From IMG/VR virus record IMGVR_UViG_3300018080_000032, positions 1 through 50,973 of that record: a DNA stretch of 50,973 nucleotides; one strand, written 5' to 3'. The notes below the pieces were generated by a model. That model made no database searches. It saw nothing but the letters and a program-made list of their open reading frames with translations, and had not been told where the DNA came from. Numbering within the stretch: position 1 is the first letter of the stretch; each line of letters starts with the position of its first letter. Shown piece after piece: positions 1 to 50,973 of this stretch. This stretch comes from a virus. A program made the translations under genes and the position numbers.

Positions 1-123
1 TCTGAGCGGGGGCAATCCTGTCCAGGGGCCGCCCCCGCTCACCCTACGTCTCTCTACCGGATATGTCGGCAACCAACGCCAGGACTCTGGCCTTCCCTTG
101 CGTGCAATCACCCGGCACCAACA
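1..123. repeat. Terminal direct repeat, left copy
   Basis: These 123 bases are identical to 50851-50973 at the other end. An exact end overlap of about this size is what an assembler leaves when it opens a circular contig. It contains the end of the first tail-tip gene and the hairpin at 3-41, so the cut point looks arbitrary rather than a packaging end. Confidence 0.97.
3..41 (-). terminator. Strong hairpin between tail and lysis operons
   Basis: TGAGCGGGGGC (3-13) and GCCCCCGCTCA (31-41) are perfect 11-bp inverted repeats around a 17-base loop. The hairpin begins 3 bases after the stop of the last tail gene (minus strand) and precedes the lysis genes on the circle (second copy 50853-50891). 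There is no clear U-tract, so it may be a weak terminator or an mRNA 3'-end stabiliser. Confidence 0.65.
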
Positions 124-439
124 AGGTTAGGTCGATCGTGTCCGCCGCCGTGTAGACCTTGCCCTTGGTGCAGTAGGCACCGGTTGTCTCCGGCGTGCCT
201 CGGTAGGTTCCCACCGTTCCTTCGGTCACCTCTGTGTTGTCAACCCAGCCATCAGGATCGAGCCCGTCGCCGGCGTCAATCGTCGGATTCGTGCCGTTCC
301 AGGCTTCCGCGATCTTGACCCATACCGCGAGAACAAAGACGTCGGCCGCGAGCGACACGCTTGCGTGCGCCCCGCCGCCGTCTCCGAAGCCGATCTCGTC
401 TCCGACGATCAACCAGGTCTTCGCGATCTCCTGAGTCAT
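44..439 (-). CDS. Hypothetical tail-tip protein
   Basis: 131 residues, no recognised family. The start overlaps the end of the Gp37-like tail protein by 4 bases, so it is co-translated as the last gene of the tail operon. The sequence is acidic and beta-rich with no signal peptide or membrane helix. Its position downstream of the tail-tip genes suggests a minor virion protein or a carbohydrate-binding or receptor-binding accessory. Function is inferred from location only. Confidence 0.7.
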   Translation of the reverse strand: MTQEIAKTWLIVGDEIGFGDGGGAHASVSLAADVFVLAVWVKIAEAWNGTNPTIDAGDGLDPDGWVDNTEVTEGTVGTYRGTPETTGAYCTKGKVYTAADTIDLTLLVPGDCTQGKARVLALVADISGRET

Positions 440-1686
440 CCGTCGGCTCCCCGGAAGCGCGAGTTGTGGAAAAGTCCGCCGGGCACTCCCACAAACTCCT
501 CGTTGTGCCGGGCGAAACCGCGCCGCATGGTGACATCTCCTACGGCGACAGACAGGTCGAATGGTCTGTCCCCCGACTGCTCGAGGTCCCAGCTTCGGAC
601 CACGCCAGTGCCGCTAACGCCGAAGATCTCGCAGCCCCAGCTGACCTTGTCCCGCTGCGAATAGCGAACGCCGGAGGCGCTGTTGAACTGAGCCGCGACC
701 GTGTCAGTGAGCGACAACGTGACGAATTCTTGCGCAGCGCCTTGCTCGTCGAGTAGCGCCGCGGCTTCGGTGGCCGATGCGGAGTATGTGCCGTTCTGTA
801 GCGTGGCTGTGCCCTCAAAGTTCCCGATACTAGACACGCTCGACGGATCCGAGTCCCATGCGACCGTCTGCGGTGAGCCACTACCGGAGCCGAACACGGC
901 CAGGATATTGACCACTTCTTCGTAGGATTCGACTACATCGAGCGCCTTCACCGCCCCCTTACGGGGCGTCAGAAGCACGCGCCTGCTATAGTCGTTATTC
1001 TCGTACGTGGTTGCGACGCGCACCTCGTGCGTTCCGGCTGGGTTCTCAACCGTGTAGAGATAGAGCCCGTCCTTCGCGGCCACGTGGAAGCAGAAACCTC
1101 TTAGGTTGTTGCGCGACTGCTCGTTGACGGTGATGCTGTTGCCGTTGCCCTGGTTGGCCTGGCCCTGGTACGTCCAATAGGGCCCGGCGCTGCCGCGCGT
1201 CTCGGGGTAGTTTGTGGGAGTCACCGGCGAAGGACCCCATGCATTGCGCACCGCCGTGAGGATGATGTCGTCGGAGTAGGTACTGTAGCTGGCATCCGAG
1301 TTCGTCGCGCTGAGGTTGATTCCGCGGCGCAGGATGTTGTTCAGCCAGGTCTCGCCGGTGAACTGGATCCGAGCGCTATCGGGCGTGCCGTCGTGGATCA
1401 AGCGCCGAGACATGAGCGGGCCTGACCAGGCCGGCGTCGTGTCGTTGCGAATATACGCGTCGATCGACCAGTGATACCAGGCGTTGTAGGGGTTGAAGGC
1501 GTCAGCATCGTTGGCGACCTCGTCGAGCCATGCGACGTCGAGGGGCACGGTCAGGCTAAACTGGCCGATCTGGTGATCGACAAGACCGCACTTCACGTGT
1601 TCCCAGTGGCCGATCCGGTACGCGCGGGCCCGCGTCGTGTTCTTGATCCAGAATGCGACGTTCCTGTGACTCAGGTAGTCGGCCAC
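436..1686 (-). CDS. Gp37-like siphovirus tail-tip/hub protein
   Basis: 416 residues. The N-terminal pattern (residues about 10-55: a strand describing the coordinate frame, then a segment ending in 'FSLTVPLDVAWLDEV') and the long beta-rich body resemble the siphovirus ReqiPepy6 Gp37-like family, which lies after the distal tail protein and is thought to form part of the tail tip. It abuts the Dit-like gene upstream (1-base overlap). Family assignment is from pattern recognition; the structural role follows from gene order. Confidence 0.6.
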   Translation of the reverse strand: MADYLSHRNVAFWIKNTTRARAYRIGHWEHVKCGLVDHQIGQFSLTVPLDVAWLDEVANDADAFNPYNAWYHWSIDAYIRNDTTPAWSGPLMSRRLIHDGTPDSARIQFTGETWLNNILRRGINLSATNSDASYSTYSDDIILTAVRNAWGPSPVTPTNYPETRGSAGPYWTYQGQANQGNGNSITVNEQSRNNLRGFCFHVAAKDGLYLYTVENPAGTHEVRVATTYENNDYSRRVLLTPRKGAVKALDVVESYEEVVNILAVFGSGSGSPQTVAWDSDPSSVSSIGNFEGTATLQNGTYSASATEAAALLDEQGAAQEFVTLSLTDTVAAQFNSASGVRYSQRDKVSWGCEIFGVSGTGVVRSWDLEQSGDRPFDLSVAVGDVTMRRGFARHNEEFVGVPGGLFHNSRFRGADG

Positions 1687-2576
1687 TACCAGCTCCCGAA
1701 CTCCGGCAACCAGACGCCGGTCAGCGTTGCTGTGCCGGTTCCCGTCGTCCGGGTCGCGGTGTAGGTCGCGCCAGCGGCCGTTGCTGGTACCCAGTCAAGC
1801 GGATTGATGCTGATGTTCGACGGGTCGCTAATCACAAGCTGTCCGCGCGTGGTGTAGCCGAAGTCGATGTAGTCGCCGTTCGCGAAAGCGCTGGCGTGGG
1901 TCAGCGTCGCGTAGGTGGTCGCCCCGATGGTGAGTGTCACAACTGTGATCGTCCCGCTGACCGAGGAGAAGGTCAGCCGACAACCAACTTCCTTGATCTG
2001 ATCCGTGCTACCCCCGAGGGTGAAGGTGTCCGGACTCGCACCAATGCTGGCCGTGTCGCTCGGCGGTGTGCCGCCCTCGATCCAGACGCCGTCCGGGTTG
2101 CGGAAGTAGACCGGATAGAGGTAGAACGTCGTCCGGTAGCCGTCATCCCGTTCGCCGTACTGGGGAGTGAAGGCGGGCCGCAGGCTCTTAGGCCGGAGCG
2201 CATGGACGTTGGCGTGCCGCGTGACTGTGGCTGGAACTGCGTTCTTGCGGCTGATCTCAAGCTCGACCAGGTCGTCGAACGGGTTGTAGCGCTGCTGCAT
2301 CAGGCCCCAGTCGTCGAGCAGCACGCGGTCTATCACGGCCTGGTCGCTCGAGGAGCCGCCGTATTCGCCGAGTATCAGCATCAGGCCAGTCCCTGGCTGA
2401 GCCTGGATGTCGCCGAGCTTCACCCGAATGCCATTGAAGAGCACCGCTTCCGGGCGGATCGTGTCGCCTTCGTTGAATTCGGGGAACAGCAGGATCGACC
2501 GGTCAACGTCGCCCACGGTCTCGGCACATGCTGTGCCGTTCCACTTGACCGTGACCTCGCTCAGCGGGGCCGTCAT
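1686..2576 (-). CDS. Distal tail protein-like (Dit position)
   Basis: 296 residues, directly after the tape measure (4-base overlap) and before the Gp37-like tip protein, the usual place of the Dit hub in siphophages. The N-terminal half (to about residue 125) is a compact mixed region with a conserved-looking 'LLDDWGLMQQRYNPFDDLVELEI' run; the C-terminal half (about 160-296) is Thr/Gly-rich beta sequence that could be a galectin-like or carbohydrate-binding module. No motif proves the role. Confidence 0.55.
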   Translation of the reverse strand: MTAPLSEVTVKWNGTACAETVGDVDRSILLFPEFNEGDTIRPEAVLFNGIRVKLGDIQAQPGTGLMLILGEYGGSSSDQAVIDRVLLDDWGLMQQRYNPFDDLVELEISRKNAVPATVTRHANVHALRPKSLRPAFTPQYGERDDGYRTTFYLYPVYFRNPDGVWIEGGTPPSDTASIGASPDTFTLGGSTDQIKEVGCRLTFSSVSGTITVVTLTIGATTYATLTHASAFANGDYIDFGYTTRGQLVISDPSNISINPLDWVPATAAGATYTATRTTGTGTATLTGVWLPEFGSW

Positions 2577-5500
2577 GTCGTCACCGCCGATCCCTCGCGT
2601 CGCTTCTCGAGCGCGCGGCCGAGCTCGTCGAGCAGAATCACGTTGTTCTTGATGTCCTTCACCGCGAGCTCGCCGAAGTTGTGGCCGCCTGGGAGTTCCA
2701 GCGTAGCGACGATCGTGTTCTGGATGGTCGGGGAGAAGTGCTCGACCTCGACCGCCTGTGCCTGCACCGGCCCCGAGAACGTGAACCCCTCGCCCGCCGT
2801 GAACGCCCCGCCTTCCGTGAAGCCCGACCCGCCGATATCAGCGAAGGCCTCGCCGAGCTCGCCGACCAGCTCGATTGTCGTCGTCAGTCCTATCGACAGG
2901 GGGTCGAAGAACATGTCCTGGATGACCGACGAGGCCTCGATCGCCGCAGTGACCAGCGGTGCGAAGATGCCCGTTCCAGCCGCCGCGCCGGTGCCCTCGC
3001 GCTGCAGTCGCTCCATCTCGCCAGGGAACCACTGCTCCATCCAATCGGCGAATCCCGCTGCCCGGAAGCCCTCCTTACCAGCGTAGGACTGGGCGCGCTG
3101 CCATAGCCGCTGGTAGTAGGCTAGCGTCTTGCCTTCTTCGCCCCCGGTGGCGGCCCCGAGGGGGTCACCTAGGTCGAGTCGAATCGGTATGGCGATTGGC
3201 TGCTCGGCCTGGCTCCGGAACTCAGCTACGCCCTGGGCGATCGCGTCGATGGCCGTCAGCGTCGCCTGTTCCGTCTCGTCGATGCTTGTTCCTGCCAGAT
3301 CCACGATTGTGGCCACGCCGCCGGAGCCGGCCTGCGTCGTCTGTTCGATCGCCCGCTCCGCCTCCTTGGCCGACTGGCCGTAGATCTCCGCGGCCCGGCG
3401 CCCGATCTCTTCGGCGATTCGCTGAGCCTCGCGCACTAGCGCGTCGATCTCTTCCTGACTATGGTCGAGGAGCGCCAGTTCGTAGGCGAACTCGGCTGCA
3501 ATATCGGCCATTCGCTGCTGATGTCGGTCGCGCTCCGCGTCGACGCGAAGATCGTGATTGTCCTTCCATGCATCGTAGGCGTCCCGCTCAGCCTCCTTTA
3601 GTCCATCAATGCGGGCCGTCTCCGCGTTGTGGAACTCCTCAGCGACTCTCTCGCGTTCGGCGATGCCTTCCAGGATCGTCTGGACGCGGTCCTGCTCGAT
3701 CTTCAGCAGGTACTCCTCGTTGGCGATGTGCTCCTTCAGCTTGTCGATCTCGGCCTGCTTCGCATCGATGATCGATTGCTGGGCGCCGATCTGGCCGCCG
3801 AGGTCCCTCTCTATCTCGGCGAACAGGTCGCGCACCGTCGATGCGCGCTGCGAGTACCCGGCCAGTAGTAGCTCGATGCTGCGTAGTTGCTCGCCGGAGA
3901 AGAGATGCTTCGATGCCTCGAGCATCTCCCGCTGCTCTTGCGTTGTCAGGCGGATCCGCTCGGCCTGAGACTTGCGCATCTGCTCGCGCTCGCGCGCCGA
4001 ATCCGGACCGAAGACCTGTAGCGAGTCGACCACGGTCTTGAGCTCGGCGAGCTTGCCCTGGAGTAGTGCGAGCCGTTCCAGCTCGGCCGGGATGTTCAGG
4101 TCGACCTCGAGGGTCGCAAGATCGAGCTTCAGATCGGAGATGCGCTCGGCCCAGTCGGTGAGGTGCTTCTGCCACGTCTCACGCTCCTTCTTCAGTCCGT
4201 CCATCACCGACTTGTGCCGCTTGTCCTCGGCATCCTGCAGGTCATCGAGGGCTGCCATGGCGGCATCGTAGGCCGCCTTCCGAGCCTCGGCCTCGTCTTC
4301 GAGCATCTGCATCACCGCCTCGTTGACCCGCTCCGCGTAGTTCTCGGCCCCCTCCTGGGCCCGCTCGATTGCCTCTACTGCCCTATCGTGGGCCTCCTCG
4401 ACAGCTTCCGCTCCGGCGACCCACGTCTCGTAGACCTCCTCGAGCCGTCGCTCCTCGTCGTCGAGCTGCTTCATACGCTCTTCGTAGGCGGCCTTGGCGT
4501 TGTCCTTCTGGACCTCGATGGCCTCGACATACCACTCCTTCTGCGAGCCGGACGCCGCCTTGTCGAGCTGGTCGAGGTGCTCGTCGTGGGATTCCTTCAG
4601 CTTACGGCGCGTCTCCTCGAGGCTCTTGCGGTACGCCTCCATCCGCTGCTCAAGGTTGTCCCAGTCCTTCACCTCGACCTGAGGATTGACGTCGGCCCAC
4701 ACGGTCTCGAACTCGGAGCGCAGTTGATCGAGCTCGGACCTCAAGCCCATCAGGTCGTTGATGGCCTCGCGCATCGCATCGAGCGGTAGCTGGCCGCCGT
4801 AGCGGATGCCTAGGGCCAGGCCCTCCATGATCAGGCGCCCGATCTCCATCATCAGACGGGACGGCGACTCGATGCCGAAGAACTGCTTGATGATGGCGGG
4901 TAGGGCCTCTATCTTCTCGGCCACCCACCCCTTGATGATCTCCCAGGCGTAGTCCATCCCGTCCTTAAGGCCGGTCATGATGTCCTCGCCGATCTTGCTC
5001 AGGTCGACGCTCTTGAACTTGTCGACTAGCCTGTCCCACTCGCGCTTCAGGTTCTTGAAGAATCCGACGATCTTCTTGACAGCCTTGTCGGTCTTGCCCT
5101 GGATATCGCCCCAATTCTGGGTCCAGGCCATGTAGAGAACGCCGATGAGGACGAGTAGCAGGCCGATACCGGTGGAGCCAAGAAGGAGCTGGATCGCGGT
5201 GCGCATCACGCCGGTGGAGATCGCCCCGGTAGCCATCGCAGCCTGGTAGGCCTTGAGGGCGGTAACGGCAGCATTTACAGCGCCCCCGATCATCAAACCG
5301 GCCTTGAACAGGGCGAGAACGGCGATGAAGTTGACGACGATCTGCTTGTTGTCCTTGATCCAGCCGAGAATGTCCTGGATCGCCTCAAGGGCGCCCTGCA
5401 CGGCCTCCTTGTTTTCGTCCCACATGTCGCGCATCTCGACGAGGGTTTCGTAGAGCTCGGATTGCTCGGTGCCGGCCTCGCCGCTGGCCTCGCCGGTCAG

Positions 5501-6730
5501 AAGCATCCGCTCGTTGTAGGAAGCGGACTGCTCCTCGGCAAGCCCCAGCGCGTTTCGCACGTCATCGATCGCCGGGATGAGAGTGGTGTTGATGAACTGC
5601 TTGGCCGTGTCGATTGCGCCCGGCATGGCATCGCGGAACATCGTCACGACGTCTTGGGCGACGGGAAGAAGGGCATCACCGAGAGCAGCCATGCCATCCG
5701 CCGCCATGGCTTTGATCTGCTTCGCCGCGTTAGGCAGAGAGGAGGCGGCCGTCCGCTCGAAATCGCCCGCAGCCTTTGTGCTGTCCTCCTGGATGAGCGC
5801 CCACGCGGCTTGAGCCTTGGCGCCCGCATCCAGCTCGCCGATGGACTCCTTGACGGAGCCAGCTGTCTTGCGCTGGGCCGACTCTAGACGCAGCTGCGAT
5901 TCGCGCGCCTCGAGGCTCTCAGCGCCGTATTTCGCGACGACACCGGCATGCTTCTCCTGAGCAATGGCCAGCTTCTCGGCGGCTCCCTCGGCCACGGTGT
6001 GTGTGTAGGTGACCTCGACCAGGCCCATCTCGAGAGCCTTGGCCTCGATGCGCGCCTGGTTGAGATTGACTCCGAGGGCCTTCAGCGGCTCCGCCTCACC
6101 GACGAGCCCAGCCCGCAACTTCTCGAGCACGTCCGCCGTCGGCAGGTTGTTGAACGAGCCCAGATCAGCCGCGAGCTGCACGATCTCCGTCGACATTCCA
6201 GCGGCGGCCTCTTCGTTGAGGCCCATTGCCACCAGTAGGTTGCCGTACGTACCCGACGCTTCCAGCGCTTCCCCCCGGCTCATGCCGAGGGCCATGGCCG
6301 AGTCGGCGGCGAACTCATCGATGATGTGCGCACTCTCGCCGAAGACGACGTTCACCTTGTTCTGACTCTCGGACACGTCCGAGGCCATCATCACTGACTT
6401 CAGCCCGAATCCAGCGGCGGCGATACCGCCAGCCGCGAGCCCCGCGATCGCCCACTTGGCCGCCTTGCCGAGAAGCTCCATCTGCCGTGAGGAGCTAGCG
6501 GCCGCATCGCCGGCGGCCTTCACGTCCCGGGCGGCCCCTTCGGCTTCGTCACCTAGGCCTTCCACGCGATCGCCAGCGCTCTCAGCCGACTTGCCGAACC
6601 CTACTACTTCGGTGTCAGCCACCTCAGCGGCTTCCGCCACGCCAACGACCTCCGCCTTCACCGCGCGGAGATCGCCGGTGTCGGCATCGGTGTCGATGAC
6701 GAGTACGACTTCGGTTCGGCCGCTGCTCAC
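2573..6730 (-). CDS. Tail tape measure protein
   Basis: 1385 residues, the longest gene. Residues about 70-110 carry a Gly/Ala-rich segment, and residues about 450-535 two hydrophobic helices (for example 'LLLGSTGIGLLLVLIGVLYM'). The second half (about 660-1150) is very long charged coiled coil rich in Glu, Arg and Ala. It starts at GTG, overlapping the TGA of the frameshifted chaperone (GTGA, 6727-6730). Preceding G/GT chaperones and following Dit-like protein fit the siphovirus order. Length should set the tail at roughly 200 nm by the usual 1.5 A per residue rule. Confidence 0.93.
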   Translation of the reverse strand: MSSGRTEVVLVIDTDADTGDLRAVKAEVVGVAEAAEVADTEVVGFGKSAESAGDRVEGLGDEAEGAARDVKAAGDAAASSSRQMELLGKAAKWAIAGLAAGGIAAAGFGLKSVMMASDVSESQNKVNVVFGESAHIIDEFAADSAMALGMSRGEALEASGTYGNLLVAMGLNEEAAAGMSTEIVQLAADLGSFNNLPTADVLEKLRAGLVGEAEPLKALGVNLNQARIEAKALEMGLVEVTYTHTVAEGAAEKLAIAQEKHAGVVAKYGAESLEARESQLRLESAQRKTAGSVKESIGELDAGAKAQAAWALIQEDSTKAAGDFERTAASSLPNAAKQIKAMAADGMAALGDALLPVAQDVVTMFRDAMPGAIDTAKQFINTTLIPAIDDVRNALGLAEEQSASYNERMLLTGEASGEAGTEQSELYETLVEMRDMWDENKEAVQGALEAIQDILGWIKDNKQIVVNFIAVLALFKAGLMIGGAVNAAVTALKAYQAAMATGAISTGVMRTAIQLLLGSTGIGLLLVLIGVLYMAWTQNWGDIQGKTDKAVKKIVGFFKNLKREWDRLVDKFKSVDLSKIGEDIMTGLKDGMDYAWEIIKGWVAEKIEALPAIIKQFFGIESPSRLMMEIGRLIMEGLALGIRYGGQLPLDAMREAINDLMGLRSELDQLRSEFETVWADVNPQVEVKDWDNLEQRMEAYRKSLEETRRKLKESHDEHLDQLDKAASGSQKEWYVEAIEVQKDNAKAAYEERMKQLDDEERRLEEVYETWVAGAEAVEEAHDRAVEAIERAQEGAENYAERVNEAVMQMLEDEAEARKAAYDAAMAALDDLQDAEDKRHKSVMDGLKKERETWQKHLTDWAERISDLKLDLATLEVDLNIPAELERLALLQGKLAELKTVVDSLQVFGPDSAREREQMRKSQAERIRLTTQEQREMLEASKHLFSGEQLRSIELLLAGYSQRASTVRDLFAEIERDLGGQIGAQQSIIDAKQAEIDKLKEHIANEEYLLKIEQDRVQTILEGIAERERVAEEFHNAETARIDGLKEAERDAYDAWKDNHDLRVDAERDRHQQRMADIAAEFAYELALLDHSQEEIDALVREAQRIAEEIGRRAAEIYGQSAKEAERAIEQTTQAGSGGVATIVDLAGTSIDETEQATLTAIDAIAQGVAEFRSQAEQPIAIPIRLDLGDPLGAATGGEEGKTLAYYQRLWQRAQSYAGKEGFRAAGFADWMEQWFPGEMERLQREGTGAAAGTGIFAPLVTAAIEASSVIQDMFFDPLSIGLTTTIELVGELGEAFADIGGSGFTEGGAFTAGEGFTFSGPVQAQAVEVEHFSPTIQNTIVATLELPGGHNFGELAVKDIKNNVILLDELGRALEKRREGSAVTT

Positions 6731-6944
6731 TTCTTGCCCTTCTTACCAGCCTTCTTGACCTTCTCGGCCTGCTTCTTCTCCTGGGCCAACAGCTCGTTGA
6801 CCATCTCGTCGATCACCGGCTCCTCGTCGGCCCTCAGCGCCCGCAGGTCTTCCATCGTGAACTGGCACCCGTTCCGGCCCAGCACAGCCAACCGCCACAA
6901 GTTACGGTAGAGCTGCGCATGGCGTGGATCATCGAAGCGCCCGT
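6727..6944 (-). CDS. Tail assembly chaperone frameshift extension (T part of GT)
   Basis: This frame has no good start of its own and is -1 to the upstream gene. It encodes a segment containing 'LYRNLWRLAVLGRNG' and 'MEDLRALRADEEPVIDEM' and ends in a Lys-rich tail (KKAGKKGKK). A stop in the same -1 frame at 7039-7041 limits the shift to between 7039 and 6945, and the only A-run there is GGAAAAAG at 7010-7017. The stop overlaps the tape measure GTG start. This is the classic G/GT layout of long-tailed phages. Confidence 0.78.
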
Positions 6945-7400
6945 CTACTCCTCTGAGCTGTCCGGTATCTCTTCGGAAGCAGGCTCGGATCCGGCGGGTG
7001 CTTCCGTCGCTTTTTCCACCTCGACGGTCTCCTCCGTGTCACCCGTCTTCTCGCGCGAGTACTTCGTCACGAAGCGGCCGATCTGCGCCGCTGCCCGCGG
7101 GTGAAGCCCCTCGATCTTGCTGGCCACGATCCGCTTCTGTTGACCGTCCCTGCTCTCCAGAGACCACGTGAGGAGCCAGGTCTTCATCTCGGCCATCTCG
7201 CGCTTCTTCGCGTCCACCACGAAGATCTGGCGCCCCTCGTCGTCCGTGATACCAACCAGCGCCGCCGACCGAATGTCGAGCTGCTCGCCGTAGGTGATCA
7301 TCTCCCGTACGAAGATCGTCTCGCCCTCGAGCGCGCCGTCCTCGAAGGTGTGCGAGATGTTCGCCTTCGTGTCGACGAAGAAGAAATCCAGCTTGCCCAT
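6945..7400 (-). CDS. Tail assembly chaperone (G product)
   Basis: 151 residues, located between the tail tube genes and the tape measure. It is acidic toward the C-terminus (many Glu/Ser), typical of the short product of the tail chaperone pair that binds the tape measure during assembly. The start ATG at 7400 has a CAGGAG ribosome site. A -1 frameshift before its stop would join it to the frame at 6727-6944. Confidence 0.8.
   Translation of the reverse strand: MGKLDFFFVDTKANISHTFEDGALEGETIFVREMITYGEQLDIRSAALVGITDDEGRQIFVVDAKKREMAEMKTWLLTWSLESRDGQQKRIVASKIEGLHPRAAAQIGRFVTKYSREKTGDTEETVEVEKATEAPAGSEPASEEIPDSSEE
7010..7017 (-). promoter_or_regulatory. Probable -1 frameshift slippery site
   Basis: Minus-strand GGAAAAAG, read in the zero frame as GAA AAA G. 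It is the only homopolymer run between the last -1-frame stop (7039) and the zero-frame stop (6945). It is not a perfect X XXY YYZ heptamer, because the P-site re-pairs imperfectly. The existence of the frameshift is well supported by the two frames; the exact site is inferred. Confidence 0.6.
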
Positions 7401-7513
7401 AGTCGTTTGCTCCTGTTGTACTGATGGCCCGAGCGCGGGCGGGCACTATGGGCGCATCCCGTCCGCTCTCGGGCCTTGGAACTCCCAGCCGCGGCGCCAC
7501 GCGGCATGCAGGC

Positions 7514-7933
7514 TTAGTCGAGCACCCAGCTACCGGTGATGACCAGCTCGATCTCGAGGAGCGTCTCGTCCTCCGATGGCTGCACGGGCTTGCAGCTCTG
7601 GATGAAGCAGTCGCCCGTGAAGGTCCAGCCCGACTCGAACGTCCACACGCAATCGCGCGGCTCGCCGGTGCCCATGCCCTCCCAGAAGGCAGCCTTCGCA
7701 TCAGGCGAGCCGCCGGCGTTGGGCTCCATTGTGATCTTCACGTTGTCGCAGCGCTGGAAGCCGGTGCGAGCGTAGCGCGGCTCGGTGTCACACGAGCCGG
7801 TCAGCTCCTGCAGCTTCGAGATGATCGCGCCGGCGCCTTCCACGTCGCCCACGATGACCGAATCCCAGGTCGTCAGGGAGTCGCTCTGGTTGTCGATCTG
7901 AATAACTCGGTCGCTTGGTCCAGGTGCAGCCAT
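7514..7933 (-). CDS. Tail tube/major tail protein candidate
   Basis: 139 residues, beta-rich, between the head-tail connectors and the chaperones. Its leader is almost identical to that of the major capsid gene: stop TAA of the upstream gene, then GGGAGATAGAC, one base, then ATG. Sharing a strong ribosome site with the capsid gene suggests a high-copy virion protein, which in this position would be the tail tube subunit. No family motif recognised. Confidence 0.6.
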   Translation of the reverse strand: MAAPGPSDRVIQIDNQSDSLTTWDSVIVGDVEGAGAIISKLQELTGSCDTEPRYARTGFQRCDNVKITMEPNAGGSPDAKAAFWEGMGTGEPRDCVWTFESGWTFTGDCFIQSCKPVQPSEDETLLEIELVITGSWVLD

Positions 7934-7945
7934 GGTCTATCTCCC

Positions 7946-8692
7946 TTAGAGTCGATCGAAGCCGATGAAGGTCGTGTCTGTCTCGGAGCCGCCCGGGGTT
8001 CCGGCATGGGCACCCTTGCAGGCCACATAGCGCTCCACCGTCCCGCTGACGGTGACCCGCTGACCGGATGTCGGCCAGGCGGTGATCTGTGTGAAGCTCA
8101 CGAGCGTCCCGAAGGTGATGTCGTCTGCGCTGTCGATAACCTCGTGAGTGATGCCGTCACCACCGTCGAGGTCCCCGTCCGTCGAGATCAGGTGCGCGAT
8201 GCCGCCGTTGGCAGACGATGCGCTGTTGTCCTGCGAGCTCGCCTCGGTGTCCCAGTCGGTGGTCTCGGCCGTCAAGTTGTGAAGGATGATGCCGAGCTCG
8301 AGCTTCCCCTCGACCTTGCCCCCGAAGTCGAAGCACGTGAGCTCCCCGCCCGGTTGCAGCACGCCCACCTTGGCGTCGTGGATGCGACAGCCCACGTAGG
8401 TACTACCGATGGCATCCGTGTTGAATGGCGAGAAGCAGACCACACGCGCACTGCTGGCCAGCGCGTGCATGCTGTCCATCAGTGCCTGCAGGTCATCCTC
8501 GGCCCACAGCACGAGTCCGAGCTCGCCGTCCTCCTGAAAGCCGACGGCCGCGTAGGTGGGCTCGGTCTCAAATGGCCCTTCTTTCTCCTGCAGCCGCTGC
8601 TTCCGAGCCGGTGTATCGAATTCCTTGGTGTAGCCGCTGGTCGAGAGCGCTATCTGGTCGTAGTACAGGAACCGTGCGGATGGGCCACTCAT
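7946..8692 (-). CDS. Tail tube-like or second major tail protein
   Basis: 248 residues, upstream of the smaller tail protein and 4 bases into the preceding gene. Residues about 1-150 resemble tail-tube-type beta sandwiches ('GFQEDGELGLVLWAEDDL'). The C-terminal 90 residues form a separate Thr/Gly-rich beta domain, like the decorating Ig-type domains on some tail tubes. Which of this gene and the 139-residue neighbour forms the tube cannot be decided from sequence. Confidence 0.55.
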   Translation of the reverse strand: MSGPSARFLYYDQIALSTSGYTKEFDTPARKQRLQEKEGPFETEPTYAAVGFQEDGELGLVLWAEDDLQALMDSMHALASSARVVCFSPFNTDAIGSTYVGCRIHDAKVGVLQPGGELTCFDFGGKVEGKLELGIILHNLTAETTDWDTEASSQDNSASSANGGIAHLISTDGDLDGGDGITHEVIDSADDITFGTLVSFTQITAWPTSGQRVTVSGTVERYVACKGAHAGTPGGSETDTTFIGFDRL

Positions 8693-9285
8693 TCGGCCAC
8701 CTCCAAGTACTCCAGCACGTCGGGCTTCGTGATCTTCCCGTCAGTGCCGCTACCAGCGATGAGGTCCGGATCCAGCCCGTGCTCAGCGATCAGCTCTGCC
8801 GCGGCGTTCGACATCGCCGGGCCCTGCGGGGCCTCGCCGCCCGTCTCGTCGGTGACATCCGAAGTCGGAACGATGACTACTGCGTTCGGGTCGCGCTCCA
8901 CGGGAACCAGGGCTCGCACCTCGGGATACTCGACCTGGAGATCCGCCATGCTCACCATCCCGCAGGCACCCGTCGGCTCGATCATCGATACGTCGAGCTT
9001 GTGGTCGGCGATGAGCTCCGCTGCGGCGTAGACGTCGTCATCCCCGTTCTCTTCGCAGATCCAGCCATGCTCCGTCATCCAATCGATGCTGGCTGCCGGG
9101 ACACCGACAACGATCTCTCCTGGCTCGTAGGACTTCATCGCCGCGTTCTTCTCGCGCTGGGCGACGGTCTCCTTGTTGAGGATCCGCGCCAGCAACGCAT
9201 CGTCCGCTATCACGTGGATCCGGAAGTCCGGCCGGCCAGGAAGCGGTAGGACCCTCCGTGGTACCGTGTCTCTCAGTTCTGTCAT
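8689..9285 (-). CDS. Virion-region protein with two E3-binding-like helical domains
   Basis: 198 residues with the ATG at 9285, chosen over an ATG 24 bases upstream because ATGA overlaps the previous stop and a GGGAGA site sits 8 bases before it. The C-terminus (about residues 155-195: 'AAELIAEHGLDPDLIAGSG', then 'GKITKPDVLEYL') closely matches the peripheral-subunit-binding (E3_binding) fold, with its helix-GSG-helix DV signature. A weaker second copy lies at about 80-115 ('AAAELIADHKLDVSMIEPTG...VSMADLQ'). In phages such domains probably mediate protein-protein contacts. The N-terminal 70 residues are unrecognised. Confidence 0.6.
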   Translation of the reverse strand: MTELRDTVPRRVLPLPGRPDFRIHVIADDALLARILNKETVAQREKNAAMKSYEPGEIVVGVPAASIDWMTEHGWICEENGDDDVYAAAELIADHKLDVSMIEPTGACGMVSMADLQVEYPEVRALVPVERDPNAVVIVPTSDVTDETGGEAPQGPAMSNAAAELIAEHGLDPDLIAGSGTDGKITKPDVLEYLEVAE

Positions 9286-9785
9286 GATCGTGTCTCCCTG
9301 AACCGGCAAGTCGTCATAACGAAGGCGTCGGAGGAGTAGCGGCTGTCTTTGACGAATACCGCGCCGTAGTCCTGGTCGAACTGGGCTCCGTCGCCGGTGT
9401 TCCAGTGGTAGCCCAGCGAATCGATCGAATCAGTCAGTAGCTCCATCAGCGCCAGGGTGTAGCGAGACATCTTCGATTCCAGCGTGGCGGTGTCTTGCTC
9501 GCGAACGAAGACGCCGACCCTGACTGTGTATGTCGCGTCGTGCACCTGGGCCGTCAAGGGACCGCGGATCCGCGATCGTTCGACCATCACGTAGGCTATC
9601 GGCCAAGTCTGGATGGCCTTGCGGTCGGGCTGGCCCAGACGCACCTCGGCGAAGGTATCGAGGGCAAGGCTGTCGCCATAGGCCGACTGAGCAGCTGCTT
9701 CGATGGCCGCGATCTTCGCATCGCAGTTGTCCTCGATGTAGCCCTTGACGTCCTGGGCGATCTTCTCTGCGCCGAGCCAAGCCAT
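9282..9785 (-). CDS. Tail terminator/completion protein candidate
   Basis: 167 residues between the gpG-like morphogenesis gene and the tail tube genes, overlapping both by 1-4 bases. The mix of an N-terminal helix and a beta-rich core with 'TYTVRVGVFVREQDTATLE' resembles small minor tail or terminator proteins that cap the tail at the head-tail joint. Assignment rests on gene order and size. Confidence 0.5.
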   Translation of the reverse strand: MAWLGAEKIAQDVKGYIEDNCDAKIAAIEAAAQSAYGDSLALDTFAEVRLGQPDRKAIQTWPIAYVMVERSRIRGPLTAQVHDATYTVRVGVFVREQDTATLESKMSRYTLALMELLTDSIDSLGYHWNTGDGAQFDQDYGAVFVKDSRYSSDAFVMTTCRFRETRS

Positions 9786-10243
9786 CAGCCGATGATCCTC
9801 TGGAGGTACTGCAGCGTCCGGGCCGCTAGATCGGACTCAATCTCCTCGGCATCCGGTATCAGCTGCCGGAGTGGGAGGCTACGGCTCGGCGCGCCGCGGT
9901 CATGGGCGGCGGCGTAGCCGATGTCAGTTCCCATTACCGCCGTGCCGGGGCCAAGCCGGAGAACCTGCCCGGGCGCTCCTGGATCCGAGAGCGCAGCTTC
10001 GAGATCGCCGTCATAGACCATGATCCTGCGACCCGGTCGCTCACGCTCTTTGCGAGCAGCGTAGGTCGGCGATAGCGGCTGCCAGCCCCCGACGAGGCCG
10101 CCCTGCGAGATGAACTGCGCGCGCATCATCGACAGGAAGTCCTTGTGGTACTCCCGGAAGACCGGGCGCCAGTCCTGCAGGGCGTCGATCCAACGGCCGA
10201 CCTCCGGGATAAGGCGGCGCACCTCACGGGCGTCAACGCGCAT
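9785..10243 (-). CDS. Phage virion morphogenesis protein (Mu gpG / P2 gpS-like)
   Basis: 152 residues. Contains the family pattern of an N-terminal helix, then 'GGWQPLSPTYAARKERE', a 'YDGDLEAAL' segment and 'GYAAAHDRGAPSRSLPLRQ', typical of the virion morphogenesis/tail completion family found in Mu-like head modules. It follows the head completion gene with a 1-base overlap. Likely acts at the head-tail joint. Confidence 0.72.
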   Translation of the reverse strand: MRVDAREVRRLIPEVGRWIDALQDWRPVFREYHKDFLSMMRAQFISQGGLVGGWQPLSPTYAARKERERPGRRIMVYDGDLEAALSDPGAPGQVLRLGPGTAVMGTDIGYAAAHDRGAPSRSLPLRQLIPDAEEIESDLAARTLQYLQRIIG

Positions 10244-10704
10244 CAGAATACCTTGTCCATGATCGTCCCGAGCTCCGAGCGGTCGCCTAGGTCCTCGACC
10301 TCGTCAGGGTTTCGAGTGAGCTCCGTCGACGGCAGCGGCTTGGCAAGCGAGTAGGTCGCGTCATGCGGCACCAGCCCACCCGACTTCAGTCCGGCGATGA
10401 TCGAGCGATACTCGTCGGCCCAGAACTTCCAAGCCGACTCGGCTCCCGGCGGCCGCTCCTCCGGGAACATGCTCTTGAGCACCTGCGCCGCCGTCCCGTA
10501 CTTCGAACAGCTGCGCAGAAGCCCCACAAACCGCTCCGGCTCGGTGACCGGAACGGTGAGGCCAAGCCCCGCCAGGACTCCGTCGATCGTGTCGTCGACT
10601 CCTTGGCGGATGGCTTGGACCTGCGTTGAAGAGGGTTTCGTGGAGGAGCTGATGTCCCACTGGGCCAGCAGCCCCTCCACGTCTCCCAGATCAGAGTACG
10701 CCAT
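10243..10704 (-). CDS. Head completion/connector protein (Mu gp36-like)
   Basis: 153 residues, first gene after the major capsid protein. The opening 'MAYSDLGDVEGLLAQWDI' and following helical region resemble the adaptor-type head-tail connectors (DUF1320 and similar) that attach beneath the portal. The C-terminus is acidic and probably flexible. Function from position and general pattern. Confidence 0.55.
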   Translation of the reverse strand: MAYSDLGDVEGLLAQWDISSSTKPSSTQVQAIRQGVDDTIDGVLAGLGLTVPVTEPERFVGLLRSCSKYGTAAQVLKSMFPEERPPGAESAWKFWADEYRSIIAGLKSGGLVPHDATYSLAKPLPSTELTRNPDEVEDLGDRSELGTIMDKVF

Positions 10705-10728
10705 GCGCCCGGCTACTCAGTCACGCTG

Positions 10729-11688
10729 CTACGTGGTGTAGATGCAGAGGCGCGGGTCGCCATAACCGACCGCGAAGCTGCCGCGCACGGCGTAGACGAA
10801 CTGCTCCTTCAGCACGGCGCTCTCGCTGTCGGCACTTTCGATGCCCTCCAGGTACGGCGCGAATTCCTGCTGGAACAGGAAGGGCGCGCGTCCCGGAGAC
10901 ACGTGGCAGAAGTACTCCCCGCCAGTGTCATCGATGTAGGACGTGGCGAGCACCATGTGGCCGGTCTTTGCCGTGAAGAAGATCGTGCCGTCCGGAGAGA
11001 TCGGCGGGACCGGAGCATCGTCCGACCCGCTTCCGATGTTCAGCGCCTCCCACCAAGCCGCCAGGCCCGTCGGGTGGATCACGATCAGGTTCGGCGCCTT
11101 GTTGATCGGCTTGCCCCGGGTGTCTCCGTACCCCATCATGGCGGTTGTTGCCGCGGCAAGGTTGGTGCGCTTGTTGGCCGCCGACGTGCCCGCCGTGGCG
11201 AGCGTGTTGTCGATCGTGCCACTGTCCAGAATGGTGCGGGCCGATCCGAAGAAGGCGGCGGCGTCGAACACCGGCGAATCGGTGGAAGCCGAGCCGCCGT
11301 TGTTCAGCAGGTCGAAGAGGTTCTCGCCGATGAAGCGCACCGCCTCCTCGGACAGCTGCCTCGTCTTCGGCGGGATCATCTGCATCTGGTCGCGCTCGAG
11401 CGCCAGCCGGTCGACGGCGAAGGCCGCCTTGTGCAGGTGGTTGACGAGTGTGAAGTCGGCACCGACCAGGTCGCCGAGCTCCAGCTCGCCCTTCCACCGC
11501 GTCATGAGCGGTACGTCCCACAGCCAGCCGTACTGGATGGACTCCTTGCCCTGCGAGTCCTGCGGCCGGTTGTCGAGCACCATCTTCAGCCACGGCGCCT
11601 GGTCGAGGCGGGCGGTGAAGTCGTCGTTGAAGATCTTTCGCGCCCCGGTCAGGGTGGCGGAAAGCAGATCGCTAGATAGTACTGGCAT
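10729..11688 (-). CDS. Major capsid protein (Mu gpT-like)
   Basis: 319 residues. Pattern of the Mu gpT family: N-terminal region with 'ARKIFNDDF', a central 'TRQLSEEAVRFIGENLFDLL' and a 'NLIVIHPTGLAAWWEAL' beta segment, consistent with an HK97-fold shell protein. Preceded by protease/scaffold and decoration genes. No cleavable N-terminal delta domain is apparent. A strong leader (TAA stop, GGGGAGATAGACG, ATG) matches high expression and is shared with the tail gene at 7933. Confidence 0.82.
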   Translation of the reverse strand: MPVLSSDLLSATLTGARKIFNDDFTARLDQAPWLKMVLDNRPQDSQGKESIQYGWLWDVPLMTRWKGELELGDLVGADFTLVNHLHKAAFAVDRLALERDQMQMIPPKTRQLSEEAVRFIGENLFDLLNNGGSASTDSPVFDAAAFFGSARTILDSGTIDNTLATAGTSAANKRTNLAAATTAMMGYGDTRGKPINKAPNLIVIHPTGLAAWWEALNIGSGSDDAPVPPISPDGTIFFTAKTGHMVLATSYIDDTGGEYFCHVSPGRAPFLFQQEFAPYLEGIESADSESAVLKEQFVYAVRGSFAVGYGDPRLCIYTT

Positions 11689-11701
11689 CGTCTATCTCCC
11701 C

Positions 11702-12679
11702 TTAGGCCATCGGCACGACGCGGTAGTAGACGGTGACCTTCAGGTCGCCGTCGCCAGTCGTGAACTCGTTGGCGCCGTTGTTGTCGAGGTCGATCGCGGT
11801 GTTGGCGACCGGCACGACACTGGCTCCGACGTCGGCCCACAAGCGCGCGTCGGCGCTGGCTTCGACTAGGGCGGTGCACTGCGCCTCGCTGCCGAGCTCG
11901 GAGATCTCGGTGCTCGCGCTGTAGCGGACCGCGAGATGGTCGGTACCGGCGGTCTGGACGAAGTCGGTGCCGCCGTGATCCATGAACAGCATCACGCCGA
12001 CGGGGATGATCGCCAGCCCCGCGCCGGGCGCGGCCACCAACTCGATGTTGGTCGCGGCGAGCGCCTTCAGCTGAGCAGCGGTCACCGTCACCTGCGCCCG
12101 CCCGATCACGGCCCCGAGGGCAGCGCTTGCATCGAGCAGGTTCAGCTCGCCGTAGGTCACCGTCGCGCCGTCGAGGATGTTCAGCTCGGCGTAGGTCGCG
12201 GTGCAGCCGTCGAGGATGTTGAGCTCCGCAACGGAGGCCGTCACGCCGCTCGTCGGGTACGCCACCGGCCCGGGCACGAAGACCCAGCATAGCGCAGCGC
12301 TGACGTACTCCGTCATGATCCCGACGAACACGTCGTTGGTTGCACCGGCGGCATCGTCGACGGTGTTGTCGTCGACCATGTACATAGGGGTGCCGAGCAT
12401 GGCCTGAGTGACGCTGGAGGCCGCGAACAGGAACTCGCAGCCGAAGCGCACCTTGACCGAAACAGCGCCGTCGGTCGCGCCGCCAGTGGCAGCTTCGATC
12501 GCGACGCCAACGGTCAGCCGGTTGGCGGCGTCGGTGCCATCGTAGGCGTAGCCGCTCGCGCTCGTGTTGACGGCTACGAGGGAACCCTCGTAGACCACCT
12601 CCGAAGCGGCAAGCGGTACCTCTACGATGTAGCCGACTCCACGAGACCGGCGCCCGTAGTCACCAGATAGTGCAGTCAT
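11702..12679 (-). CDS. Head decoration/fibre protein with ELNILDG repeats
   Basis: 325 residues. The N-terminal 130 residues resemble small phage head-decoration beta barrels ('VYEGSLVAVNTSASGYAYDGT'). Residues about 147-190 hold three copies of an 'ELNILDG'-type repeat separated by about 13 residues, a motif seen in phage fibre-like proteins. The C-terminal 130 residues form another beta domain. The location directly before the capsid gene supports a capsid-surface role. Confidence 0.65.
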   Translation of the reverse strand: MTALSGDYGRRSRGVGYIVEVPLAASEVVYEGSLVAVNTSASGYAYDGTDAANRLTVGVAIEAATGGATDGAVSVKVRFGCEFLFAASSVTQAMLGTPMYMVDDNTVDDAAGATNDVFVGIMTEYVSAALCWVFVPGPVAYPTSGVTASVAELNILDGCTATYAELNILDGATVTYGELNLLDASAALGAVIGRAQVTVTAAQLKALAATNIELVAAPGAGLAIIPVGVMLFMDHGGTDFVQTAGTDHLAVRYSASTEISELGSEAQCTALVEASADARLWADVGASVVPVANTAIDLDNNGANEFTTGDGDLKVTVYYRVVPMA

Positions 12680-12683
12680 CGTC

Positions 12684-13220
12684 TCACCTCATGTTGGTTC
12701 GGGCCGTCGACTCTGCGCAGCCCACCGCATCGGCCACCTCGGCCGGTTCGGCGTCGGGGTGTAGCTCGACATAGGCGCGCACTGCCTCGGCTTTTGTGTC
12801 GTAGTGATCGGGGTCGAAGTCCGGCTCGACCGGCTCGTCAGGAGGCTCGCTGAGGGGCTCTTCCTCGCCGATGAACACAGGCTCCGAGTCGTCCTCTTCG
12901 TCGTCGGAGGCGTCGTTCGGTGCCTCCTCGGCGGATTCCTCGGGTAGGCTTGCGACCACCGCTTCCCTGGGTTGCTCCGGGAAGGGCTCAACCGTCACAG
13001 GTGTCTGCTCCTCGGCCGGTTCGGCGTCGGGGTCTGGTTCATCACCAGCGGTCGCGCCACCGTCGGCAACGCTGATGCCGGCCTTGGCCAGGAACTCGTG
13101 AGCCACTGGGCCAAGCCATCTCGCCGTCGACTCGGGCCAGCCCGCCTGCAGGCACGCCTCGGTCGGCTCGACCCCCTCGGCCAGCAGCTCGGCCAACTTC
13201 AGGTGGCGTTCCGAAGGCAT
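12684..13220 (-). CDS. Acidic protein with HTH-like ends
   Basis: 178 residues. The N-terminal 50 residues ('HLKLAELLAEGVEPTEACL', then 'ESTARWLG') look like the helix-turn-helix of terminase small subunits. The C-terminal 40 ('AEPAEVADAVGCAESTA') look like a second such motif. Between them is a Glu/Asp/Pro-rich linker of about 90 residues. It lies between scaffold and decoration genes. It could be a DNA-binding internal head protein or an assembly factor; function unknown. Confidence 0.65.
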   Translation of the reverse strand: MPSERHLKLAELLAEGVEPTEACLQAGWPESTARWLGPVAHEFLAKAGISVADGGATAGDEPDPDAEPAEEQTPVTVEPFPEQPREAVVASLPEESAEEAPNDASDDEEDDSEPVFIGEEEPLSEPPDEPVEPDFDPDHYDTKAEAVRAYVELHPDAEPAEVADAVGCAESTARTNMR

Positions 13221-13222
13221 GG

Positions 13223-13771
13223 CTAGACCGCCTCGGTCCGAGCGGCGTCGGAGGCCTTCTGGGCACGGAAGTCGTCCTCGGAGATCCCCATAGACCGAGC
13301 TACCTTCTGCTCGGCCGCGGACAGCTCCGCCGGGGGCGTCTGCTCCTCGCTCGAGCCAACCTCGCCGAGGTTGACCCTGGCAAACCCGACCGCCATGTCG
13401 GCAAGCTTCTCTGGGCCGACCCTCTCAGCGAGCGCGATGAGCGCCGGCTTGGCGGCAGGCGCGATCACTCCGTCGCCGTTGTCGGCCATGACGGCATCGA
13501 CGGCAGCCAGGATCTTCTCCTTGGCACGCTCCGCCTCGAGCTCGGCAACGCGCTGAGCCAGCTGGACCGTCGCATCGCCCGGATCGTCTTCGACCGCATC
13601 CTCCGGCTCTTCGGCGTCGCCGCCCGAATCCGGCTCGTCGTTGGTGGTATCGCCGTCGGCGTCTCCACCGGTGTCCTGACTGGTCGTCAGCTCGTCGAGC
13701 TTGGCCAGCACGTCGTCTTCGGAAGCGTCCTCGTCGAGGCCCAGCTTCGCGTTCAGAACCTTCAGGTCCAT
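13223..13771 (-). CDS. Probable internal in-frame scaffold protein (gpZ-like)
   Basis: Within the protease gene an ATG at 13771 (beginning MDLKVLNAKLG) is preceded at 8 bases by a perfect AAGGAG (13780-13785). Translation from there gives 182 residues covering exactly the acidic coiled-coil scaffold part, mirroring how Mu gpZ and lambda Nu3 are made from inside the protease gene. This is direct sequence evidence for the start; the role is by analogy. Confidence 0.6.
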   Translation of the reverse strand: MDLKVLNAKLGLDEDASEDDVLAKLDELTTSQDTGGDADGDTTNDEPDSGGDAEEPEDAVEDDPGDATVQLAQRVAELEAERAKEKILAAVDAVMADNGDGVIAPAAKPALIALAERVGPEKLADMAVGFARVNLGEVGSSEEQTPPAELSAAEQKVARSMGISEDDFRAQKASDAARTEAV

Positions 13772-14725
13772 GTCTGAGTCTCCTTCACTCATTTTGAACG
13801 TGCCCTTGACCACGCGGGCCAAGTCCACTTGAAAGGCCTTCCACCGGCTGCGGAGCGTTCCCGCGCCCGTTCGATTACGGATCATTGTGTCGATGCGCTT
13901 CCAGGCCGCTTCGAGCTCCGAGAATGCCGCAGCGAGCTCCTCGTCGGCCTCGGCAAGCTCTACCGGGATGTACTGCACCGTGACCTCGGCGGGGTCGCCC
14001 AGGGTCACTTCGTGGTCGTCACCGACGGCAAACGGGAAGCGCCATAGCTTTCCGTCGAATTCGACGATCGCCTCATTCAGGTCCGGGTAGGTGTCTCGGA
14101 CCCACGGATGGCCGCGGGCGTCGTCGTCCTCCACTCCGAAGTGGACGCGCACGGCGGCTCGGATCCTATTCGACAGCTCCTCCGAGCCGATCTCGGCCTG
14201 GAAGAGAATCGCGTCCTCGAAGCCGGCGGCCCGCAACGAAACCGCCACGTCGGCCAGCCCGTGCACAGCAGGAATGTCGTCTCCCAGCACCGCCAGGCCA
14301 GTGAGGACCTTGGCGTACTCCTTGCCGGCCACGGTGTATCCCTCCGCAACTAGCGGAATGAGGGTGACCTCCGGACTGCGCAGACGATAGGCGCCGCCCT
14401 GGATCATCTCTGCCAGCCGCACGGGTACCTGCCGCAAATCGACGACCAGCCGATCGCCGACGCGCCTGAGGTTGTCGAGCCAGCCCAGCGCCGGAAAACC
14501 GTCGAGGTCGCCGTCGACGTCGTCACCGAATAGGAGCTTCGCGACGCGCTGCTTGGCGTCATGGCCGATCTTGAGCCGCGGCTTGAACTCGTCCTTGATG
14601 GCCTCGTATACGGCAACGGCCTCGTCCAAGTCCTCGCTACTGAATGCGACTCGACCATGGCTGACGCTGTTCCAAGATCCGACCCGCAGGACCTCGACAT
14701 TGGGAATGTCCACCGTCTTGAGCAT
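13223..14725 (-). CDS. Capsid maturation protease/scaffold (Mu gpI-like)
   Basis: 500 residues. Residues 1-190 match the Mu gpI-type protease region ('FKPRLKIGHDAKQRVAKL', 'LGWLDNLRRVGDRL', 'GAYRLRSPEVTLIPL'). Residues about 320-500 are acidic and coiled-coil, with the closing 'SAAEQKVARSMGISEDDF' typical of the scaffold part. A unique middle segment (about 190-310) is inserted between them. An internal start at 13771 probably yields free scaffold. The gene follows an intrinsic terminator and a structured leader. Confidence 0.8.
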   Translation of the reverse strand: MLKTVDIPNVEVLRVGSWNSVSHGRVAFSSEDLDEAVAVYEAIKDEFKPRLKIGHDAKQRVAKLLFGDDVDGDLDGFPALGWLDNLRRVGDRLVVDLRQVPVRLAEMIQGGAYRLRSPEVTLIPLVAEGYTVAGKEYAKVLTGLAVLGDDIPAVHGLADVAVSLRAAGFEDAILFQAEIGSEELSNRIRAAVRVHFGVEDDDARGHPWVRDTYPDLNEAIVEFDGKLWRFPFAVGDDHEVTLGDPAEVTVQYIPVELAEADEELAAAFSELEAAWKRIDTMIRNRTGAGTLRSRWKAFQVDLARVVKGTFKMSEGDSDMDLKVLNAKLGLDEDASEDDVLAKLDELTTSQDTGGDADGDTTNDEPDSGGDAEEPEDAVEDDPGDATVQLAQRVAELEAERAKEKILAAVDAVMADNGDGVIAPAAKPALIALAERVGPEKLADMAVGFARVNLGEVGSSEEQTPPAELSAAEQKVARSMGISEDDFRAQKASDAARTEAV

Positions 14726-14739
14726 GCTGTCCTCATGTG

Positions 14740-14763
14740 AAAAGCCCGCCTGTCACGGCGGGC
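14740..14763 (-). terminator. Intrinsic terminator before the protease gene
   Basis: On the minus strand GCCCGCC and GGCGGGC (7-bp perfect stem, 6-base loop) are followed directly by TTTT (14743-14740). It lies only 14 bases upstream of the protease ATG, so it would cut transcription from the portal side or from the motif at 14902-14931 unless overridden. Confidence 0.8.
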
Positions 14764-14899
14764 CTCTGTTGAGGGCGGCTGGATTCGGCTATCCAGCGGG
14801 CCTCGGCCGAGGGCGGCCGATCTGGCGGGCGCAGCGGAGCCGTGCAGCCCTTATTGCCTGGGCGAGACGTGGCGCTCCGCGAGGCCACTCTATTCAGCT
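14740..14899 (-). ncRNA. Candidate structured leader or small RNA
   Basis: About 160 bases without a gene, between a promoter-like motif (14902-14931) and an intrinsic terminator (14740-14763). Several self-pairing elements follow one another: GTGGC/GCCAC (14869-14888), GGGC/GCCC (14827-14850), a perfect 12-base palindrome CCTCGGCCGAGG (14801-14812) and CTGGAT/ATCCAG (14779-14796). The arrangement promoter-structure-terminator suggests a small RNA or an attenuated leader of the capsid operon. No family recognised. Confidence 0.4.
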
Positions 14900-14901
14900 G
14901 T

Positions 14902-14931
14902 CTATCAGTCTACCACACGGTCTTAGCCCGG
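14902..14931 (-). promoter_or_regulatory. Repeated 30-bp motif, copy 1 (candidate late promoter)
   Basis: Minus-strand pattern CCGGGCTAAG, six variable bases, TGGTAGACTGATAG. It matches the copy at 23469-23498 at 23 of 24 defined positions with identical spacing. TGG-TAGACT looks like an extended -10; the usual -35 is absent. It overlaps the end of the 43-residue gene after the portal and precedes the structured leader and capsid genes. Confidence 0.6.
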
Positions 14932-14933
14932 CT

Positions 14934-15065
14934 TCAACACGCTTCGCGCAGGGCCTTGGAATACGTGACGATCGCCTGACCCATCTGGATCAGCGCTCGC
15001 CCGACGAGCTCGAGCATCTGGGCCCGGGCCGTGCGCTCGACAATGCCCATCGACGGAACGCTCAC
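14934..15065 (-). CDS. Small protein after portal
   Basis: 43 residues, starting at GTG that overlaps the portal TGA (GTGA), the same coupling seen before the tape measure and elsewhere in this genome. It contains one amphipathic helix ('RAQMLELVGRALIQMGQAI'). No family recognised; translational coupling to the portal is the main support that it is real. Confidence 0.55.
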   Translation of the reverse strand: MSVPSMGIVERTARAQMLELVGRALIQMGQAIVTYSKALREAC

Positions 15066-17431
15066 TTCCTGACCGCGATGAGGATTCCCCTGCAACGCTC
15101 CCTCCCATCACAGCCCTCGTACGGTGCGTATCTGGCTAACTCCTCTGGTTGGTCAGCCGGGATGCGTCGCCCGTCAACCTTCCGACACGGTCCACACGTG
15201 CCGGAGTCCATTACTTCCGAGTTGAGGTAGAAGTCGATCACGTCCTCGTGTCGGACATGCGTCGCGCGACGGCCGGCGTTGAGAGCCTCCGACGTAGCAC
15301 CGTATGCCCGCTTCTGGATCTCGGAGTCGGACAGGGCGGACAGGAGCTCATTGAGTGCTGTCCCATCGAACGCACCTCGCTTGGCCTGGCTCTGCACCTC
15401 GCGGGTGAACGAGGGCCGCAAGCGCTCCGACAGTTCGAATGCAATCAGCGCGGCAGAGCCGGCAAGGAATGCGGCAACGGCGCCTGGACTCGCCCAGTCG
15501 ATTCCCTCCTCGGAGTCAAACTCAGCCTCTTCGGCGGTCGCCTCGGGGAGCTCTGGGGCCGGGGCCTCGCCTAGCTCGTTGGCTGCCTCCACGCGCCCGG
15601 CATCATAGAGCCGCCGTAGCTCTCCCTCGATCGCATCGGCGAGCTCGTCAACGTACCGGATCTCGAAGCCGACCAAGCGCTCTAGCTTGCCACTACGGAT
15701 GATGGCAGCGGCAAACCGGATTAGGTCATCGATCTGCCTAAGCTGCACGTCCTGAGCCACCTTGACGATCGCATTCACCGCGGTGTCGAGGCTTTCCTGC
15801 ATCGATTGGAAGTTGATGGTGACTCCGACCTCATCGATCATGCCAAGGCTCGGTAGTCGGGCGGGCTCGGCGTCCTCCGATGCCATTTGGATCGACCCGT
15901 TGCCGTTGCCGGAGTTCGGCGCGGCGGGTGCTATCTCTGGCATGGGCTTCGGCATCTTCTCGGGTAGCAGGGCGTCGATCACGCCTGGCGTTATGTTGAG
16001 GAACGCGGCAAGCGCGGATGCCCCCTGCTCGCGCGTGAGCTGGCCAGCCTGAACCTGACCGACGATGTCGAGAGCGAGGCTGATCTGATCGCCTCCGAAC
16101 GCCTGACTACCGGAAATGCCCGCCGCTTCCAGCAATGCCTCGGGATCCCCGGCGTCCGACTTCTCCGGCTTCGGCGCCGCATCCGGCAGCCCCAGCAGCT
16201 CGCGCCCGGCAGTCTCGATGTCCTGCGCCAGCGTGTCCATCCGGCCCGTTTGCAGCAGTGCCACAGCGGCGTCAACGTACTCCTTCACGTTTCGAGTGTC
16301 CAGCTTGCCGTGGCGCATCTTCGGGATCCTGGCGCGGTCGTCGATGCCCCAGTTCCAATAGGCGAGATTCGGGGTCAAGTAGCGATTGAACGTCCCATCG
16401 ATGTTCTCCGCAACCGACTTCAGCGCCATCAGAAACAGCGACGAGTGGTCGACGCCGACGGCCCACGCGCCGCTCGTGCCCTTGTCGCCGAGCTGGAGGA
16501 ACTGCGCGAGGCCAGTCTCGAGAATCTGACGGGCGTGGTGCTGCACCCAGGGAAGTGGGTCTAGCACACTGCCCTCCACCCCCTGGATCCGGTACGTGAC
16601 GCCCGGCACTTCCTTGAAGAACATACGGTCAGTCACTCTCACCGTCTGAGCAGCGCGCTCGGCTGCCTCGTCCTGGTCCCCGCTGGTACCCTCCACGGTG
16701 ACCACATCCACGCCGGATGCACGGCGCTGAACGGCGATCGCCGCCACGCGCTCGTAGCCGTCCTTGTACCACCAGTCCTTGTAGGCCTCCCGGAGGATGG
16801 ACCGGCCTCGAATGTCGGGGCCCTCACGAGCATTAACGAAGGCCAGAAGGCGCTCGATCGGAATGGTCACCTCGGGCGGGGATCCACCCTTGTACTGCTT
16901 GATGCCCTTCGGCCCACCGTGGTCGTCGGTGAGCCACTCCGTCACCGTTGCAGGAGGTCGCGGGGCCAGTTTCCTGAGTCGGATCTGGTCGCCCTGCTTC
17001 TCGAGGACCACCTCAAAGGGCATGACGCCGTACAGCAGGTGTTTCAGAATCGCTCGCCTCGTATCGGGCCAGCTGGTGGTCATGTCCTCGAGGTTGTCGT
17101 TGAGCGCCTCGGCAAGCTCGACGTCGCGCTCCTCGTCAGAGGCGGGCTCGAACTGCGCGGCGACGGAAAGTAGGGGGAACTGAATCGCCCTGAGCAGCGC
17201 GCCGACAGTTCCATCGTTGCGCATCTTGTCGTATACGCGGTAGCCGGCCTGGCCCGTCAGGTCGGGGTTATAGTCCTCCTTGCTGAGGAGTACGCCGCCG
17301 AACACCTGCAGACCGGCAGTGCCGATCTCGTCGAGCGGCGGGGCTGGAGGCTTCTTCGATTCGGCGAGTTGGATCGGCTCTGCCAGTCCCACCCGGCTGA
17401 GCATTTGAAGCGTCGTGTCCTTGAGCGTCAT
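15062..17431 (-). CDS. Portal protein fused to MuF head morphogenesis domain
   Basis: 789 residues. Residues about 1-400 match Mu gp29-type portals (DUF935): 'YNPDLTGQAGYRVYDKM', 'LLYGVMPFEVV', 'GRSILREAYKDWWYKDG'. The C-terminal 200 residues match the Mu gpF-like minor head domain, ending with the Cys-rich signature 'VMDSGTCGPCRKVDGR' and 'CDGRERCRG'. In most phages these are separate genes. The fused product would form the DNA gate and carry about twelve MuF domains inside the head. Downstream of terminase and fibre genes. Confidence 0.87.
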   Translation of the reverse strand: MTLKDTTLQMLSRVGLAEPIQLAESKKPPAPPLDEIGTAGLQVFGGVLLSKEDYNPDLTGQAGYRVYDKMRNDGTVGALLRAIQFPLLSVAAQFEPASDEERDVELAEALNDNLEDMTTSWPDTRRAILKHLLYGVMPFEVVLEKQGDQIRLRKLAPRPPATVTEWLTDDHGGPKGIKQYKGGSPPEVTIPIERLLAFVNAREGPDIRGRSILREAYKDWWYKDGYERVAAIAVQRRASGVDVVTVEGTSGDQDEAAERAAQTVRVTDRMFFKEVPGVTYRIQGVEGSVLDPLPWVQHHARQILETGLAQFLQLGDKGTSGAWAVGVDHSSLFLMALKSVAENIDGTFNRYLTPNLAYWNWGIDDRARIPKMRHGKLDTRNVKEYVDAAVALLQTGRMDTLAQDIETAGRELLGLPDAAPKPEKSDAGDPEALLEAAGISGSQAFGGDQISLALDIVGQVQAGQLTREQGASALAAFLNITPGVIDALLPEKMPKPMPEIAPAAPNSGNGNGSIQMASEDAEPARLPSLGMIDEVGVTINFQSMQESLDTAVNAIVKVAQDVQLRQIDDLIRFAAAIIRSGKLERLVGFEIRYVDELADAIEGELRRLYDAGRVEAANELGEAPAPELPEATAEEAEFDSEEGIDWASPGAVAAFLAGSAALIAFELSERLRPSFTREVQSQAKRGAFDGTALNELLSALSDSEIQKRAYGATSEALNAGRRATHVRHEDVIDFYLNSEVMDSGTCGPCRKVDGRRIPADQPEELARYAPYEGCDGRERCRGILIAVRK

Positions 17432-17493
17432 GCCAGATCCTTCTTGACGTCGAAGAGTGTTCTATCCGCTATGGCGGTCCAAGGCTGAGTCAT
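17428..17493 (-). CDS. Possible 21-residue microprotein before portal
   Basis: A short frame (MTQPWTAIADRTLFDVKKDLA in length 21) ends in TGA overlapping the portal ATG (ATGA), the coupling typical of this genome. An AGGAGG lies 14 bases upstream, which is far. Real only if conserved in relatives; otherwise this stretch is just the portal leader. Confidence 0.3.
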   Translation of the reverse strand: MTQPWTAIADRTLFDVKKDLA

Positions 17494-17511
17494 GGGTCGG
17501 AGGCTGTCCTC

Positions 17512-17808
17512 CTAGTCGACCAGGCTATCCACAACCTTGAACGCGGTCTCGGCTACGCCCGCCGCGGCCCCAGTTCCGATCCACCGGTATATCCACGTCC
17601 CCGTCTCGTCCGGCTGCACGTCCTTGTAATAGACTCCCGTCGCGCCCTTGGTCACCTGGCCCAGCGCGTAGGTATAGCTATCGATGTTCCCGCTGGGGTC
17701 CTTGACCTTCAGGGTGACGGTCGTCGGGTCGGTGTTTGAGCCGCCGACGGCGAATGTGGCCTGTACCCTGACTGTGGCTCCCTCGAGGTACTCGCTGCCG
17801 TAGCTCAC
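17512..17808 (-). CDS. Ig-like beta-sandwich phage protein
   Basis: 98 residues with a repeating strand pattern: 'ATVRVQATFA', 'TTVTLKVKDPSGN', 'GVYYKDVQPDETGTWIYRW', ending 'VAETAFKVV'. This is a known small beta-sandwich type near phage tail-fibre genes, probably an adaptor or decoration. A good ribosome site (TAGGAGG follows the previous stop) starts it at 17808. Confidence 0.6.
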   Translation of the reverse strand: MSYGSEYLEGATVRVQATFAVGGSNTDPTTVTLKVKDPSGNIDSYTYALGQVTKGATGVYYKDVQPDETGTWIYRWIGTGAAAGVAETAFKVVDSLVD

Positions 17809-17817
17809 ATCGACCTC

Positions 17818-17979
17818 CTAGCACTTCGAATCGGACAGCGTGACCGTGGTCGTCTCCGCGTCGGCTAGCGACACGGCGGTCGTCTCGGCGTCGTCGAGCG
17901 CCACGGCAGTGAGGGCCGAGTCGGTAGGGGTGACGACCGTGATCTCCGCATCGGCCAGCGTCACGCATGCGTTAGCCAT
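17818..17979 (-). CDS. Small repeat protein B (DAETT repeats)
   Basis: 53 residues. The sequence is a chain of near-repeats built on 'VxLxDAETTxV' (four units, the last ending TLSDSKC). It overlaps the end of its sister gene upstream and shares its C-terminal 'DAETTTVTL' motif and a 14-bp DNA block (17849-17862, 18012-18025). It lies between the fibre-like protein and the Ig-like protein. Probably an elongated beta structure; role unknown. Confidence 0.55.
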   Translation of the reverse strand: MANACVTLADAEITVVTPTDSALTAVALDDAETTAVSLADAETTTVTLSDSKC

Positions 17980-18133
17980 CGCAGCCGCTCGTGTCGTTCA
18001 GTGTCACTGTTGTCGTCTCCGCGTCCTCGATCTGCACACACGCCCTCGCGTAGCCGAGCTTCGGCAAGCCGCGATCCGGCCAGCCCCAATCGGGGAGCGC
18101 ATTCTGCGGAATGCCGATCACGTCATCGCTCAC
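17972..18133 (-). CDS. Small repeat protein A
   Basis: 53 residues, GTG start overlapping the TGA of the large fibre-like gene (GTGA). N-terminal half is Pro/Trp-rich ('PQNALPDWGWPDRGLP'), C-terminal half carries 'DAETTTVTLND', shared with the next gene. The pair looks like a duplication. Likely minor fibre or adaptor peptides by position. Confidence 0.55.
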   Translation of the reverse strand: MSDDVIGIPQNALPDWGWPDRGLPKLGYARACVQIEDAETTTVTLNDTSGCDG

Positions 18134-21024
18134 GAGCCGTCCACCGTCACCGCCGTTCGGTTGCCCTGCGCGTCGACCGTCCCGGCTATCCTGTCCTTGG
18201 AGTCGGCCTGGTCACGGAATGCGATTGCTGTGGTCCCTCCTCCCGACGCCTTGCCAGCAGCGAAGGCTAGGAGGATGCGCTGAATCTCGCGGAGCGTCAG
18301 CTCGTGTGCGCCGCCCTCGTCCTCAACAGGCTCGTCCAGCACATCGTCCGCCGTAATCGACGAGATACCAGCAATCGCAAGCAACACCGCCGCCTCGGTC
18401 GCCGTCAAGCCTGCCGCCGTCGCCAGGGCCGACACGTCGGCTTTGTACTGTGACGGGTTGTCGAGGTCGGTCTGTAGTGCAGCTAGCTGAGTGTCGAGAT
18501 TCGCGGCGGCGAGGCCCACGGCAGAGCGGATCGTGGCCTCATCTATCGCGCCTGCCCACTCGTCCACGGCCCCGAAGCTACCAGCCGTCGTATGCTCTGA
18601 TCGCAGCACTTCCCAGACCGCAGAGGCTAGCGTGCCTACCGAGATCGGAATAGCAATCGGCGGCGTGACCGGCATGGCCGATGCCCACAAGTCCATCGAG
18701 CCAAGGTCCAGGGTGGTATTCGGCGGAAAGGCTATGCTGAAGTCATCCCAGTAGACGTAGGCGTCGGAGCCGGTAGCGTCGGTTCTTCCCGACAGAGTTA
18801 CCGTGATTCGCGGGAAGTCGGTCGTCGGTGTGAATGGCACAGTGAGCAGTTGCCAGTCGGTTGATTCTGCCGCCTCGGCATACGCCGTTGTTCCGTCATC
18901 ATAGTCGACAGTCAGACGCGGAAGCTGGTGAGTGCCGCCATAGTACGCTGCGTTGTTGATCTTGCACCATACGCCAATGAACATCGTCAGGTCGGTGAGG
19001 TCGCCGGTCGGAATGGTGAACGACCATTCCAGATTGTCACTATCCGAGAGCGGCTCAAACCTGACCGCGAAGCCTCCGGTGTGACACGTCGTATCGGTCA
19101 GGCCCGTTCCACTCGACCGGATAATGCCCGCTGGCAGGTAGTTGCGGTGATCGTCGCCCCCATCCCCGCTGAAGTCGTGAATGCCCACGAGCGTCCCCGG
19201 CAACATGTTGGTCAATTCCGTCGTGTCCACAGACACTACGCCGTCGGGCGCTCGGATCAGGACGTCGGTGCTGTATCCCTCCACGAAGTCCATCAGGACG
19301 TCGGTGCCACTTTCCGGCGAGAGGTTGATACCAGCAATCTCGACCTTTACGCAATTGGTCATGCGTAGGCCGGCGACCAAAGCGCCGTTTATCATCAGTC
19401 CGTCTATCGTAGAACCATTGAGGCTGCCGAGCACTACCCCGTAGTTTCCCATACACCACGCCGCTAGGTTCGTCGCCGTCAGCCGGGTCGTGGTACTGAA
19501 ACCGAATGCGTATTGAGCCGTAGTGTTTCGCATCGCGGCGTGCAACACGTTGTCGAGAACCAGGTCATTGCAGCCGGCGAAAGAGACGTTAGCTCTTGTG
19601 GCGGAATAGGAAGAGCGAACGAACAGCACATCCTCAAAGACGCACGCCCACAAATTCGAGAACGAACCCAACACGGAATAGGCGTTGTGGCGGTCAAAAA
19701 CAACGTGTGTGAGGTAGTGCGCAAACGTCTTGATCGCTTGGCCGCAAGAGAGCGAGTGGCCGTCAAAGAAACAGTGATCGAGGCGGGTATCCTCCCTCAG
19801 CCCTCCGTCGTAAAGGGTCATCTGTCCCTGAGTCGCGGACGTGTTATAGTAGACGCCGCTCAGGACAAGGGCCGATCTGTCATACCAGCTATAGCGAAAC
19901 GTTCCTCCCGCTGTGGCCGTAACCTTGACCCCGTAGCACGTGTCAGTGGTCAGATAGACGGGCATCCCCGCATAGTAAGACTTGCTCAGATTTCCCGTGA
20001 GCGTGACTGTCGTGCCAACCACGGAAAGGATCGTTGCCGCCTCAGAGTCGGCATAGTAAGCCCCGCAGACGTAGACGGTATCGCCTGCCTGCCAGTCGGC
20101 CGACACATCGTCCTCAAGCTCAATGACTGGTTGCCCTGACGAGGCCGCAGCGGCCAGCTTGGTCCAGATAATGTCGGGCGACTCGCCATAGAACCTTAGC
20201 TCCCCGAGCCGGTAGCGCCGGTAGGAGACGTAAGCCGGATCAGTCCCGTACATCTTGCCCGCGCCTGGCCCATCAAACACCAGGTTGAACTGCTCGCTCG
20301 CCGGCACCGGGGCGATTTCCGTACCAACCAAGAACTGAGCATCGCCGCCTATCTGCCACATTCCAGTAAGGGTCAGCGTGTACGACGCGGCAGGCGGATC
20401 TTCCAGCTGGAGCACGCCTCCATTCGCCAGGAACAACGCCCAGGTCGAGCCGGAATCCTGCTCCAGCGGCCCAAGCGCCCAGCTCTGGTCCATCGTGATC
20501 GTGTGCATGACCATCGCCGCATCGGAGGCCCCCGGCACGCCCGTCGCTGCGTCGGTGATGCAAGCTCGCACCATCTGCGTCTTGCCAGAATCCTTGTATT
20601 CGACATAGGGATTGCCGGTGCCTCCCGACCCCTTCTCGACCTGAAGTCGCCATGTGTTTGCCGCTGTCGTCACGGCGTAGGGCGAGGCAAATACGAACGG
20701 CACCCAGCAGTAGTAGCACAACGGCGCGTCGGCATACGAGAGCATCTCGGTGTAGCTCAACTCCACGCTCACCCGGTCAACCCACGAGCCGGTATTCTCT
20801 TGCAGCGTCACCTTCACCGGCCTGGTGTTGCCGTTGAACCACATCAGCAGCACAACGCCATGCAGGTTGCAGTTGTTGGCGAATGAAAGCACTTGCGTCG
20901 CAACGGTCGTTGCGAGCGCATCTTCCCAGACGCCCAATATCTCCAATGGCAACTGGTATTCCTCGCTCCGATACCATGTCGAAGCGGAGAGGCCCTCGTC
21001 GGCAGACGTGATGTAGACAGCCAC
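18130..21024 (-). CDS. Large tail fibre/spike-like structural protein
   Basis: 964 residues. Residues about 1-330 are beta-rich with carbohydrate-binding-like features. About 330-620 look like a right-handed beta-helix, with short hydrophobic rungs ('CNDLVLDNVLHAAM', 'GSTIDGLMINGALVAGL', 'VEIAGINLSP'). About 640-790 form a further beta domain, and the C-terminal 170 residues a helical/beta tail of the type ending 'REIQRILLAFAAGK' and 'DGNRTAVTV'-like sequence (here AQGNRTAVTVDGS). A polysaccharide-binding or depolymerising spike is plausible; catalytic residues not identified. Lies between terminase and portal, an unusual site for a spike. Confidence 0.65.
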   Translation of the reverse strand: MAVYITSADEGLSASTWYRSEEYQLPLEILGVWEDALATTVATQVLSFANNCNLHGVVLLMWFNGNTRPVKVTLQENTGSWVDRVSVELSYTEMLSYADAPLCYYCWVPFVFASPYAVTTAANTWRLQVEKGSGGTGNPYVEYKDSGKTQMVRACITDAATGVPGASDAAMVMHTITMDQSWALGPLEQDSGSTWALFLANGGVLQLEDPPAASYTLTLTGMWQIGGDAQFLVGTEIAPVPASEQFNLVFDGPGAGKMYGTDPAYVSYRRYRLGELRFYGESPDIIWTKLAAAASSGQPVIELEDDVSADWQAGDTVYVCGAYYADSEAATILSVVGTTVTLTGNLSKSYYAGMPVYLTTDTCYGVKVTATAGGTFRYSWYDRSALVLSGVYYNTSATQGQMTLYDGGLREDTRLDHCFFDGHSLSCGQAIKTFAHYLTHVVFDRHNAYSVLGSFSNLWACVFEDVLFVRSSYSATRANVSFAGCNDLVLDNVLHAAMRNTTAQYAFGFSTTTRLTATNLAAWCMGNYGVVLGSLNGSTIDGLMINGALVAGLRMTNCVKVEIAGINLSPESGTDVLMDFVEGYSTDVLIRAPDGVVSVDTTELTNMLPGTLVGIHDFSGDGGDDHRNYLPAGIIRSSGTGLTDTTCHTGGFAVRFEPLSDSDNLEWSFTIPTGDLTDLTMFIGVWCKINNAAYYGGTHQLPRLTVDYDDGTTAYAEAAESTDWQLLTVPFTPTTDFPRITVTLSGRTDATGSDAYVYWDDFSIAFPPNTTLDLGSMDLWASAMPVTPPIAIPISVGTLASAVWEVLRSEHTTAGSFGAVDEWAGAIDEATIRSAVGLAAANLDTQLAALQTDLDNPSQYKADVSALATAAGLTATEAAVLLAIAGISSITADDVLDEPVEDEGGAHELTLREIQRILLAFAAGKASGGGTTAIAFRDQADSKDRIAGTVDAQGNRTAVTVDGS

Positions 21025-21320
21025 TACGGCCTCTCGAAGATTGGCTCGACTACCGCCTTGGTCGCCGCGAGATCGGCGTCAATCCTGGCTAGCTCGTCCT
21101 CGATCAGCCGCCTCGACCGTGCAGTGTTTGACAGCGCCGGGTAGTTGTCTCGCGCCCACTTCAGCAGCTCGGCGTCGGTCGGCTCGCCGGGTAGCTCGGC
21201 CAGCTGAGCCTTCAGGTCACGCTGCTGTGACAGCAGCTCCTTGCGGCTCAACACTTGGGCACGTCGGCCATCGAGCTTCACCCACGTGTCGGCGTTCCGG
21301 GTCGCTATGTACTCAGTCAT
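21024..21320 (-). CDS. Hypothetical coiled-coil protein
   Basis: 98 residues, overlapping the spike-like gene start by 1 base. The N-terminus is short beta ('TEYIATRNADTWVKLDG'), followed by two charged helices rich in Arg, Glu and Leu with a heptad pattern (about 27-90). Possibly a fibre assembly factor by position. Confidence 0.6.
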   Translation of the reverse strand: MTEYIATRNADTWVKLDGRRAQVLSRKELLSQQRDLKAQLAELPGEPTDAELLKWARDNYPALSNTARSRRLIEDELARIDADLAATKAVVEPIFERP

Positions 21321-21326
21321 CTCGCG

Positions 21327-21602
21327 TCAGACTCCCAGTATGAAATGGACCGCCAGCACGAACATCGCCACGCCGACCGCGAAGCGCCGCCAGTTGTTTC
21401 CCCAGACCCAAGCCGAGATCCGGCGGCTCGCGGTGTGCTCGCAGCCCCAGCGCCACCAAGCGTACAGCTCCGCCGCCAGAACGCCAGCGGCAACGGCGCG
21501 CCACAGAGCATCCGACTCCTGGAGACCTAGTGCCCCGACCAGGATCGCCCACGCCAGCACGGCAACGCTCACCGTCACGCACGCCGCCCACGCGAGTCTC
21601 AC
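21327..21602 (-). CDS. Small membrane protein
   Basis: 91 residues with three hydrophobic segments: about 4-26, 36-51 and 73-90. The middle part contains Trp/Arg-rich 'WWRWGCEHTASRRISAWVW'. It lies in the terminase-fibre interval and overlaps its upstream neighbour by 4 bases. Holin-like topology is possible but the proper lysis genes are elsewhere. Confidence 0.6.
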   Translation of the reverse strand: MRLAWAACVTVSVAVLAWAILVGALGLQESDALWRAVAAGVLAAELYAWWRWGCEHTASRRISAWVWGNNWRRFAVGVAMFVLAVHFILGV

Positions 21603-21775
21603 CGACGCGCCTCCAAGCCGGCCAGCAGCAGCTCGCCGTAGGTGACGAACTGGCTGTGGTACCGCTCGTCGTGACGGCCGGCGTCGATCACGTCGTCGAG
21701 CGCCACGTCGTAGCAGATGCGCATGGCCAGACGTGTCAGCCAGTCGGCGACGTAGACGCGGATGGTGGTGATCAC
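21599..21775 (-). CDS. Small hypothetical protein after terminase
   Basis: 58 residues with GTG at 21775 overlapping the last base of the terminase stop (TAGTG) and an AGAAGG site just upstream. A longer form extending into terminase is possible but has no ribosome site. Mostly helical, no recognised family. Confidence 0.55.
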   Translation of the reverse strand: MITTIRVYVADWLTRLAMRICYDVALDDVIDAGRHDERYHSQFVTYGELLLAGLEARR

Positions 21776-23043
21776 TAGAACACCTTCTCGCTCACGCCTG
21801 CCATCTCGGCACCTCGCCACCTCTTTGCCTCGTCGACGTCATACGTGACAACCACGCGACCCGGTGCAGGAAGGTGAGCTGCGGCGATAGCTAGCGCCAT
21901 CACACCGTCCTGGACCAGGTTCTTGTCATCCCATCGGTACGCCCTGAGCTCGTGCGTCAGCTGTGGGATGTCGGCCCGTAGCAGATGTCGCTCGATAAGC
22001 ACCTGCAGGGCCTCAATGGCCTGGACCTTGCTGCGAGCCGTCGTGACGAATGGCTCGGCCCGGACATTCAGGTTCTCGATAACCGGGTCGCCGGGTCCGT
22101 TGGACTCGACGATTGTCCGTCCGCCGTATGCCTTGTGTCGACGCTCGATCATGTGCTGGATCTCGGGATATGGCACCCCAAGCACGCGCTCGCTGGCCAC
22201 AATCTCATATGGCTCCGTCGACCAGTCGATCGTCATGCCCCACGTGGCGTCGCGCCGCCGGCCGATATCCCATGCGGATAGGTAGCGGGTTCCGCGCGAG
22301 GGCTCCCGGAGACCCCTCCAGCCGGCGGCCATCGCTTCTACATCCGCGGACGCGAAGACCGCGTCGCCTGAGTCCACAAATTCGGCGAGGATCTCCTGAC
22401 GGAAGGTCATCAGCGGCATGGTCTGGAACAGCGCTTTGATCTCGCTGAACGAGATGTCGGGGTTCTCGAGCGGATGGGGCTCGCGTACCAATCCAGCGTC
22501 GGTGACACGCACGCCCAGCGTCGGAGCTCGCCACGCTGCAGCATCCGGGGTGACTCCGCCCTCCGCCTTCTGCCACTCTTCGTAGAACCAGTTGAGGCCC
22601 TTCGGCGTACCTCCGGCCCACAGCCAGCCGCCCGTGTCCAGCAGCATCGGGCGTAGCACTTCCTGCCACGCCCATGCCTTCACGTCGCCGACCTCGTCGA
22701 CGATGATCCCATCGGCGGTATGGCCGCGGGCACTGTCGGGATCGTCTAGCGAGCGATAAACTATGCGGCCGCCCCCGGGGAACGTCGCCGTCATGCGACT
22801 CGTGTTAAAGTCGACGGTATCGCCGCATGCCTTCCGGGTCTCGTCCCAGCCGATGCGGACCTGGTCGTATGTCGGCGCGCCCCAGAAGATCGTCTGGTGT
22901 TCGGCGGCCGCCTCGACGCCGATGCACATGAACATCGTGGTCTTCCGCCACCTTCTTCCTGCCGCTATCCAGCAGAATCTCTTGGCCGCTCGGCGAACAG
23001 CCTGCTGGCCAGGGTGCGGGTACGGAAGGACAATCTCACGCAT
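21775..23043 (-). CDS. terL: Terminase large subunit
   Basis: 422 residues. ATPase half: Walker A-like 'AGRRWRKTT' (about 28-36), Walker B 'DGIIVDEVGD' (about 110-119) and coupling motif 'GGTPKG'. Nuclease half of the RNase H type: first Asp in 'SAWDIGRRRD', 'VESNGPGD', and the last Asp in 'VQDGVMALAIA'. It cuts and pumps DNA into the head through the portal. The start overlaps terS by 8 bases. Confidence 0.93.
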   Translation of the reverse strand: MREIVLPYPHPGQQAVRRAAKRFCWIAAGRRWRKTTMFMCIGVEAAAEHQTIFWGAPTYDQVRIGWDETRKACGDTVDFNTSRMTATFPGGGRIVYRSLDDPDSARGHTADGIIVDEVGDVKAWAWQEVLRPMLLDTGGWLWAGGTPKGLNWFYEEWQKAEGGVTPDAAAWRAPTLGVRVTDAGLVREPHPLENPDISFSEIKALFQTMPLMTFRQEILAEFVDSGDAVFASADVEAMAAGWRGLREPSRGTRYLSAWDIGRRRDATWGMTIDWSTEPYEIVASERVLGVPYPEIQHMIERRHKAYGGRTIVESNGPGDPVIENLNVRAEPFVTTARSKVQAIEALQVLIERHLLRADIPQLTHELRAYRWDDKNLVQDGVMALAIAAAHLPAPGRVVVTYDVDEAKRWRGAEMAGVSEKVF

Positions 23044-23443
23044 CGGGATTACGCCAGTCGTTCACATGTCGCAAGAGCAGCTCAATTGGCCCCCCGTCGC
23101 TACCTTCGAGCTGGTGCGCCTGAACAGGTTTGCCGATCAGGCGATCGAGAATCTCGCGGATGGCGGACATGTCCCCGGCTTGCGCCCGAGCCATCTGGAC
23201 GCGAAACATCTTACGGAGCTCCTCTTCAACCGCGAGCTCCTCATGCATGATGCGGAGCACCAAGGCCGCAATGTCGGCCGTCTTCACCAAGCCCTTCGCC
23301 TCGGCTTGCGGCCGAATGCGGACCGACGCCTGGCGAGCGTAGCTGTCCGAATAGCCCGCCTCTCGTGCGGCGGGTTCGTCTGCCATACCGGCGTTTACTA
23401 GCGCAGCCCAGCGCTCGAGTCGTGCTGACATTTGCTTATACAA
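23036..23443 (-). CDS. terS: Terminase small subunit
   Basis: 135 residues (or 131 from the ATG at 23431; the TTG at 23443 has AGGGG very close). N-terminal helix-turn-helix: 'RWAALVNAGMADEPAAREAGYSDSYA'-like sequence typical of small terminase DNA-binding domains, then a helical oligomerisation region. Recognises packaging sites and activates TerL. First gene after the repeated motif at 23469-23498. Confidence 0.8.
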   Translation of the reverse strand: MYKQMSARLERWAALVNAGMADEPAAREAGYSDSYARQASVRIRPQAEAKGLVKTADIAALVLRIMHEELAVEEELRKMFRVQMARAQAGDMSAIREILDRLIGKPVQAHQLEGSDGGPIELLLRHVNDWRNPDA

Positions 23444-23468
23444 GGCCCCTGCGCAGAGGGTCGCTCAC

Positions 23469-23498
23469 CTACCAGTCTACCATCCCGGCTTAGCCCGG
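23469..23498 (-). promoter_or_regulatory. Repeated 30-bp motif, copy 2 (candidate late promoter)
   Basis: Minus-strand CCGGGCTAAG, six variable bases, TGGTAGACTGGTAG. Same elements and spacing as the copy at 14902-14931. It overlaps the stop of the small HTH gene and lies 26 bases before the terminase small subunit start, a natural place for a late promoter or an activator site. Confidence 0.6.
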
Positions 23499-23807
23499 TT
23501 CCGGCCATAGAAGCCCCCGCAGCGCCTGGGGAAGCGCATGGTGGTCCAATCGGTACAGAGTAGGGGCGTATCGACCCAGGTCGTCGCGGCCGTGCGGACG
23601 ATCCTCCTCGTAGAGCTCGACGATGTACGTCAGGATGTCCAAGTCGTGCCGGATGGTTCCCCTGGGCACTGCCAGCTGGTCCGCCATCTCGCCGGCCGTC
23701 ATCCCCGTCGGCGACTCGGCAAGCAGCCGGATGATCCGCAGCAGCCGCTCGGACCGATCAGCTCCATCGCGATCAGTCTCGGCGAGCACAGGCTCGGCAA
23801 TCGTCAT
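23490..23807 (-). CDS. DeoR/HTH-type regulator, candidate late activator
   Basis: 105 residues. Helix-turn-helix at about 24-58 ('RIIRLLAESPTGMTAGEMAD', 'VPRGTIRHDLDIL') of the DeoR/winged type, followed by a short C-terminal beta/helix part. It is the last gene before the terminase, with the repeated motif over its stop codon. This placement suggests it controls the early-to-late switch; no direct proof. Confidence 0.65.
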   Translation of the reverse strand: MTIAEPVLAETDRDGADRSERLLRIIRLLAESPTGMTAGEMADQLAVPRGTIRHDLDILTYIVELYEEDRPHGRDDLGRYAPTLYRLDHHALPQALRGLLWPEPG

Positions 23808-24061
23808 GCCGCGACCCAGTTGCGCTCGAATTGCTCTGCTCGCACGATGATTCGCTGGTCGAGCTCGACAACGAGCCGCTCGGGCTCGTTGCCTGGCTTC
23901 TCGAACCCGGCGCGGCGCAGGCGTTCCAGCCTCTTATGGTCGCCTTCCCAGCGCACATCCGTCACGATCCGGATGCGGCCTGAGTGTCTGTTGATCACAC
24001 GGGCGCCGATGAAGGCGAGCGCACGCTTTGGTACAGGCTTTGGAGTGCTGGCGTTCTCCAC
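23804..24061 (-). CDS. Hypothetical protein
   Basis: 85 residues, basic, overlapping the HTH gene by ATGA, starting at GTG after GGAGAACA. Beta-rich core 'GARVINRHSGRIRIVTDVRW' suggests a small nucleic-acid-binding or SH3-like fold. No family recognised. Confidence 0.55.
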   Translation of the reverse strand: MENASTPKPVPKRALAFIGARVINRHSGRIRIVTDVRWEGDHKRLERLRRAGFEKPGNEPERLVVELDQRIIVRAEQFERNWVAA

Positions 24062-24081
24062 TGCTGTTCTCCGTCGTTCGC

Positions 24082-24429
24082 CTATGGCACGAGCACTGTC
24101 GGCTGTGGTTGTCGCTCCTCGATCTCACCGATCTGCATGAGCAGCAGCTGCTGGCCAGGGACCCACTGGTTTTCTGGCGGAAACACGAGCGCCATTGCCG
24201 CGTCCTCCGGGATGAGCGTGTAGCGCAGCGTCCCGAGTTCGTCGGTGGTTGGCAGTCTCCCGGGTGTCGCGACAAGCATCCGCCAGCCATGGCCCGATCC
24301 TGGTGCACCGACTCTGACTTGGCATTCGCCGTAGCGATACCAGCGCGAACTGGGATCCGGTGGCAGGTCGCGAGGAGGCGGGACCTCAACCGGCTTCGGC
24401 GGTGCGGTGGTGATGTTGGATCGTCTCAT
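24082..24429 (-). CDS. Hypothetical protein
   Basis: 115 residues; Pro-rich N-terminus, then a mixed domain ('WYRYGECQVRVGAPGSGHGW'). The start overlaps the previous stop (ATGA). Unknown; lies between the replication block and the regulator. Confidence 0.55.
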   Translation of the reverse strand: MRRSNITTAPPKPVEVPPPRDLPPDPSSRWYRYGECQVRVGAPGSGHGWRMLVATPGRLPTTDELGTLRYTLIPEDAAMALVFPPENQWVPGQQLLLMQIGEIEERQPQPTVLVP

Positions 24430-24554
24430 GGGCTCCCTTCGCGTCCGTCGAGCACCTCTCCCGTGCCCTCGTCGACCAGAGGCCGAGAAGCCACTGCCTC
24501 GCCGGACTTGGCGAGATGCGCCTCGACTTCAATGGGGAAACCGTTGTTCGACAC
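24426..24554 (-). CDS. Small hypothetical protein
   Basis: 42 residues from GTG at 24554 with AGGAGG five bases upstream, chosen over a longer frame that runs into the helicase loader. Begins MSNNGFPIEVEAHLAK. No family recognised. Confidence 0.55.
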   Translation of the reverse strand: MSNNGFPIEVEAHLAKSGEAVASRPLVDEGTGEVLDGREGSP

Positions 24555-24568
24555 TTCGACCTCCTGTG

Positions 24569-25522
24569 TTATGCCGCTTCTCGGCGCAGATCCGCGCCTG
24601 CCATGCCGATCATGTGACAACAGCCTTCTAGGCGGCTGGCGATCTCGGCTCCACGCGCCACGCCGAACTCGCGCTCAACGTCCGCCGGGCCGCCTTTGGC
24701 GGTGACGATCGTGATCTTCCCATCCAGCGCACCCTGGTAGCGCACGTCTAAGAGCTCCCATGCGACCTCGCCGTGCCAGGGCAGCGACTCCCGAGACCTT
24801 AGCTCGTCGATCACGAGCAGTTCGTGCCGCGAGAGCCCATCCAGGATCTGGCTCTGTGAGGTCGGCGCGTCGGCATCGAAAGTCTGTCTGATGTCGTGCA
24901 GCAACCTCGGGAAGCTGACGAATCGACACGAGACGTACCGGGCAAGAGCAGCCAAAACGCCAATCGCTATACCCGTCTTGCCGACTCCACGCGGGCCGTA
25001 GAGAAACAGGCCCGGTCGATTGTGTTGTTGCCGAAAGCCTCTGGATGACTCGGCGAGCGCCACTGCCGCGAGGTAGGCGTCGGTCTGGCCCGGGCCGATG
25101 CCCCCAAAGCCGCCGCAATGCTCCTCAAACGTGTCGAGCGTCCAACCTCGATATGCTTGCGGGACGAAACACCTAGCCATGAGGTCGCCGACGGGAAGCT
25201 GCGAGAGGCAGTCAGGACATGACATCGCCCTGCCGAAGTCGGTATGAGTCGTCGGAAGATCGCGGCAGACGTACTTCAGGCCACCGCAGCGTGGGCAGAC
25301 ATCGGGTTGCTGATAGCCGGTGCCGCCGCAGTCGGGGCACCATTCCGGGAAGTCCTCGGTGCCAATCCATCCATCGCCAGAGCACGTAGCACAGGGCGGC
25401 TTGTCGCTCTTCGGGATCTCGAGCTCCTCCGCCTTCGCCCGCGCCCAAGTGATCTGCTCAGGCGGGCTCATGCCCTTTGTCTGGCCGAGTACACCAACTT
25501 TGACCTCACTGATGTGCCTCAT
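24569..25522 (-). CDS. DnaC-like helicase loader with zinc ribbons
   Basis: 317 residues with the ATG at 25522 overlapping the DnaD-like stop (ATGA). Residues about 35-105 contain paired CxxC motifs (CATCSGDG, CPDCGGTG, CPRCGG, CPDC) like the DnaJ zinc-binding region. Then an AAA+ ATPase of the DnaC/IstB type: Walker A 'GPRGVGKT', Walker B 'LLVIDEL', and a C-terminal Arg-rich sensor region. Next to an initiator-like gene, it probably loads the host replicative helicase at the phage origin. Confidence 0.8.
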   Translation of the reverse strand: MRHISEVKVGVLGQTKGMSPPEQITWARAKAEELEIPKSDKPPCATCSGDGWIGTEDFPEWCPDCGGTGYQQPDVCPRCGGLKYVCRDLPTTHTDFGRAMSCPDCLSQLPVGDLMARCFVPQAYRGWTLDTFEEHCGGFGGIGPGQTDAYLAAVALAESSRGFRQQHNRPGLFLYGPRGVGKTGIAIGVLAALARYVSCRFVSFPRLLHDIRQTFDADAPTSQSQILDGLSRHELLVIDELRSRESLPWHGEVAWELLDVRYQGALDGKITIVTAKGGPADVEREFGVARGAEIASRLEGCCHMIGMAGADLRREAA

Positions 25523-26403
25523 GGGTGCCCCTTCGCTCTTCGTTCCTCCGCCGCCTTCAGCCGTGCCTTCGCGGCCTCGATCTCGGCTAGCTGTTCTGGC
25601 GTTGCCGGCTCGTTTCGATTCGGCGTCCGGGGGGAAGCGCGGGCGTGATTGCTGGCCAGCCATTTACCCCAGTTGTCGGCGACGGCCGACTTCCCGCCGC
25701 TGTACTTCCAGTCCGGCGACTTCCGGTAGGCGTCGAACAGGCGATCCGCGTCCGGTGGGCCCAGCCCGTGGAACTTGGCTTTGTTGACCAGGTTGGCATA
25801 CCACGCGAGCCACCTACCGCCGCGTTTTGCGTGGATCGCCGCGCCGGAGTAGGCCGTGACGGGTGAGGTGAAGTCGCGCTCCCAGTCGGCTGTGGTCGGC
25901 GCGGACTTGTCCGCGCACTCCGTAGGAGTAGTGTCTTTCTTGTCCTTCTTAACCTTCTTGTTGCTTAACCTACTTAACCTACTTGGTTCGCAGTCCTGAG
26001 TCAGTCCTGAGTCAGTCCTGACGCAGCCCTCAGCTTCCGGCTGATCCTGAGCTAGGTCAGATTCAGCCGGTTTAGGGGCCGGGAATTGCGGTGCCGCCGT
26101 ATAGTTGAGCTTCTGGTAATGCGACCAACGGCGGAGCTCGATGTACTCCTGACCGTCCACGCGGTAGAGCGTCACGTTTCGGCAATGCGTGAGGACGCTA
26201 TCTCGTGCCGCCTCCACGTCCTCTACCGTCACCTCGTCATATCCGAAAATCTGCTTGCGCAGCACCAAGGGGCTCGCCTGAAGGTGGCCGTAGTCGTCGG
26301 CCATACTCACCATACCGATGAGTAGCAGTCGCTCCATGTGGCTGAGCCTGGCGACGTCTAGATCATCCCAGAAGCCAGGGTCGAGCATTCGCTTACGTGG
26401 CAT
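25519..26403 (-). CDS. DnaD/O-like replication initiator
   Basis: 294 residues. N-terminal winged helix (about 1-100: 'DLDVARLSHMERLLLIGMVS', 'YIELRRWSHYQKL') as in phage replisome organisers. A Ser/Lys-rich linker (SNKKVKKDKKD) follows, then a DnaD-like helical part with 'FDAYRKSPDWKYSGGKSAVA' about 215-250. The linker DNA holds iterons (25991-26034) and a T/C-rich stretch. It pairs with the DnaC-like loader downstream. Confidence 0.75.
   Translation of the reverse strand: MPRKRMLDPGFWDDLDVARLSHMERLLLIGMVSMADDYGHLQASPLVLRKQIFGYDEVTVEDVEAARDSVLTHCRNVTLYRVDGQEYIELRRWSHYQKLNYTAAPQFPAPKPAESDLAQDQPEAEGCVRTDSGLTQDCEPSRLSRLSNKKVKKDKKDTTPTECADKSAPTTADWERDFTSPVTAYSGAAIHAKRGGRWLAWYANLVNKAKFHGLGPPDADRLFDAYRKSPDWKYSGGKSAVADNWGKWLASNHARASPRTPNRNEPATPEQLAEIEAAKARLKAAEERRAKGHP
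25948..26034. repeat. Iterons and AT-richer tract, candidate origin
   Basis: Inside the initiator gene: CAGTCCTGAGT twice in tandem (25991-26001, 26002-26012), a third copy differing in its last two bases (26013-26023) and a degenerate fourth (26024-26034). Directly next to them CTTAACCTA occurs twice in tandem (25964-25981), with CTTAACCTT at 25948. Four tandem iterons beside an AT-richer tract inside the initiator gene is the layout of the lambda origin. Confidence 0.6.
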
Positions 26404-26405
26404 CG

Positions 26406-26849
26406 CTAGTCCTGGCTTCCTGGAAGATGCGAGACCTGAAAGCCCCCCATCTCTGGCACCCTCATGATCTCGTCGATGTCCTGCTCGAGCTGTGGATCCA
26501 GCCGCCGCAGACCCTCTATCTTGCGGCAGGCGTGGATCACCGTGGTGTGATCGTGGCGCTGCACCGCCCGCGCTACCTGTGCGAGAGTGGCATCGGTAGT
26601 AGGGCGCATGAGGTACATCGCCACCTGCCGCGGCTCCGCGAGACGGCGCTCACGCGACCGAACCAGGAGCTCGCTCGGCGTCAGTTCGTAGTGCTCTGCC
26701 ACTCGGTCGACGATGTCGTCGAGCTGCTCGGCCAAGTGCATCTCCTGATCGTCGTGGACGATCTCACGCAAGGGCCTTCGCGGATCGCCACGCTTTGTGT
26801 GCACTTTCGCAAGCGTATCTGAAGCTCCCGCACACGAGTCACTCGTCAT
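26406..26849 (-). CDS. DnaA domain IV-type DNA-binding protein
   Basis: 147 residues. About 45-120 match DnaA domain IV: 'VAEHYELTPSELLVRSRERR', 'AEPRQVAMYLMR' and the signature 'DHTTVIHACRKI' used to grip DnaA boxes. There is no AAA+ domain, so it cannot act as a full initiator. Located before the DnaD-like and DnaC-like genes; it may bind the phage origin or compete with host DnaA. Confidence 0.85.
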   Translation of the reverse strand: MTSDSCAGASDTLAKVHTKRGDPRRPLREIVHDDQEMHLAEQLDDIVDRVAEHYELTPSELLVRSRERRLAEPRQVAMYLMRPTTDATLAQVARAVQRHDHTTVIHACRKIEGLRRLDPQLEQDIDEIMRVPEMGGFQVSHLPGSQD

Positions 26850-27186
26850 GGCTTGCCTCCGCGCTCAACTTGCGCTCGCCCCAAGCGAACCAAGCGGCCA
26901 TGATGCGATCGTACTGCTGACTCGCGGCATCGGCCGTGGCTTCGAAGTCCTCGCCTGGCCAGTAACCCCGCTCGCTGAATCGCTCGCCGGCGGTCTCGTG
27001 GGTCGTGCCATCGAACGGATTCCGAAACCAGAATAGCTCGACGTCGCCGCCTGAACTGTCAGCATTCAGTCGCACCGAGGCCAGGTCCTCGAAGTGCAAC
27101 ACACCGACGGCTTCGCCGCTACTCAGTAGGAGCCCGTCAGGCATCGGCCTAATATCGATCACGCTCTCCCAATAGAGCACGGTCAC
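26839..27186 (-). CDS. Hypothetical protein
   Basis: 115 residues, GTG start overlapping the stop of the DUF5131 gene (GTGA). N-terminal beta half ('LYWESVIDIRPMPDGLLL'), C-terminal helix rich in Trp/Arg. No family recognised. Confidence 0.55.
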   Translation of the reverse strand: MTVLYWESVIDIRPMPDGLLLSSGEAVGVLHFEDLASVRLNADSSGGDVELFWFRNPFDGTTHETAGERFSERGYWPGEDFEATADAASQQYDRIMAAWFAWGERKLSAEASHDE

Positions 27187-28613
27187 ACCTCCGGGATCTC
27201 ATCCCATGTTCGCCCGTCGAGCTCGCGGCCGGCCGCCTTCTTGCCATAGCGGCACATCGTTGCCCCGTCGAGCTTCGCCGTAGGATGGTCGCGCCCGTCG
27301 TCTATCGGCTCGCTGAGGGGCGCCCATGCCCCCCAAGACTTGAAGAAGAACGGCACGCCCGCGGCCTGGCACTCGTCGCGCAGCGCCCGGGGCCACGCCG
27401 GATCCATCGGCCTCGCGCCCGGCCCGCTCTCGCCGCCGGCGATCACCCAGTCGAGCGATCCCGGACAGCAAGGCCTGTGCGCTTTGCCATGTGGCAGCCC
27501 AACATGAGGGCCAAACGCAAGGCGGAGGTTGATTGGCCCCAGCAGCGGCTCGCAGCTCACGAACCGCACGGCCGCCGGCGTATCGAGGAGAACCGGGATC
27601 CGCTCGTCGGCGGTCGCCTGATCCTCGACGCTGACGCCGAGCCAAACCCCTGGCAACGGCCACGTAGGCTCGTGCGGCGGCGCCCACTGGCGGCCGGTAG
27701 CGATGTTCCTCGCCTGGGTATCGGAGATGCCGTACCGCCGCCCAAGCTCGGCGCCACTGACGCCGGCTGCGCTCGCTGCGCGCAGCTCTTCAACCTGAGC
27801 CTCCGTCAGCTTCGAGTAGCGACGTCTCGTGCCATGCCGCTTGCTGTCGTCCCAGTTCGATGACTGCGTTCCCCATCGCAGGTTCCACAGGGCGTTGTTG
27901 GTCGGGTTTCCGTCGATGTGGCAGCACTGCTCATCGCCCACACGAGGGCGATCGAAGGCTCCAAGTACGAGGTGGTGGATGAGCGGGCGCCCGGTCTCCT
28001 CACCGCGGTAGAGCATGACTCGCGCGTGTCCTTGACCACCCGACATCGGCGTCATCTCCCGACGCTCTCCCTTGTGGTCGGAAAAGACCCGACCCTTGGT
28101 GGTGACCCAGTAGCCTGGCCAACCCTCAATGGCCTCGAAGCGCTCAGCGGCGAACACCTCCTCGATGCGACCGGCCACCGCAACGTGCTTCATCAGGTCA
28201 ACGCGGGCTGGGAAGCCTGCGTCGCTGAGCAGCGATTGCATCCGCTCCGGCCGCTTCGTGAGCACCTGGAACGTGTGCTGCGGACACGCGGCCATTACTC
28301 CAAACACAACCGCGATCTGTTCGTCAGTCAGCCCCTCGTGGAACAGGTCGCTCATGCTGTCCACGAACACCATCGCCGGCTCGCGCCAGCTGAGGGGCTC
28401 CGCCAGCTTCTCCTCGACCAGCCGGACCTCGCCAGTCCAGCGCGGCCCGGGCGGCGTCATCTCGGCCAGCCCCTCGTAGGGCATGCCCGGCCCCGAGAAG
28501 CGCGCCGCGATCCTCTCGGCGTAGCAGTGCTCGCAGCCAGCCGAGACGCGGGTGCAGCCCCGGATCGGGTTCCAGGTGTGCTCAGTCCATTCGATGTTGC
28601 TCTGCCTACCCAC
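27183..28613 (-). CDS. DUF5131 (phage Gp37/68-like) protein with inserted HNH endonuclease
   Basis: 476 residues from GTG at 28613 (AGGAGG just upstream, 8-base overlap with the previous stop). Outer parts match DUF5131: N-terminal 'IEWTEHTWNPIRGCTRVSAG' with CEHCYAER, 'VFVDSMSDLFHE', and C-terminal 'VWLGVSVEDQATADERIP', 'VIAGGESGPGARPM'. In the middle (about residues 154-310) lies a NUMOD4-HNH homing-type module: 'GWPGYWVTTKGRVFS', 'HHLVLGAF...CHIDGNPTNN', then a helix-turn-helix. The frame stays open throughout. The CxxxCxxC pattern hints at an iron-sulphur/radical-type DUF5131 core. Confidence 0.82.
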   Translation of the reverse strand: MGRQSNIEWTEHTWNPIRGCTRVSAGCEHCYAERIAARFSGPGMPYEGLAEMTPPGPRWTGEVRLVEEKLAEPLSWREPAMVFVDSMSDLFHEGLTDEQIAVVFGVMAACPQHTFQVLTKRPERMQSLLSDAGFPARVDLMKHVAVAGRIEEVFAAERFEAIEGWPGYWVTTKGRVFSDHKGERREMTPMSGGQGHARVMLYRGEETGRPLIHHLVLGAFDRPRVGDEQCCHIDGNPTNNALWNLRWGTQSSNWDDSKRHGTRRRYSKLTEAQVEELRAASAAGVSGAELGRRYGISDTQARNIATGRQWAPPHEPTWPLPGVWLGVSVEDQATADERIPVLLDTPAAVRFVSCEPLLGPINLRLAFGPHVGLPHGKAHRPCCPGSLDWVIAGGESGPGARPMDPAWPRALRDECQAAGVPFFFKSWGAWAPLSEPIDDGRDHPTAKLDGATMCRYGKKAAGRELDGRTWDEIPEV

Positions 28614-28809
28614 GCGCCCTCCTGATCTGCGGGCCCACCGAGCTCGGCTCACCGGACTCCCGCTCAGCCCTTCGCATCGTCTCGATCGCCACCATCACCG
28701 CGCGAGCCAGACCAACCGCCTCGTCGTGCCGGACCTGGCCGCCGTTGTCGTGGATCACGAGTATGCGATCCGCTAGGCGCTCAGCTTCGGCAAGGTGGTG
28801 GCTACTCAT
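28606..28809 (-). CDS. Small hypothetical protein
   Basis: 67 residues from ATG at 28809, overlapping the stop of the ASCH-like gene by 8 bases (ATGAGTAG). Helical, contains 'ERLADRILVIHDNGGQVRH'. No recognised family. Confidence 0.55.
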   Translation of the reverse strand: MSSHHLAEAERLADRILVIHDNGGQVRHDEAVGLARAVMVAIETMRRAERESGEPSSVGPQIRRARG

Positions 28810-29149
28810 CGACGTACTCAAATTCGATGCGCTTGCAGTAGTACGCCAATCCACCGAACAGCTCGCGCAGCAGGGCGTGAAACTCCTCGGGTGCCATATG
28901 CCCGCAGCCTTCTCGATCCAACTCTGCCCGATCCAGAGGCTCGTCAATCGCAACCGCCTTGACGCTGACGATTCGGATCTCAGCCAGGACGTTGTGTTTT
29001 TCGCCCTTCTTCAGGCCCTGTGTCCTCTCGACCGCTAACAGCCGGTCACCTCGCCGCAGTCGGTCCCATGTGCCCATGCGCCGCCGCGTGACTGTCTTAG
29101 TCCGGTTGCAGATCGCTTCTGTGGTGCGGCTGAAGCTCATTCGGCGCAT
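28802..29149 (-). CDS. ASCH/PUA-like protein
   Basis: 115 residues. The opening 'MSFSRTTEAICNRTKTVTRR' and 'RLRRGDRLLAVERTQGLKKG', then 'LAEIRIVSVKAVAI', are typical of the ASCH-domain phage family, a PUA-like RNA- or nucleotide-binding fold. Function in phages is unknown. Confidence 0.72.
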   Translation of the reverse strand: MRRMSFSRTTEAICNRTKTVTRRRMGTWDRLRRGDRLLAVERTQGLKKGEKHNVLAEIRIVSVKAVAIDEPLDRAELDREGCGHMAPEEFHALLRELFGGLAYYCKRIEFEYVDE

Positions 29150-29154
29150 GAGAC

Positions 29155-29394
29155 TTACTCCTCAGCGACCTCGTGACCGGGGCAGCCACGGCCTGAATAG
29201 TCGAATCCCTCGCAGGCCTCGCTCATGGGGATGACCTCGTGCCCCTTCGCCAGTTCGTCCAACAGGGCGAGCTTCGCCTCTCGGGCCGTCATTGGCGAAC
29301 CATCGTCGTGCTGGAGCAGGGTCGCCAAGTCGTCGTCAGACCAGTTCACCAGTGCGCCACGGACATTCAGGGACATGTGGTAGCGCTTCATCAC
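29155..29394 (-). CDS. Conserved phage protein of unknown function
   Basis: 79 residues. 'MSLNVRGALVNWSDDDLATL' and 'MTAREAKLALLDELAKGHEV' are familiar from many environmental phage early regions. Cys residues near the C-terminus ('CEGFDYSGRGCPGH') might bind zinc. Function unknown. Confidence 0.65.
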   Translation of the reverse strand: MMKRYHMSLNVRGALVNWSDDDLATLLQHDDGSPMTAREAKLALLDELAKGHEVIPMSEACEGFDYSGRGCPGHEVAEE

Positions 29395-29410
29395 CTCACC
29401 CTCCTCGCCT

Positions 29411-29875
29411 CTACCATGGCATCACCATGCTCGACACATCCTTCTCCTTGGCAATGCAATCGATGCATGTCCGCGAGCACGCGACCAGCCCACGCGGACC
29501 GCCGAACCAGTGAGAGGGCTTATCGCCTACCCTCTCCACCTTGGCTACCTTGCCGCAACCATCGCAGACGCACTGCGCGCGCAGCTCCGGTACGTCAACG
29601 TCCAAGGCTTCGGCTTGCCGCCCGTATTCCCATTCCTCGGGGCCACCCCGGTGCAGAGATCGCAAGTAGTCCTCAGATGCGACCTTGTACAGCCGGTGCC
29701 GCCGTTCTTGCTCTTCAGTGGGCTGAGCCACCTTGTCCGAGTGGTCGCTGAAGAACGTGCCGGTCGTCCAGCCGCAATAGGGACACCACCACTCCTTACC
29801 GTGAAAGGCGAATGTCCACAGCAGTGGCGTCTCATATTCGTCACGGTGATTCGGACATACACGCATATTGCTCAT
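29411..29875 (-). CDS. Zinc-ribbon hypothetical protein
   Basis: 154 residues with three Cys pairs: WCPYCGW (about 31-36), CVCDGCGK and CSRTCIDCIA near the C-terminus. Probably binds zinc; a role in nucleic acid binding is possible. Its ATG overlaps the nuclease stop. Confidence 0.6.
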   Translation of the reverse strand: MSNMRVCPNHRDEYETPLLWTFAFHGKEWWCPYCGWTTGTFFSDHSDKVAQPTEEQERRHRLYKVASEDYLRSLHRGGPEEWEYGRQAEALDVDVPELRAQCVCDGCGKVAKVERVGDKPSHWFGGPRGLVACSRTCIDCIAKEKDVSSMVMPW

Positions 29876-30603
29876 TCGCCGTCCTCCAGATAGAGCAGCA
29901 TTGGCCTGGTTGACCGATCCGCCCTTAGACCCTCGATCCAGCCGCCGTCAATGCCGCGCAGCAGCTGATTGCCACATGAGGCGTTGCTGGCGTAATGGTG
30001 GTACTGGATGCCCTCCACTGTCTCCTTGATCGTCGAGCCCGGATTGCGCTCGAGGTACTGCTTCACCGCCTGCACCATTGCCTTGAACGGCGTCCAGTAG
30101 CTGCCGTCGGCGGTCCCGGCCTTGGCGTAGGTGGCGTGCTGCTCCGTCAGGAGCTCGCGCCAGGCGACGGCTAACCGCGGCTCCCTCACAAGGTGTCCCG
30201 GTCGACGCTCCTTGATCCGCACCTGTCGCTGCCACCGGCTCGGGTCGCCAGGAGGCACCTGGTAGTTGCAGACCTGCTCCCGCTCCGCGATCAGAACGCC
30301 GATTCCCAAGTGCTGAAGACACTCCCACGCGGCCCTGCCGCGGTAGGCCGAGCGCCGCTTCCACGGGATGCACACCGACACGCGGTTCGCCTGGTCGCGC
30401 CAGTCATACGCCTGCTCGATGAGCGCCCACGTAAACGACCGCTTCAGCTCGATGACCCAGCTCACGGGGCCGCGCAGCGCTACCACGTCAGCTACCTTGC
30501 CGCCGGCCCTGGCCTGCACCTCCTGGTACACGTCCCAGCCTAGCGACTGGAGCCACGGCACGACGGCCTCTCCGAGCTGTTCTTCAGATTCGCACCAGCT
30601 CAC
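29872..30603 (-). CDS. PD-(D/E)XK-like nuclease
   Basis: 243 residues from GTG at 30603 (GAGGAG upstream; GTGA overlap with previous stop). The N-terminal domain shows 'GWDVYQEVQA', 'VADVVALRG' (Asp) and 'SWVIELKRS' (Glu-x-Lys), the core of the restriction-endonuclease fold. The C-terminal part (about 150-243) is a winged-helix-like region. Could process recombination or replication intermediates. Confidence 0.62.
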   Translation of the reverse strand: MSWCESEEQLGEAVVPWLQSLGWDVYQEVQARAGGKVADVVALRGPVSWVIELKRSFTWALIEQAYDWRDQANRVSVCIPWKRRSAYRGRAAWECLQHLGIGVLIAEREQVCNYQVPPGDPSRWQRQVRIKERRPGHLVREPRLAVAWRELLTEQHATYAKAGTADGSYWTPFKAMVQAVKQYLERNPGSTIKETVEGIQYHHYASNASCGNQLLRGIDGGWIEGLRADRSTRPMLLYLEDGE

Positions 30604-30818
30604 CTCACTCTCCTCGCCTTCACCCCGCGCCTCACGCAGATTTCCTCGCACCGAAACACCCGGTGCGAAAGCTCGCCGACGTAGTGGCCGGTCTCCGGGT
30701 CGATGTTGGCAGTCGCTGTCTCGATGTCCGGCTGAAACACCCACGCTCCCCGCAGACGGCCGTAGCGCTCACAGAGACGCACGTAGCAGCGACCTTCACC
30801 GGAGTAGGCCCTACACAT
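30600..30818 (-). CDS. Small Cys-containing hypothetical protein
   Basis: 72 residues, ATG two bases after the stop of the LexA-like gene. Cys residues at 2, 11, 16, 58 and 61 might bind metal. Longer upstream frames overlap the LexA-like gene and are not credible. Confidence 0.55.
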   Translation of the reverse strand: MCRAYSGEGRCYVRLCERYGRLRGAWVFQPDIETATANIDPETGHYVGELSHRVFRCEEICVRRGVKARRVR

Positions 30819-30819
30819 C

Positions 30820-31083
30820 TCAAGCTGCCTCCGCTCCTTCAGTGCCTCCTCCGGCGCACTCCAGGGCCGCCGCCGGCACAATGCCGCGCGAGACAACGTG
30901 ACCGTGCGCGTCCCGCACCAGCTTGATGTCGCCGTCACGCTCCAGGCCCCGAAGGTGGTACGAGATGACGCTTGTCGAGGCGCCACCAACAGCTTCAGCG
31001 AGCTCGCGGATGGATGGGCTAATGCCGTGCTCGGCCCGGTGGTCGAGTATGGCTTGTAGGATGTCAGATCGTCTGTCTGTCAC
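30820..31083 (-). CDS. LexA-like winged-helix repressor (DNA-binding part only)
   Basis: 87 residues. Residues 1-65 match the LexA N-terminal domain: 'RRSDILQAILDHRAEHGISP', 'IRELAEAVGGAS', 'ISYHLRGLERDGDI'. The self-cleavage peptidase domain is missing. GTG start after GAGGAAGAACCG. Preceded by a long hairpin (31108-31138). Likely a repressor of early genes; how it would be inactivated is unclear. Confidence 0.8.
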   Translation of the reverse strand: MTDRRSDILQAILDHRAEHGISPSIRELAEAVGGASTSVISYHLRGLERDGDIKLVRDAHGHVVSRGIVPAAALECAGGGTEGAEAA

Positions 31084-31107
31084 CGGTTCTTCCTCTCTTC
31101 GCTCCTC

Positions 31108-31138
31108 GGGGGCACCGGCTGCCCCAACCGATGCCCCC
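31108..31138 (-). promoter_or_regulatory. Hairpin upstream of LexA-like gene
   Basis: GGGGGCACCGG (31108-31118) pairs with CCGATGCCCCC (31128-31138), 11 bp with one wobble and a 9-base loop. No U-tract follows. It could be an operator dyad, an attenuator or a terminator of the genes to the right. Confidence 0.5.
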
Positions 31139-31303
31139 TCAAGGAGGAGGACCCGTGACCGTTCTAGCGAACGGCTGGGTCAGTGTGGTCGGCGGGGCCT
31201 CGAACCCCGTCAGGGCTTTCGCGCGGTTGCTACTCCGCTGGGCCGTCTCTCGCTGGTGTGCGGCCTGGTTGTCATTCACGTCCAGAGCAGAACGCTTCAC
31301 CAC
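31139..31303 (-). CDS. Uncertain small protein
   Basis: 54 residues (GTG at 31303): basic, helical ('RSALDVNDNQAAHQRETAQR', ending PPP). No clear ribosome site. A competing plus-strand frame from GTG at 31156 has AAGGAGGAGG before it and would give 64 residues. Third-position GC is about 70% in both, so neither can be preferred. The interval 31304-31468 holds at most a 27-residue frame (31324-31407) and nothing else I can support. Confidence 0.3.
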   Translation of the reverse strand: MVKRSALDVNDNQAAHQRETAQRSSNRAKALTGFEAPPTTLTQPFARTVTGPPP

Positions 31304-31468
31304 GTCAGCGCCCAAGCGCGCCTTTACGCGTCGACCACTTGGTTGTTAATGGGGCCGTCCAGGTCGCTCACCTGCCGGATGCCGACGCCGTTCGTTCTTG
31401 TCAGCACGGCCTCACACTGTGCCTCCGGCCACGCCTTAGCGACGCGGTGCCCTCGATGCGGCCCCAAG

Positions 31469-31570
31469 TGGCAGCGTCCGGAGTCGAACCGGGGTTGTAG
31501 TGCCAACCGGCCAGTACTAGGGCATTGCCCGTTCCCAACCGTGCGCGCTCCGATGGGCGCCGCCGCTGCC
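31469..31570 (-). other. tRNA-like element, unresolved
   Basis: On the minus strand GGCAGCG (31570-31564) pairs perfectly with CGCTGCC near 31470, and the 3' side carries a T-arm sequence GGTTCGACTCC. The interior (102 bases in all) gives no convincing D-arm or anticodon loop. It may be a decayed tRNA, or an intron-containing or unusual one. Confidence 0.3.
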
Positions 31571-31597
31571 AAGTTGTGAAGGTGCACTTACCCTCAA

Positions 31598-31670
31598 TGG
31601 GCTGGGGAGGACTCGAACCTCCGACACCGGCCTTATCAGAACCGTGCTCTCACCGCTGAGCTACCAGCCC
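31598..31670 (-). tRNA. tRNA-Ile (anticodon GAU)
   Basis: Complete cloverleaf: acceptor GGGCTGG/CCAGCCC plus discriminator A, D-arm GCTC-AGCGGTGA-GAGC, anticodon loop CTGATAA (anticodon GAT), variable GTGTC, T-arm GGAGG-TTCGAGT-CCTCC. The anticodon stem has two G-T pairs. CCA is not encoded. It lies between small early genes on the same strand. Confidence 0.93.
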
Positions 31671-31676
31671 GACAGG

Positions 31677-31877
31677 TCACCTCTCGTGCCACGCCTTGAT
31701 GCCGTGGCGCTTGCGAACGATCGTTCCGGCCTCGTTGATCGGCCGCAGACCGATGGTCTTGTAGCCCTCCGCGAGTGCTATTCGCTCAGCTTCCTCGAGG
31801 ACCTCGTCCATCTTGTCCTCGCCGAGCTGATACTTGAGGGCGCCCAGGCTATCCCTCGCCGCGCGAGTCAGCTTCAT
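31677..31877 (-). CDS. Small hypothetical protein
   Basis: 66 residues from ATG overlapping the previous stop (ATGA). Helical N-terminal half ('KMDEVLEEAERIALAEGYKT'), basic C-terminus. No family recognised. Confidence 0.6.
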   Translation of the reverse strand: MKLTRAARDSLGALKYQLGEDKMDEVLEEAERIALAEGYKTIGLRPINEAGTIVRKRHGIKAWHER

Positions 31878-31999
31878 CGGTCGTCCTCGAGATCGCGCGC
31901 CGTGCCGACGATGCCGACCGTCAGCAGCCCGAGCATGAAGCACAGCGGGCCGTAGAGCGCGATGAAGACCCAGACCCAGGTGCTATCGCACTGCGCCAT
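31874..31999 (-). CDS. Single-span membrane peptide
   Basis: 41 residues: one hydrophobic helix (about 7-31, 'WVWVFIALYGPLCFMLGLLT') and a charged C-terminus (ARDLEDDR). The ATG lies within the end of the upstream gene. Unknown role in an early operon. Confidence 0.6.
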   Translation of the reverse strand: MAQCDSTWVWVFIALYGPLCFMLGLLTVGIVGTARDLEDDR

Positions 32000-32363
32000 T
32001 GACGGCCTCCTTCGGTAGCCTGATGTACAGGACGTTGCCGGCGAGCTTGGGAGCAGCACGAACCGGCTCTTCGACGCTGATGCCGTAGTGGGCCATTGCG
32101 CACCCAACACTCACCAGGCGCGAGCTCGTGCCGTTGCCGGGGGCTCTTAGGGCATAGCCATGTCCCTCGCCCTTCTTGGCCGCGCGCACCCCGATGGCGC
32201 GGTTGTCGGCATCCCACATGATCACGACCTGGTCGGGGTAGTGGATCATCCGGGCCGCCTCGTCGGTGAGCTGCAGCTTCCCGCTTGGCCAAAGCGACAT
32301 CATCGGACCGTTCGGCTTGTGCACCCGCTTGTGCACGAATTGCTCGAAGTGAAGCTCGGGCAT
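31983..32363 (-). CDS. Conserved phage protein of unknown function
   Basis: 126 residues with 'GPMMSLWPSGKLQLTDEAAR', a pattern I associate with phage proteins near RecT-like genes. Mixed alpha/beta, no catalytic motif seen. One-base overlap with the RecT-like gene. Confidence 0.6.
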   Translation of the reverse strand: MPELHFEQFVHKRVHKPNGPMMSLWPSGKLQLTDEAARMIHYPDQVVIMWDADNRAIGVRAAKKGEGHGYALRAPGNGTSSRLVSVGCAMAHYGISVEEPVRAAPKLAGNVLYIRLPKEAVNGAVR

Positions 32364-33334
32364 CAGTCGACCTCCATTTCAGCCTGCTTGGCCTTGCCCT
32401 TCTTGGGGGAGGGGGCAGCATCGCCGCCGCCCCCTCCATCGGCAGGTGTGGGGGTATCGCCAGACCATTCGTAGTCCTCGTCGGCCATCTCATCGAGGCG
32501 CTCGTTGATCTCCGACGTGCCCGTATCGCGCTTGGCCTTGAAGTCGAAGTGGTCGGAGCGCTTGGAGTTGCCGTCGCGGATGGACGTATAGACACCGCGT
32601 AGGTCGGCGAGCTCGTCTTCCGTGATGAGCTCCAGGTCATGCTCGAGGTGGTCCGCCAACATCGCTGACGTGACCCCGATCTGGTCGAACGCCAAGGCCA
32701 GGCGGCGAATGGCGGCCCCCTTGTCTTGGGCAATCTCGTTCCGAGCCGCCTTCGTCAACGTCTCGACCGCCGTTCGCTCGGCCTCTTCCGTCACGTCCGG
32801 AGGAATGAGCTGGAGGATGCAGTTGCGCACCAGGACGGCGCCGCGCCTGTTGGTGAGCTCCCGCAGGTCCCGCTCGTCGGGCTCGACCCACTCCGTGCGG
32901 CCGTTGCGCTTCCGTTGGATCAGTCGAGCGAACTGGTCTTCGGCCTCGACGTAGCCGTTGGTTTCCAGATCCAACGCGTAGGCCCGAATGTGGACGTTCT
33001 GCTCGTCGACGCTCACGATTCGGAGGCCGTATCTGATGTTTCCCCATACACGGGCCATCTCGCGGGCCAACTTCACGCTCGGTCCGCTGACCTGCTTGCC
33101 GCCACGAGGGAAAGCGTAGCGGGCGCCTTCCGCGAAGCCCGGCCGCTGACACGAGCGGATGATCTTGGTGTAGGCCGCGGCCTCGTCACGCGGGAAGCGC
33201 TTGGCGACGACGATGGCCGACTCGATCTCGGTCTTCTCGCGTTGGACGATGGACTGGATACCGCCGTCCTGTTGCTCCTGCTCCTCGAATCCGGCGAGCT
33301 CTGCCGGGGACGGTACGATCTCTGTGTTCGTCAT
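32363..33334 (-). CDS. RecT-like single-strand annealing protein (putative)
   Basis: 323 residues, ATG at 33334 overlapping the exonuclease stop (ATGA). Body with 'AYTKIIRSCQRPGFAEGARY', 'GGKQVSGPSVKLAREMARVW', 'YALDLETNGYVEAEDQF' and 'NRRGAVLVRNCILQLIP' belongs to a phage family regularly next to RecE-like nucleases. C-terminal 45 residues are an acidic/Pro/Lys tail like those of SSB-interacting proteins. The role in recombination is inferred from its partner. Confidence 0.65.
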   Translation of the reverse strand: MTNTEIVPSPAELAGFEEQEQQDGGIQSIVQREKTEIESAIVVAKRFPRDEAAAYTKIIRSCQRPGFAEGARYAFPRGGKQVSGPSVKLAREMARVWGNIRYGLRIVSVDEQNVHIRAYALDLETNGYVEAEDQFARLIQRKRNGRTEWVEPDERDLRELTNRRGAVLVRNCILQLIPPDVTEEAERTAVETLTKAARNEIAQDKGAAIRRLALAFDQIGVTSAMLADHLEHDLELITEDELADLRGVYTSIRDGNSKRSDHFDFKAKRDTGTSEINERLDEMADEDYEWSGDTPTPADGGGGGDAAPSPKKGKAKQAEMEVD

Positions 33335-34170
33335 GCTGCCTCTCCTAGCCTCTCGTCTATCTGTCGCGGGGCCCAGACGGGGATGTCGATCACCTCGACG
33401 TTCTCGCTGTATCCCGGCCATGTGTCGGATTCCAAGCACTCTGCGTACCGATCCAGCAGCGGCCGCAGCTCACGCGTGCCGTCTTGGATTGCCTCGATGG
33501 ACAACTCGTATAGCGCGACGCCATAGGGCGGATCCTTCTCAATCGCCACAAACGCGAAGTTGCGGAACGGTAGTCCCAGCGCCTTCGCTCCACCCAGGTA
33601 GTGAGCCGCCTGGATGTGGTAGCCGTAGTTCCAGATGTCGCGGTGGAACGGATCGCGGGCTGCGCATCGAGTCGTTTTCAAATCGACGATGGTGCCCGTT
33701 TTGTGCCCCAATAGGTCAAATCGCCCTCGCGCCAGCACCCCCGTCGGCTCGTCGATCCATAGCGCCGACTGCTCGGCATCCCCGATCAGAAGCTGCCGCG
33801 CCTTCGGATGCGCCGCGATCGCGTCGCGGATCGCAAGGCAGGTGTCGTGGTCGGACGCTGACAACACCGTTGCCTCGGGATGCTCAGCAGCGAGAGCCGC
33901 GCGCGCTTCCTTGACCGCTTTCGTCCGACCGTCGCCCTCGACGTTGCGGACCCAGGCCGTCTCGAAAAGCTCCGGCAGTAGCACGCAGTCGTGCACCGCC
34001 GAGCCGAGGATCTGCGCCGGCGTCGACGGTGACGGATGATCCATCTGCCACTTGAGGTGCGCCGGCGAGAGGTCGCGAAGCGTCTTCAGCATTGACTGCG
34101 AGACGCCCGGAAGCTGGTGGTACTCCTCCATCGGGATGTTCGGGTAGAGTCCTGGCGCGAGCTCGCTCAT
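33331..34170 (-). CDS. RecE-like PD-(D/E)XK exonuclease
   Basis: 279 residues. Family features: 'GLYPNIPMEEYHQLPGVSQS' with 'MLKTLRDLSPAHLKW' at the start, 'LGSAVHDCVL' (motif His), 'RGRFDLLG' (Asp) and 'IVDLKTTR' (Asp-x-Lys). Degrades one strand of linear duplex DNA so that the annealing protein downstream can act. Part of a three-gene recombination cassette. Confidence 0.85.
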   Translation of the reverse strand: MSELAPGLYPNIPMEEYHQLPGVSQSMLKTLRDLSPAHLKWQMDHPSPSTPAQILGSAVHDCVLLPELFETAWVRNVEGDGRTKAVKEARAALAAEHPEATVLSASDHDTCLAIRDAIAAHPKARQLLIGDAEQSALWIDEPTGVLARGRFDLLGHKTGTIVDLKTTRCAARDPFHRDIWNYGYHIQAAHYLGGAKALGLPFRNFAFVAIEKDPPYGVALYELSIEAIQDGTRELRPLLDRYAECLESDTWPGYSENVEVIDIPVWAPRQIDERLGEAA

Positions 34171-35411
34171 GCCGATACCCTCTCAGCCACCTCTCCATCC
34201 TCGATCAGCACGCTGACCTCGGGACCATCGGAGACCCTTTCCAGCCACACTTGCGCCTCAGCCTCTTCGGCCATCTTCGCCACCAGCGCCAGGTTGTCGT
34301 CGTCGAGGAGCGAGCCGTCGCGGATCAGCAGCACCCGCAGCTCGGGGTTCGCGGCGAGACCCATCGCGACCGACACGCGCAGTTGCTCGGCGCTCGACGC
34401 CTGGTCGAAGGGGATGCCGTTCAGCAGCACGCGATCCTCGTCGAAGCTCAGGCCCTCGACGGGGAACGCGGCTTCGGCGAGCGCGTGTCGCTTCTGGTTG
34501 TCGAGCTCGGCGATCTTGGCCGTCAGGTCGTCGTAGGCCAGGTGCGCGGCCATGTGCTCGCGCTCAACGCTGGTGCGTTCTTGTGCAGCGCGGTGCTTCG
34601 CGTTGAGCTCGTCGGCGTCGGCGATCTGCTCTTCCCACGGCGCGGTATCAATCGCCATTATCGACTTCAGCGCCTCCTCGCCCTCAGCTACGTCTTTCTG
34701 CGCTCTGCTGAGCGTGGCGCGCGCCTGTTTCAGCAGTCCCTCCAGTTCCTTGACCTTCCGCTCCGCTAGCTCTAGGGAATGCCGACGGTCCTCTAGCACC
34801 CTCCCAGCCTCGGCGTAGCGAGCATTGTGCGCCTGCGCCGTCTTCAGCTTCTCCATCAGCTCGGCAACACTCACCAGCTTCTCCGGCGCGTCCTCGACAA
34901 CAGGCATTCCCGCCAGCTGGCCCTCGAGCCGCTTCACGTCGCGGCCGATCTCGGTGCGGTCGTGGTAGACCTGGTCGCGCTCGGCATCGAGGTCCGCGAA
35001 GTCCAGCCCCACCAGCTCCTTCAGGGCCTCGACCTGGTCGCGCGGCGTCATTGCCGTGAAGGCCAGCGGATCGAACGACAGCCGACCCACCAGCCCGTCG
35101 AGCACTGTCTGCGGCGACTTGGCGCTGAACCCGTTGCCGGAAGTCACCCGCAGGTAGCTATCCTTCTCTGTCCAGGTGCGCTCGACTACGAACTCGCCAA
35201 GGTCGACCCTGGCACATGCCTTCTCTTCACCATCGCGAATCGGCTTCGACGGGCACAGCGCCTTGCCTCCGAGGGCGTAGGCGATCGAATCGAGCACCGA
35301 TGTCTTTCCCGCGCCGTTCTTGCCACCGATCACGACCAGGCTACCGTCGGGCTCGATGTGAACGGCCTTGAGTCGCTTGACGTTGGTTGCTTCCAGGGCA
35401 ACGATCTTCAT
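34167..35411 (-). CDS. SbcC/RecF-like ABC-type ATPase
   Basis: 414 residues. Walker A 'GGKNGAGKTS' (about 29-38), coiled coil about 140-320, ABC signature-like 'SSAEQLRVSVAMGLA' and Walker B-like 'LRVLLIRDGSLLD' (Asp-Gly rather than Asp-Glu). Related to SMC/RecF/SbcC repair ATPases and common in phage recombination cassettes. Coupled to the exonuclease by a 4-base overlap. Confidence 0.82.
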   Translation of the reverse strand: MKIVALEATNVKRLKAVHIEPDGSLVVIGGKNGAGKTSVLDSIAYALGGKALCPSKPIRDGEEKACARVDLGEFVVERTWTEKDSYLRVTSGNGFSAKSPQTVLDGLVGRLSFDPLAFTAMTPRDQVEALKELVGLDFADLDAERDQVYHDRTEIGRDVKRLEGQLAGMPVVEDAPEKLVSVAELMEKLKTAQAHNARYAEAGRVLEDRRHSLELAERKVKELEGLLKQARATLSRAQKDVAEGEEALKSIMAIDTAPWEEQIADADELNAKHRAAQERTSVEREHMAAHLAYDDLTAKIAELDNQKRHALAEAAFPVEGLSFDEDRVLLNGIPFDQASSAEQLRVSVAMGLAANPELRVLLIRDGSLLDDDNLALVAKMAEEAEAQVWLERVSDGPEVSVLIEDGEVAERVSA

Positions 35412-35710
35412 GCGTGCACCCTCCTTGTGCGCTCCACCTCCAGCCTCTTCTCGAGGCGGTAGTTCTTGTCGCTCAGGCGGACCAGGCTCTGGCGAACATC
35501 CTCCGCCTTGCGATGGTTCCGCGCGGCCTCTTCGGTCATCGCGTCGATGCGGTCCATCAGCGCCAGCATCAGGTCCGGCACCATGTCGTCGGCGCCCTCG
35601 CGATCGAGAAACGCCATCACCGAAGCGGCATCAGCCTCGGTGTAGACGCGCCGGCCGCTGATGAGGTCGTCGTGCAGGACTGCGTGGAGGTAGTCGATGT
35701 AGCCGCTCAT
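35408..35710 (-). CDS. Hypothetical protein
   Basis: 100 residues, acidic helical, C-terminal coiled coil (about 60-95). ATGA overlaps on both sides tie it to the recombination operon. No family recognised. Confidence 0.6.
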   Translation of the reverse strand: MSGYIDYLHAVLHDDLISGRRVYTEADAASVMAFLDREGADDMVPDLMLALMDRIDAMTEEAARNHRKAEDVRQSLVRLSDKNYRLEKRLEVERTRRVHA

Positions 35711-36099
35711 CGCTCCGGCTCCATCTCCGCCAGGTGCTCCCAGATCTCGTCGTAGAGCGCCGGCGATTCGAGATGCTTCTGCAGCACGTCGTCCGGCACC
35801 GGGCCGTCGAGCGACCGAGCGCTCAGCAGGTCGAGCGTCGGATACTCCTCCGGCGCTGCCCGGTCGTTGGGGTACATCCGCGCCGGGCGGTAGCGTCCGC
35901 TGATGCAGTACTCGACCTCGACCTCAAACTGCTCGCCGTCGTGGTCGAGTGGACCGACATAGGTGGATGCCGCGACCGGGGAGGTGCGGCGGGGGAAGAC
36001 GGGCTGCGCCGATTCGGGTTCCGCTGTTACCTGATTGAGACCTTGACGCGTATCAGCCCTTCGGTAGAATGTGAGGTGCTCGGGTGTGAGTGTTGACAA
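35707..36099 (-). CDS. Hypothetical protein, first gene of early operon
   Basis: 130 residues starting at TTG with AAGGAGG six bases upstream. Central beta part 'YVGPLDHDGEQFEVEVEYCI' plus an acidic helical end. First gene after the promoter region at 36100-36226. Confidence 0.6.
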   Translation of the reverse strand: MSTLTPEHLTFYRRADTRQGLNQVTAEPESAQPVFPRRTSPVAASTYVGPLDHDGEQFEVEVEYCISGRYRPARMYPNDRAAPEEYPTLDLLSARSLDGPVPDDVLQKHLESPALYDEIWEHLAEMEPER

Positions 36100-36125
36100 G
36101 ACGCTCCTCCTTGAGCTTCTGTCGG

Positions 36126-36163
36126 GGGCTTCGGATCGAGTTTGGCGACTTTGCCCGAAGCCC
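36126..36163 (-). promoter_or_regulatory. Inverted repeat in early leader
   Basis: GGGCTTCGG (36126-36134) and CCGAAGCCC (36155-36163) form a perfect 9-bp dyad around 20 bases, between the promoter at 36189-36216 and the first early gene. It could be an operator or a leader hairpin for termination control. Confidence 0.5.
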
Positions 36164-36188
36164 TCTTTGCTTGTTAGATCACGGCATC

Positions 36189-36216
36189 ATTGTACCACGG
36201 ACTATGGCGTCTGACA
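36189..36216 (-). promoter_or_regulatory. Putative early promoter
   Basis: Minus strand TGTCAG, 16 bases, TACAAT, preceded by TGG. It faces the early operon starting at 36099 and lies just after the second repressor gene. The -10 is good and the -35 only partial. Confidence 0.5.
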
Positions 36217-36226
36217 TAGTAACATA

Positions 36227-36481
36227 CTAATTGGCTGCTGTGCGCCGTTTCCTGGCGGCAACGCGACCAGCGTCGGTGAGCATGACCCCGCGTGCCGTCT
36301 CGGCCCATAATGTGACATGGCCCTTGCGCTCCAGTTGCTCCAAATGCCATCGCGCCGACGTGTATGAGCGCCCGACTGCCTCGCCAATCTCGCGATGTGT
36401 CGGCGGCAACTCACCCGCCTCTTCGCGTCTCAGAAGCTCGACCAGGATCGCCAGCCGAACTGCGTCTCCCTTGTCTGTCAC
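36227..36481 (-). CDS. Winged-helix repressor (LexA/MarR-like)
   Basis: 84 residues from GTG at 36481 with a strong AGGAGGAGC before it (a longer frame from 36535 lacks one). HTH about 10-70: 'VRLAILVELLRREEAGELPP', 'HREIGEAVGRSYTSARWHLE', 'QLERKGHVTL'. Its architecture resembles the LexA-like gene at 30820 and both begin MTD. It faces away from the plus-strand secreted gene and sits next to the early promoter, a typical position for a lysogeny regulator. Confidence 0.75.
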   Translation of the reverse strand: MTDKGDAVRLAILVELLRREEAGELPPTHREIGEAVGRSYTSARWHLEQLERKGHVTLWAETARGVMLTDAGRVAARKRRTAAN

Positions 36482-36525
36482 GGCTCCTCCTCTCGGAGCC
36501 GCGATTGTAGCAGCCGAAGAAGTCA

Positions 36526-36554
36526 TTGCGCTAGACCTCCGATCGTGGTAGGCT
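36526..36554 (+). promoter_or_regulatory. Putative promoter of the plus-strand secreted gene
   Basis: TTGCGC, 17 bases, TAGGCT, with TGG before the -10, about 25 bases ahead of the gene start at 36580 (AAAGGAG ribosome site). It is divergent from the repressor gene, so both could share control. Confidence 0.5.
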
Positions 36555-36579
36555 CGATCGGCCTGAAAGGAGAAAGCGC

Positions 36580-37206
36580 ATGCGCAAAGTACGCAACTAC
36601 GGCCTTGGTTGTCTTGGTCTCTTGGTGGTCGCCTTCGTTGCCTTGATGGTCCTGATGCCGAGCCCTGATGAAGAGCCGGAGGCAACGCCAGTTCCCACGA
36701 GCCTTGATGTCGAGGATGTGATTGACGCTACCAAGGAGGCAAGGGCTGAGCTTCCAACATCGACGCCTGCTCCAACGGTCCCCCAGAACACCGAGGCGGG
36801 ACTGCGCACCGCGCTGTCGAAGGAACTCGGGAAGGGCAATCGCGACGCTCGGAGGCTGGAGAGCGTGACAGTTGAGTCCAACGAGGCCACTGGCACGGTG
36901 GTCACAATCCGCTGGGCCATCAACGATAACCTGACCGAGGGCATGATCCGCACTGGCGCTCGGTCCGATGCCTTCGACATACTCGGGGTAGTTGCCAGCG
37001 CCGGCTTCGACGACTTGGCTCAAGTCGACCTCGAGGGCACGTTCTCCATGCTGGATCAGTACGGCAACGCGAGCGAAGACGTCGTTGTCGACACGTCCTA
37101 TACCGGCGAGACGGTTGCGAGAATCAACTACGACAACATCCTCGTCCAGGACTCCATCTTCGAGATTGCCGATGGCGGAACGGTGCACCCGCTGTTCCGG
37201 GAGTAG
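36580..37206 (+). CDS. Membrane-anchored or secreted protein, lone plus-strand gene
   Basis: 208 residues. Basic N-terminus then a hydrophobic helix (about 7-26, 'YGLGCLGLLVVAFVALMVL'), a Thr/Pro linker ('PTSTPAPTVPQNT' about 60-72) and a compact extracytoplasmic alpha/beta domain (about 73-208). It has its own promoter, opposite to its neighbours and next to a repressor. It fits a gene expressed in the lysogen, for example a superinfection-exclusion factor, but no family is recognised. Confidence 0.75.
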   Translation: MRKVRNYGLGCLGLLVVAFVALMVLMPSPDEEPEATPVPTSLDVEDVIDATKEARAELPTSTPAPTVPQNTEAGLRTALSKELGKGNRDARRLESVTVESNEATGTVVTIRWAINDNLTEGMIRTGARSDAFDILGVVASAGFDDLAQVDLEGTFSMLDQYGNASEDVVVDTSYTGETVARINYDNILVQDSIFEIADGGTVHPLFRE

Positions 37207-37208
37207 CC

Positions 37209-37613
37209 TCACACCGCCACCTCCGCCCGCGGCTCGATCGCAGTCACAATTTGCTCAATATACCCGGCCGGGTCGCTCGATAGCATGTCGCTGGTGATCT
37301 CGATCACGATCCAGCCGAGCATCTGAGCCGCGTTCATCTTCTCCCGATCATCCCGGAAGCCAGCGCCGCGCGTGTGGCGGCCTCGCGCATACGTCGCGCC
37401 GTGGAGCTCGACAGCAACGCGACTCGGCACGTGTGCGAAGTCCAGTCGCCAATCCTTCAGCCCCGCCTCGCATAGCCGCTTTCGGATACCAGGGCCGAGG
37501 CCGACGTGGTGTGCTGCGAAGCGGTACTCGCGCTCGAGCTCGACGCCGTTGCCGAGCTGTCGCCAGCGCGTGGCGAAGGAGCGCTCGAGAGGGGAGGGGT
37601 TGGAGAGGGTCAC
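37209..37613 (-). CDS. DUF559/Vsr-like endonuclease
   Basis: 134 residues. 'WRLDFAHVPSRVAVELHGAT' gives the Asp and the Glu-x-His style core of the Vsr/DUF559 branch of the PD-(D/E)XK fold, followed by 'RGAGFRDDREKMNAAQMLGW' and 'VIEITSDML'. GTG start overlapping the previous stop (GTGA). Probably nicks or cuts DNA; target unknown. Confidence 0.7.
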   Translation of the reverse strand: MTLSNPSPLERSFATRWRQLGNGVELEREYRFAAHHVGLGPGIRKRLCEAGLKDWRLDFAHVPSRVAVELHGATYARGRHTRGAGFRDDREKMNAAQMLGWIVIEITSDMLSSDPAGYIEQIVTAIEPRAEVAV

Positions 37614-38353
37614 TCGGCAGCCTCCTCCTCTGCATCGTCAGATAGTAAGCCGTGCCTTCGTAGCGCCGCGGAGAGCTCGATGAACCCCGGCTCGTTCGCC
37701 CGAGCCCTGGCGTGCGCCAAGAAGAAGCTGTGGTGCTGTGCCCACGCGCTGTGCGCCTTGTAGTCAAGTCCGACAACATAGTCATCTGGGCCCACATACT
37801 CCAGGAGCTCTGAGTATGATGCGCAGTACTCGTCAACGGCCGCGAGGGTGGACGCATGGCTGCAGTGATCGTTGGCAAACGCTTCAGCCACCTTCCTGGA
37901 TGACTCTAGAGCTTCAGTGATCACGTACTTGCGGAGCAGTCGACTGAGGGGCAGGTGCGGCATGTATGGCGTTGCCCAGCCGTCCAAGTTGTCGCAAGCG
38001 TCCTTCAGGCTCAATAGCGCCTGGTTGTAGGCGGGGGCCATGAGTTCTAGCGCGTGCCTCAGATGCAGCTTCGCCTCCAGCGAAGAGCCCGTCCGGTACA
38101 CGGCAACGCCGAACAGCGCGAGCCCGGCAGCGAGACTCCACTGCCATGGGTTACCCAGGGGCAGGTCCGCGATAGGTATCTGCGGCAGGTCGGTGGCGTG
38201 CTCCAGTATGAACTCCGCTGTGTCCATCACTTCTACTGCCTGCCACAATCGCGGTACCACTGCGGACGCAACCGCAACGGCGAGTCCGAGACGTCCGTCG
38301 CGTCGGCGCAGTGCCTGAGCGGCGCCGAGCCGTGCCTTCGTTGTCCAGTCCAT
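37610..38353 (-). CDS. Membrane protein of unknown function
   Basis: 247 residues from ATG at 38353 with AAGGAGGA eight bases upstream. Two likely membrane segments (about 20-40 and 74-92), then a helical cytoplasmic domain of about 150 residues. It is paired with the DUF559-like nuclease by a GTGA overlap; a membrane-plus-nuclease pair recalls phage exclusion or defence modules, but this is speculation. Confidence 0.6.
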   Translation of the reverse strand: MDWTTKARLGAAQALRRRDGRLGLAVAVASAVVPRLWQAVEVMDTAEFILEHATDLPQIPIADLPLGNPWQWSLAAGLALFGVAVYRTGSSLEAKLHLRHALELMAPAYNQALLSLKDACDNLDGWATPYMPHLPLSRLLRKYVITEALESSRKVAEAFANDHCSHASTLAAVDEYCASYSELLEYVGPDDYVVGLDYKAHSAWAQHHSFFLAHARARANEPGFIELSAALRRHGLLSDDAEEEAAE

Positions 38354-38401
38354 GCGGCGAATCCTCCTTGTGGACTCGCCATGGTACCAGACGCCCACCC
38401 A

Positions 38402-38920
38402 TTAGGTAGCGGCACGACAGCCTTCCCACCCAAAGAACTTGCTCGCCCACTCGAAGTCGCAGCATGCTCGCGCCGCCGCCTCGGAGTCCGTGTGCATATC
38501 TCCGACGAACAGCGTCTCTCGCGGACTCACTCCATACGCCCCCATAATCGACAGCAGCATCCCGGGCTTCGGCTTCCGGCACGCGCAGTGCGATCGCGGC
38601 CCGTGCGGGCAGATCCGGATCCCGAGCGCAGAGTTGTGAACAAGGCCGTTGCCCCGCTCCCATCCGAAGGCCTGCTCGGCCAGATCGCGCAGTAGGCCGA
38701 GAGCAATCGGAGCAGTCAAGTAGCCAAGAGCGATCCCGGCCTGGTTGCTGGCGATGCCGAGGTGGCAGTCGAGGTCCGCAATCCTCTCTCGGACTCCAGG
38801 GATCAGCTCCCACTCACCGGCCCGGTTAGGACACGGCTGACCCTCCACCGTGCACCGCCGGAGCGTGCCGTCAGCGTCGAAGATGATTAGGTGGTATTTG
38901 GATACGTGCTTACTGGGCAA
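38402..38920 (-). CDS. HAD-family phosphatase (GmhB/HisB-like)
   Basis: 172 residues, TTG start. Motif I 'IIFDADGTLRR', motif II 'GIASNQAGIA', zinc-binding 'CPHGPRSHCACRKPKPGM' and motif IV 'FVGDMHTDSEAA' identify the GmhB/HisB-N subfamily, which removes phosphate from sugar phosphates or DNA ends. In a phage a 3'-phosphatase for DNA repair or a role in surface-sugar change are both possible. Confidence 0.82.
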   Translation of the reverse strand: MPSKHVSKYHLIIFDADGTLRRCTVEGQPCPNRAGEWELIPGVRERIADLDCHLGIASNQAGIALGYLTAPIALGLLRDLAEQAFGWERGNGLVHNSALGIRICPHGPRSHCACRKPKPGMLLSIMGAYGVSPRETLFVGDMHTDSEAAARACCDFEWASKFFGWEGCRAAT

Positions 38921-38975
38921 GTGCGTCGATTACCTCCCAGATCTCACACGTGTCCTATAGTCACGCTTCCTTCCT

Positions 38976-39004
38976 GAAGGTCGGCCCAATTGGGGTCGGC
39001 CTTC
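38976..39004 (-). terminator. Hairpin after integrase
   Basis: GAAGG/CCTTC outer stem with an inner GGCCC/GGGTC stem and AATT loop, in the 142-bp gap (38921-39062) downstream of the integrase. No U-tract. It may end integrase transcription; the gap is also a natural place for attP, but no attachment core can be identified without the host. Confidence 0.4.
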
Positions 39005-39062
39005 GTCGTTGGAGGTGCCTGGTGTGGACACGCGCGTTGACAATATACTGAGTGTCGCCTCG

Positions 39063-39995
39063 CTAGTCAAGAGCTTTCTCCATCGCGCCAGCCGCCAGGG
39101 CTTGCGTCTTGCGGTCGACGTGGCTGTAAATGCTCATCGTGTGAGCCATCGTGGAGTGGCCCAGCGTCTGCTGGATGACTCGCGGATGCACGCCCTGCTC
39201 GACCAACAAGGTGGCGCAGGTGTGGCGCAGGTCGTGGAACCTCCGGTTCTTCAATCCGGCCCCCTTGAGCTGGCGCTGGAACTCCCGCTGGACAGTCGAT
39301 CGATGCAGCGGCCGGCCGAGCCGAGTGGTGAAGACCAGGTCGCTATCGTGCCAGTTCTTGGTGCCAACCTGCAGCCTCCTCCTCGACTGAGCTTCCCACC
39401 TTCGAGCCAGTGCTTCCGCGGCGAGCTCAGGCATCCGGAGCGACCGGACACTATCCTGCGTCTTCAGCGGCACCAGCATGAACTCGTGGTCAATGATTTG
39501 AAGCTGCTGACGAATGTGCAACGTCCGCGTGCTGAAGTCGACGTCCGACCACTTGAGGCCAAGGAGCTCTGCCTGGCGCAATCCCATCGTGATTGCCACG
39601 ACGTAGAGCGCCTCGTACCAGTCGCCGGCGACGTGCTCGAAGAACGTGTGAACCTCCGACGACGACAGCGGCATGCCCTTCTTCGGAACCACCCGCGGCA
39701 GATCCACTGCGTCGGCCGCGTTGGTCATCACGAGGCCCCAGGCGATCGCGCGCCTGAGCGCAATCCTGAGCGTGCTGCGGATCTTGCCGACCGTGCCGGG
39801 CTTCAGGCCCTCGGCGAGCATCTGAGCGATGAATCGCTGCACCTGGTAGGGCGTGAGCTCGTCGATCGGAATCTCCCCGAGAGCAGGCACGATGTGTACT
39901 CTCACGTGTGACTCGTGGATCGACCAGGTCTTCCAGCGGCGGTTCGGTTTCACTGCCACGTCGAGCCACTCGGCCAGGTACTCCTCGAGCGTCAT
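39063..39995 (-). CDS. int: Tyrosine integrase
   Basis: 310 residues, ATG at 39995 overlapping the previous stop (ATGA). N-terminal SAM-like arm ('MTLEEYLAEWLDVAVKPNRR'), catalytic half with Arg in 'MGLRQAELLGLKW', 'HDLRHTCATLL' (His and Arg), 'LGHSTMAHTM' (His) and nucleophile Tyr in 'SIYSHVD'. It integrates and excises the prophage, so the phage is temperate. Confidence 0.95.
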   Translation of the reverse strand: MTLEEYLAEWLDVAVKPNRRWKTWSIHESHVRVHIVPALGEIPIDELTPYQVQRFIAQMLAEGLKPGTVGKIRSTLRIALRRAIAWGLVMTNAADAVDLPRVVPKKGMPLSSSEVHTFFEHVAGDWYEALYVVAITMGLRQAELLGLKWSDVDFSTRTLHIRQQLQIIDHEFMLVPLKTQDSVRSLRMPELAAEALARRWEAQSRRRLQVGTKNWHDSDLVFTTRLGRPLHRSTVQREFQRQLKGAGLKNRRFHDLRHTCATLLVEQGVHPRVIQQTLGHSTMAHTMSIYSHVDRKTQALAAGAMEKALD

Positions 39996-40363
39996 GGCTC
40001 CCACCTTCGGCCCTGGCCGGGAGTCCAGGGCGTTGCAGCCTTGTATTCCCCCCAGGCCTGGGCGACGCACATCCAGTAGACGACCGTGTGGGTCCATTGA
40101 TCGGTTCGCAGGAGCACCATGTAGGGTAGGCGCCCCTGGTCGCGCAGCACCTTCACTCGACCGCGACCGATCATCATGTGCTCGCCCGCCGTCGTGCTCC
40201 CGACGGCTAGCTGAGAGATGTCGATCGACGGCAACAGCCGGGCCTGCAGCGCCGCGTTGACATCGCTCAGCCCCTGATCCAGGAGCTGCTGCTGCAGGAT
40301 CTCGCGGGCTCGGTCTCGGAGTGGGTCCGGCAGCGCGGACCACCTCCACGTTTCTTCCGTCAC
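39992..40363 (-). CDS. Hypothetical protein coupled to integrase
   Basis: 123 residues, helical N-terminus, then beta-rich 'MIGRGRVKVLRDQGRLPYMV'. ATGA overlap with integrase. Might control recombination, but it does not look like a typical excisionase. Confidence 0.6.
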   Translation of the reverse strand: MTEETWRWSALPDPLRDRAREILQQQLLDQGLSDVNAALQARLLPSIDISQLAVGSTTAGEHMMIGRGRVKVLRDQGRLPYMVLLRTDQWTHTVVYWMCVAQAWGEYKAATPWTPGQGRRWEP

Positions 40364-40420
40364 GGCTCCTCCTGTCGGTTACGGGGGCTGCAGTATCCTC
40401 CGCGGATGAGGGGAGCGAAC

Positions 40421-40624
40421 GTGACAGTCTGGTTACAGGCGCATCGCTTTCGGCAGGGGGCCGATTTGTTGCGGCTCTCGAGCGGAGCGATGTATCATGC
40501 GAGGCTGCCGCCGGAGCTGGACGATCCAGCGGCATGGCCTCGGGGTGGTCACTCACCACGGGGCCTTCTCCTTTGGGTTGATGTGAAGACGGATCGAGCC
40601 TGGCGACTCGGAGCTACCTCATAG
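40421..40624 (+). CDS. Uncertain small plus-strand protein
   Basis: 67 residues from GTG at 40421 with a GAGGGGAG site upstream; divergent from the gene before integrase. Ends 'LLLWVDVKTDRAWRLGATS'. No family; the antisense strand has only an unlikely extension of the integrase frame. Confidence 0.4.
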   Translation: MTVWLQAHRFRQGADLLRLSSGAMYHARLPPELDDPAAWPRGGHSPRGLLLWVDVKTDRAWRLGATS

Positions 40625-40895
40625 ATGATAGCACAGACGTTCTAAGACCGGGGGCGGATACGGCCAGTTGTTGTCCACCGGCTATCCACAGCGCTGGTTT
40701 GATGTGCTGCGTATCCTAGACGACAGGCGTCCCCGCTTGCCTGGCGTTTGCCATGCGACTTCTCAACGCAAATGGGATCCGGCCGGTTCCCAAGCCTCAC
40801 ACCCGTGCGATCCGGAGGGTTGGCGACTGCACGTTACCGCGAACGGTGCCTCATCGCCAGGGGGTAGGCGCCAGGATTGGGACAGGGGAGCGCCT
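40625..40895. other. Non-coding interval with two DnaA-box-like sites
   Basis: 271 bases with no convincing gene. Two sites resemble the DnaA box TTATCCACA: TTGTCCACC (40671-40679) and CTATCCACA (40682-40690), 11 bp apart, that is about one helical turn. A 76-residue plus frame from 40753 overlaps the methyltransferase and is not supported. The interval may hold a DnaA- or DnaA-IV-binding site, or attP. Confidence 0.35.
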
Positions 40896-42329
40896 CTACA
40901 CGCCCAGCTTCCCTTGCTCGCCCTCCGTCCTCTTCGCCTTTGGGGCTTTCTTGAATGTCACGTCGACGCCGGCGCGGGGGTAGTCGACCCCGTGCCCCTC
41001 GAGGAGCTCCTCGACCGTGAGTAGTTGAATCCGGTGGTGCTTGCTCCCGAGCGGCGACTCATAGAACCCGGCGCTCGCGGCCTCGGCGCGCATGTGAGAA
41101 GTCGGCTCTTGCATCGAGATCAGGACGCCGATCTGTGCCTTGACGCGGTCGATCGTCCCGACGAGATCGCGGACGTGAGCGGACCCGGTGTGCCCCGCCT
41201 TGACCGAGAAGATGATCTGCTTAGTTGCGCCTCTAGGGTCGTCGTGGAAGTAGAGCCGCCCGTCGATCCCCTTATCGGCCCCCTTCTTCTCTTCGGTGGG
41301 GCGCGCCCCGACAAGACCGAGCGACCACCACTGGAACTGGAAGGGGTCTTGCGCCGCAAGCGCCTCGGCGTCGGAGAGTGCGGTCGGTTCGCCTACAACC
41401 TGGTAGTCAAGCTCGTCACCAAAGGCATCCTGTAGTCGAGTTCGCATCAGCCCAATGGCTAGGTGCGTGATGTCGATGCCGATCCACCTTCGTCCAAGGC
41501 GCTGGGCGACTGCCAGCGTGGTTCCGCAGCCGCAGAAAGGATCGAGTACCAAGTCGCCCTCGTCGCTACTGGCGCTGATGACTCTCTCTAGCAATGCCTC
41601 CGGCTTCTGGGTCGGATAGCCAAGCCTCTCTTTGGATACGCTGCTGATGATGCTTATCTCCCACCAGTCGGGCATGATGGCGCCCTTCGGGTTGAAGTCG
41701 ACTCTCTTGCCGTACTGCATTTGGTACGGGCCCCGTTCGTCCTCTTTGATCCCGGCCATGACGTAAGGGACGTGTTGCGGAGCAAAGTCGAACTCCTGGG
41801 TCTTGCTGTAGAACAGCAGCACGTCGTGTTTGCGGCCGAACCTGCGTTTGGTAGCTCCACCAGAGCGGTAGCACCAGACGATCTCATTCTGGAACTGTCG
41901 AGCACCGAACGTACTGTCCATCAGGACTTTCAGGTAGTGACTCGCCGTCGGGTCACAGTGGAGGTAGACGCTCCCGGTGGGCTTCAGGACGCGCCGCAGC
42001 TCGATCAGGCGCGGCGCCATCATCGCGAGGTAGGCGAGCATGTCGTTGTCGCCCAGTAGGATTCGGAAGGCGCGCATCGCCTCCGCAACCTGGCCGCCGG
42101 ACTCGACTACCTCGAAGTAAGACTCGGCTGCGGCTTCATCCCAGTGCCAGAAGTCGTCGAACGCCTCGATCTGCGCGGCGGCGTCGGTGCCGTCCTTCTC
42201 TTTGAACAAGACGTTGTAGGTAGCCTGCGAGTTGAACGGCGGGTCGAGGTAGATTAGGTCGACCGACTCGTCGTCGATGTACCGCTTCAGGATGTCGAGG
42301 TTGTCGCCGTAATAGAGGGTGTTGGGCAT
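40896..42329 (-). CDS. DNA adenine/cytosine-N4 methyltransferase fused to Mrr-like domain
   Basis: 477 residues from ATG at 42329 (GAGGAGG upstream). Methyltransferase of the beta order: catalytic 'LIYLDPPFNSQ' (about 27) before the SAM motif 'VLDPFCGCGTTLAVAQ' (about 265). C-terminal about 130 residues: 'ADKGIDGRLYF' (Asp) and 'IIFSVKAGHT' (Val-Lys) match the Mrr-type PD-(D/E)XK domain. It may protect phage DNA and, if the nuclease is active, cut unmodified DNA. Confidence 0.85.
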   Translation of the reverse strand: MPNTLYYGDNLDILKRYIDDESVDLIYLDPPFNSQATYNVLFKEKDGTDAAAQIEAFDDFWHWDEAAAESYFEVVESGGQVAEAMRAFRILLGDNDMLAYLAMMAPRLIELRRVLKPTGSVYLHCDPTASHYLKVLMDSTFGARQFQNEIVWCYRSGGATKRRFGRKHDVLLFYSKTQEFDFAPQHVPYVMAGIKEDERGPYQMQYGKRVDFNPKGAIMPDWWEISIISSVSKERLGYPTQKPEALLERVISASSDEGDLVLDPFCGCGTTLAVAQRLGRRWIGIDITHLAIGLMRTRLQDAFGDELDYQVVGEPTALSDAEALAAQDPFQFQWWSLGLVGARPTEEKKGADKGIDGRLYFHDDPRGATKQIIFSVKAGHTGSAHVRDLVGTIDRVKAQIGVLISMQEPTSHMRAEAASAGFYESPLGSKHHRIQLLTVEELLEGHGVDYPRAGVDVTFKKAPKAKRTEGEQGKLGV

Positions 42330-42346
42330 CGGAGCCTCCTCGCCGC

Positions 42347-42374
42347 AGTGTAGCACGGGCAACGCCCTGGGCAA
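42347..42374 (-). promoter_or_regulatory. Putative methyltransferase promoter
   Basis: Minus strand TTGCCC, 16 bases, TACACT, with TGC before the -10 (extended -10). It lies 18 bases upstream of the methyltransferase ATG, in the 141-bp gap shared with the divergent secreted gene. Confidence 0.5.
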
Positions 42375-42470
42375 GGCAATCTGGCCGTATCCCCGTGAGA
42401 CCGCTGGCGTCAATCCTACTGTGACGCCGCGCCCCTGCCCATGGGGCTTGAAGTACCGGAGGAGTGATTC

Positions 42471-43040
42471 ATGCGTGCCCCACGCCTACTTGTCCTGTCG
42501 AGCATCCTTGTGGCGCTGGTCTGCGCCGTCGGATGGCCCGTGCTGACCGCTCACGCTGTGGTCGTCGGTGGCAGCGCTGGCGTTGCGGTTGGCGACGAGA
42601 CCGCTGTCGGCGTCGGTGTAGCCGGCAGGGCAACGGTCGGGGTCGGCGGCGGAGTCGAGGTCGCCTGGAGCGGGTGATCACCGACGGTGACGCCGATGCT
42701 ACCTCCCACGTCGACGCCTATGCAGCCGGCGACTCCAACAGTAACAGCCATTCCACCGCCGACCATGTCACCAGTCCCGACCCCGGTTCCGACTGCGACC
42801 CTGATCCCCGGATTCACACCGAAGGTCGACCCTTCGATATCCGGAAAGGTGCCGTCAGCGGCGGTCAGCTATGCGCTCGCCAATCCGGCCAAGGTCCGGG
42901 GATGGGGGCTGCTACTGAACCCTGCAGTCCCGTTCCATCCGTTGTACAATCCCCACAGAACATGCCTGACGCTGACGAACCCCGGGGTGCCCTACGCACC
43001 GGTCTTCAACGACCTGGTGTTCAAGGCGGGGTGTCCGTAG
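42471..43040 (+). pseudogene. Secreted Thr/Pro-rich protein gene, currently switched off by an inverted segment
   Basis: Signal peptide at residues 1-29 ('LLVLSSILVALVCAVGWPVL', then TAHA) with a GGAGGAG ribosome site. As given, the frame becomes a Gly/Val-rich run and stops at TGA 42675-42677; the same frame resumes at 42687 with a Thr/Pro linker and a C-terminal domain ('AAVSYALANPAKVRGWG', ending FKAGCP). The opposite strand of 42563-42686 encodes the missing Thr/Pro linker. Flipping it gives one open 189-residue frame. C-terminal domain not recognised. Confidence 0.85.
42563..42686. repeat. Invertible or inverted 124-bp segment with 8-bp inverted repeats
   Basis: CGTCGGTG (42563-42570) and CACCGACG (42679-42686) bound the segment. 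Inverting exactly between them keeps frame on both sides and turns the Gly/Val run and stop into 'TSTPPPTPTVALPATPTPTA...', continuous with the downstream linker. A further CGTCGGTG at 42611-42618 lies inside. Eight base pairs is too short to cause a misassembly, so the inversion is probably biological. Confidence 0.8.
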
Positions 43041-43083
43041 GCTAAGCGGACTGCAAAACTGACAGCGTCTAGCAGACAGCTGG

Positions 43084-43108
43084 AGCCCGTCGTGCGCCGC
43101 GGCGGGCT
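43084..43108 (+). terminator. Hairpin after the secreted gene
   Basis: AGCCCGTCG and CGGCGGGCT pair (one wobble) around a 7-base loop, 44 bases after the stop of the plus-strand gene. No U-tract; weak terminator or stabiliser. Confidence 0.4.
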
Positions 43109-43139
43109 TCGGCCTGCAGATCGATGCGGAGAGAGGGAA

Positions 43140-43418
43140 GTGGACGAGGTCGAACGACTCTCGGACGTGCTGAGCGACCTGCGCAGCGCGATCGAGGAGG
43201 CGGTGCTTAGCCGGTACCAGACTGTGCCGGATCACGAGCCCAGTACGATACAGACCACCCCGGGGGTCTCGACGAAGGCCTACAAGAAGCTGATGGCCCT
43301 CATCCCGACACTGAGGTGGGACGAGCGGATCACGCTCCTGCAGATAGTCGACAGCCCACGGTCACCGGTCGAGAAGCTGGCGGCACTTGAGGGGTGGCTT
43401 CGGGAGAGCGGGTACTAG
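43140..43418 (+). CDS. Hypothetical plus-strand protein
   Basis: 92 residues from GTG at 43140 (GAGAGGGAA upstream). Helical, acidic N-terminal half; C-terminal half 'AYKKLMALIPTLRWDERITL' resembles a small regulatory or adaptor fold. No family recognised. Confidence 0.6.
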   Translation: MDEVERLSDVLSDLRSAIEEAVLSRYQTVPDHEPSTIQTTPGVSTKAYKKLMALIPTLRWDERITLLQIVDSPRSPVEKLAALEGWLRESGY

Positions 43419-43489
43419 GGGCGGAAAGGCGACTCGCGCCGCTAGCTCCCCCGTGGCATCATGCGCTCCTCGCACTCGAGGAGGAGCAC

Positions 43490-43732
43490 GTGGAGCACAA
43501 GAGCAGGCGGTTCAAGATAGTCTACGCCGACGGCAAGGAAGAAGAGATCGAGGCGGAGACCTCCGATTTTCGCGGGGACCTGCTGGTCTTCTTCCAATGG
43601 GTACGGCGTCAAGCGGGACAGTATGAAGACCTCAGTCCGTGCACGGTTCTCGAGCCATCGGTCCTAACTACTCGACGGGCGAAGGACATCAGCAGCATCG
43701 ACGACGTGACGGACCCAACTATCCGCTACTGA
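43490..43732 (+). CDS. Hypothetical plus-strand protein
   Basis: 80 residues from GTG at 43490 with GAGGAGGAG just upstream. Beta/alpha core 'RFKIVYADGKEEEIEAETSD', then Trp/Arg helix. Last of the plus-strand accessory genes before the convergent hairpin. Confidence 0.6.
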   Translation: MEHKSRRFKIVYADGKEEEIEAETSDFRGDLLVFFQWVRRQAGQYEDLSPCTVLEPSVLTTRRAKDISSIDDVTDPTIRY

Positions 43733-43844
43733 CACCCACACCCCCGCCGAGGAGGCCCCGAACAGCCGCTCGGGCGATTTGCGCTCGCCTGAGTAGTCTA
43801 CTACCCCCTACGCACGTCGGCGCTTAGATCTCCCCCGACAAGCT

Positions 43845-43870
43845 AGGGCCCCGACTCTCGCCGGGGCCCT
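43845..43870. terminator. Bidirectional hairpin between convergent genes
   Basis: AGGGCCCCG (43845-43853) and CGGGGCCCT (43862-43870), 9-bp perfect stem with an 8-base loop, between the plus-strand genes ending at 43732 and the lysis operon ending at 43892. Likely terminates both. The rest of 43733-43891 shows only a short dyad (GTAGTCTAC near 43794). Confidence 0.7.
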
Positions 43871-43891
43871 CTGCATTGGTTGGACCAGACC

Positions 43892-44296
43892 CTACAGGCG
43901 TCTAGCCGCCATCGCGTCCGGCAGCCCCACTTGGCCCTTCAGCAAGTCGTACAGCATCTGCTGGGCCTTCCAGAACGAGAGCCAGATGCCGTAGACTGCC
44001 GCGAACCACAGCTGGAGCCCGGCGAGCCACAGCAGCAGGTCACCGCTCCAGTCCGGGAATTGCGGCAGCTTGGAGCCCATCAAGTAGACTGCCAGAAGCG
44101 CCAGCGGCAGAGACGCCGCAGCCGTGACGTTGCGCTTGCCCCACTTCTCCCCGAGTGACGTTTTCGCGACAAAGAAGTTGATGACGATCGTCACCAGCGG
44201 GAGCAGCACCTGCACGGCAGGCGGCAGTTCGGTGTCCTGGAGCAGCGCCATCAGAGCTAGCGATGCCAGGACGAGGACGAGTTGGATCAGAAGCAT
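43892..44296 (-). CDS. Multi-span membrane protein, holin candidate
   Basis: 134 residues with four hydrophobic segments (about 2-19, 27-44, 58-73, 84-108) and a charged C-terminus. Strong GGAGGTAGAAC ribosome site. Last gene of the lysis region, so a holin or holin regulator is plausible. Confidence 0.65.
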   Translation of the reverse strand: MLLIQLVLVLASLALMALLQDTELPPAVQVLLPLVTIVINFFVAKTSLGEKWGKRNVTAAASLPLALLAVYLMGSKLPQFPDWSGDLLLWLAGLQLWFAAVYGIWLSFWKAQQMLYDLLKGQVGLPDAMAARRL

Positions 44297-44354
44297 GTTC
44301 TACCTCCGTTGGTTTGGGCGCGGTCGCCGATCGCTGCGGACGCGGAGCTCTGGG

Positions 44355-44636
44355 TTAGCGATCGTCGTCCTGTACGCCTGCGTGATCGTGCCTGGTCCTG
44401 ATCTCCTCCCTCAGCTCCTTGCGGGCGCGGCCGTGAATGCTGCGCAGGTCGCCAGCCGCCAGGTCGTGGAGGTAGGCCATGTCGTCGGTGAACTCGAGGA
44501 GTTCCTTGATCTCGTGCTTCGCTCGCCGGAAGGTACGCATCTTGTCTGCGTACATCTGGCTGAGCGTCGCGAGGTCCAAGTTGGCGGCCGATACCTCGAC
44601 GGTGGCCACCGATGGATCGAAACAAGTGCCTTCCAT
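44355..44636 (-). CDS. Hypothetical protein in lysis region
   Basis: 93 residues from ATG at 44636 (GGAGAAACAGC before it). Helical, with 'FRRAKHEIKELLEF'. A different-frame alternative over the same DNA is Arg-rich and lacks a ribosome site. Unknown. Confidence 0.55.
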   Translation of the reverse strand: MEGTCFDPSVATVEVSAANLDLATLSQMYADKMRTFRRAKHEIKELLEFTDDMAYLHDLAAGDLRSIHGRARKELREEIRTRHDHAGVQDDDR

Positions 44637-44742
44637 GCTGTTTCTCCTTTCCGTCAGGCTCCGCACTCACCGCCGCCCTAGGGACTGCGGCAGCCTCGGA
44701 GCTTCACCGGATATGTGAAACGGGATACATTCCCGCGTCCGC

Positions 44743-45063
44743 CTAGCTCAGTCGCCTCAGCACTCCGAAGTCGTAGCCGATCTCCTCGAGCTGCTCCACG
44801 GTCAGGACCGCACTCTCCGGCGGTCTGCCGCGCAGCTTGAACACGATCGCGACATCGCCGACGCCCTGCTGGTACTGAATGCGATTGACGGGCACATCGA
44901 TGTCCAGCAGGCGGCTCAGGATGGCCGCTGTGCTCTCGTGGCCGATGGCGCTCTGCCAGCCGGGCGCATCGGCCAGAAGTCGGCGTGCGCTTTCGATCGT
45001 CGCGGGTGAGTACTGATACTGCCCGAAGGAAGTCAGGATCGACGTGTTGAGTAGAGTGATCAT
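44743..45063 (-). CDS. DUF1874 protein, AcrIII-1-like cA4 ring nuclease
   Basis: 106 residues. 'LLNTSILTSFGQYQY' at the start, 'SAIGHESTAAILSRLLDIDV' (key His 42) followed by PVNRI, and the closing 'LTVEQLEEIGYDFGVL' match the DUF1874/STIV B116 family. Members degrade cyclic tetra-adenylate and act as anti-CRISPR AcrIII-1 against type III systems. Family length (about 110) agrees. Coupled to the amidase gene by ATGA, so expressed late. Anti-CRISPR activity is inferred from the family. Confidence 0.85.
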   Translation of the reverse strand: MITLLNTSILTSFGQYQYSPATIESARRLLADAPGWQSAIGHESTAAILSRLLDIDVPVNRIQYQQGVGDVAIVFKLRGRPPESAVLTVEQLEEIGYDFGVLRRLS

Positions 45064-45644
45064 GGATACCTCACTGGTCTGTTTCTCCCGTAGTCGGGCG
45101 CTGCTCCATACGCAGCCCCTCGCATCGCGACCAAGTGCGGCATGACCTGGTCGCCCGGACAGCTCGTCTGAGACAGCTCCCGGTGGCCGCGCCAGACGTT
45201 GTAGCCGAGCACGTCATCGCAGGTGCAGAGCCACACGTAGAGGGCCTGCAACATTTCGGGCGTCGGGTCCGTCTGGGTGTAGTGGCCGCACAACGCCACG
45301 TGGACGCTTGTCGGATTCCACCTCGGCCCCGCCCCCCAGCTCATCTTCGACGGCGGGATCATCAGCTGCAGCCGCCCGTCGGGCGTGATACAAGCGTGGT
45401 AGCCGCCGGTTGTCGTGGCGTAGGGCCAGCGACTCTTGACGAAGAAGCGCCACAGGCAGTGCGCGTCGCACTTCTGCGAACCGGCCGTGTGGTGCACGAC
45501 ATATCGTGCGATGGCCGTCGATCCACCGGGCCGCGCGATGTGGTTGCCGCCGTAGAGCCGGATGAGCTCGTCGCCCAGGTAGGCGAATGAGGAGCCCAGC
45601 CGCTCGCGGAGCTTCCCGACGAAGACCGTATCTCTGTACATCAT
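45060..45644 (-). CDS. N-acetylmuramoyl-L-alanine amidase (endolysin)
   Basis: 194 residues, ATG at 45644 overlapping the previous stop. Amidase_2/PGRP fold: 'IARYVVHHTAG' (zinc His), 'TTTGGYHACITPDGRL', 'TSVHVALCGHY', and 'GHRELSQTSCPGD' (zinc His and Cys). Cleaves the bond between muramic acid and L-Ala. No signal peptide, so it needs a holin. Confidence 0.9.
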   Translation of the reverse strand: MMYRDTVFVGKLRERLGSSFAYLGDELIRLYGGNHIARPGGSTAIARYVVHHTAGSQKCDAHCLWRFFVKSRWPYATTTGGYHACITPDGRLQLMIPPSKMSWGAGPRWNPTSVHVALCGHYTQTDPTPEMLQALYVWLCTCDDVLGYNVWRGHRELSQTSCPGDQVMPHLVAMRGAAYGAAPDYGRNRPVRYP

Positions 45645-46927
45645 GGTTGAGCCTCCACTGCCGAGAACTCCTGCACCCTGACGGCCACATGCCAGGGCGA
45701 GCGGATCCACACGCCTGTGTGCAGCGCGCCAATGCCCGGATTGGCTGCCCGCAGGTCCTCGATGTCGTCGCGCGTCGGCTCGCAATCGAGTAACCGTCGC
45801 GCAATCGACCACCAGCCGTCACGCCGGCGGACCTCCGTCATTGCGAAGACCTGGCGCGTCGGCGTTGGATTCGGTTCTGGTTCCGGTTCCGGCTCAGGTT
45901 CCGGATCCGGATCCGGATCCACGCGCGGCACCTCACACTTCGTGGTGAAGTCGGCCATGTTCTCGAGTCGCCTCCGCAGGCCTTCGTTCTCCCAGATCAC
46001 GTTCTGGCCGTGCTCGGGCCCGCTGTTCCAGATGAACCAGGTTACCCCGAGCACGCGTCCCGATTGCGCCGCAGCCATGAGGAGCCCCGTCATCGCCGTC
46101 TCCGTCGCGTCGGTCTTGGCGTGGTGGGAGTGCGTCCAAGTGCCGGCCTCGGTGATGAGCAGCGGCTTGTCCGGGAACTGCGCGAGCATCCCGCCGGGAT
46201 CCGAGTCGTTCTTGAAGCCGCGGGGCCGGAAGTCCCGCAGCATGTACCAGTATTCGTCATCGCCGCCCGGCGCCGTCCGCTGGCCGTCCGCTCCCCAGTT
46301 GAGGTAGCAGTAGGGGTGCGAGGCCATGATGTCGCAGCGGTTGATCGCGGCGCGGATCTCCGGCACCTGGTACTCGCCGTCCGGCGGGTACCCTGGCGGC
46401 TCGTGGCCGAAGGCGAGCGCCGACCAGACCCGCAGGCACTTGTGGCCGGGAGCTGCACCGTCGAAGGCTTCCCAGAACAGGCTGTTCCACAGCCCGATGG
46501 CCTGGTAGTCGGCGACGGAATGCGCCACGTGCGGCTCGATGTTTTGCTCGTTCGCCGGCGAGATCGCGACGTAGGGATCGTCGAGTAGAGACGCCGTGCG
46601 GACGTGCCCGTCGGTCCAGTTGTCGAGCATCCTGACCGCGTGCTCTGCCCATCCGGCCGGGTCTAGTTCGCGCCAGTTGGGGTGATAGAGCCGAACGTGG
46701 ATCAGGCGTCGCGGCGCCGGGTCGATCTCCTGCTCGTCGAAGCCGTAGCGGAGCTTGCCGTACCAGAAGCGGTTCTCGACGTCGCCCCATTGGTCTGCAA
46801 CTTCGTCCCTTGCGAACATCAGATGGTGGAGGATCGTGACGGCGCCCTCTGGCCTCGCGACGCGGATCGCCTGTTCAACGTCCCAGTGGCGCGAGTTTGA
46901 GATGTGGATCCCGTTGACGACTCTCAT
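45641..46927 (-). CDS. Glycoside hydrolase (clan GH-A-like) with LysM-type C-terminus
   Basis: 428 residues from ATG at 46927 (ATGA overlap). TIM-barrel glycosidase pattern with acid/base 'ISPANEQN' and nucleophile 'LLITEAGTWTHSHH'. A Asp/Glu/Pro linker (about 338-356) leads to a LysM-like domain ('MTEVRRRDGWWSIARRLLDC', 'IEDLRAANPGIG'). Probably degrades cell-wall glycan together with the amidase. Confidence 0.75.
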   Translation of the reverse strand: MRVVNGIHISNSRHWDVEQAIRVARPEGAVTILHHLMFARDEVADQWGDVENRFWYGKLRYGFDEQEIDPAPRRLIHVRLYHPNWRELDPAGWAEHAVRMLDNWTDGHVRTASLLDDPYVAISPANEQNIEPHVAHSVADYQAIGLWNSLFWEAFDGAAPGHKCLRVWSALAFGHEPPGYPPDGEYQVPEIRAAINRCDIMASHPYCYLNWGADGQRTAPGGDDEYWYMLRDFRPRGFKNDSDPGGMLAQFPDKPLLITEAGTWTHSHHAKTDATETAMTGLLMAAAQSGRVLGVTWFIWNSGPEHGQNVIWENEGLRRRLENMADFTTKCEVPRVDPDPDPEPEPEPEPEPNPTPTRQVFAMTEVRRRDGWWSIARRLLDCEPTRDDIEDLRAANPGIGALHTGVWIRSPWHVAVRVQEFSAVEAQP

Positions 46928-47196
46928 GCGGCCCCCTCGTATTTGCGCTCGTAGTCCGGACATTCCCAGACCGGAAGCACTAGTCCCTGTGCCAGACAGA
47001 CGGCGTAGACCAGGTTCGCGATCGGGCAGTTGCCCTCGGGCATTCCAGGGTTGAACTTCGAGCATGTACCGCAAAGGCAGTGCTCCCGGTGCCTACCCTT
47101 CAGGCCGCGCCGCACCGCCACGTTGTTGCCGTGGTGCTCATAGCGAACGAAGTCGCTATCGATGTAGGACAAGGTAGGGTCGGTCGCGGTGCCCAT
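46924..47196 (-). CDS. Cys-rich conserved phage protein
   Basis: 90 residues with HCLCGTCSKF, NCPIANLVYAVC and WECPDYE: at least six Cys that may bind zinc or an iron-sulphur cluster. Found in other environmental phages by my recollection; function unknown. Confidence 0.62.
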   Translation of the reverse strand: MGTATDPTLSYIDSDFVRYEHHGNNVAVRRGLKGRHREHCLCGTCSKFNPGMPEGNCPIANLVYAVCLAQGLVLPVWECPDYERKYEGAA

Positions 47197-48539
47197 CAGT
47201 TACTCCTCAGCTCCGGCGGCACTCCGACGCTGAAGTGCCCCACGTAGTCTCGTTCGGGGTGGTACAGGTAGCACTCGGCGGCGCGTTTGTGCTTGTAGCC
47301 CTTCTCGGCATGCCATTGGTCCCGAGCCACTAGACTCGGCATCACGCGCACGCGGACGCCATGGTCCTCGTCGACCGAGACGTACTTGACCTCTCGCTTG
47401 CGATGGGTGTGAGCCGTCCACCATTCGTGATGACTCGTCTCCGCCCAGAGCTCCGGCACGTCGGTGGCCATGATGACCGCCAGGTCTTTCTCCGGTGCCT
47501 CGTCGCCGTGAGCTAGCCCGATCAGCGTGTTGCAGTAGCGGAAGTACCGATGCGGTGTCGGCTCGTTGCGGATGGTCACGGCTTCGTCGGCGTGGAACCA
47601 GCACCACACTGAGTGCCCGAGGGTGAACATCGAGTCCTTGTCGTGGTTGCCCGGCACGACGACGACTTCGGTCGGCGCGATCATCCGCAGGCGCTCGATG
47701 ACTCGCACCAGGGCCCAGAATGCCCGCAAGTACATCTTCTGCCGCCGCGTGTCCACGTCGAGGCTCGTGCCCTTGGTCGTGGCACCTCCGGCTCCCTCGA
47801 TCGTCTGGTCTGCGTGCAGCCAGTCGTTTCCGGCGACGAATAGGATCTTCTCGACCTCGAAGCGCGTGACGTAGCTCAAGAGCTGCTCCAGCGCGTGGTC
47901 GAGGATTCGATCTGCAAGGTCGATGTCGTAGTCGTCGCCCGTCTCCTCGCCCCACGCCAGCAGGCCAAAATGGTGGTCGGCAATGCTCAGCGCCAGTAGA
48001 TGCGGGTCGGAGACCTTCGGGTACTTCGGCTTGCGGTAGTTCGGCGCGTGGTTCTTCAGGTCGTCCAGGAGGCCGGCCACGATGGCCTTCGCGTCGACCA
48101 GCGGCTGCAGCGGCCTCAGCCACGCTTTCACCTGCCACAGCGGCTCGACGATGATCTCGCCGTCTACGTTGGCCCCGACTTCCCACTTGTTGAGCACATG
48201 TCGGTATACCTCCCATCGCTCCAGGTCGACCTCGCAGACCTCGAGCAAGTGGTCGAGCGTGCGGATACGGTTGCTCCGCCGCGCCTCCAGGATGCGGCCC
48301 TGCTCGCTCGCGCTGTCGGTGACTTGCTCTCGTGGGCCGTCGGTGACAGCGGGGTCTTCCTCTTCCCGCTCGCCAGCGACCTCGACTCGCTTCTGCGAGC
48401 GCCGATAGACGGCAACGCGCGTCGCTGTTGCCGACTTGCCGAACTTCGCGCCTACCTCTTTCCACGTCAGTCCCTTGGCTTTGAGTGCTTCCGCCCGGTC
48501 GAGCAGTGCGTCCGTCCATACCTCCGGTCCGACGCTCAT
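47196..48539 (-). CDS. Metallophosphoesterase with N-terminal HTH
   Basis: 447 residues. Residues about 8-55 are an HTH ('RAEALKAKGLTWKEVGAKFG', then KSATATRVAVYRRS). The rest shows calcineurin-type motifs: 'SIADHHFGLLAW', 'FVAGNDWLHAD', 'VVPGNHDKDS', 'LAHGDEAPEKD', 'WTAHTHRK'. A nuclease or phosphodiesterase is likely. Unusual inside a lysis operon. Confidence 0.8.
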   Translation of the reverse strand: MSVGPEVWTDALLDRAEALKAKGLTWKEVGAKFGKSATATRVAVYRRSQKRVEVAGEREEEDPAVTDGPREQVTDSASEQGRILEARRSNRIRTLDHLLEVCEVDLERWEVYRHVLNKWEVGANVDGEIIVEPLWQVKAWLRPLQPLVDAKAIVAGLLDDLKNHAPNYRKPKYPKVSDPHLLALSIADHHFGLLAWGEETGDDYDIDLADRILDHALEQLLSYVTRFEVEKILFVAGNDWLHADQTIEGAGGATTKGTSLDVDTRRQKMYLRAFWALVRVIERLRMIAPTEVVVVPGNHDKDSMFTLGHSVWCWFHADEAVTIRNEPTPHRYFRYCNTLIGLAHGDEAPEKDLAVIMATDVPELWAETSHHEWWTAHTHRKREVKYVSVDEDHGVRVRVMPSLVARDQWHAEKGYKHKRAAECYLYHPERDYVGHFSVGVPPELRSN

Positions 48540-48587
48540 CTCCGCACCTTGGGTTACGGGTTAGCCTACTGACAAGGAGAATCGTCG

Positions 48588-48782
48588 CTACGGGCCGAAT
48601 CCGTTGACCAGCAGGTTCACTGCGAACAGGAGCGCAGATGTCGCCAGCGCCACCAGGATCCCGGTGAGCTTCTGGTTCATGGCCTCCACACAGTCACGCA
48701 TTTCCTTCATCTCGGACTCCAGATGGGTCACACGCACGTCGAGCTTGGCGACCGTCACCCGGTTGTTGTTGTCATCCGTCAT
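48588..48782 (-). CDS. XhlA-like membrane protein
   Basis: 64 residues: short coiled coil ('LDVRVTHLESEMKEMRD') followed by one membrane helix (about 40-60). This is the layout of XhlA/hemolysin-type lysis proteins that act with holins. Confidence 0.7.
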   Translation of the reverse strand: MTDDNNNRVTVAKLDVRVTHLESEMKEMRDCVEAMNQKLTGILVALATSALLFAVNLLVNGFGP

Positions 48783-48815
48783 GCGCGCAGCCCTCCGTCT
48801 TGGGCCGGATTGCCC

Positions 48816-48920
48816 CTACGTGTCTTGATAGATGCCGTACAGCAGCTTGAAGATGAGCAATGCGACCACGAGGCTCGCTGCCACCACGCCGACGATGATC
48901 CCGATTGTGAGTGCCGTCAT
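48816..48920 (-). CDS. Small single-span membrane protein
   Basis: 34 residues, mostly one hydrophobic helix ('IGIIVGVVAASLVVALLIF'). The ATG overlaps the previous stop (ATGA). Too short for routine gene calling; likely a lysis accessory (holin or spanin-like). Confidence 0.6.
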   Translation of the reverse strand: MTALTIGIIVGVVAASLVVALLIFKLLYGIYQDT

Positions 48921-49261
48921 GACTTCACCTCCGCAAAGCTCTTCGTGCCGCTCACGCAGCCGAGCAGTCGTCGCAGTTGGGCGGAATGGCTTGCCTCACG
49001 CTCGCACGGTAGCTCGCCGGGGAATCGCTCGCATTCTTCCATGTCGTCGGCCAGCGCCATTAGGAGGCGGAATAGTTCCCCGGTCATCGCGCCGTCAGGA
49101 AAGGCGGTGTAGCGTTCAAGCACCTCGCCCAACTCATCCCTTGCCATCACCGAGTGCTTGGGCATGTGCGCCGGGTGCAACCACTCGTCCGCCCAGTGCC
49201 GTATCTCGTCTAGTAGGGTCGGCCTATACTTGCTCGTATCAAACACCACCACCTCAACCAC
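48917..49261 (-). CDS. Hypothetical protein in lysis region
   Basis: 114 residues, GTG start after AGGAGG. Helical, with many His/Glu in the first half. No family recognised. Confidence 0.55.
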   Translation of the reverse strand: MVEVVVFDTSKYRPTLLDEIRHWADEWLHPAHMPKHSVMARDELGEVLERYTAFPDGAMTGELFRLLMALADDMEECERFPGELPCEREASHSAQLRRLLGCVSGTKSFAEVKS

Positions 49262-49264
49262 ATC

Positions 49265-49360
49265 TCACCTCCTGATCAGCCATCGAATCGTCCAGATGTT
49301 CGCCGCCGTGATTGCCGCGAACGCGAGTGCCACCGTCAGGAGTGCGAACCAGTCGCTCAT
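49265..49360 (-). CDS. Small single-span membrane protein
   Basis: 31 residues: hydrophobic helix ('FALLTVALAFAAITAANIW') with a basic end (RWLIRR). ATGA overlap with the glycosidase stop. One of several tiny membrane genes here. Confidence 0.6.
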   Translation of the reverse strand: MSDWFALLTVALAFAAITAANIWTIRWLIRR

Positions 49361-50505
49361 CGCCCCAATAGCCTCCCGGCCAACATGGCTAGGGATGCAT
49401 CCGTCAGCCCGAAGCCCCGCTGATCCCACGGATCTCCCGATTGATCTGCGCGGTAGATGATCGCCAGCGGGATGTCCTCCGCCTCAAGCACGTCCAGCAT
49501 GTTGCCAAGAACGGCATGTTGTTGCGGCGAGTTGTCCCCGAACTCCGTCACCCAGATCGGCACCGAGCTCGGCAAGTACTTGTGGACCAGCTTGCGGAAC
49601 TCCTGCAGCTTGCTTGCGTCCGACGCCCAGCCGCCCGCGTGGTACAGGTGCACTGCCGCCGCGTCCAAGCACTCGCCGTTGCGTGTGCCTGGACACTGGT
49701 AGCCCGAGAGCGCCCTGAAGTAGCGATCGGCCCACCAGTATTGGGCGGTGGTCTCGAAGGTGAGGCCCGGAGCCGATACAATCAGAGCTGGCGTATTGGC
49801 CACTCGCTGCCTAGCGTCGGTGATCTCGCTGCGCGTACCGGCCAGCGGGTCTACACCTGATGTAGCCTCGCGGACTGCCGTGTAGACCGCCGCCTGCCGG
49901 TAGGCGAAGAACTCCGGCCCCTGAGCACACTGGTCCGGCTCGTTGTCGGCCCGCATCGCAATCAGCCGCGGGCCGAAGGTGCGAGCCAGGTGCGCCACCT
50001 CTTGCGCATACTGCGCTGAGCTGCCGGGGTAGCAGGTGCCGTAAGTGGCGAGGGAGGCAACGAGCCCGGCGGCCTCGGCCTTGGAGATCTCCCCGTTGGC
50101 CCAGGCGTCGACGTTCTTGCCCGGCTCCTGCTGCACCCTTACGTCGGCGAGCTCGATGCCCGCCGCCGGGACTCTCTCCCACGAGGATGCGGGCTCGTTG
50201 CCAAGCCACCGCGCCCCCACGAGGATCGGGCAGTAGACTGGCCGCGTTGGTACAGCCGTGGGCAGAATTGTCGGACGAGGTGTGACTTCCGTGCCGTGGG
50301 CTGTTGGCGTCGGCACTAGATCCGGCGTTCGTGTTAGTGTTTGCGACGGTATTACACTAGGCGGCGGCGTCATCGTGGCGCAGACTGTCACTTCCCAGCA
50401 CACCTCGCCGGGGGCGCACTCTGCCTCACTGTCCGCGCCAATGGCGACGGCCAGCAGCCACGCCAGGACGAACGCCAGCAGGAACGCCAGGAGCCAGCGC
50501 TTCAT
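49357..50505 (-). CDS. Secreted clan GH-A-like glycosidase
   Basis: 382 residues. N-terminal signal/anchor helix (about 5-23), Thr/Pro-rich linker about 45-92, then a TIM-barrel-like domain with 'MRADNEPDQC' (acid/base Glu) and 'PIWVTEFGDNSP' (nucleophile Glu). The Thr/Pro linker is like those of Chloroflexota exported enzymes. It could attack cell-surface glycans from outside the membrane. Confidence 0.72.
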   Translation of the reverse strand: MKRWLLAFLLAFVLAWLLAVAIGADSEAECAPGEVCWEVTVCATMTPPPSVIPSQTLTRTPDLVPTPTAHGTEVTPRPTILPTAVPTRPVYCPILVGARWLGNEPASSWERVPAAGIELADVRVQQEPGKNVDAWANGEISKAEAAGLVASLATYGTCYPGSSAQYAQEVAHLARTFGPRLIAMRADNEPDQCAQGPEFFAYRQAAVYTAVREATSGVDPLAGTRSEITDARQRVANTPALIVSAPGLTFETTAQYWWADRYFRALSGYQCPGTRNGECLDAAAVHLYHAGGWASDASKLQEFRKLVHKYLPSSVPIWVTEFGDNSPQQHAVLGNMLDVLEAEDIPLAIIYRADQSGDPWDQRGFGLTDASLAMLAGRLLGR

Positions 50506-50732
50506 GGCAGGTATCCCGCGAAGCCGAACGGTGCCTCGTCGCCCCAGTCGTCACCGTCGTAGTCGTCCGTGTAGGGGTCCGGCGCCCCGACGGCGCCCGT
50601 GAACTCCGGCGAGTCGGCCATGACGTGTACCGTCCGATCCGGCTCATACGACACGGCGCGCATCACGAGATAGATGCTCGCCGGAATGGCCGCGATAGCC
50701 GACACGAGAACGCAGGCCGTGGGGCGGTCCAT
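50502..50732 (-). CDS. Single-span membrane protein
   Basis: 76 residues: hydrophobic helix (about 6-26), then a very acidic tail ('PDPYTDDYDGDDWGDEAP'). ATGA overlap with the glycosidase. Unknown, possibly part of the lysis set. Confidence 0.6.
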   Translation of the reverse strand: MDRPTACVLVSAIAAIPASIYLVMRAVSYEPDRTVHVMADSPEFTGAVGAPDPYTDDYDGDDWGDEAPFGFAGYLP

Positions 50733-50830
50733 CAGCTCATCAGCCAGTCGAGCACAGCGCTGGCCAAGCGAATCGTGACCAGTGCAGCCACGACTAGCGG
50801 GACCAGCGTCAATCGTGCTATTGTCGCCAT
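50732..50830 (-). CDS. Small single-span membrane protein, first gene of lysis region
   Basis: 32 residues, one hydrophobic helix ('LTLVPLVVAALVTIRLAS'). AGGAGG before the ATG at 50830, just downstream of the hairpin at the tail-lysis junction. Confidence 0.55.
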   Translation of the reverse strand: MATIARLTLVPLVVAALVTIRLASAVLDWLMS

Positions 50831-50850
50831 GCGGACCTCCTACGGTCTGC

Positions 50851-50973
50851 TCTGAGCGGGGGCAATCCTGTCCAGGGGCCGCCCCCGCTCACCCTACGTC
50901 TCTCTACCGGATATGTCGGCAACCAACGCCAGGACTCTGGCCTTCCCTTGCGTGCAATCACCCGGCACCAACA
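50851..50973. repeat. Terminal direct repeat, right copy
   Basis: Exact copy of 1-123. Joining the two copies gives a 50,850-bp circle in which the lysis region (50830 downward) follows directly after the tail operon that ends at 44. Confidence 0.97.

Follow-up and report, generated by a model that had tools for sequence, protein, structure and literature searches.

The gene at 42471-43040 of the phage DNA analysed here, a window of 50,973 bp from an IMG/VR virus record, is best explained as an accessory gene for a host-like surface protein that was silenced by a one-off or rare, recent and illegitimate inversion of a piece of its linker, a reading to which we assign a probability of about 0.6. 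The protein would be secreted and built like those of the likely host, an Anaerolineae bacterium, with a signal peptide, a Thr/Pro linker and a disulfide-bearing C-terminal domain of some 71 aa, probably concerned with surface sorting or anchoring. A 124-bp piece of the linker would have been inverted between two 8-bp inverted repeats, and translation would now read its antisense, a Gly/Val run, and stop at the TGA at 42675; the orientation as sequenced would be the OFF state, and a derived one.

If the inversion is real, this would be a well-delimited case in which an inversion between short repeats has silenced a coding gene of a phage. Such inversions are easy to spot in Thr/Pro linkers, which read as an open Gly/Val run on the antisense strand. 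Of more general value is the C-terminal domain.

The reading frame and its computed inversion

From the ATG at 42471 the frame passes through a signal peptide and a Gly/Val run to the TGA (Table 1), a layout that the earlier note had described and whose coordinates all agreed when re-checked. Past this codon the unchanged frame continues into a Thr/Pro linker and then into the C-terminal domain, which is closed by the stop codon at 43038-43040, the single TGA being the sole break between the start half and the downstream Thr/Pro half, both in the same register.

Table 1. Features of the gene and the nearby integrase, in window coordinates
Feature	Position	Strand	Basis or remark
Tyrosine integrase	39063..40559	-	only recombinase among the ORFs scanned
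Shine-Dalgarno GGAGGAG	42458..42464	+	6 nt 5' of ATG 42471; sequence
Signal peptide MRAPRLLVLSSILVALVCAVGWPVLTAHA	42471..42557	+	translation; signal-peptide form judged by eye
Left inverted-repeat arm CGTCGGTG	42563..42570	+	inverted-repeat listing
Segment probably lying inverted; reverse strand reads as first half of Thr/Pro linker	42563..42686	-	
TGA stop ending the frame in the given orientation	42675..42677	+	
Right inverted-repeat arm CACCGACG	42679..42686	+	inverted-repeat listing
Thr/Pro linker, same frame as ATG 42471	42678..42824	+	
71-aa C-terminal domain of the Anaerolineae family, stop codon included	42825..43040	+	

When 42563-42686 is inverted by computation, the frame is open over 189 codons and the Thr/Pro linker is unbroken, the sequence at the ON junction becoming GTCGTCGGTGATCACCCG; the restored 189-residue frame had been claimed beforehand, and its repeat arms, coordinates and codon count are confirmed. 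The open frame alone is weak evidence, because 8,691 arbitrary pairs of endpoints open it too. The Gly/Val forward reading and the Thr/Pro reverse reading, which had been given as two observations, both exist, but they are not independent: read on the other strand with a shift of one base, GTN and GGN codons become ACN and CCN codons, and the two runs are a single fact.

Perfect inverted repeats of 8 bp are present at both ends of the segment, a length at chance level here, where 6-8 inverted-repeat pairs of at least 8 bp occur within the same 640 bp in either orientation, and repeat length was therefore rejected as evidence for the inversion. What exceeds chance is the position of the arms, at the compositional boundary. 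Among all the inversions whose repeats measure 6 bp or more, that of 42563-42686 gives the best Thr/Pro linker (76.5 bits, against 89 for the unconstrained optimum and -9 for the sequence as given), and when codons were shuffled within both runs, an in-frame repeat of 8 bp or longer lay equally near the compositional optimum in 1.6% of cases, at a threshold chosen after the observed value was known. Codon usage was rejected as a test of orientation, both readings fitting equally (z -0.44 and -0.19), with no power to separate them. Thus, support for the inversion from the local sequence by itself can be called moderate only, because many inversions open the frame, 8-bp repeats are common, and codon usage suits either reading.

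An undescribed domain in Anaerolineae and the orientation of its linkers

As no phage relative carrying the gene was found, the C-terminal domain itself was searched for in genome contigs, by means of a degenerate DNA pattern for NPGxPYxPx[FY]N. The pattern matched two genomes, Anaerolineae bacterium OFTM155 and bacterium UCB3, both assigned by the tool to one order, and the proteins matched carry the same domain at their end, after Thr/Pro linkers. The domain is about 71 aa long; three Anaerolineae (Chloroflexota) genomes, all of that one order, contain 15-18 copies each (loci L260, L271 and L274-L321), and no further genome with it appeared in samples of 400 from the phylum and 396 from the class. 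Pfam, NCBIfam, PHROGs, the PDB and plasmids gave no match to it, and it is an undescribed domain. A structure prediction from three sequences reached a pLDDT of 49 and was set aside, and a second pattern for the domain, run on viral contigs, was rejected, as it gave chance matches only.

Distinct host copies number 43. Under a model derived from host sequences alone, the window copy reaches 97.2 bits, near the host median (jackknife range of the host copies, 57-116), and it retains the strongly conserved positions except for the first cysteine, which three host copies lack too; it is undamaged. Internal stops are absent from every listed copy of the domain. Cysteines at two positions of the alignment, residues 32 and 69 of the window copy, occur jointly in 21 sequences and never singly, behaving as would be expected of a disulfide, and the window copy falls into a rarer two-cysteine class, which has three host members.

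In nearly all host cases the domain is C-terminal, locus L290 being an exception, and it often follows a Thr/Pro linker; among its passengers are Kelch propellers, a beta-lactamase-like hydrolase, VWA and, as a weak match, an M6 peptidase. It would probably sort or anchor host proteins at the cell surface. Like the C-terminal sorting domains of type IX secretion (CTD) and of PEP-CTERM proteins, it recurs in each genome as numerous paralogous copies that form the C-termini of secreted proteins of diverse kinds; unlike them, it has no Pfam or NCBIfam match, carries disulfide-type cysteines and comes from three Anaerolineae genomes only. Such a highly paralogous tail, shared between a phage and the secreted proteins of a Chloroflexota lineage, suggests a protein-sorting route in that lineage, and its presence in both the phage and the Anaerolineae genomes points to the host of the phage.

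The linkers ahead of the domain bear on orientation. In the 60 residues before it, G+V does not exceed 0.28 in any of the 36 scorable host ORFs (36/36), while T+P is at least 0.30 in 21 of the 36; a 37th row, L282, was excluded and read by eye, a spurious stretch having been picked there. None of the 36 has a sense Gly/Val run ahead of the domain. Across 62 host loci, 17 of 20 Gly/Val runs lie antisense to a Thr/Pro linker in a longer ORF, a count biased towards linkers, as the loci were picked for the domain. A short host protein in L287 consists of a signal peptide, a Thr/Pro linker and the domain, that is, the ON architecture, and the Gly/Val DNA of the window at 42602-42657, of low complexity, matches the antisense strand of a host gene for a signal peptide and Thr/Pro linker at 80%. 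The linker of the phage gene very probably lies inverted, in an OFF state, because no host copy is preceded by a Gly/Val run and 17 of 20 such runs are antisense. Of the earlier proposal of an on/off switch made by a 124-bp inversion, the part in which the inverted segment disrupts a secreted protein is thus well supported by the domain family and its Thr/Pro linkers.

One event, a switch or no inversion

The inversion would have occurred once or rarely, most likely as an illegitimate event, for example by replication template switching between short repeats, and it would be recent, because the domain and the remaining reading frame show no damage; an intact hidden frame suggests an inversion that is either recent or reverting. 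Template switching between short inverted repeats can invert the spacer in coding DNA (PMC8604942), and the locus would share with those cases a clean inversion in coding DNA between short, perfect and unchanged repeats, if the open orientation is, as we infer, the ancestral one. In the yeast cases the arms are longer than 9 bp and the spacers very short, of a few bases, whereas here arms of 8 bp enclose 108 bp, outside that range; and the effect there is one or two substitutions, here a stop (PMC8604942).

The remainder of the switch proposal, that a recombinase reversibly flips the segment and so turns a surface protein on and off in lysogens, we regard as unlikely, and its fuller version, in which a temperate phage of Anaerolineae would carry a copy of a host surface-sorting domain as a lysogenic-conversion protein, set on or off by inversion of the linker between 8-bp repeats, as slightly more so. 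The clean ON frame, the undamaged domain and the phage's own tyrosine integrase (39063-40559), 2 kb from the segment, favour such a switch; against it, the repeats are of ordinary, chance-level length, outside the core the two sites are not clearly similar, the ORFs scanned (small ORFs covered in part) yielded no invertase, and the second orientation was not seen in any of the collections searched. Similarity of the inversion sites to the flanks of the integrase does not stand out. The tail-fibre segments of Mu (Gin) and P1 (Cin) are likewise phage-borne inversions that change a surface-related protein, but there a serine invertase gene lies beside the segment and the sites are of about 26 bp, while here no serine recombinase gene was found beside the segment and the sites share 8 bp only. 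The further claim, that known invertases need a longer site, was unsound, and repeat length does not bar site-specific recombination, because at fimS of Escherichia coli, a promoter-carrying segment of 314 bp, a tyrosine recombinase acts within inverted repeats of 9 bp (PMC9993118). Short inverted repeats bound the segment here too; in contrast to fimS, it is coding, and a dedicated recombinase is known for fimS only. The intragenic invertons known in bacteria (Chanin et al., 2024, Nature, cited in PMC11868660) are also segments within genes, bounded by inverted repeats, whose orientation alters the protein; set against these, the present locus is phage-borne, seen in one orientation, and has been assigned no cognate recombinase.

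A little less probable again than either form of the switch is an artefact, the segment having been turned round in the contig by misassembly or by a chimera that arose in the library or during amplification. The window comes from a single IMG/VR record, of which no second copy was found, and the joining of short inverted repeats is a known effect of whole-genome amplification; this would nevertheless call for two clean junctions, and a repeat of 8 bp is too short to mislead an assembler that works with k-mers of at least 21. The least probable reading is that nothing was inverted, the Gly/Val run being native and the TGA a true stop, a read-through stop, a point mutation or an error, in which case the uninterrupted protein would consist of a signal peptide, Gly/Val, Thr/Pro and the domain. 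The position of both halves in one frame with one stop between them, and the normal codon usage of the Gly/Val run, agree with this; but in no host relative does a sense Gly/Val run precede the domain, and such runs in the host loci are nearly all the antisense of Thr/Pro linkers, so that an inverted linker is far likelier than a native Gly/Val run cut short by a point stop.

The phage genome and its relatives

The genes of the window include a Mu-type portal, a terminase, a tape measure, RecE, an integrase and a methylase, and the neighbours of the segment are the methylase, the tyrosine integrase and orphan ORFs. No genus-level relative emerged from six protein scans of viral contigs; the C-terminal frame, the integrase and the portal, used as single sequences, retrieved no relatives, and each of the alignments of methylase, RecE and terminase gave 80 loci, among which there was neither a carrier of the gene nor a genus-level relative. 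The gene was not found in any of the fetched records that were searched. Among cultured phages, tblastn with the C-terminal frame and the next ORF gave no match, and other genes of the window gave distant matches only; no phage terminase was found in the seven genomes of the host order. In the collections searched, the locus is known from one sequence, with neither orientation elsewhere.

Some other genes of the window merit description. The methylase (40896-42413, minus strand) is a DNA methylase fused to an Mrr-like or inactive restriction endonuclease domain, with homologues in Marinitoga, Streptomyces and Mycobacterium phages. A DUF5131 protein (27183-28652, minus strand) is interrupted in frame by a NUMOD4/HNH homing endonuclease of about 155 residues, where no intein motif was seen by eye and no Rfam intron matched; Rfam gave neither a group I intron nor any other RNA besides the tRNA. 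Finally, a protein at 45641-47074 (minus strand), with no PHROG match, has an acidic linker of Asp/Pro and Glu/Pro, and its gene is adjoined by an endolysin-like gene at 45060-45812.
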